Below, one piece after another: positions 1-27,648 of a stretch of 27,648 nucleotides of DNA. The notes under the pieces were generated by a model, which saw only the letters and a list, made by a program, of their open reading frames with translations, did no database searches and was not told the origin of the DNA. Both the position numbers and the translations under genes were made by a program. Origin of the DNA: a virus; IMG/VR virus record IMGVR_UViG_3300044732_000671, positions 1 through 27,648 of that record; one strand, written 5' to 3'. Within the stretch, counting starts at the first letter, position 1. Every line of letters starts with the position of its first letter.

Positions 1-3000
1 TAAAAGCATTTTTAAGTGGTTCTAGGCAAACATCTGTAAATGGTTCTGCAAAAACAATACAAATACAACAAAATATTGTAAATGTAAATTCGAATAATTC
101 ACTACTTCAAAAAACTGCATTAACTACAAATTTTAAAGCAGAAAAAATTGATAATGCAAAATTATATTTTGAAGTTAAAGGAGATAACTGGTATTTATCG
201 GATGTAAGTTTAAGAGCTTCGCAAGAAACATCATTTTCACCAAATGAAATAACATTCATACAATCAGTACCAAGAAGTTTACCTGAAGAAACATTTTTAT
301 ATCGTTTTGAATTTTATGATATAAACAACAATTACATACCTGTAAATGTAGAGGCAACTAAAACATTTGATGGTGGTAATTTGCAAAGAATACAAAAAGG
401 TTTAGTATTTACACCACGTTCATTGGCATTTCAATTTGATTCGGGTTCAAATCCAGTGCCACCAACTGTTGTTGGATTTACAGTAACTAAAAATTTATTA
501 ACTGGTTCGGTAACATATACATCCCAATCTTTTGATTTTGATGGAAACGAATTATCGGGTTCTGATTATACAGCATCTTTTACAGGAAGAAGATATCCTG
601 GTTTATTGAGTGATATTACATCGGATGCACCAACAATGACAGTTGGTAACTTTACGGGTTCTAGAACTGATAAGACTGTTCAATTAGTTAAAATTACAGG
701 AGAAGTTGAAGGATTTACTGATAGTGTAATATTCACCAGAGTATTGGATGGATTTGGTGGTGTGAATTATTTAATTAGACCTTATAGAGGAACTCAAATT
801 AGAAATAGTAGTACTGCATCTTTAGAAGTTCAAGCAATTCGTATTGATGGTATCAATGATATAGAATTAAGTAGTTTAACATATCCAACAAAGGGATGGC
901 CGGATAAACAACTACATATTATATCTCGTTCATCGGATGGAGCTGAAAAATTTGTAAACTTAGCATACGCATCTTCAAGTGGATACATATACGGATTAAC
1001 TACTGGTTCATTGGGTAGTGGTGAAATAAATTATAACGCAACGTTTAATAGAGACTCGATAGATTTCAGAAGAACGGTGTTTTTGATATCTTCACAATCA
1101 GCAGCATCTGGGCCAGCTTACTTAACTTCTGGTTCTGTTCTAGCATCTCAAATATTAGAGGATTTGCAAGATGGATTGGATAGTGGTGTTGTACTATATA
1201 ATGCTGATTCATTCACAATAAACCCAAGAACGGAATCAACATTTAAACCAGCATTTGCATTTGCAACTGCATCTTTTGCAAAAAGAGGAACGGCTGCATC
1301 TGATATAGAAGCAATTACAGCATCGTTTCAGGTTTATCCATCAATGTCAATAAATAGAGATTGGGTTCCTGAATATTGGATGTATTATCATACACAAAGT
1401 TTAAATCCAACAATAACAGTTGTTGCAAAGGATGATAATAAAAATATAATTCCATCACAAAAACCAGAAGGAAACGAATCCGAATATGTTAGAAGTCCAT
1501 TATCTCAAAGTAAAAATTTAACATTAACATTTACATATACTGAACCTTGGACATCTGCATCGGTTAGTATTGATAAAACATTTACAATTGTACCTGAAGG
1601 TAAACAAGGAGATGAAAGTATTATATTTGAAGTAAATCCAATAGCAGTAACTTTAGGAGCAAACTCAAGAGGTGTTATAAATGATTTTAGACCTTCAATT
1701 ACGGATATTAGATTGAAGCAAGGTTCTAGATATCTTGCATTTAGTTCAAGTGCAAATGTTGAATATAATTTGAATACACATGGTACATTTTATTTATTAA
1801 ATGCATCAACATCATCTATAATAGATACTAATGTTACTGCTGGTAATGTACATTTTACATCATCATTTGGAACGGCATACACAGCATCATTGATAGTGAG
1901 TGCTTCATCAAATATGACAGATTTAAGTGGAAGTATTACATATCCATTAATAATACATCCATATTATACATCATCAATATACACTGCAAGTGTTGTTGTA
2001 AATTATACTAAAGTATTAGAAGGCGCGCCACCAATTCAAATAGTAATATCACCAATTGCAGCGTCATTAACAGCAGATGAGGTTGGTTTTGTAACACCGG
2101 TAGGATATTCAGCAGCTAATACAACAATACAAGTAAAAGAAGGAGATGATTTTTTAAAATTAACAACAACCGAATCTTTTGCAAATGCTGATGCTAGAAA
2201 AGGTACATACACAATTAATTCAATAACTGCTAGTAATATTCAAGTTGTAAAAATAGCATCATCATCTTTATCTGGATTAACAGGAACTGTCACTTATAAT
2301 AGATTTGATTATCCATATGTTTCGGCAAGTGCACTTTATACAATTCAAGTATATCCATTTGCATTAGGAGCTGGTCATCAACCAACTTCATCTATTTTTA
2401 CTCGTACACAAACATTTATAAAAAACGTAGCAGCTGCAAATGCTCGCTCTTTAGATTTTAAAGCATCATCATATACAATCAATTATAATAGAGATGGTAA
2501 TAGAATAGCTCCGTTAGAAAGTATTGATTTGACTGTAACTGCATTTAATACAACTGGTTCGTATGTAGCTGGACAAACAACCGGCCCTCAAGCTTATTTA
2601 TATTATGTAGAACCTGATGGTACTGAAACTTTTTATGATGGTCCTCAACCAATGGAAAGTATTCCACCTGCATATTCATTTACTGGTATTAGTGGACCAG
2701 ATGCTGCTGGACCTGGTGAAAATAAAACTTGGAAAGTAAAAATAACCGATGGAAAGGCTCCTGCATTTAACTTATTACAACCAAGTGATATAAGAGCAGA
2801 AGCACAATTAACAATAGCAGGTGTTAAAGCTGGAAATGATGCATATAAATTAGTAGCATCAAACGAAAGTACTTCTATAACTGCTAATTTATGGACAAGT
2901 TCTTTAGATGGGACTGGTATGAAAATTACTACATTTAAAGGAGTAACGCAATTAATAAATGTACATCCATATCCAGCACCAGATGGACAAAATGATTATG

Positions 3001-5921
3001 ATTATCAAAACGAAGTCATAGGTGTTTTGGGATATTCATCCGCATCTATATTTTCAAAATCTGCTTGGATTACACCCGCATCAAATAAATTCCCAACAAG
3101 CAATCCCGCATCAATTGGAGATATTTCCGATTGGACTGCACCTGGTACAAATACAACTGGTGAAATTGTTTATAAAGTAGATTTTGAAAATAATGAAGAA
3201 TATGGCAGAACTCAAACTCAATTTGTAACACAATCATTTGCAGTACAATTCACAAACCCAGCCCCATATATTGTAAACTTGACAAATGAAAACTCATCTG
3301 CGGTTTACAAAGTTTCTGGACAATTTACAACTGCTGGAACTGGGACATCAATTAGAGCTTATAGGGGTGAAGTGGAATTATCAAATACATCATCTTTATT
3401 GGGTAATTCTAAAGTTGATGCATATGGTGTTATTGGATATCCTTCTAGATGTAGAGTAAGTGTATTATCAAAATCAGCTTGGCTAACATTAGGTGGCGGA
3501 TTGGTACCCGGAAGTTTTGTTACTGGTAACCCAGCAACAGTACCAGCAATTGCAGCATGGTCATCTCCTGAAACAAACACTGTTGGACAAGTTGTTTATC
3601 AAATAGATTGTGAATATACTGGTAGTAATAATAATATTCCTAAACAAACCATATATAAGACTCAATCACTTTCAATACAACAAGAAGGTTCAACTGGACC
3701 TGGTATTGTAATGAGAGGTGAATGGAGTAATTTAATTGATTATAGTGGTTCGGTTGAGACAAATAATTCTCGTAGAGATGCGGTTATCTATGGTACATCA
3801 CCAACAACATATTACGCAGCAATAAGTGGTTCTGGCCCCACAACATATGATAGGAATAATGTTTTTGTTGCAGCACATGCACCAACCGCAGGAACTGATA
3901 ATGCTTGGTGGCAATATTTGGGCGAAGAAGAATTCTTTGTAGCAGCTAAGATTGCAATATTTGAAGAATCATTTGTTAAAAACACAATCAATGTTGGTAA
4001 CAACCCTGGTAGTGCTTATGCAAATATTGTATTAGCTGGAGGACGTAATGACCCATATATGGCAATAGGACAATATGCATCTATTGGGTATGGTAATCAG
4101 GGTATATGGCAAGGTATCTATGATTTGGGAGGAGGTTCTTATATGCCAAGAATGTCAATGGTCAATTCTGATAATAGTAGATATCTTAAATGGACTGGTA
4201 CTGGATTAGAAATAAGGGGAGATATTACTGTAACGGGTGGCGATGCAGCAACACAAGGATTTGCAACAAACGCAGCAGCTACTGCATATAATAATGCAGT
4301 AACAGCAGCAAATGGATATACTGGAACTGCAATTACTTTGCTTAGTGGTTCTTTGGGAGCATTAGCAGCTATTAGCCAAATCAATAGTGGAAGTGCCGCA
4401 ACATACATTGGACCGGGTTCTATTGTAACTAATATGGTTGCAACAAATTTAATACTTTCAACAAACTATTCAGCATCAGTTGAAGCTGGAAACTTTTCTG
4501 ATAGTGGTACATTTCTTAATTTAGCAAATGGTGCTATAACAACTCCTGGATTTGCTTTGAAATCAAATGGACAGGCTTTCTTCAAAGGAACTTTAAACTC
4601 ATCAGAAGCAACATTTGGTGCATGGACATTAAATGCACAAGCGTTCTATATTACTGCAAATAGTAGAATTAAATTAGATGCAGCAGAAGAGCAAATTCAA
4701 GTATTGGATGAAAATGGAGCAGTTAGATTTACAGCAAATACAGAATTAACATTACCAAATCCTGCCGGTGTTCAAGCAACTGATGGTACACCGGGTTTCC
4801 CAACCGGAGGAACTACCACTCCATTGGTTATAACACCAACCTCAGCAACTGTTGTTAGTGAGACTAGTACAAATGGAAATAATAATTTCTTTTATACGGG
4901 AGTATATCATGAATTGGGCTCATTTATATCATCAGCTAATGGAGGGCAACACAATGTAAGATACACATGGAATCCAGCATCTGCATATTCTTCCGGCGTA
5001 GTAGAAGCTGCCGGAAATGCATATTCATCTCTTGGTGTGAGTTTAGTATTAACACCAGATGCAACAAATGATATTGTAGCATATGGTACATCGGATTCTG
5101 CATATGCATATGGGCAAATGCTTGGTGATGATTATTATGGTGGTGGATTTGGTACTAGTGGATTTGGATTTGGTGGTTATTATGCACAACAAAACTATGA
5201 TACTTTAACTGACCCAAAAACATATACTGTTAGTGCAACTTTAACAGCAAGTACTAGATATAGAGTAAAATTACTTGTTTCATATACATTATCTGTTGAT
5301 GATACGTCTGGAAGTCCTTTCTTTGAAAGTTCTTATGCTAGTTTGAATTATCAGGAAGATGGTGCTAGTGGTAGATTGGTTGTTGAAGCTGTATCAGCTG
5401 GTACTATTGTTAATGGTGGTGGTTTTCAAACTGCAGCTGGTGCTGGTAAATTTTTAAAGCACGCTACGAATCCTGATGTAACTGGAATATACACATACGC
5501 TGAAGGTGGATTGATGGCAGATAAGTATTATCATAATAACGTTGGTAGTTCAATCGGATATGATGTTGGTGGATATCCTGTGATTAAAGGATATGGTAGA
5601 TGGACGATGGTCAATGTAACAACTGGTACACCAGCTACACCTTCGGTACAAACTCTCGGAGGATGTATAACATCTTTAGCAGGTGTTGCTCAAGGTAGTT
5701 ATACTGTAAATTATGCATTAACAAATTCAGCTGGAGGACTTTCTACAATTACACCATCTATATTTGTATTTGGAACAAGAGATGGTGCAAGTCAAAGCGA
5801 ATGTACTTTTGATTCTGGTAAATTTTCTGGAGATTCAACATTTACAAATTTTAGAACACAAGATAATAACGTAGATACTTTAAACAATATGGATGAATTA
5901 TCTATTATAGTAGTTATGTAA
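1..5921 (+). CDS. Giant tail fibre / host-specificity protein, 5' end outside window
   Basis: The frame is open from the left edge (first complete codon at base 3) to the TAA at 5919-5921, so at least 1972 residues are present and the true start lies upstream. The protein is very rich in Ser, Thr, Ala and Gly, with short beta-strand-like stretches. Two tandem duplications are visible: one near 1590-2370 (units resembling 'NPIAVTL' and 'SPIAASL') and one near 2820-3700 (each with 'SKSAW[IL]T' followed by a 'TxG[EQ][IV]VY' stretch). Around 4190-4660 come 'LKWTGTGLEIRGDITVTGG', an Ala-rich helical stretch, 'NGAITTPGFALKSNGQAFFKG' split by short loops, and 'ATFGAWTL'. This is the pattern seen at the end of phage J-like central fibre proteins. 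The last ~350 residues are Gly/Tyr/Ser-rich and probably form the distal receptor-binding part. It likely sits at the tail tip or baseplate. Role is inferred from composition and the J-like segment; the receptor is unknown. Confidence 0.8.
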   Translation, partial: KAFLSGSRQTSVNGSAKTIQIQQNIVNVNSNNSLLQKTALTTNFKAEKIDNAKLYFEVKGDNWYLSDVSLRASQETSFSPNEITFIQSVPRSLPEETFLYRFEFYDINNNYIPVNVEATKTFDGGNLQRIQKGLVFTPRSLAFQFDSGSNPVPPTVVGFTVTKNLLTGSVTYTSQSFDFDGNELSGSDYTASFTGRRYPGLLSDITSDAPTMTVGNFTGSRTDKTVQLVKITGEVEGFTDSVIFTRVLDGFGGVNYLIRPYRGTQIRNSSTASLEVQAIRIDGINDIELSSLTYPTKGWPDKQLHIISRSSDGAEKFVNLAYASSSGYIYGLTTGSLGSGEINYNATFNRDSIDFRRTVFLISSQSAASGPAYLTSGSVLASQILEDLQDGLDSGVVLYNADSFTINPRTESTFKPAFAFATASFAKRGTAASDIEAITASFQVYPSMSINRDWVPEYWMYYHTQSLNPTITVVAKDDNKNIIPSQKPEGNESEYVRSPLSQSKNLTLTFTYTEPWTSASVSIDKTFTIVPEGKQGDESIIFEVNPIAVTLGANSRGVINDFRPSITDIRLKQGSRYLAFSSSANVEYNLNTHGTFYLLNASTSSIIDTNVTAGNVHFTSSFGTAYTASLIVSASSNMTDLSGSITYPLIIHPYYTSSIYTASVVVNYTKVLEGAPPIQIVISPIAASLTADEVGFVTPVGYSAANTTIQVKEGDDFLKLTTTESFANADARKGTYTINSITASNIQVVKIASSSLSGLTGTVTYNRFDYPYVSASALYTIQVYPFALGAGHQPTSSIFTRTQTFIKNVAAANARSLDFKASSYTINYNRDGNRIAPLESIDLTVTAFNTTGSYVAGQTTGPQAYLYYVEPDGTETFYDGPQPMESIPPAYSFTGISGPDAAGPGENKTWKVKITDGKAPAFNLLQPSDIRAEAQLTIAGVKAGNDAYKLVASNESTSITANLWTSSLDGTGMKITTFKGVTQLINVHPYPAPDGQNDYDYQNEVIGVLGYSSASIFSKSAWITPASNKFPTSNPASIGDISDWTAPGTNTTGEIVYKVDFENNEEYGRTQTQFVTQSFAVQFTNPAPYIVNLTNENSSAVYKVSGQFTTAGTGTSIRAYRGEVELSNTSSLLGNSKVDAYGVIGYPSRCRVSVLSKSAWLTLGGGLVPGSFVTGNPATVPAIAAWSSPETNTVGQVVYQIDCEYTGSNNNIPKQTIYKTQSLSIQQEGSTGPGIVMRGEWSNLIDYSGSVETNNSRRDAVIYGTSPTTYYAAISGSGPTTYDRNNVFVAAHAPTAGTDNAWWQYLGEEEFFVAAKIAIFEESFVKNTINVGNNPGSAYANIVLAGGRNDPYMAIGQYASIGYGNQGIWQGIYDLGGGSYMPRMSMVNSDNSRYLKWTGTGLEIRGDITVTGGDAATQGFATNAAATAYNNAVTAANGYTGTAITLLSGSLGALAAISQINSGSAATYIGPGSIVTNMVATNLILSTNYSASVEAGNFSDSGTFLNLANGAITTPGFALKSNGQAFFKGTLNSSEATFGAWTLNAQAFYITANSRIKLDAAEEQIQVLDENGAVRFTANTELTLPNPAGVQATDGTPGFPTGGTTTPLVITPTSATVVSETSTNGNNNFFYTGVYHELGSFISSANGGQHNVRYTWNPASAYSSGVVEAAGNAYSSLGVSLVLTPDATNDIVAYGTSDSAYAYGQMLGDDYYGGGFGTSGFGFGGYYAQQNYDTLTDPKTYTVSATLTASTRYRVKLLVSYTLSVDDTSGSPFFESSYASLNYQEDGASGRLVVEAVSAGTIVNGGGFQTAAGAGKFLKHATNPDVTGIYTYAEGGLMADKYYHNNVGSSIGYDVGGYPVIKGYGRWTMVNVTTGTPATPSVQTLGGCITSLAGVAQGSYTVNYALTNSAGGLSTITPSIFVFGTRDGASQSECTFDSGKFSGDSTFTNFRTQDNNVDTLNNMDELSIIVVM

Positions 5922-5938
5922 AATAAAAAATAAAAATT

Positions 5939-6256
5939 ATGGAAGAAAAAATAGTTATTTATCAAAGTAAAGATGACCCAAATATGGGATGTTGGTTAAT
6001 GCCAAATTTATCATATGATTTAGAATGGATTTGTAAAAGGGATATTCCGGTTGGAAGCCCATATAAAATATTATCATCAAATCAACTACCATTTAATTAT
6101 CATAACGAAATGGGATGTTATACATTTGACTTTTCAAATCCAGATGGTTGGGGGTCTGGTTCATATAATTTACAAACTAGCCCGATTATATATCCTGGGA
6201 TATTTGATATGTCACATGATAAATGGTTAGAAATCAAAGCAAGTGGTTCATTATAA
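5939..6256 (+). CDS. Small hypothetical protein downstream of the tail fibre
   Basis: This encodes 105 residues, starting at an ATG 17 nt after the fibre stop. The leader is almost pure A/T with no Shine-Dalgarno sequence, as is usual in Bacteroidota. The central segment 'RDIPVGSPYKILSSNQLP' resembles the 'vP.GtpY.ivd.s.lP' segment found in small proteins encoded just after tail fibre genes in many myoviruses. Aromatic residues and several Cys are present, with no signal peptide or membrane segment. Its position suggests a tail-fibre accessory or assembly role, but this rests on a weak motif and on context. Confidence 0.6.
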   Translation: MEEKIVIYQSKDDPNMGCWLMPNLSYDLEWICKRDIPVGSPYKILSSNQLPFNYHNEMGCYTFDFSNPDGWGSGSYNLQTSPIIYPGIFDMSHDKWLEIKASGSL

Positions 6257-6269
6257 AAATAATTATATT

Positions 6270-6539
6270 ATGTTTACATACGATACAAATAAAGCATTAG
6301 AAATGTTAAAATCCAAAATTAGAATAAAAAGAGCAAAATTATTTAATGATTTGGATGTTCAATATATGAGAGCATTAGAAATGGGTAATACAACATTACA
6401 AGCTGAAATAGTTTCCAAAAAAGAAATACTTAGAAACCTAACAGATATTAATATTGATTCTGTTACAACTAGAGATGAATTAATAGCACTTTGGCCCGAA
6501 GATATATTGGGAGAGAATCCGTTTCCTAAAAATTCATAA
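6270..6539 (+). CDS. Small hypothetical protein, possible fibre-associated factor
   Basis: This encodes 89 residues. I chose the ATG at 6270, which follows an A/T leader 13 nt after the previous stop; an in-frame GTG at 6243 would overlap the upstream gene and add only nine unlikely residues. The protein is charged and mostly helical: a Lys/Arg-rich N-terminal half is followed by 'KKEILRNLTDINIDSVTTRDELIALWPEDILG'-type sequence (residues ~50-83). That tail recalls the 'LRdit...T.deL...wP' C-terminus of small tail-fibre-associated proteins in other phages. It is co-oriented with the fibre gene and the 5939 gene, and is probably co-transcribed with them. Function is not established. Confidence 0.6.
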   Translation: MFTYDTNKALEMLKSKIRIKRAKLFNDLDVQYMRALEMGNTTLQAEIVSKKEILRNLTDINIDSVTTRDELIALWPEDILGENPFPKNS

Positions 6540-6542
6540 TAT

Positions 6543-6561
6543 ATATACTTATATATAAACA
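6543..6561 (+). promoter_or_regulatory. AT-rich motif ATATACTTATATATA, candidate phage promoter
   Basis: The 15-mer ATATACTTATATATA, followed by AACA, lies 13 nt before the ATG at 6570. The identical 15-mer occurs at 9727 and 13437, also just before genes that follow a small gap. A TATAAACA sequence at its end is one base off the T4 late promoter TATAAATA, which may be chance in AT-rich DNA. Repetition at three gene starts supports a regulatory role; transcription is not shown. Confidence 0.5.
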
Positions 6562-6569
6562 CTAACGTT

Positions 6570-6848
6570 ATGACACAAAAAACAGCAATTTTATCACAAG
6601 AATTAATAGATGACCTAAGAGGTATGCAAATTAGAGCAAACGAACTGGTTATTGGAATCGGACAATCTCATTTAAAATTAAAAGAATTTAAGATTGAGAT
6701 AAGTAAAATTATGGAAGAACAAAAATCTATGGAAATGGAATTTGAGTTGAATAATAGTAAATTTACAACTACAATTAAAGAATTGGAAAAGCAATATCCA
6801 AAGGGAGAAATCGATTTAAATGAAGGAATCGTTACATACGAAGAATAA
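6570..6848 (+). CDS. Coiled-coil protein, paralogue of the gene at 9765
   Basis: This encodes 92 residues, almost entirely heptad-like helix (residues ~10-75, rich in Glu, Lys, Leu and Ile), then 'LEKQYPKGEIDLNEGIVTYEE' near the C-terminus, given here only as a pattern: YPxGxIxLxEGxxxY. The product of 9765 has the same architecture and ends its helix with 'DDQYPQGRINLKEGTIQY', so the two are paralogues. Both follow the same 15-mer promoter-like motif, and together they bracket the glycosyltransferase cassette. No catalytic motif, membrane segment or signal peptide is seen. A structural or scaffolding role in the virion is possible but unproven. Confidence 0.65.
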   Translation: MTQKTAILSQELIDDLRGMQIRANELVIGIGQSHLKLKEFKIEISKIMEEQKSMEMEFELNNSKFTTTIKELEKQYPKGEIDLNEGIVTYEE

Positions 6849-6860
6849 TAAAAAATAAAT

Positions 6861-6892
6861 TTGGTATTTTCAGAATTATTTTGTATATTTGT
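6861..6892 (+). promoter_or_regulatory. Bacteroidota-type promoter for the glycosyltransferase cassette
   Basis: TTTG at 6861-6864 and TATATTTG at 6885-6892 are separated by 20 nt. This matches the -33 TTTG / -7 TAnnTTTG consensus of the Bacteroidota housekeeping sigma factor. The ATG at 6908 follows 15 nt later, giving a short A-rich leader. It differs from the AT-rich 15-mer in front of neighbouring genes, suggesting that this cassette can be read by unmodified host RNA polymerase. The consensus is established knowledge; the assignment is inference. Confidence 0.65.
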
Positions 6893-6907
6893 TACAACAA
6901 TTAAAAC

Positions 6908-8563
6908 ATGTCTAAAAAGAAGTTACTTTACATTTGTCCTCATCTTTCTACTGGGGGACAACCACAATACACATACAAGCAGATTAAGCACTTTATTAAT
7001 GACTTTGAAATAGAAGTTATTGAAATAAATAATAGTGGTGGAGATGCATACGTTGTACAAAAGAATAGAATTAAGTCTTTGGTACAAGTGCATACGTTGG
7101 GAGAAAACAAAATGCCGATTTTAGATATTATAAATGTATTCCACCCGGATATTATACATTTTCAAGAAATACCTCAATTTGACTTACCACAAAATATATT
7201 AAATAGAATATTTTCAAATAAAAGAAAATATTTCATCGTAGCAACAACACATGGCTCATTTACAAATCCAGAAGATATTAATTATCATCCTGATAGGTAT
7301 GTGTTAGTATCCGAATGGAGTAAACAAAAATTTGCTAATGCTAATGTAGATGTTGAATTAGAATTGTGGGAATATCCAATCGAAGATTATATATTTGATA
7401 AAGCTGAAGCAAAAAAACAATTAGGATTTGAATCTGATTGGAAACATGTATTAAACGTTGGATTATTTTCTTCTGGTAAAAACCAAGCTGAAATTTTTAA
7501 AATAGCAATTGATTTAGAAAAATACAAAATTAAATTTCACTTCGTAGGAAATCAAGCTATGAACTATGAAGATTATTGGGGACCATTAATGAAAAATGTA
7601 CCAAGTAATTGTGTGGTATGGGGAGAAAGAGATGATGTTGATAAATTTTATCAAGCAGCAGATATGTTTTATTTTAGTTCAACATTAGAACTAAATCCAT
7701 TATCAGTTAAAGAAGCACTATCTTATAAATTACCTTGTATATTTAGAAAATTACATACATACTTAGATACATACGATAATAATCCATTAGTAACTTATAT
7801 AAGTAATGATAGGTTTAAAACTAAAAAAACAATTTTAGATATACTAAATCCAAAATTAAAAGAAGGATTTACTGATAAGCCAAAAATACAAATAAAACAT
7901 TTATTAACAACTCCATATAATGATAGAGAACGTTTTAGTATGAACTCTATAAAACAATTAGAAGCATATGGAATGGATTATGTTCCTATTGTAAATGAAG
8001 TATATACTGATGTTGCTCCATCTGAACATTGTAGAAGACCCGAACATATAAGTAAAGATAATAAGCCAGGAGAATTATATCCTGGTGCTGGATTGGGTTG
8101 GATAACTGGTAGACATTATGGTTGTTATTTAGCACATAAAATGGCAGTTGAAAATCTTAATAGAAGTTATGATTATACTTTAGTATTTGAAGCAGATGGA
8201 TATATTAATTCAAGCGTTGAAGAATTTGTAGATATTGTTTATAAATCATGTGAGATAGCAGATAACGATGATGTATATTATATAGGATTGGCTAATAATC
8301 CAACTAGATATAGAGAAGATGTTAATGAGGATTTTATTAAAACAGGTCACAATCAAGACCTTGCTCATTGTTACTTAATTAGAAACAGAGATAGAGAATG
8401 GTGGAATGATAGAATTAAAGATTCCGAATGGGATGTTGGTGATTTGTGGTTTAATCATATATTTTATAATCATCCACAATTAAGATATACAACTAGAAAG
8501 GAATATAGTAAACAGGCCGAAGGATATTCTTTATTAGATGAAACAATTAAAACTTGGGATTAA
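6908..8563 (+). CDS. Two-domain glycosyltransferase (GT4-like plus GT25-like)
   Basis: This encodes 551 residues. Residues 1-~320 look like a GT-B family 4 enzyme: 'HLSTGGQPQYT' near the N-terminus, 'NVGLFSSGKNQ' at the start of the nucleotide-sugar domain, and 'LELNPLSVKEAL', which fits the ExxxxxxxE donor-binding motif. Residues ~330-551 form a second domain: 'HLLTTPYNDRERFSMNSI', then 'GRHYGCYLAHKMAVE' and 'YTLVFEADGYI' (E428-A-D-G). This resembles family 25 LPS glycosyltransferases, where a 'GCxxSH' helix precedes an acidic metal-binding EDD-like motif. Such a fusion would add two sugars in sequence from the cytoplasm. The gene overlaps the next by one base (TAATG), so the two enzymes are translationally coupled. 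The GT4 call is firm; the GT25 call is based on motif order. Alternative substrates are virion fibres or host surface glycans. Confidence 0.8.
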   Translation: MSKKKLLYICPHLSTGGQPQYTYKQIKHFINDFEIEVIEINNSGGDAYVVQKNRIKSLVQVHTLGENKMPILDIINVFHPDIIHFQEIPQFDLPQNILNRIFSNKRKYFIVATTHGSFTNPEDINYHPDRYVLVSEWSKQKFANANVDVELELWEYPIEDYIFDKAEAKKQLGFESDWKHVLNVGLFSSGKNQAEIFKIAIDLEKYKIKFHFVGNQAMNYEDYWGPLMKNVPSNCVVWGERDDVDKFYQAADMFYFSSTLELNPLSVKEALSYKLPCIFRKLHTYLDTYDNNPLVTYISNDRFKTKKTILDILNPKLKEGFTDKPKIQIKHLLTTPYNDRERFSMNSIKQLEAYGMDYVPIVNEVYTDVAPSEHCRRPEHISKDNKPGELYPGAGLGWITGRHYGCYLAHKMAVENLNRSYDYTLVFEADGYINSSVEEFVDIVYKSCEIADNDDVYYIGLANNPTRYREDVNEDFIKTGHNQDLAHCYLIRNRDREWWNDRIKDSEWDVGDLWFNHIFYNHPQLRYTTRKEYSKQAEGYSLLDETIKTWD

Positions 8564-9711
8564 TGATATACGATAATTTAAAGAAAAATACAAATAATAT
8601 AAAACCTATTAAAAACAAATTAATATATCATTTTGTTAGAGGTCCTTATGTAGAAATAAAGGGAGATAAACAAGCTGATTATAAAGTTGAGTTTTTTGAT
8701 AATAGAACTGGTAAATTAATATATACGGGACACATTAAAAATAATATGTGGACTAAATGTAGTATTGAATATTTTGTAGAATGGAAAATTGTTATCTATG
8801 AAAACGGAAATTTGTGGAATGAATATGTTTACAATGCAAATGGTAAACGTGTTTATATTTCATTAGATTCAAAAGCATTGGGAGATAGTTTAGCTTGGTT
8901 TCCATATGTTGAGGAATTTAGAAAAAAACATAATTGTGAAATTGTAACATCAACATTTATGAATAATATGTTTATGGAAAAATATAAAAACATAGAATTT
9001 GTAAATCCTGGTACGGAGGTTTACAATTTATACGCTATGTACACAATTGGAATATTTTATGGAGATAATGATGAAATAAATTTACATAAAAACCCAGCAG
9101 ACCCAAAAACACAAACAATGCAAAAGATGTGTTCTGATATTTTGGGATTGGATTTTGTTCAAGTTAAACCAAAGATAAAAGAAATAAATACAAAAATAGA
9201 TACTAATATAAAGCAAGTTTGTATTGCAATACATGGGACTGCACAACCTAAATTTTGGAATAATCCAGAAGGATGGCAGGCAGTTGTTGATTGGTTAAAT
9301 GATAGAGGATACACAGTTAAATTACTTTCAAAGGAAGGTGATAACTATATGGGAAATAAATTACCCAGTGGAATAGTAAAACATCCAAACGGCCCAATTG
9401 AATTAGTAATGGATGAAATGAAAAAATCAAAAGCATTCATTGGTATTGGTAGTGGGTTGAGTTGGTTGAGTTGGGCATTAGATGTACCTACTGTACTAAT
9501 TAGTGGATTTTCTTATAAATGGGCAGAAATGCAAGATTGTATAAGAATTGGAGCTCCACAAGGAAAATGTGAGGGGTGTTTTAATAGATTACGATTAGAC
9601 TCAGGTGATTGGAATTGGTGCCCAGACCACAAAGGAACTGATAGACAATTTGAATGCACTAAATCAATATCATCATATCAGGTGATAAAAGAATTGGAAA
9701 AATTTTTATAA
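8563..9711 (+). CDS. TibC/Aah-like O-heptosyltransferase homologue (GT9-like, iron finger)
   Basis: This encodes 382 residues; the ATG at 8563 shares its A with the TAA of the preceding gene. The N-terminal ~95 residues are a small beta domain. Then come 'SLDSKALGDSLAW' (~101-113, G107-D108-S109), 'HGTAQPKFWNNPEGWQAV' and 'IGIGSGLSWLSWALDVPT', all hallmarks of bacterial autotransporter heptosyltransferases. Four cysteines, C336, C339, C353 and C365 (C-x2-C-x13-C-x11-C, with 'GDWNWCPDHKGT' between), reproduce the iron-finger pattern described for TibC. Characterised family members transfer ADP-activated heptose to Ser residues in beta-helical adhesin repeats. The likely substrate here is a Ser/Thr-rich repetitive protein, with the giant fibre upstream the obvious candidate (inference). 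Sugar donor specificity cannot be read from sequence, and host ADP-heptose would be needed. It probably acts in the cytoplasm after the GT4-GT25 partner or in parallel with it. Confidence 0.85.
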   Translation: MIYDNLKKNTNNIKPIKNKLIYHFVRGPYVEIKGDKQADYKVEFFDNRTGKLIYTGHIKNNMWTKCSIEYFVEWKIVIYENGNLWNEYVYNANGKRVYISLDSKALGDSLAWFPYVEEFRKKHNCEIVTSTFMNNMFMEKYKNIEFVNPGTEVYNLYAMYTIGIFYGDNDEINLHKNPADPKTQTMQKMCSDILGLDFVQVKPKIKEINTKIDTNIKQVCIAIHGTAQPKFWNNPEGWQAVVDWLNDRGYTVKLLSKEGDNYMGNKLPSGIVKHPNGPIELVMDEMKKSKAFIGIGSGLSWLSWALDVPTVLISGFSYKWAEMQDCIRIGAPQGKCEGCFNRLRLDSGDWNWCPDHKGTDRQFECTKSISSYQVIKELEKFL

Positions 9712-9726
9712 AAAAATAAAAAAAAC

Positions 9727-9747
9727 ATATACTTATATATATAAACA
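9727..9747 (+). promoter_or_regulatory. Second copy of the ATATACTTATATATA motif
   Basis: ATATACTTATATATA starts at 9727 and is followed by TAAACA, as in the 6543 copy. It lies 16 nt after the stop of the heptosyltransferase-like gene and 24 nt before the ATG at 9765. It would restart transcription after the glycosyltransferase cassette. Confidence 0.5.
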
Positions 9748-9764
9748 ATTAAAAACAATATTTT

Positions 9765-10163
9765 ATGGCAGGATTAGATAACGTCCCACAAACACAATCA
9801 ATTGAAATTGCAATTGCAAAAATTGAAGAAGATGTTCTTAAATCAATGAACGAACTTAATGGTAAAATAAATTTACTTATTTCGGATTTTGGTCAAATTT
9901 ACATTCGTAAAAAGGAATTAAGTGAAGAACTTATTCGTTTAGATGATATTGTTGAAAGAGCTGAAGATGAATTTAAAGCAGCTAACAATCAAATGAAAGA
10001 AATTGTTGACTCTTTGGATGACCAATACCCACAAGGTAGAATTAACCTAAAAGAAGGTACAATTCAATATCAACCTGGTGCACCAACAAGAAAACAATTA
10101 GAAGAACAACAAGCACAAGAAAGACAACAACAGTCATCTGACTTGAAAGTTGTAAAAGAATAA
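9765..10163 (+). CDS. Coiled-coil protein, paralogue of the gene at 6570
   Basis: This encodes 132 residues. A long helical region (~15-90, rich in Glu, Ile, Leu and Lys) is followed by 'DDQYPQGRINLKEGTIQY', the signature shared with the 6570 product. A polar, Gln-rich tail (~105-125, 'EEQQAQERQQQSS') is absent from the shorter paralogue. There is no signal peptide and no known enzymatic motif. The gene starts behind the repeated 15-mer. Its stop at 10161-10163 is followed within 5 nt by the TAATATTTATA motif of the next gene. Function is unknown; an oligomeric virion or assembly component is plausible. Confidence 0.7.
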   Translation: MAGLDNVPQTQSIEIAIAKIEEDVLKSMNELNGKINLLISDFGQIYIRKKELSEELIRLDDIVERAEDEFKAANNQMKEIVDSLDDQYPQGRINLKEGTIQYQPGAPTRKQLEEQQAQERQQQSSDLKVVKE

Positions 10164-10167
10164 TATC

Positions 10168-10180
10168 TAATATTTATATA
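10168..10180 (+). promoter_or_regulatory. TAATATTTATA motif before the NMNAT/ligase gene
   Basis: TAATATTTATATA lies 15 nt before the ATG at 10195. The same 11 bases TAATATTTATA recur at 26396 ahead of the gene at 26429, and the core ATATTTATAT occurs in the gaps at 15769 and 17619. Recurrence in gene gaps suggests a phage promoter element. On the opposite strand it reads TATAAATA, the T4 late promoter string, so orientation is uncertain. Confidence 0.4.
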
Positions 10181-10194
10181 GCAACAACTATATA

Positions 10195-13100
10195 ATGGGA
10201 GAATTATTAAATTTTTTAGTAGAATCAATATTATTGGAAGCGGCTCCAATAGACAAGCAAATAGTTGTCTATTCGGGCCGCTTTCAACCTTTCCATAAGG
10301 GTCATTTCGCAACATATCAAAACCTTGTAAAGAAATTCGGGTCTGATAGTGTTTACATCGGAACTTCTAATGTTACCGATTCAAAAAAATCTCCATTTAA
10401 TTTTAACGAAAAAAAAGCAATAATGATGAAGATGTTTGGGATACCATCATCTAAAATTGTTAATGTTAAAAATCCATATGCTCCATCCGAAATCCTAAAC
10501 AAATATAATGAAGATAAAACTGCTTTAATAGTTGTAGTTGGTGAAAAGGATGAAAATCGTTTGGGTGGTAAATACTTTACTCCATATAAAGGTAAAGTAG
10601 AAGAACCCTATTTAGTTAGAGGATATGTTTACGCATCACCATCTCAATCAAATCCTATTAGTGGTACTGATGTTCGTTATTGGTTAAGTGCTGGTAGTGA
10701 GGAAGAAAGAAAGAAAAACTTTACAAAAGCTTATCCTAAGTTTGATGACCAAATATTCAAAATGATTACTCTTAAGTTGAAAAAACTTAAAGAATGTATT
10801 AATGAAGAAATCAAATTAAACGTAAAAGTTGGTGATACTTTGTTAATGGGTAAATTTAAAAACAAAAAAGTACTTGTTAAATCAATAGGTGAAGATGAGT
10901 GGGGAATGCCAACAATCAATGGTAAAAAAGCAGTAACATTCAGAATACCTAAGAAGGAAAATTTAAAGGAGATGGGACTTGGTGGTGGGGCTGGTATTGG
11001 TTTAAGTTTACCTGGTGGATATATTAATGGAGCACCAAAAGCTGATGATGTTAAGAAGGTTAGTAAAAAACTTAACAACAAAGGAATGAGTGGATATGAG
11101 AAAATTGGTGAGAATGCTGATTCCGATATGATACAATGTTCTAAATGCGATTGGGAATGGAAGAAATCCGAAGGTGGGAAAACTCCATATACATGCCATA
11201 AGTGTGGTAATGATAATTCAAATTTATACGAAATAGCAGTTCAGATTGATAAAATTCCTGGTGGGTTAGCAAATAATAAAACTACAAAAGATTTAGCAAA
11301 CAAATATAATGTAGAACTTTCCAAAATAAAAGAATATCTTACAAAAGGTATTAAAGTTGAAATGGAGCATACATCTGATATAAGATATGCAGCGGAAATA
11401 GCAATGGACCATTTATGGGAAGATTTAAAATACTACGATAAATTAGCAACTATTGAAAATACAATAGATGAAGCTACAAGCGGTGTACTTGATGGAACTC
11501 CAACATCAGGAGCCACATTTAATACAACTTGGGATGATTTTGATAATCAAGATTATTATTTACATAGTTTAGAGGGATGGGGTTTAAAATATGAAAAACC
11601 ATCTGAAATAGAAAAAAAACAAGCAACTGACCAAACACTTCCAATTGACCAGCAGAATGATGGAAAAACTCATAAATACAATCGAATTCAAAAATATAAT
11701 TTAAAATCCCCATCTGATTTTTTAAAAGAAGGATTTACAAAAGGACAATTGTTTGCTGGTAAAATGAAAGTTGGTGGAAGACCTGTAAATGTAGAAGTTG
11801 AATTGGTGGGTTCTGATAATAAAACAAATCAATTTATAACTAAAATCATATTTGTTGATAAAGGATATGAAAGACAACTTCCAATAGGTTCTACATTACC
11901 AATACCTGCTAGAATATTTAGAACACCTGGCGGAGGTTGGAGAAAAATTAAAACACCATCTGCATTTGAATCTACAAATGAAGCTACTTCATCCGAAATA
12001 CTAAAAGATTTAGATAAAGTAAAAACTGATTTACTTAAAAAAGCAGATGTATTAATTGCAAAAAAGAAAAAACTTTATTCTAATGTTGATATAGAATCTC
12101 CAATGAGTGCGGATGAAAAGAAGTTGGATAAAGATATTGCAGATATATTTTCTCAAATAAACCAATTAGTTCTTCAAAAAAGAAGTTTAAAGAAAGAATC
12201 AGTAAACGAATCACTATTATTGGAAGGTGGGGCTTATGGTCATATGAATCATCCGTTTGATATTGAAATGAACCTTACATTTGGTGACCTTAAATCAATT
12301 GTAACTAAAGCACTTAATGGTGATTTAGAATTGACTAGAGAGAAGACTGATGGGCAGGCATTAGCGGTTAGTTGGGTAAATGGTAGATTAGTTGCAGCTC
12401 GTAACAAATCACATCTAAAGAGCAAAGGAGCTGGTGCTATGACAATAGGACAGGTAGCAGATAAGTTTGCTGGTAGAGGTGGATTAACCGATGCATACAA
12501 CTTCGCTATGCAAGATTTATCAAAAGCAATAGCAGCCCTATCCGAACCACAAAGAAAGAAGATTTTTAAAGATGGTGCATGTTTTATGAATTTGGAAGTA
12601 ATATACCCAACATCAGTAAACGTAATTCCTTATAACCAACCACTTTTAGTATTTCATGGTACATTTGAGTATGATGATGCTGGTACTATTGTAGGTGAAA
12701 ATCAACAAGCAGCATCTATATTAGGTGGTATGATTAAGCAAGTAAACGCACATGTTCAATCTAAGTACACAATACAAGGACCACCAATGACTAAGTTACC
12801 TAAATCCGAAGACCTGTCTAAATTGCAAGGAAAATATTTGGGAATGATTTCAAAACTACAATCGGAATTTGGATTATCTGATAACGATGGTGTAGCGGAT
12901 TATCATCAGGCTTGGTGGAGTAAGTTCGTAGAAAAGGGTGGAAAAAAATTAGATGCACAAGAAAAAATAGGATTGGTAAAAAGATGGGCATTTAATGATA
13001 AATCATTTAGAATAGCAACAATACAAGACCCTAAATTAAGAGCTTGGGCTGAACAAACTGATAAACAAGACCAACAAAAGATATCAAAACAAAATCTAAT

Positions 13101-13419
13101 GAGATTTGAGGAGATATTCTTAGGAGTTGGTGCAGATGTATTATCATTTATGGAATCAGTACTTACTGCAAACCCTGATTCTGCCAAAAGACAAATGGTA
13201 GCTCGTTTACAATCAACAATATCTCAAGTAAAAGCAAGTGGTGACCCTAAGAAAGTTGAAAAACTTAAACTGGAGTTACAAAGATTAAATGCGTTGGGTG
13301 GATTTAATAAGATTGTACCAAACGAAGGTATTGTATTTGTCTATGGGGGTAACACATACAAACTTACAGGTGCATTCGCACCCCTAAATCAAATTTTAGG
13401 AATTTTCTTCGATAAATAA
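10195..13419 (+). CDS. Multidomain NMN adenylyltransferase-like / KxDG ligase-like protein
   Basis: This encodes 1074 residues. Residues 22-~195 are a nucleotidyltransferase fold: 'SGRFQPFHKGH' (H34-x-G-H37) and the ISSTxxR-like 'ISGTDVR' (155-161), as in NadM/NadR NMN adenylyltransferases. A Cys4 zinc ribbon follows (C315, C318, C334, C337). Next comes a DUF5661-like segment (~345-425, 'VEMEHTSDIRYAAEIAMDHL') and a beta-rich domain (~505-590). Residues ~678-1074 form a covalent nucleotidyltransferase: KTDG (K717, motif I), 'FMNLEV' (E801, motif III), 'EGIVFV' (E1044, motif IV) and 'YKL' (K1056, motif V), matching ATP-dependent RNA/DNA ligases. The N-terminus, ending 'ILLE|AAP' at residue 15, looks like a T4 capsid-targeting peptide, and further [LIV]-x-E|[AGS] sites at 426, 672 and 677 separate domains. 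It could act in NAD metabolism plus RNA repair or capping. Domains are solid; packaging and processing are inference. Confidence 0.8.
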   Translation: MGELLNFLVESILLEAAPIDKQIVVYSGRFQPFHKGHFATYQNLVKKFGSDSVYIGTSNVTDSKKSPFNFNEKKAIMMKMFGIPSSKIVNVKNPYAPSEILNKYNEDKTALIVVVGEKDENRLGGKYFTPYKGKVEEPYLVRGYVYASPSQSNPISGTDVRYWLSAGSEEERKKNFTKAYPKFDDQIFKMITLKLKKLKECINEEIKLNVKVGDTLLMGKFKNKKVLVKSIGEDEWGMPTINGKKAVTFRIPKKENLKEMGLGGGAGIGLSLPGGYINGAPKADDVKKVSKKLNNKGMSGYEKIGENADSDMIQCSKCDWEWKKSEGGKTPYTCHKCGNDNSNLYEIAVQIDKIPGGLANNKTTKDLANKYNVELSKIKEYLTKGIKVEMEHTSDIRYAAEIAMDHLWEDLKYYDKLATIENTIDEATSGVLDGTPTSGATFNTTWDDFDNQDYYLHSLEGWGLKYEKPSEIEKKQATDQTLPIDQQNDGKTHKYNRIQKYNLKSPSDFLKEGFTKGQLFAGKMKVGGRPVNVEVELVGSDNKTNQFITKIIFVDKGYERQLPIGSTLPIPARIFRTPGGGWRKIKTPSAFESTNEATSSEILKDLDKVKTDLLKKADVLIAKKKKLYSNVDIESPMSADEKKLDKDIADIFSQINQLVLQKRSLKKESVNESLLLEGGAYGHMNHPFDIEMNLTFGDLKSIVTKALNGDLELTREKTDGQALAVSWVNGRLVAARNKSHLKSKGAGAMTIGQVADKFAGRGGLTDAYNFAMQDLSKAIAALSEPQRKKIFKDGACFMNLEVIYPTSVNVIPYNQPLLVFHGTFEYDDAGTIVGENQQAASILGGMIKQVNAHVQSKYTIQGPPMTKLPKSEDLSKLQGKYLGMISKLQSEFGLSDNDGVADYHQAWWSKFVEKGGKKLDAQEKIGLVKRWAFNDKSFRIATIQDPKLRAWAEQTDKQDQQKISKQNLMRFEEIFLGVGADVLSFMESVLTANPDSAKRQMVARLQSTISQVKASGDPKKVEKLKLELQRLNALGGFNKIVPNEGIVFVYGGNTYKLTGAFAPLNQILGIFFDK

Positions 13420-13436
13420 TCGTTTTCTGAATTTTG

Positions 13437-13457
13437 ATATACTTATATATACAAATA
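13437..13457 (+). promoter_or_regulatory. Third copy of the ATATACTTATATATA motif, before the terminase genes
   Basis: ATATACTTATATATA starts at 13437 and is followed by CAAATA, 20 nt before the ATG at 13471. The 51-nt gap after the NMNAT/ligase gene holds no clear terminator. It would serve the packaging gene pair. Confidence 0.5.
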
Positions 13458-13470
13458 TATTGTAAGTAAT

Positions 13471-14154
13471 ATGGCAAAGGAATTCAATAAAAAGTTTATG
13501 CATCCAACACGTAGAAAGTTGGTGGATATGGTAATGCATGGTGCTGAATATGAAAAGGAATCATTTATTTCATTTTCTGGAGCAGATAAAGAAATTATAA
13601 AACGTAAGGTTGGTGAAAAATGGACTGATGATGATGGTAAATCTTGGGAGCAATTAGAGGCTGGTAAGGTACAAACATCAGAATTGGGCGATATAATGGC
13701 TGATGCAAGAGCTTATTTAGATAAGTTAAATACTTGTAAATCGGATAATTGTAAAACAATAAAAATAGGTAGAGTTGATAAAAAGTTAATATCTAAAACA
13801 GGATATTGTTTACATTGTCTTACAATAAAAGAATCTCAAATTAAAGTAGATGGGTTGTGGGAAGCATATGAAAATTATAAAATATTTTCTAATATGATTG
13901 CACATGGTAATGATATAGTAGCTCAATTTAAACAAGCTTATAGAGATGCAAAACAAACTTATGAAGTAGTTCAAGAAGATGGTAAAATTGAAACTTGGAA
14001 TATGGAAAGAGATGTTGAAGAACTTAAAGCAGAAATCCTTTTGGAAATTATTAAGTTTGAAGGAGAAATTGAACAAGCTACTAAATTAAGAAATGAGGCT
14101 TACGATAAATTAAAAGATAAAAATTACGATTTAGTAAGACCACTTAACGATTAG
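13471..14154 (+). CDS. Cys4 coiled-coil protein, candidate small terminase subunit
   Basis: This encodes 227 residues. The N-terminal ~85 residues are basic and helical. Four cysteines (C89, C94, C113, C116; C-x4-C-x18-C-x2-C) form a probable zinc knuckle. Residues ~125-215 are predicted helical with coiled-coil character (Glu/Lys/Leu-rich). The stop is one base before the large terminase ATG, so the two are almost certainly co-translated. In T4-like phages the small terminase gp16 sits exactly here and is helical, which makes this a positional candidate. However, the zinc site is not a feature of T4 gp16 and I see no clear sequence match, so a different packaging or DNA-binding role is possible. 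Confidence 0.6.
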   Translation: MAKEFNKKFMHPTRRKLVDMVMHGAEYEKESFISFSGADKEIIKRKVGEKWTDDDGKSWEQLEAGKVQTSELGDIMADARAYLDKLNTCKSDNCKTIKIGRVDKKLISKTGYCLHCLTIKESQIKVDGLWEAYENYKIFSNMIAHGNDIVAQFKQAYRDAKQTYEVVQEDGKIETWNMERDVEELKAEILLEIIKFEGEIEQATKLRNEAYDKLKDKNYDLVRPLND

Positions 14155-14155
14155 T

Positions 14156-15751
14156 ATGAGTACTGGTATAACACAAAAGAAATCTCTAAAAGAGATTATT
14201 GCAGAAGAATACAAAAAGTGTGCTACTGACCCAATACACTTTATGAAGAAGTATTGTATGATTCAGCATCCGGTGAGAGGTAAGATACCATTTCACCTAT
14301 TTCCATTTCAGGAAAAGACTCTAACACAATTCGCAAGTAATAGATTTAATATAGTTCTAAAATCACGTCAAACTGGTATTTCAACTTTATCGGCTGGATA
14401 TGCACTTTGGAAAATGATATTCAATTCCGATTTTAACGTATTGGTTATTGCAACAAAGCAAGATGTGGCAAAGAACTTAGTGACAAAGGTAAGAGTGATG
14501 CATGAATTGCTTCCTAGTTGGCTTAAGAACGGGTCTATGGAAGATAACAAACTTTCCCTTCGTTTAACAAATGGTTCTCAAATTAAGGCTATTGCTAGTT
14601 CTCCAGACGCAGGACGTTCTGAAGCATTATCACTTCTAATATTTGATGAGGCCGCCTTCATTGATGATATTGATGAGATTTGGGTGGCAGCTCAATCAAC
14701 TCTTTCAACGGGTGGTAGTTGTATTGCATTATCGACTCCCAATGGTGTGGGTAATTGGTTTCACCAAACTTGGTTAGGAGCTGAGGAAAGTAGAAACCCA
14801 TTTAATACAATAAGATTACATTGGACAGTACATCCTGAAAGAGACCAAAAATGGAGAGACCAGCAAGAAGAATTATTAGGAATAAAGAAAGCAGCTCAAG
14901 AGTGTGATTGTGACTTTGTAAGTTCTGGTGAAACGGTAATTGAACCGGAAACGTTAATGTTCTATAAAGAAACATATATACAGGACCCAATTGAGAAAGG
15001 TGGATTTGATGGAAACCTTTGGAAATGGGAACACCCTGATTACTCTAAATCATATATGGTAGTTGCCGATGTGGCTAGAGGAGATGGAGCCGATTATTCT
15101 ACATGTCATGTAATTGATATTGTAAACGCAACTCAAGTAGCTGAATATAAAGGTAAAGTTGATACAAAAGATTTTGGAAATTTCTTAGTAGCACTCTCAA
15201 CGGAATACAATGATGCACTTCTTGTGATAGAGAATGCAAATATTGGTTGGGCAACAATTCAGCAAGTAATTGATAGAGATTATAAAAACTTATTCTATAT
15301 GAGTAAGGATTTAAAATATATTGATACTGAAAATCAAATGACAAATAGATATAGAGCTGAAGATAGAGGATTAGTAGCTGGATTTTCAACCACTTCTAAA
15401 ACTAGACCTTTAATTATATCTAAATTAACTGATTACTTTAGAGAAAAATCAATTACAATTCGTTCTTCTCGTTTAATAGATGAGTTATTTACATTTGTCT
15501 ATATGAATGGTAGAGCAGAGGCTATGAAAGGTTATAATGATGACTTAACAATGGCATTTTCAATTGGTTTGTGGGTCAGAGATACAGCACTTCGTTTAAG
15601 ACAAGAAGGAATTGATTTAACTAAAAGTGCAGTTGGTGGTATTACTTCGCATACATATAATGGTATATATGGTGGTGGAAATACTATGGATGATGACCCG
15701 TGGAGAATGAGAGCTGGTGATGGATTTGAAGATTTAACTCAATGGTTGTAG
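14156..15751 (+). CDS. Terminase large subunit (T4 gp17-like)
   Basis: This encodes 531 residues and is the ATP-driven DNA packaging motor and headful nuclease. In the N-terminal ATPase the Walker A variant 'SRQTGIST' (70-77) parallels the gp17 'SRQxGKTT' class. The Walker B is 'LLIFDEAAFI' with D164 and E165, followed by the 'ALSTPNG' coupling motif. The C-terminal RNase H-like nuclease has 'VVADVARGDGADYS' (D305), 'LVIENANIGWA' (E359) and 'YNDDLTMA' (D462/D463), the expected acidic triad. Length is a little shorter than T4 gp17 (610). The K-to-I change in the last part of the P-loop (G-I-S-T rather than G-K-S/T) is shared with many gp17 relatives, where the lysine sits earlier; here K69 precedes SRQ. 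It begins the packaging/head gene run. Confidence 0.95.
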   Translation: MSTGITQKKSLKEIIAEEYKKCATDPIHFMKKYCMIQHPVRGKIPFHLFPFQEKTLTQFASNRFNIVLKSRQTGISTLSAGYALWKMIFNSDFNVLVIATKQDVAKNLVTKVRVMHELLPSWLKNGSMEDNKLSLRLTNGSQIKAIASSPDAGRSEALSLLIFDEAAFIDDIDEIWVAAQSTLSTGGSCIALSTPNGVGNWFHQTWLGAEESRNPFNTIRLHWTVHPERDQKWRDQQEELLGIKKAAQECDCDFVSSGETVIEPETLMFYKETYIQDPIEKGGFDGNLWKWEHPDYSKSYMVVADVARGDGADYSTCHVIDIVNATQVAEYKGKVDTKDFGNFLVALSTEYNDALLVIENANIGWATIQQVIDRDYKNLFYMSKDLKYIDTENQMTNRYRAEDRGLVAGFSTTSKTRPLIISKLTDYFREKSITIRSSRLIDELFTFVYMNGRAEAMKGYNDDLTMAFSIGLWVRDTALRLRQEGIDLTKSAVGGITSHTYNGIYGGGNTMDDDPWRMRAGDGFEDLTQWL

Positions 15752-15768
15752 TGTTTTGATAAATTACG

Positions 15769-15778
15769 ATATTTATAT
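15769..15778 (+). promoter_or_regulatory. ATATTTATAT motif and small hairpins in the terminase-portal gap
   Basis: The 71-nt gap 15752-15822 contains ATATTTATAT inside a short palindrome (GATAT-TT-ATATC). This is nested within a weaker stem made by TTTTGA near 15755 and TCAAAA near 15788. The ATATTTATA core recurs at 10170, 17619 and 26398. It may be a promoter or a processing signal. A three-codon ATG-TCA-AAA-TAG reading frame at 15785 is probably fortuitous. Confidence 0.35.
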
Positions 15779-15822
15779 CATATAATGTCAAAATAGGATT
15801 TTGTAGAAAATAATAATAAATT

Positions 15823-17601
15823 ATGGCAGAACAAGAATTGGATGATAGAAGTTTTTTTGGTAGGTTAAAGAAGTTATTCTCAACCCAAGCTATCGTAACC
15901 GTTGATAAAGATGGTAAACGTAAGGTTGTGGATACGGATGAACGCCAGATGAATACAAACTTCGTAAATCTTAGAGATAGATATACAAAGTTACAAAGGT
16001 CTTTTAATGAAACGAATCAGGGTGCACAATCAATGGCATACCATCAGGTTCGTAGAGAATTATTCAGAGATTATGATGCTATGGATAATGACCCAATAAT
16101 AGCATCGGCATTAGATATATACGCTGATGAATCAACTACTAAAGATGAGTATGGTGATGTATTGACAATCAAATCATCAAACGAAAATGTAAGTTCAATC
16201 CTACATAACTTATTCTACGATGTAATAAATATAGAATTCAATTTGTGGCCTTGGGTAAGAAACTTAGTTAAATACGGAGATTTCTTTTTAGCATTGGAAA
16301 TTGCAGAAGGTAAAGGTATTGTAAATGTATTACCTTATTCGGTATATAATACTGAAAGATTAGAAGGTACTGACCCTAGCAATCAAAACTATGTTAAGTT
16401 TAAAGTTGAATTAGATAGATTTGGTAAAAAAGAATATGAGAATTATGAAATGGCTCACTTTCGTATGTTATCAGATACTAACTTTCTACCATATGGTAAA
16501 GCAATGATTGAAGGTGGTCGTAGAGTTTGGAAACAATTATCACTTATGGAAGATGCGATGTTAATTCATCGTATTATGAGAGCACCTGAAAAGAGAGTAT
16601 TCAAAATTGATATTGGTAACATCAATCCACAAGAGGTTGATAACTATATGCAAAAGATTATCAACAAAATGAAGAAAACTCCGTTTGTTGATAAAAATAG
16701 TGGAGATTACAACTTAAAGTACAATATTCAGAATCTTACCGAAGATTTCTTCTTACCTGTTAGAGGTGGAGATAGTGGTACGGCAATTGAAAATTTAGCT
16801 GGACTGGATTATACTGCAACTGAAGATATAGATTACTTAAAAGCAAAATTATTTAGTGCATTAAAAATACCAAAAGCATTCTTAGGATACGAAGAAGGTA
16901 TTAGTGGTAAAGCAACTCTTGCAGCTCAAGATGTTCGTTTTGCTAGAACTATTGAAAGAATTCAAAGAACTGTTGTTAGTGAATTATATAAAATAGCAAT
17001 AGTTCACTTAGCATCCCAAGGAATTGATGATGCTGAAATGACAAACTTTCAACTTACTTTAACTAATTCATCTACAATATATGAGCAAGAGAAAGTAAAC
17101 CTTTGGAGTGAGAAGACTAGATTAGCATCCGACCTTAAGGGACTTAATATGATGTCTACTGATTGGGTTTATAATAATGTATTTGGTATGAGTGAAGATG
17201 AGATAGATATGGAAAGAGCTAAGATGATATTAGACCTTAAAGACCGTTTCCGTTATAACTCAATCGAACAACAAGGACAAGACCCGGCCAATCCACCTCA
17301 ACAACAAAATGTGGAGGAGGAGATTGAAAAAATGAAGCAGGAGATTGTAGATAATAAAGGTGGTAGGCCAAGAGAGGGAAATACCTACGGAAAGGATAAA
17401 CACCCATTAGGTAGAGACCCATTGGGTAACAAAGAAAACGAAAAAGAAAGAAAAAGAGAAACTCGTACATTTGAATCAAATAAACGAGTTGCAAAAGAAT
17501 ATATTAATGGTATTTCAGCAAAAAAGAAAATTTTAAGTGAAAAAACACAAAAAACGGACCTTTTAGATGAAAAAAACATATTAGATGACACTAAATTTTA
17601 A
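15823..17601 (+). CDS. Portal vertex protein (T4 gp20-like)
   Basis: This encodes 592 residues. It forms the dodecameric ring at one capsid vertex through which DNA passes. Family hallmarks are 'YDAMDNDPIIASALDIYADEST' split around residues 86-108, the 'EDAMLIHRIMRAPEKRVFKIDIGN' region (~242-265), 'KMKKTPFVDKNSGDY', 'FFLPVRGGDSGT' and 'LKIPKAFLGYEEGISGKATLA', all strongly conserved in gp20 and used as T4-like phage markers. The last ~95 residues are unusual. A Pro/Gln stretch (~485-500) is followed by a very basic, low-complexity tail ('GGRPREGNTYGKDKHPLG', then 'KENEKERKRETR'), an addition relative to the core fold. The ATG at 15823 has an A-rich leader. It is followed by a 66-nt gap and accessory head genes. 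Confidence 0.93.
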   Translation: MAEQELDDRSFFGRLKKLFSTQAIVTVDKDGKRKVVDTDERQMNTNFVNLRDRYTKLQRSFNETNQGAQSMAYHQVRRELFRDYDAMDNDPIIASALDIYADESTTKDEYGDVLTIKSSNENVSSILHNLFYDVINIEFNLWPWVRNLVKYGDFFLALEIAEGKGIVNVLPYSVYNTERLEGTDPSNQNYVKFKVELDRFGKKEYENYEMAHFRMLSDTNFLPYGKAMIEGGRRVWKQLSLMEDAMLIHRIMRAPEKRVFKIDIGNINPQEVDNYMQKIINKMKKTPFVDKNSGDYNLKYNIQNLTEDFFLPVRGGDSGTAIENLAGLDYTATEDIDYLKAKLFSALKIPKAFLGYEEGISGKATLAAQDVRFARTIERIQRTVVSELYKIAIVHLASQGIDDAEMTNFQLTLTNSSTIYEQEKVNLWSEKTRLASDLKGLNMMSTDWVYNNVFGMSEDEIDMERAKMILDLKDRFRYNSIEQQGQDPANPPQQQNVEEEIEKMKQEIVDNKGGRPREGNTYGKDKHPLGRDPLGNKENEKERKRETRTFESNKRVAKEYINGISAKKKILSEKTQKTDLLDEKNILDDTKF

Positions 17602-17618
17602 TAAACATTAAAAAGTTT

Positions 17619-17628
17619 ATATTTATAT
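17619..17628 (+). promoter_or_regulatory. ATATTTATAT motif between portal and accessory head genes
   Basis: ATATTTATAT lies in the 66-nt gap 17602-17667, 39 nt before the ATG at 17668. TATATTTA within it resembles a Bacteroidota -7 element, but no TTTG is present at -33. A phage-specific promoter is possible. Confidence 0.35.
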
Positions 17629-17667
17629 GTGTTAGTTTATAGACGTAGGTTAAACATAGGGTAATAA

Positions 17668-18537
17668 ATGAAAAAAATAAAACATTCCAAAGTTAAGAAT
17701 ACTGGGGTGTTATTTGAGCTTTTAGTAAGACAAATAACATTAGAGGTACTTAATGGGGACAAAACTGAGAACGCAAAAAACATAGTAAAAGAATTCTTTG
17801 CCGCAGGTACGGAATTAAATAAAGAATTACGTCTTTATGATTTACTATTAAAAGAAAAATACAATTCTGAAAGTAAAGCTGAAATGTTTGTAGATACTGT
17901 ATCTCAAGCACATTCTAAATTGAATGAGGTTAAATTATCAAAAGAAAAGTATAGTCTTATTAAGCAAATTAATGAGAAATTTGAATTAGAGCAATTTCTT
18001 TCATCCCCAATTACCAATTATAAAGTATTGGCATCAATATATAAAGTATTTGAATCTAAAAAGTCCGAAAACTATGATATTAAAGATGTATTTAATTCTA
18101 AGGTAACCCTAATTGAAAATATTATAGCTAGACCATCAACTAAAACTAACAAAGTAGAAGATACTAAATTAATAGAAACCTATAAGCAACAAGATAAAGA
18201 CCTACGATTATTAACCTATAAGATTCTTGTTGAAACATTTAATAAAAAATATACAAATTTAGATTCAAAACAAAAGAATTTATTAAAGGAATATATAAAC
18301 AATATTTCAAATACATCTAAATTTAAAGATTATATTTCAGTAGAATTACCAAATATAGTATCTGAATTAAAATCTATAAAAGCAAAGGTTGAAGATAAAG
18401 TTACTACAATTAAATTATCTGAAACTATTTCTGTTTTAGAAAAAATGAAAATGGGTAAATCTGTATCTGATAATCAAGTTTCATCTATTATGCTTTCGTA
18501 TGAGCTAATCAAAGAATTAAAATCTAAAGTAAAATAA
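17668..18537 (+). CDS. Conserved-type accessory head protein, function unknown
   Basis: This encodes 289 residues: helical, Lys/Glu/Leu-rich and lacking Cys. It begins 'MKKIKHSKVKNTGVLFELL', continues with 'RQITLEVLNGDKTENAKNIV', and carries long amphipathic helices to the end. There is no signal peptide, membrane segment or catalytic motif. It sits between portal and protease, where T4 has the small prohead core genes 67 and 68, so a prohead core or internal scaffold role is a reasonable positional guess. It overlaps the next gene by one base (TAATG). I do not recognise a named family. Confidence 0.65.
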   Translation: MKKIKHSKVKNTGVLFELLVRQITLEVLNGDKTENAKNIVKEFFAAGTELNKELRLYDLLLKEKYNSESKAEMFVDTVSQAHSKLNEVKLSKEKYSLIKQINEKFELEQFLSSPITNYKVLASIYKVFESKKSENYDIKDVFNSKVTLIENIIARPSTKTNKVEDTKLIETYKQQDKDLRLLTYKILVETFNKKYTNLDSKQKNLLKEYINNISNTSKFKDYISVELPNIVSELKSIKAKVEDKVTTIKLSETISVLEKMKMGKSVSDNQVSSIMLSYELIKELKSKVK

Positions 18538-19226
18538 TGGAAGCTAGATTAAAAGAAATAATCAGAAGTATAGTTAAAGAAATTCAATCTGAAGAAGAAT
18601 TGGACGAAATGTCTGTAACTGGTAATGTAGCTGGATATAATACACCGGCTGCATTTTCTAAACCTGGTCAAACTGCAAAGAAAAATAAAAGATTAGCTAA
18701 CGTAACTGGTGGTGAGGTTGTTGATGATTTAGAAGAAGGAATAACAAGTAGTGCTGGTGCACCATTTACAAAACCATCTGATGTTGCTGATAAGAACGCT
18801 AAATTAGCTAAATTATCTGGAAGCACAATTGTTGGTGAAGAAAAGGATTGGTTAAAGAACGATGTTCCTGCTGATTCTAAAAAACCATTAGTAATAAAAC
18901 CAACAGCAACCGATTGTAATGATTCTGGTGAAATAGCAGATAAGAGTGGTATGGAATTGGTAAAGGCTGATGATGAGGCTAGTTTAAATGAAAATCGTTG
19001 GTTAGCAATTAAAAAAGAAGAAGGTTCTCCTAAAGCTAAAATGAGTAGAGGTGTAACATCTATCAAACAACAATTGGGTGAGGTAGAGAAATTTGTTAAC
19101 TGGTATTCTAAAATAAAGAATGAGAGTGGGGTTAAGAAAGGAGATTACTATAAAAGAACAAATAAAAGTTTACATAAGATAAAAGAGAGATTAATGAATC
19201 TTTCAGAAAAAATTAGAACTTTATAA
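18537..19226 (+). CDS. Head-associated protein with an internal duplication, function unknown
   Basis: This encodes 229 residues. A helical Glu/Lys-rich N-terminus (1-25) is followed by two related units: 'SVTGNVAGYNTPAAFSKPG' (~26-44) with 'KKNKRLANVTGGEVV', and 'GITSSAGAPFTKPSD' (~68-82) with 'DKNAKLAKLSGSTIV'. A low-complexity linker leads to a basic helical C-terminus (~165-229) rich in Lys, Leu and Ser. Protease-like sites 'LEE|G' and 'LNE|N' flank the blocks. The start codon overlaps the previous stop, and a one-base gap precedes the next gene, so it is translated within the head operon. Role in the prohead core is inferred only from position. Confidence 0.6.
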   Translation: MEARLKEIIRSIVKEIQSEEELDEMSVTGNVAGYNTPAAFSKPGQTAKKNKRLANVTGGEVVDDLEEGITSSAGAPFTKPSDVADKNAKLAKLSGSTIVGEEKDWLKNDVPADSKKPLVIKPTATDCNDSGEIADKSGMELVKADDEASLNENRWLAIKKEEGSPKAKMSRGVTSIKQQLGEVEKFVNWYSKIKNESGVKKGDYYKRTNKSLHKIKERLMNLSEKIRTL

Positions 19227-19227
19227 T

Positions 19228-19938
19228 ATGCCAGCACAATCAAAAGCACAACAAAGATTTATGGGTATGGTTCATGCAGTACAAAAAGGAGACATGGAAG
19301 CACCATCTAAAGAAGTTGAGAAAGCAGCTGATTCAATGACTAAAAAAGATGCTAAAGATTACGCATCTACATCACATAAAGGTCTACCAAACAAAAAAGA
19401 AAGTATGAAAATAACTAAAGAAAGACTAAAAGAATTAGTTAAGGAAGTAATGACTGAAGAATCAGAATATCAAGCATTCTTTGCCAAAGCATTGGAAAAG
19501 TCTGGTAAATCAATTCCATCTATGAGTGATGAAGAAAAGAAAGCATTTTTCAATAAGATAGATACCGCATGGAATGGTAAGGGTGAGAAGAATGAGGAAT
19601 TAGTTGGTGGCCAAAAAAAATTAGATGTTGATAAGGATGGTGATATTGGAGCAGATGATTTGGCAGATTTAAGAGCTGGTAAAAAAGCAAATGAATCAGT
19701 AAACGAAGCTTCAGATTCATTAAAGTTAAAGGGTATTAAAATTAACAAAAAGAGTCCTGTTACTTTTGTTTTAGAAATTAGTTTCCTTATTGGTAATGAA
19801 GTTGTTATAAGTTATTTAACTACTGGAACATCGCAAGATGCTCAAAAAATAAAAAGTAAAGTTGAAAAAGCATTTAATTCTGGAAAAATAATTTCTCCAT
19901 CAGGTATCGGCTATTACGCATATAATGAATCAGTATAA
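19228..19938 (+). CDS. DUF3008-like head protein with an EF-hand loop
   Basis: This encodes 236 residues with a modular build. Residues 1-~55 ('MPAQSKAQQRFMGMVHA', then 'KEVEKAADSMTKKDAKDYA' and 'HKGLPNK') closely follow the small DUF3008 family pattern. Residues ~80-115 form a helical block ('YQAFFAKALEKSGK', 'MSDEEKKAFFNKIDTAWNG'). Residues 133-144, DVDKDGDIGADD, are a near-canonical EF-hand/dockerin-type calcium loop (D at 1, 3, 5, G at 6, I at 8, D at 12). The C-terminal ~75 residues form a separate alpha/beta domain after the linker 'ANESVNEASDS', which contains a V-N-E|A protease-like site. Its stop lies inside the possible earlier start of the protease gene. Domain functions are unknown; a processed head-interior protein is plausible. 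Confidence 0.65.
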   Translation: MPAQSKAQQRFMGMVHAVQKGDMEAPSKEVEKAADSMTKKDAKDYASTSHKGLPNKKESMKITKERLKELVKEVMTEESEYQAFFAKALEKSGKSIPSMSDEEKKAFFNKIDTAWNGKGEKNEELVGGQKKLDVDKDGDIGADDLADLRAGKKANESVNEASDSLKLKGIKINKKSPVTFVLEISFLIGNEVVISYLTTGTSQDAQKIKSKVEKAFNSGKIISPSGIGYYAYNESV

Positions 19939-19939
19939 T

Positions 19940-20536
19940 ATGAAATCACTATTAATAGAAACAAACCTATTTGAAGGTAGGGTAAACGAAGATGAAGGAG
20001 GAAGAACCCTAGTAAAAGGAGTTCTACAAAGAGCATCTGCTGAAAACCAAAATGGTAGAGTATATCCTAGAGAAATATTAATGAGAGAGGCTAAGAAATA
20101 CGAAATACTAATTAAAGAACGTAGAGCATTAGGTGAATTAGACCATCCTGACTCTACTGTAATTAATTTAAAGAACGTATCTCATAACGTAAGAGAAATA
20201 CATTGGGAAGGTGATGACCTTTGTGGGACAGTAGAAATTCTACCAACTCCATCTGGTAATATCTTAAAAGAATTATTAAAAGCTGGAATCCTATTAGGTA
20301 TCTCATCAAGAGGCATGGGTTCGGTAACTAATATCGGAGAAGGTAAAGTAAAGGTTCAGGATGACTTTGAATTGATTGGTTGGGACTTTGTATCTAACCC
20401 ATCTACACATGGTGCATTTATGGTGCCTGTAAACGAATCTGTTAATAGAGGTTTACAAAAAATAGGAACTGATGTTTGTGGTGAGTACTGCAAAGCACAG
20501 GATTTAATGAGAGAAATAATAACTGAAATAGCATAA
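19940..20536 (+). CDS. Prohead maturation protease (T4 gp21-like)
   Basis: This encodes 198 residues from the ATG at 19940, two bases after the upstream stop. I prefer this start over the in-frame ATG at 19925, which overlaps the previous gene, because neighbouring genes also start 1-3 nt after a stop. The herpesvirus-like serine protease core is visible: 'LGELDHPDS' with H69, and 'LGISSRGMGSV' with S122/S123, followed by 'DFELIGWDFVSNPSTHGAFM'. This order (H, then S in G-I-S-S-R-G) is that of the phage prohead protease family containing T4 gp21. It cleaves scaffold, capsid protein and internal proteins inside the prohead, and 'NLF-EG' and 'VNE' near the N-terminus may be self-cleavage sites. 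It is shorter at the C-terminus than some homologues but complete in its core. Confidence 0.9.
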   Translation: MKSLLIETNLFEGRVNEDEGGRTLVKGVLQRASAENQNGRVYPREILMREAKKYEILIKERRALGELDHPDSTVINLKNVSHNVREIHWEGDDLCGTVEILPTPSGNILKELLKAGILLGISSRGMGSVTNIGEGKVKVQDDFELIGWDFVSNPSTHGAFMVPVNESVNRGLQKIGTDVCGEYCKAQDLMREIITEIA

Positions 20537-20538
20537 TA

Positions 20539-21087
20539 ATGGCAAAGAATTTCGACATATACGATTTTGTACACAACAATAAGATAACCTTAAAAGTTGA
20601 TGCACCAAAAGGAACTAAGGTATCTAAAGCATACAATGATATCCGTAAAACTAACTTGAAAGAAGTAAAGATAGTAAATGGTAAATTCAGCTTAGCTGAA
20701 AATTTAGAAGATAGAAAATTATCAAACGAAGTTAAAAAACACTTCTTAGAAATTATTTCTACTTACAATACTTTTCAAGACCAAATGAAAAGAAAATCAG
20801 ATATGAGTGAAGTAGCTGATACATTAGGTGCTATCGTTGAGGCTGCAAAGGAAATGACTCTAAGAGAGAGTGGTGATTGGTTCGATAATGTGACTGTAAA
20901 AAGAAATATGCAAGAATTGGATAAATTAGGTAAATCATTTGATAAATTTGCTGTTGAAGCAAAAGCAATGGATGAAAGATTACATTCTTTATATGAAGAT
21001 ATGGGTCACATCTTAAATCGTTACTATGAAATTGCAGATATCAGTACTGATACAATGCATGAAAGATTAGGAAATAAAAAGAAATAA
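20539..21087 (+). CDS. Accessory head protein, function unknown
   Basis: This encodes 182 residues. An N-terminal small beta segment (~1-50) is followed by helices. The C-terminal half, 'LRESGDWFDNVTVKRNMQEL' onward, with 'AMDERLHSLYEDMGHILNRYYEI', is regular amphipathic helix. No Cys, signal peptide or catalytic signature is present. It lies between the protease and the gene at 21090, with 2-nt gaps on both sides, and its start has only an A/T leader. The position suggests a prohead core component. I do not recognise a family with a known function. Confidence 0.6.
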   Translation: MAKNFDIYDFVHNNKITLKVDAPKGTKVSKAYNDIRKTNLKEVKIVNGKFSLAENLEDRKLSNEVKKHFLEIISTYNTFQDQMKRKSDMSEVADTLGAIVEAAKEMTLRESGDWFDNVTVKRNMQELDKLGKSFDKFAVEAKAMDERLHSLYEDMGHILNRYYEIADISTDTMHERLGNKKK

Positions 21088-21089
21088 TT

Positions 21090-21929
21090 ATGATTCGTTT
21101 AGGAGGATTGGTATCACAAAAAGCATTTGGTAAATTTGAAATGGGTAAAGTAGTTTCTAATCCATTTGCAACAGCATTCGTTAATGAAGCGGAAGGTGAA
21201 GACCATGAAGTTTCTATGGCAAATAATTCAATAGATACCATTATTAAAATGGCAACGGAATTGAAAGCTAAAATGGGTGAGGACGAAAAACAAATTCCGG
21301 CTTGGATTCAAGACCATATAGCTAAAGCAGAAAACTTAATTTCTCAAGCATCTGGAAACTATCACGAATATGGTGATTCAAACGAAAATATTAACGAAGC
21401 ACCTAAAAAATTAAAACATACTATTAGTAAAAAAGAATGGTCTAAAATTCCTAAATATAATAAACATATTGGAATGGATGGTGTTCATTATATTATGAAA
21501 TATGATGATAAACTTGGAACATATTTACAAGGTGTAGAAATAGTAGATGAATCAATAAAAGAAGCATCACCTTGTTGGAAAGGATATAAGCAAGTTGGTA
21601 TGAAAGATAAAGGTGGTAGACAAGTTCCAAATTGTGTACCTAATGAATCGGTAGTAAAAGAAATTAGTGGTAGAACTCCAAAGATTTTTGTAAAAACAGC
21701 AGCAGTTGAAAAAAAGATTAAAGAATTAATGGCTGATAGAAAAAAAGCAGTAGTTCCTTATAATAGTGAAACTGACCCTGCTAAAAAAGAAAAGTTAAAA
21801 CAAATCCTTATCAAATTAACTAATCAAATTAAGGGATATGAAAAGAATTTAGTTCAGTTAAGAGATATGGAAGAAGAATACCTTCAACAAATGCATGCAG
21901 ACGCTGAATTAGATACGACTGGTCTTTAA
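21090..21929 (+). CDS. Modular head-associated protein with protease-like linkers
   Basis: This encodes 279 residues in at least four blocks: a short N-terminal peptide ending 'AFVNE|AEGED' (residue ~33); a helical block '...MANNSIDTIIKMATELK...' with 'QIPAWIQDHIAKAENLI' (~43-95); a block after 'NINE|APKK' (~103-150); a short 'SPCWKGYKQVGMKDKGG' / 'VPNCVP' block with two Cys (~158-182) after 'SIKE|A'; and a basic helical C-terminal coiled coil (~190-279). The helical block and the Cys block are recurrent small modules that I recognise from other T4-like virion proteins, without assigned function. The boundaries coincide with [LIV]-x-E|A tripeptides, suggesting cutting by the prohead protease. 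The gene is followed by a terminator hairpin. Confidence 0.65.
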   Translation: MIRLGGLVSQKAFGKFEMGKVVSNPFATAFVNEAEGEDHEVSMANNSIDTIIKMATELKAKMGEDEKQIPAWIQDHIAKAENLISQASGNYHEYGDSNENINEAPKKLKHTISKKEWSKIPKYNKHIGMDGVHYIMKYDDKLGTYLQGVEIVDESIKEASPCWKGYKQVGMKDKGGRQVPNCVPNESVVKEISGRTPKIFVKTAAVEKKIKELMADRKKAVVPYNSETDPAKKEKLKQILIKLTNQIKGYEKNLVQLRDMEEEYLQQMHADAELDTTGL

Positions 21930-21958
21930 TAAGTAAATTTAATAAAATATTTTTTGAT

Positions 21959-21985
21959 AAAAGCTTGGTTATTCCAAGCTTTTTT
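21959..21985 (+). terminator. Rho-independent terminator after the accessory head genes
   Basis: A 9-bp stem, AAAGCTTGG (21960-21968) with CCAAGCTTT (21974-21982), has a TTATT loop and a run of six T ending at 21985. The upstream arm is preceded by a T-rich stretch. It closes the operon ending at 21929. The same bases also hold the -33 element of the next promoter. Confidence 0.7.
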
Positions 21986-21995
21986 CGTATATTTA
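21965..21995 (+). promoter_or_regulatory. Bacteroidota-like promoter for the methyltransferase, inside the terminator
   Basis: TTGG at 21965-21968 and TATATTTA at 21988-21995 are separated by 19 nt, close to the TTTG-N19/20-TAnnTTTG consensus. The ATG follows 3 nt after the -7 element. A start point about 4-7 nt downstream of that element would make the mRNA leaderless or nearly so. The -33 element lies in the ascending arm and loop side of the terminator hairpin. Confidence 0.5.
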
Positions 21996-21998
21996 CAT

Positions 21999-23318
21999 AT
22001 GATTAAGCCTTTCTCAATATTAGATACAAAAACTAAAGAATGGCAGGACCGTAAGAGGTACTGGATACAAACCTACAATATTCAATCAGAATTAGGTAGG
22101 GAAGATACCGATAGTAGAGCCCGTTTCTGGGAAGATAATACAATTTCAATATTTGATGCAACCCTTTGTGAGCATATGTATCAATGGTTCACTCCAAAAA
22201 AAGGTAAGATTTTAGACCCATTTGCCGGCGGAAGTGTTAGAGGTATTGTGGCAACTGAAATGGGATATGAGTATATGGGTATTGATTTATCCAAACAACA
22301 AATAGAAGAAAACCGAAAGCAATCATCTAAACCAAAGTGGGTAACTGGTGATAGTGATGAGATGTTAGATTATTTAGGTGATGAACAATTTGATTTTGTT
22401 TTTACCTGTCCACCTTATTATGATTTAGAAGTTTATAGTGATAATCCGTTGGACATATCAACTATGGAAGATACGGAGTTTGATGAGAAGTATTTCAGTA
22501 TATTAGGAAAGGCTGCAAAAAAGTTAAAGAACAATAGATTCTTTGCAGTAGTGGTATCGGAAGTAAGAGAACAATCCCTAACTGGAAATTACAAAATAGG
22601 AAAGTATAGAGGGTTAGTATCTAAAACTATCCAAGCTTGTGAGAAAGCTGGATTACACTTCTATAATGATATGATTCTATTCAATTCACAACATCAGGCT
22701 GCTAGAGTGGTTGATACATACTTCAAAAGAAATCGTAAGGTAGCATCGGTTCATCAAAACATATTAGTATTCGTAAAAGGAAACCCTGATATTGCCGCAG
22801 AAGATATTGAATTTGATGGAACTTATCAATGTGTAGTAGATGGTAAACAATACAAATCATTTAGAGAAGCAGCTATTTCAATAGACCCAAATACATTAGT
22901 AGCTACCGAAGTTGAGAGAAGATGTCGTTCAACTAAATCCAAATACAAAGAGTGGCAAATCATTGGTGAGGAAACAAAACCACAAATTAAATATGAAGTT
23001 GATGGAATTCCTTTTGAGAATCCAAAGCAAGTATCAGATAAATTAGGAATATCCGAATCTGATGCAAGAAATTATTTTGAATCAAATAATCCTGTATATC
23101 GTCATTGGAAAAAAGTAAATCGTAATGATATTAGTTATGATGATATGTTTGATGAACAAACTTATTCAAAGATACAATTACAACTTCCAATTATAGAATG
23201 TGAAGGTGTTCAATTTTATTCAATTATAGAAGCAGCCAATCACTTTGGTTGTTCAGATGAGCGTATCCGCCAAAAACTTAAATCAGATAAACATTCTGGA
23301 TTTATTTATCTTTTCTAA
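21999..23318 (+). CDS. DNA methyltransferase with three NUMOD1-like DNA-binding repeats
   Basis: This encodes 439 residues. I chose the ATG at 21999 because an upstream in-frame TTG at 21954 would be translated through the terminator hairpin and adds hydrophobic residues foreign to the family. SAM-binding motif I is 'DPFAGGSVRG' (D73) and catalytic motif IV is 'TCPPYYDLEVYSD' (P138-P139-Y140), a (S/C)PPY type consistent with N6-adenine or N4-cytosine methylation. 'VVVSEVRE', 'GLHFYNDMILF' and 'RKVASVHQNILVFVKG' complete the domain (~1-265). Three degenerate repeats (~272-324, ~327-378, ~388-439) each have a 'v(D/E)G..(F/Y)....EAA' strand-helix followed by a second helix, as in the NUMOD1 domains of homing endonucleases. 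The gene is inserted between head genes with its own promoter and terminator, so it is probably a moron acquired separately. It may protect phage DNA or alter regulation. Confidence 0.85.
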   Translation: MIKPFSILDTKTKEWQDRKRYWIQTYNIQSELGREDTDSRARFWEDNTISIFDATLCEHMYQWFTPKKGKILDPFAGGSVRGIVATEMGYEYMGIDLSKQQIEENRKQSSKPKWVTGDSDEMLDYLGDEQFDFVFTCPPYYDLEVYSDNPLDISTMEDTEFDEKYFSILGKAAKKLKNNRFFAVVVSEVREQSLTGNYKIGKYRGLVSKTIQACEKAGLHFYNDMILFNSQHQAARVVDTYFKRNRKVASVHQNILVFVKGNPDIAAEDIEFDGTYQCVVDGKQYKSFREAAISIDPNTLVATEVERRCRSTKSKYKEWQIIGEETKPQIKYEVDGIPFENPKQVSDKLGISESDARNYFESNNPVYRHWKKVNRNDISYDDMFDEQTYSKIQLQLPIIECEGVQFYSIIEAANHFGCSDERIRQKLKSDKHSGFIYLF

Positions 23319-23506
23319 AGAATTTTTTAGAAAAATTACGTTTTCCTAAACTTTTACATATTTATTGATACAATAACGTATTTTATATACGTTTTCCATT
23401 GGTAATGAATACTCACCTTTATGTGTAGTGACCGAAACGCCAATAAAAAATTCTATTGAAGTCCACAAATACAATGACTTCAGAAATCCGATAAATAAGG
23501 AAACAA
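23319..23506. other. Intergenic region with hairpins between methyltransferase and scaffold
   Basis: These 188 nt are the largest gap in the window and hold no gene. A weak AATTTTT/AAAAATT hairpin (23321-23337) follows the methyltransferase stop. A 7-bp hairpin AACGTAT-TTTAT-ATACGTT (23375-23393) ends in TT and may terminate transcription. ACGTTTTCC occurs twice, at 23338-23346 and 23389-23397. ACATATTTAT at ~23356 is a partial ATATTTATA-type motif. Before the ATG at 23507, AAGGA at 23497-23501 is one of the few Shine-Dalgarno-like sequences in the window, and CGATAAATA (~23489) is close to the T4 late string TATAAATA. Confidence 0.4.
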
Positions 23507-24604
23507 ATGGCAAGTTCAAAATTGTTGAAAGAAGCAATTGCTGATGCTAAAGCTGTACGTGAAACTGCTATCGCTAACGCTAAAATCGCATTAGAAGAAG
23601 CATTTACTCCTCGTTTACAATCTATTCTTTCTAAAAAACTAACCGCTGAAATGGAAGGTGAAGAAGAAGAAGCAGATGTGAATGAAGATAATGATATCTC
23701 TACTGGTATTGGTACTGGTGATAACAAACAACCGGCAGACAAAGCAAATTCAGCACAAACTGACCTAAGTGGTATTTCTAAAGAAACTTCTCCAGAAGGT
23801 GAAGAATTAGAAGACTACGATAAAGTTAAAGACCTTACTGAAGGCGAAGATGAAGAATCAGAAGAAATGGGTGAGGAATACTCAACCGAAGATGATGAGG
23901 AAGCACCAGCTATGGAAGGTGAAGATGAAATGGGCGAAGATGAATTAGATTTAGAATCTATCATCAGAGAATTAGAAGCTCAAATCGCAGGTGAAGAATC
24001 ACATGATGATGAAGCACCAGCTATGGAAGGTGAAGATATGCCGGTTGAAGAACCAGCAGTTGAACCAACTGAAGAACCAGCTATGGAAGCAGATGATGCA
24101 GAAATGGCTGATGATGAAATCGACTTAGACGAAATTCTAAGAGAAATGGGATACGGAGAAGATGAGAACTCTGAAGAAGACAAAGCTGAAGATGCAGGTG
24201 AAATGAAAGCTGAAGTTGCAAAACTTGAGACTGAATTGGCAGAAGCAATCGCAGTGATTAAATCTTTGAAAGGTACAATCAACGAAGTAAACCTTTTAAA
24301 CGCTAAATTATTATACGCTAACAAATTGTTCAGAGGTTATAACTTAACTAACGAACAAAAAGTTAAAGTTGTAGAAAATTTAGACAGAACTTCAACTGTA
24401 AGAGAAGTAAAATTAGTTTACGCAACACTTTCTGAATCAATGAAATTCACAGGAACTGAAAGAAAAGTAGCACAAGTAAAGAAGAACATTACCGAAGGTA
24501 TTGCTTCTAAGGCTCAAGCTTCAACTGCTCCTAAAAAAGAAATCATCGCAGAAAGTAATGAATTAGCAAATCGCTTTAAGCAATTAGCTGGTATCATAAA
24601 ATAA
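23507..24604 (+). CDS. Prohead core scaffold protein (T4 gp22-like)
   Basis: This encodes 365 residues, the internal scaffold on which the capsid assembles and which is degraded by the protease. The N-terminus (1-~45) is helical. Residues ~50-230 are extremely acidic (Glu/Asp runs) with repeated 'EAPAMEGED' units and two related short helices, 'DLESIIRELEAQI' and 'DLDEILREMGYG'. The C-terminal ~125 residues are the conserved part: 'INEVNLLNAKLLYANKLFRG', then 'NLTNEQKVKVVENLDR', 'TVREVKLVYATLSESM' and a final 'NRFKQLAGII'. This arrangement, an acidic coiled middle followed by a conserved 'NLLNAKLLY...' end, is that of gp22-type scaffolds. It lies immediately upstream of the capsid gene, as in T4. 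AAGGA before the start may aid high expression. Several LxE sites would let the protease dismantle it. Confidence 0.85.
   Translation: MASSKLLKEAIADAKAVRETAIANAKIALEEAFTPRLQSILSKKLTAEMEGEEEEADVNEDNDISTGIGTGDNKQPADKANSAQTDLSGISKETSPEGEELEDYDKVKDLTEGEDEESEEMGEEYSTEDDEEAPAMEGEDEMGEDELDLESIIRELEAQIAGEESHDDEAPAMEGEDMPVEEPAVEPTEEPAMEADDAEMADDEIDLDEILREMGYGEDENSEEDKAEDAGEMKAEVAKLETELAEAIAVIKSLKGTINEVNLLNAKLLYANKLFRGYNLTNEQKVKVVENLDRTSTVREVKLVYATLSESMKFTGTERKVAQVKKNITEGIASKAQASTAPKKEIIAESNELANRFKQLAGIIK
23900..24037 (+). repeat. 27-bp direct repeat in the scaffold gene
   Basis: An exact 27-bp copy occurs at 23900-23926 and at 24011-24037 (it begins GAAGCACCAGC and encodes EAPAMEGED). A degenerate third copy lies at ~24071-24094. 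It encodes the acidic repeat of the scaffold and probably arose by slippage or recombination. Confidence 0.75.
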
Positions 24605-24629
24605 AAAACCCATAAAAAAATAAATAAAA

Positions 24630-26303
24630 ATGGCAAATTTTGATTTAAGCAAACTTATGGAAGGCAAGAACCCACAAGCGGTAATGTTAGCTGAGACTCG
24701 TCAGTTAAAGAGCAAATGGGAAAAAACTGGCCTTTTAGAAGGTATGAAAGAAAGAGACCAACACTCTATGGCTGTTCTATTAGAGAACCAAGCTAAGCAA
24801 TTGTTGGATGAGGCAACTCAAACAGGTACATCATCAGGTTCAGAAGAATGGTCTGGTGTTGCTTTACCTTTAGTAAGAAGAATCTTCGGAGAAATCGCAT
24901 CTAAGGAATTCGTAAGTGTACAACCTATGAACTTACCTTCAGGTCTTATTTTCTTCTTAGACTTCAAATATGGTTCTGCACAAGGAGCTGAAGGACAATT
25001 CGGTGGTAAATCACTTTTCGGTGGTACTAACGCAACTGGTTCAGCATCTAACTTTGGTAGAACTGACGCAGCAACTGGTGGTCTTTATGGTGAAGGCCGT
25101 TATGGTTATTCAGTAAATGACGCTAAAGTATCAGTAGCATCTACTGGTAATGGTGTATCTACTGGTAACATCATTTCAGCATCTGCAACATGGGCTGATT
25201 TAGGATTTGATGCTAACTTCTCTGCATCTGTATCTGCTGGACAAACTGTTGGTAAGATTGTTAAATTAACAATCCCTAAGAGCGCTATCTCTGCAACTGC
25301 AGATTTAAACGCAGTTCGTTCATTCCAAGCTAAGAATACTGCAGCTGTTGCAGCATTCAACACAACTAACTCAACAATCGGACAATTTAACTATGTGTCT
25401 GGTGATAACGTTGTATTATTCGTTTCTGCTTCTTCATTAGCATTAGCTGGTGGAGCAACTGAAGTTATCTATTCTGAAGTTCCTGTAGCTTACGATAGAG
25501 GTGATTTCGAAGATTCTACTGCAAACTCTGCTGGTAACACAACAACTGCATTAGATATTCCTGAAATCGACTTAGAATTGAAATCAGAGGCTATCGTTGC
25601 TAAGACTCGTAAGTTGAAAGCAGTATGGACTCCTGAATTAGCACAAGATTTGAATGCATACCATTCAATCGATGCTGAAGCTGAATTAACTTCTATGTTA
25701 TCTGATTATATCTCTTTAGAGATTGATTTAGAAATCTTAGATATGTTAAAATCAAACGCTTTGACTACTGAATACTGGTCTACAACTGTAGGTGAGGAAT
25801 ATGTACAAGGTACTTGGTCTAACATCGGTGGTTCTTCTAACGCATACACTAAGAATGCATGGTTTCAAACTTTAGGTGTTAAATTGAACAAAGTATCTAA
25901 CAAGATTCATCAATTAACATTAAGAGGTGGTGCTAACTTTATCGTTGCATCTCCTGATGTTTGTACTATTTTAGAATCAATCCCTGGATTCGTTGTAAAT
26001 GCAGATAAAGACGCAATGCAGTTCGCTGCTGGTGTTACTGCAGTAGGTTCTATGAGCAATAGATACACAGTTTACAAAAACCCTTACATGACTTCTAACG
26101 AAATCTTGATGGGTTATAGAGGTAACAACTTCTTAGAGACTGGTGCTGTTTACGCTCCATATGTACCATTGATTATGACTCCATTAGTGTATGACCCACA
26201 AAACTTTACTCCACGTAGAGGTGTGATGACTCGTTACGCTAAGAAAATGGTTCGTCCTGAGTACTATGGTAAGATTTATGTTAAAGATTTAGCATCTATC
26301 TAA
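24630..26303 (+). CDS. Major capsid protein (T4 gp23-like)
   Basis: This encodes 557 residues, the HK97-fold shell protein. The N-terminal ~61 residues are a charged helical propeptide ending 'QLLDE|ATQTG' (E61|A62), matching the position and sequence rule of T4 gp23 processing (LTE|A at 65). Directly after it, 'LVRRIFGEIASKEFVSVQPM' with 'NLPSGLIFFLDFKYG' parallels gp23 'VRRAIPNLIAFDICGVQPM...'. Further family features are 'ALDIPEIDLELKSEAIVAKTR', 'LKAVWTPELAQDLNAYHSID', 'DLEILDMLKSN', 'GANFIVASPDVCTILESIPG' and 'PYVPLIMTPLVYDPQNFTPR', the last being a well-conserved gp23 segment. The central ~140-300 region is Ser/Thr/Ala-rich and more variable, probably an insertion domain exposed on the capsid surface. 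The start has an extended A-rich leader (ATAAATAAAA). It is followed by the strongest terminator in the window. Confidence 0.95.
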   Translation: MANFDLSKLMEGKNPQAVMLAETRQLKSKWEKTGLLEGMKERDQHSMAVLLENQAKQLLDEATQTGTSSGSEEWSGVALPLVRRIFGEIASKEFVSVQPMNLPSGLIFFLDFKYGSAQGAEGQFGGKSLFGGTNATGSASNFGRTDAATGGLYGEGRYGYSVNDAKVSVASTGNGVSTGNIISASATWADLGFDANFSASVSAGQTVGKIVKLTIPKSAISATADLNAVRSFQAKNTAAVAAFNTTNSTIGQFNYVSGDNVVLFVSASSLALAGGATEVIYSEVPVAYDRGDFEDSTANSAGNTTTALDIPEIDLELKSEAIVAKTRKLKAVWTPELAQDLNAYHSIDAEAELTSMLSDYISLEIDLEILDMLKSNALTTEYWSTTVGEEYVQGTWSNIGGSSNAYTKNAWFQTLGVKLNKVSNKIHQLTLRGGANFIVASPDVCTILESIPGFVVNADKDAMQFAAGVTAVGSMSNRYTVYKNPYMTSNEILMGYRGNNFLETGAVYAPYVPLIMTPLVYDPQNFTPRRGVMTRYAKKMVRPEYYGKIYVKDLASI

Positions 26304-26331
26304 TCTAAAGTAATTCTTAGATAATAAAATT

Positions 26332-26360
26332 GGGGGAGAAGAAATTCTCTCCCTTTTTTT
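26332..26360 (+). terminator. Strong terminator after the major capsid gene
   Basis: The arms GGGGGAGAA (26332-26340) and TTCTCTCCC (26345-26353) pair over 9 bp with one G-T wobble. They close on GAAA, a GNRA tetraloop, and are followed by seven T (26354-26360). It isolates the highly expressed capsid transcript from the fibre genes. The rest of the 125-nt gap is T-rich and holds the TAATATTTATA motif. Confidence 0.85.
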
Positions 26361-26395
26361 ATGTCTTTTTTTATTTTTACCCCTTTCCAACATTT

Positions 26396-26407
26396 TAATA
26401 TTTATAA
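26396..26407 (+). promoter_or_regulatory. TAATATTTATA motif before the 26429 gene
   Basis: TAATATTTATAA lies 21 nt before the ATG at 26429 and downstream of the capsid terminator, where a new promoter would be needed. The first 11 bases are identical to the copy at 10168. Confidence 0.45.
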
Positions 26408-26428
26408 GAGTATTAAACCGAATTACTT

Positions 26429-26809
26429 ATGGCAGCAGGAAAATACTCTTTTATAATAGAGCAAGGAGCAACAACAAATTTTCAAATTAATTGGAACGAT
26501 GAATCGGGTTCAGCAGTTGATTTGAGTGGTTATCAGGCTAGAATGCAAATCAGACCGCTTGTTGAATCATCTGATATCTTTCTTTCACTATCATCATCAT
26601 TACAATCTGATGGTACGGGAATCAATTTAAGTGGTTCTAATTTTATAACTCCATTAGCAAGTGGTTCAATTGGGGTATATATTTCTGCAGCATCTTCATC
26701 CGCATTAAATTTCGGTGAAGCATTTTACGATTTAGAATTGGTAAAAGGTAATGAGGTTACCCGTTTATTAGAAGGTAAAGTTAAGTTATCTAAAAACGTA
26801 ACCCGATAG
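26429..26809 (+). CDS. Small beta-rich virion structural protein
   Basis: This encodes 126 residues. The opening 'GKYSFIIEQGATTNFQINW', followed by 'VDLSGYQARMQIRP', is a pattern I recognise from small structural proteins of T4-like (especially cyanophage) and BppU-like baseplate proteins: an alternating beta-sandwich with a conserved 'iEQGATf...i.w.d..G..vDLtGy.arMqiR' start. Its C-terminus, 'AFYDLELVKGNEVTRLLEGKV', fits the same fold. It has no Cys and no signal peptide. Only one base separates its stop from the collagen-like fibre gene, so they are translated together, and it may be the adaptor that attaches that fibre. The family pattern is recalled rather than searched, and the attachment role is inference. 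Confidence 0.7.
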   Translation: MAAGKYSFIIEQGATTNFQINWNDESGSAVDLSGYQARMQIRPLVESSDIFLSLSSSLQSDGTGINLSGSNFITPLASGSIGVYISAASSSALNFGEAFYDLELVKGNEVTRLLEGKVKLSKNVTR

Positions 26810-26810
26810 G

Positions 26811-27648
26811 ATGTCAATACAAATAGAAAAAAATATTACAACTGTTCAAGTTGAAATACCAAAAACAAATGTTGCAATTGAAACTGCAGTAACGGAAATA
26901 ACTGTCCAAACTTCACAACCGGAAATAATAATAGCAACGGCAGGAGTTCAAGGACCGGTAGGACCAAGAGGTTTTGATACTGGTACTTCAGGAACATCTG
27001 GTACAAGCGGAGTAACCGGCACATCGGGAACTTCTGGAATAGGAAGTAATGGTACATCGGGTACATCCGGTTCAAACGGTATAACTGGAGCAGGCGGTAC
27101 GGCTGGTTCATCTGGAACATCAGGTTTAAATGGTACATTCTTTGGAAGTAGTGGAACATCTGGAGTAAGTGGAAGTGGTGGCACAAGTGGTACATCAGGA
27201 ACTTCTGGAGTAAGTGGAAGTAGTGGGACTAGTGGTATAAGTGGTAGTGATGGTACAAGCGGTACATCTGGAACAAATGGCACTTCGGGAACGTCTGGAG
27301 TAAGTGGAGAAAATGGTAGTAGCGGTACATCTGGAACTTCTGGTGTTAGTGGAGAAACTGGTAGTAGTGGCACATCAGGAACATCTGGAACTTCTGGATT
27401 AAGAGGAGATTCTTTATTCGCACTAACTGGTTCTAAATGGGCAACAACAAATACAATAGAGATTACGGGTTCATTAACAGTATCATCATCGGGTACTTTC
27501 ACAAATATCGGACCTGCAAATTTTATAGGAAATCAAACAATAACTGGTTCATTAAGTGTAAGTGGTAGTTTAAGTATTGGTGGTGATGTAAGTGTCCAAA
27601 GTTCTGAAACCATAGGAAATTTTATAGAACAAGGTATATTTGTAAATA
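26811..27648 (+). CDS. Collagen-like fibre protein, 3' end outside window
   Basis: The frame is open from the ATG at 26811 to the right edge (279 complete codons, no stop). A ~43-residue N-terminal beta segment ('NITTVQVEIPKTNVAIET', 'EIIIATAG') probably anchors it. It is followed by 'GVQGPVGPRG' and then a long Gly-x-y collagen-like region (~55-200) dominated by G-T-S triplets, with interruptions such as 'GTFFGSSG'. After 'GLRGDSLFALTGSKWAT' the sequence returns to short beta repeats ('ITGSLTVSSSG', 'ITGSLSVSGSLSIGGDV') typical of trimeric fibre shafts or tail spikes. The protein is likely a trimeric virion fibre on the capsid or tail. Its extreme Ser/Thr content makes it a candidate for glycosylation by the enzymes at 6908-9711 (inference). 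There is no signal peptide. Confidence 0.8.
   Translation, partial: MSIQIEKNITTVQVEIPKTNVAIETAVTEITVQTSQPEIIIATAGVQGPVGPRGFDTGTSGTSGTSGVTGTSGTSGIGSNGTSGTSGSNGITGAGGTAGSSGTSGLNGTFFGSSGTSGVSGSGGTSGTSGTSGVSGSSGTSGISGSDGTSGTSGTNGTSGTSGVSGENGSSGTSGTSGVSGETGSSGTSGTSGTSGLRGDSLFALTGSKWATTNTIEITGSLTVSSSGTFTNIGPANFIGNQTITGSLSVSGSLSIGGDVSVQSSETIGNFIEQGIFVN
26980..27400 (+). repeat. Short tandem repeats encoding Gly-Thr-Ser collagen triplets
   Basis: Degenerate 9-bp units of the form GGN-AC(A/T)-TC(A/T/G) or AG(C/T), interspersed with GGAGTAAGTGGA-type units, run through about 420 bases. Codon wobble differs between units, so the repeat is maintained at the protein level rather than as recent perfect DNA duplication. 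It is prone to recombination and length variation. Confidence 0.8.

Follow-up and report, generated by a model that had tools for sequence, protein, structure and literature searches.

Two overlapping genes of an uncultured T4-like phage, encoding a two-domain glycosyltransferase (GTA) and a TibC/Aah-type O-heptosyltransferase (HEP), probably constitute the core of a phage operon that glycosylates the phage's own collagen-like fibres in the infected cell. The proposal is based on gene content, conserved residues and gene neighbourhoods. The window analysed here is the whole 27.6-kb contig, an IMG/VR record, which carries terL, a gp20-like portal gene, a gp21-like protease gene and the major capsid gene. 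The features relevant to the cassette are listed in Table 1.

Table 1. Positions of the cassette, the promoter-like boxes and the fibre genes in the window
Feature	Positions	Strand	Basis
fib1, giant fibre/tail protein, open at the contig start	3..5921	+	ORF, neighbourhood comparison
ATACTTATATATA box, late-promoter-like, before the neighbour gene at 6570	6545..6569	+	sequence
Promoter, Bacteroidota-type (sigma-A), TTTG-N20-TATATTTG	6860..6891	+	sequence; box kept in relatives
GTA, GT4 (about residues 1-315) and GT-A collagen-galactosyltransferase-like domain (about 320-551)	6908..8563	+	Pfam/NCBIfam, structure models, fold searches
HEP, TIGR04414 (TibC/Aah-type) Ser O-heptosyltransferase, TAATG-coupled to GTA	8563..9711	+	family profile, PDB match, residues
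o26429, conserved small protein directly before fibcol	26429..26809	+	92-95% identical in two relatives
fibcol, collagen-like fibre, cut by the contig end	26811..27648	+	Pfam Collagen E 1e-17; triplet counts

The sequence-only reading of this region had described a self-contained cassette, with a GT4-GT25-like fusion and a TibC/Aah-like O-heptosyltransferase encoded by a TAATG-coupled gene pair behind a Bacteroidota-type promoter and among structural genes. The pair was borne out as two overlapping ORFs of 551 aa and 382 aa. Both enzyme assignments were also recovered, the heptosyltransferase through a TIGR04414 score above the cut-off and a match to TibC in the PDB, and the fusion through Pfam for its GT4 part and only at the fold level for its GT25-like part. 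The promoter is present, and the location among structural genes recurs as the same fibre-terL interval in more than 90 distinct T4-like relatives. The cassette is not fully "self-contained", as no sugar-donor genes were found in the window, unlike in most relatives. Both cassette genes are real and under purifying selection, with a dN/dS of about 0.06-0.24 for HEP. We rejected a recently acquired moron as the origin of the cassette: the pair keeps its site throughout the lineage, evolves under purifying selection and has a GC content similar to that of the neighbouring genes.

HEP matched the TIGR04414 model over its full length (residues 19-380) with an E-value of 2.7e-80 and 270 bits (cut-off 200), and TibC in the PDB with an E-value of 1e-49. 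Residue roles were taken from the analysis of TibC (Yao 2014; PMC4358343), which assigned the catalytic Asp, the Thr, Lys and Trp of the donor site, the adenine contact Arg286 and the cysteines of the iron finger. Residues D108, T226, K230 and W301 of HEP correspond to Asp110, Thr226, Lys230 and Trp305 of TibC; the Asp, Lys and Trp were invariant in the rows compared, and the catalytic Asp and the donor site were almost invariant across 64 distinct phage sequences. All four iron-finger cysteines (C336, C339, C353 and C365) were found in 63 of these 64, the single sequence that lost all of them (L064) being a degenerate copy. Judged by profile and residues, HEP is thus a bona fide TIGR04414 member. 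One position deviates. Arg286 of TibC is replaced by V282 in HEP; the main phage lineage has Val and the methanotroph relatives Ile or Val, whereas all 20 autotransporter-linked enzymes have Arg. This Arg is conserved in BAHTs according to PMC4358343, and the TIGR04414 model does not require it. Bacterial autotransporter heptosyltransferases in the strict sense are ring-shaped dodecamers that heptosylate Ser from ADP-heptose, and they have this Arg and a TIGR04415 partner, neither of which applies to HEP. With the replacement, the donor specificity of HEP could differ from that of TibC.

The N-terminal part of GTA is, by sequence, a GT4 glycosyltransferase. It matched Pfam Glycos_transf_1 at residues 164-283 (E 1.4e-10, 41.5 bits, cut-off 26.4), and fold searches returned the GT-B enzymes BshA/HepE. 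For the C-terminal domain, the Pfam search of the window protein gave no match, PF01755 included, and phmmer against the PDB gave only chance matches for GTA; the protein of one relative (L060) reached a sub-threshold score for Glyco_transf_25 (E 0.0067, 16.7 bits versus 24). When modelled alone, the C-terminal domain adopted a GT-A fold with a mean pLDDT of 74. The top three Foldseek matches of this model included mimivirus R655 and the human LH3/ColGalT1 complex, and a DALI-like aligner placed COLGALT1 first (Z 13.2, 184 residues, rmsd 3.1), tied with GnT-I (Z 13.1). An E-A-D motif (428-430) was invariant in 27 rows. As the predicted GT-A fold is closest to collagen glycosyltransferases, "GT25-like" and a likeness to human collagen galactosyltransferase seem fair at the fold level; the score below the model threshold speaks for a probable common fold and not for GT25 membership. 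In 72 of 76 relatives, the first gene combines GT4, methyltransferase and GT25-like domains, with the methyltransferase (Methyltransf_24) in the middle. The window GTA is one of the few that have lost it.

The Bacteroidota-type promoter box was found at most 100 bp upstream of GTA in 47 of 49 relatives, with 0.42 expected. In the window, it is the sole strict match on the + strand and 0.9 are expected, so the window promoter is weak evidence by itself. The late-promoter-like ATACTTATATATA box is common to three neighbouring genes, occurring also at 9729 and 13439, and is absent before the cassette. A separate timing of the cassette would suit enzymes that are needed before fibre synthesis, and it would also suit modification of the host.

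At least 578 phage relatives of HEP were found in viral contigs, and for 93 distinct sequences the gene neighbourhood was examined as well. The carriers are a large family of T4-like lake phages, in which more than 90 distinct members have the pair at one site. The gene order fib1, small genes, GTA, HEP, small gene, nucleotidyltransferase gene, terL and portal gene is kept almost without exception. Among loci picked by terL with enough upstream DNA, the pair occupied the usual site in 19 of 22 and lay 12 kb upstream of terL in one more, indicating that it is close to a core trait of the lineage.

Many relatives carry genes for sugar-donor synthesis directly after HEP. HldE-C-like genes were found there in 53 and HldE-N-like genes in 42 of 91 relatives; 42 had both, 11 the HldE-C-like gene alone, none the HldE-N-like gene alone, and 38 neither. 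Their best family matches were TIGR02199 and TIGR02198 (E 4e-32 and 2e-26). As the scores (111 of 181.5 bits and 93 of 345 bits) are below the equivalog cut-offs, we call the genes HldE-like only. Their position behind HEP is the reason why ADP-heptose is believed to be the donor. The window has no HldE-like genes, HEP being followed by a gap of only 57 bp. A GmhA gene above the cut-off was found in the HEP-bearing phage LR756504 and in none of the other long relatives. The window gene at 10195-13419 was considered for ADP-heptose synthesis and not counted, because its nucleotidyltransferase-like start, GRFQPFHKGH, is unlike the GCFDILHYGH of the relatives' HldE-C-like proteins.

Two Ser/Thr-rich repetitive fibres had been postulated in the window, with an acceptor resembling the beta-helical strand-loop-strand adhesins of the known enzymes. 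The first part holds for fibcol, whose repeats are collagen-like. Of its 47 Gly-X-Y triplets, 22 are GTS and 33 have Ser at Y. fib1 fits the description only loosely: its Ser and Thr content is 21.5%, and we found neither clear tandem repeats at the DNA level nor a Gly-X-Y run. The proposed type of acceptor was not supported for either fibre, as neither matched TIGR04415, whereas the positive-control autotransporters scored 1.8e-53 and 4e-52. In the window, fibcol lies 17 kb from the cassette, preceded by the major capsid gene and o26429, and an orthologue follows the major capsid gene in relatives of 111 kb and 274 kb. The 274-kb relative encodes further large proteins rich in such triplets, with Ser at Y in 479 of 642 counted. 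The predominance of Ser at Y is in keeping with TibC, the studied enzyme of the family, for which the modified residues were Ser and not Thr (PMC4358343). Within the window, fibcol is the most likely acceptor.

In the main lineage, the collagen gene usually does not adjoin the cassette, and the constant neighbour is fib1. Closer linkage was observed elsewhere. In a divergent genome (L093, terL 70%), GT4 and HEP genes are missing at the usual site and instead lie 27 bp behind the gene of a 976-aa (Gly-Thr-Ser)n collagen fibre with a terminal S74 chaperone domain; fib1 is about 60 kb away. In the 735-kb phage LR756501, which has 1446 matches to the pattern G[ST][ST]x4, the GTA homologue is 99 bp from a divergently oriented gene for a (GTSGSS)n protein, and in two further loci (L565 and L569) the cassette is one gene away from a GTS collagen. 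TIGR04414 occurred in 16 of 50 contigs chosen by the GTSGTSGTSGTSG coding pattern and in none of 50 controls chosen by a Gly-Pro-Ala pattern (Fisher p 7e-6), a contrast that is partly a host-group effect because the control pattern matches both strands and picks GC-rich contigs of other host groups. Owing to this bias, a capsid-matched sample was added, in which GTS repeats were present in 2 of the 4 members with HEP and in 1 of the 24 that lack it, a borderline difference (p 0.045). At the HEP-bearing loci of the GTS sample, the nearest Gly-Thr/Ser run was within 10 kb in 11 of 17, two of these loci (L561 and L562) being near-identical. Gly-Thr/Ser-Ser collagen was present in 13 of 18 long HEP-bearing records, 12 by pattern plus the L093 record. 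HEP and Gly-Thr/Ser-Ser repeats also occur together in Microcystis phage Mel-JY01. It was not found in the DNA examined of G118, G119, G005, G009 and LR756504, the first four of which are probably partial contigs. The sequence-only reading had suggested looking in related phages for co-occurrence of the pair with Ser-rich fibres, and regarded homologues lying consistently away from repetitive fibre genes as evidence against fibre decoration; nearly all were in fibre or structural clusters, and several adjoined a (Gly-Thr-Ser)n fibre gene.

The closest bacterial relatives of HEP (45-51%) are from Methylobacter and other Methylococcaceae. In four of four methanotroph cases, the enzyme gene directly follows the gene for a secreted (GTS/GTA)n collagen-like protein. 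More distant bacterial enzymes adjoin strand-loop-strand autotransporters that match TIGR04415. A tree of 61 enzymes united the 20 that are linked to autotransporters in one clade (support 100/99) and placed the methanotroph enzymes among those of the phages; the deepest split had a support of only 87/84. We conclude that the phage enzymes form a branch that is separate from the autotransporter-linked ones and tied to collagen-like proteins.

With regard to donor, acceptor, order of transfer and benefit, we infer the following scheme. HEP would move heptose from ADP-heptose onto Ser hydroxyls, chiefly those at the Y position, of (Gly-Thr/Ser-Ser)n arrays. Both domains of GTA, GT4 and GT-A, would then extend the heptose or attach other sugars, and the methyltransferase domain present in most relatives may cap the glycan. 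The split HldE-like genes are predicted to make the donor in many relatives, whatever the ADP-heptose supply of the host; the window phage would need ADP-heptose from its host or genes that lie beyond the contig. Possible benefits of the glycans are more stable triple helices despite the low proline content, and the shielding or tuning of adhesive fibres. As to the initial proposal of a phage that decorates its own fibres, virion decoration is still the most likely reading, in view of the conservation in the structural module and the collagen linkage, and the beta-helical type of target has been dropped.

The cassette might instead act on fib1 or another non-collagen virion protein, which would still be virion decoration with the same chemistry. 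We consider this unlikely, even though fib1 is the invariant upstream neighbour and the cassette-bearing G118 and G119 showed no Gly-Thr/Ser-Ser collagen. A short (G-T/S-x) run upstream of HEP in 16 of 48 relatives adds to the case for fib1 and also means that one enzyme could serve both fibres; the window has no such run, and its fib1 contains neither Gly-X-Y triplets in series nor the TIGR04415 repeat. The displaced pair of L093, directly behind a collagen fibre and far from fib1, argues against this target, as do the bacterial relatives, which pair with collagen-like proteins and in which no such fibre was seen.

That the enzymes alter LPS or a surface glycan of the host and thereby keep out rival phages is likewise a doubtful explanation, and weaker than virion decoration. 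It would account for a host sigma-A type promoter unlike those of the neighbouring genes, lipids and surface glycans are the substrates of GT4 relatives, and the same reading has been given for rfaE and glycosyltransferases of pelagimyophages (PMC7029224). The studied TIGR04414 enzymes, however, act on protein serines (PMC4358343), no O-antigen genes were recognised beside the cassette in the window, and the linkage to collagen-like genes extends through phages and bacteria. Near-universal retention at one structural-module site also differs from host-modifying genes, which tend to vary. It is still less probable that HEP now uses a different nucleotide sugar, or a different acceptor such as a small molecule, a DNA base or a capsid protein. 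Such a change would be in line with the loss of the adenine-contacting Arg and with the relatives lacking HldE-like genes; most relatives nevertheless have these genes directly behind HEP, with the same Val (for example L060), and all other donor-site and catalytic residues are kept.

Beyond the single contig, we lean, with modest assurance and from comparative sequence data, towards a dedicated and widespread O-glycosylation of collagen-like proteins in phages and some methanotrophs, in which a TibC-type branch would act on Gly-Thr/Ser-Ser triple helices and not on beta-helical adhesins. Many phages would bundle it with ADP-heptose synthesis, a collagen-galactosyltransferase-like enzyme and a glycan methyltransferase, and it would be independent of the glycosylation of hydroxylysine that animals and mimivirus carry out. 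The gene linkage to collagen-like fibres was found in phages and, independently, in bacteria. If the proposal is correct, it would help to explain stable triple helices or the protease and defence resistance of proline-poor Gly-Thr-Ser repeats, which are abundant in environmental phage fibres. Collagen glycosylation would then have a viral counterpart, the substrates of TibC-type enzymes would include a new class, and glycosylated collagen-like materials could be made with a small set of enzymes. Neither a TIGR04414 enzyme of a phage nor the glycosylation of phage collagen was described in the literature searched, in which few subscription journals were covered.

The sugars and enzymes of BclA, a fibre of the Bacillus exosporium, differ from those proposed for the phage cassette, and BclA is cellular, not viral. 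It is comparable as a glycosylated prokaryotic collagen-like fibre, the glycan of which is thought to aid hydration and stability (PMC8968730). COLGALT1/LH3 and mimivirus R655 and R699 offer a second comparison, since mimivirus and the phage both have collagen-like viral proteins and a virus-encoded glycosyltransferase, the phage enzyme probably resembling the others in fold; R699 was shown to use UDP-glucose and R655 is putative (PMC9546862). The similarity is at the fold level only: those enzymes act on hydroxylysine, whereas the phage triplets are lysine-poor and would carry heptose on Ser. Pelagimyophages are T4-like aquatic phages as well, with glycosyltransferases and rfaE, many of them in a hypervariable tail-fibre region. 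The available part of the report reads these genes as host LPS modification and describes neither a TibC-type enzyme nor a pairing with collagen (PMC7029224). While such genes of aquatic T4-like phages are usually regarded as host LPS tools, here they form one operon that points at collagen-like fibres. With TibC/AAH (PMC4358343), HEP shares the family model, the PDB match, the catalytic Asp and Lys, the iron-finger cysteines and an adjacent surface-fibre gene. It differs in its location in a phage structural module, its separate tree branch with Arg286 replaced, its coupling to a GT4/GT25-like enzyme, often with a methyltransferase and HldE-like genes, and its partner, a Gly-Thr/Ser-Ser collagen-like fibre instead of a strand-loop-strand autotransporter. 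The system is a variant within a known enzyme family; its partner and its operon are new, and many members would also have donor synthesis of their own.

In some relatives, the interval between the giant fibre gene fib1 and GTA, the gene for the GT4 and GT-A/GT25-like fusion, holds a radical SAM/SPASM gene (loci L060, L021, L036, L053, L055, and L235), whose product is possibly another enzyme modifying the fibres. The protein with threonine runs encoded in L060 may be a further target of O-glycosylation or, alternatively, a linker.

Features in the window and at loci carrying relatives of HEP, the TibC/Aah-type enzyme
Locus	Coordinates	Feature	Remarks
L060	3996-5444	Protein with long threonine runs (TTTTTT)	482 aa; adjoins the cassette (GTA and HEP)
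L060	5468-7465	Radical SAM/SPASM protein, N-terminus glycosyltransferase-like	665 aa
L064	1-1374	GT4-HEP fusion	
L097 (PP395634.1)	4750-8430	GT4, methyltransferase-like part, and HEP in a single protein	1226 aa; Microcystis phage Mel-JY01
L263 (LR756504)	430182-430640	GmhA	636-kb phage
Window	10195-13419	N-terminal nucleotidyltransferase-like domain (GRFQPFHKGH), DUF5661, and further parts	1074 aa
Window	21954-23318	DNA methyltransferase (N6_N4_Mtase)	Within the head gene cluster
L110	6923-9122	Two-gene pair	Methylococcaceae
L113	6957-9110	Two-gene pair	Methylococcaceae
L116	6904-9140	Two-gene pair	Methylococcaceae

The HEP part of the L064 fusion retains the catalytic Asp and Lys and none of the four iron-finger cysteines. 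For the Mel-JY01 fusion protein, 'methyltransferase FkbM' is the sole annotation. Phage LR756504 encodes both a TIGR04414 enzyme and its own GmhA, the latter over the cut-off (E 1e-75); Gly-Thr/Ser-Ser repeats were not found in it.

Within the window, the DUF5661 gene is kept across the lineage, and the C-terminus of the DNA methyltransferase weakly matches DNA-binding motifs of the homing-endonuclease type (I-TevI_DNA-bd and NUMOD1).

In the bacterial pairs, of which the literature searched yielded no description, a gene for a secreted (GTS/GTA)n collagen-like protein is followed by that for a TibC-type enzyme.
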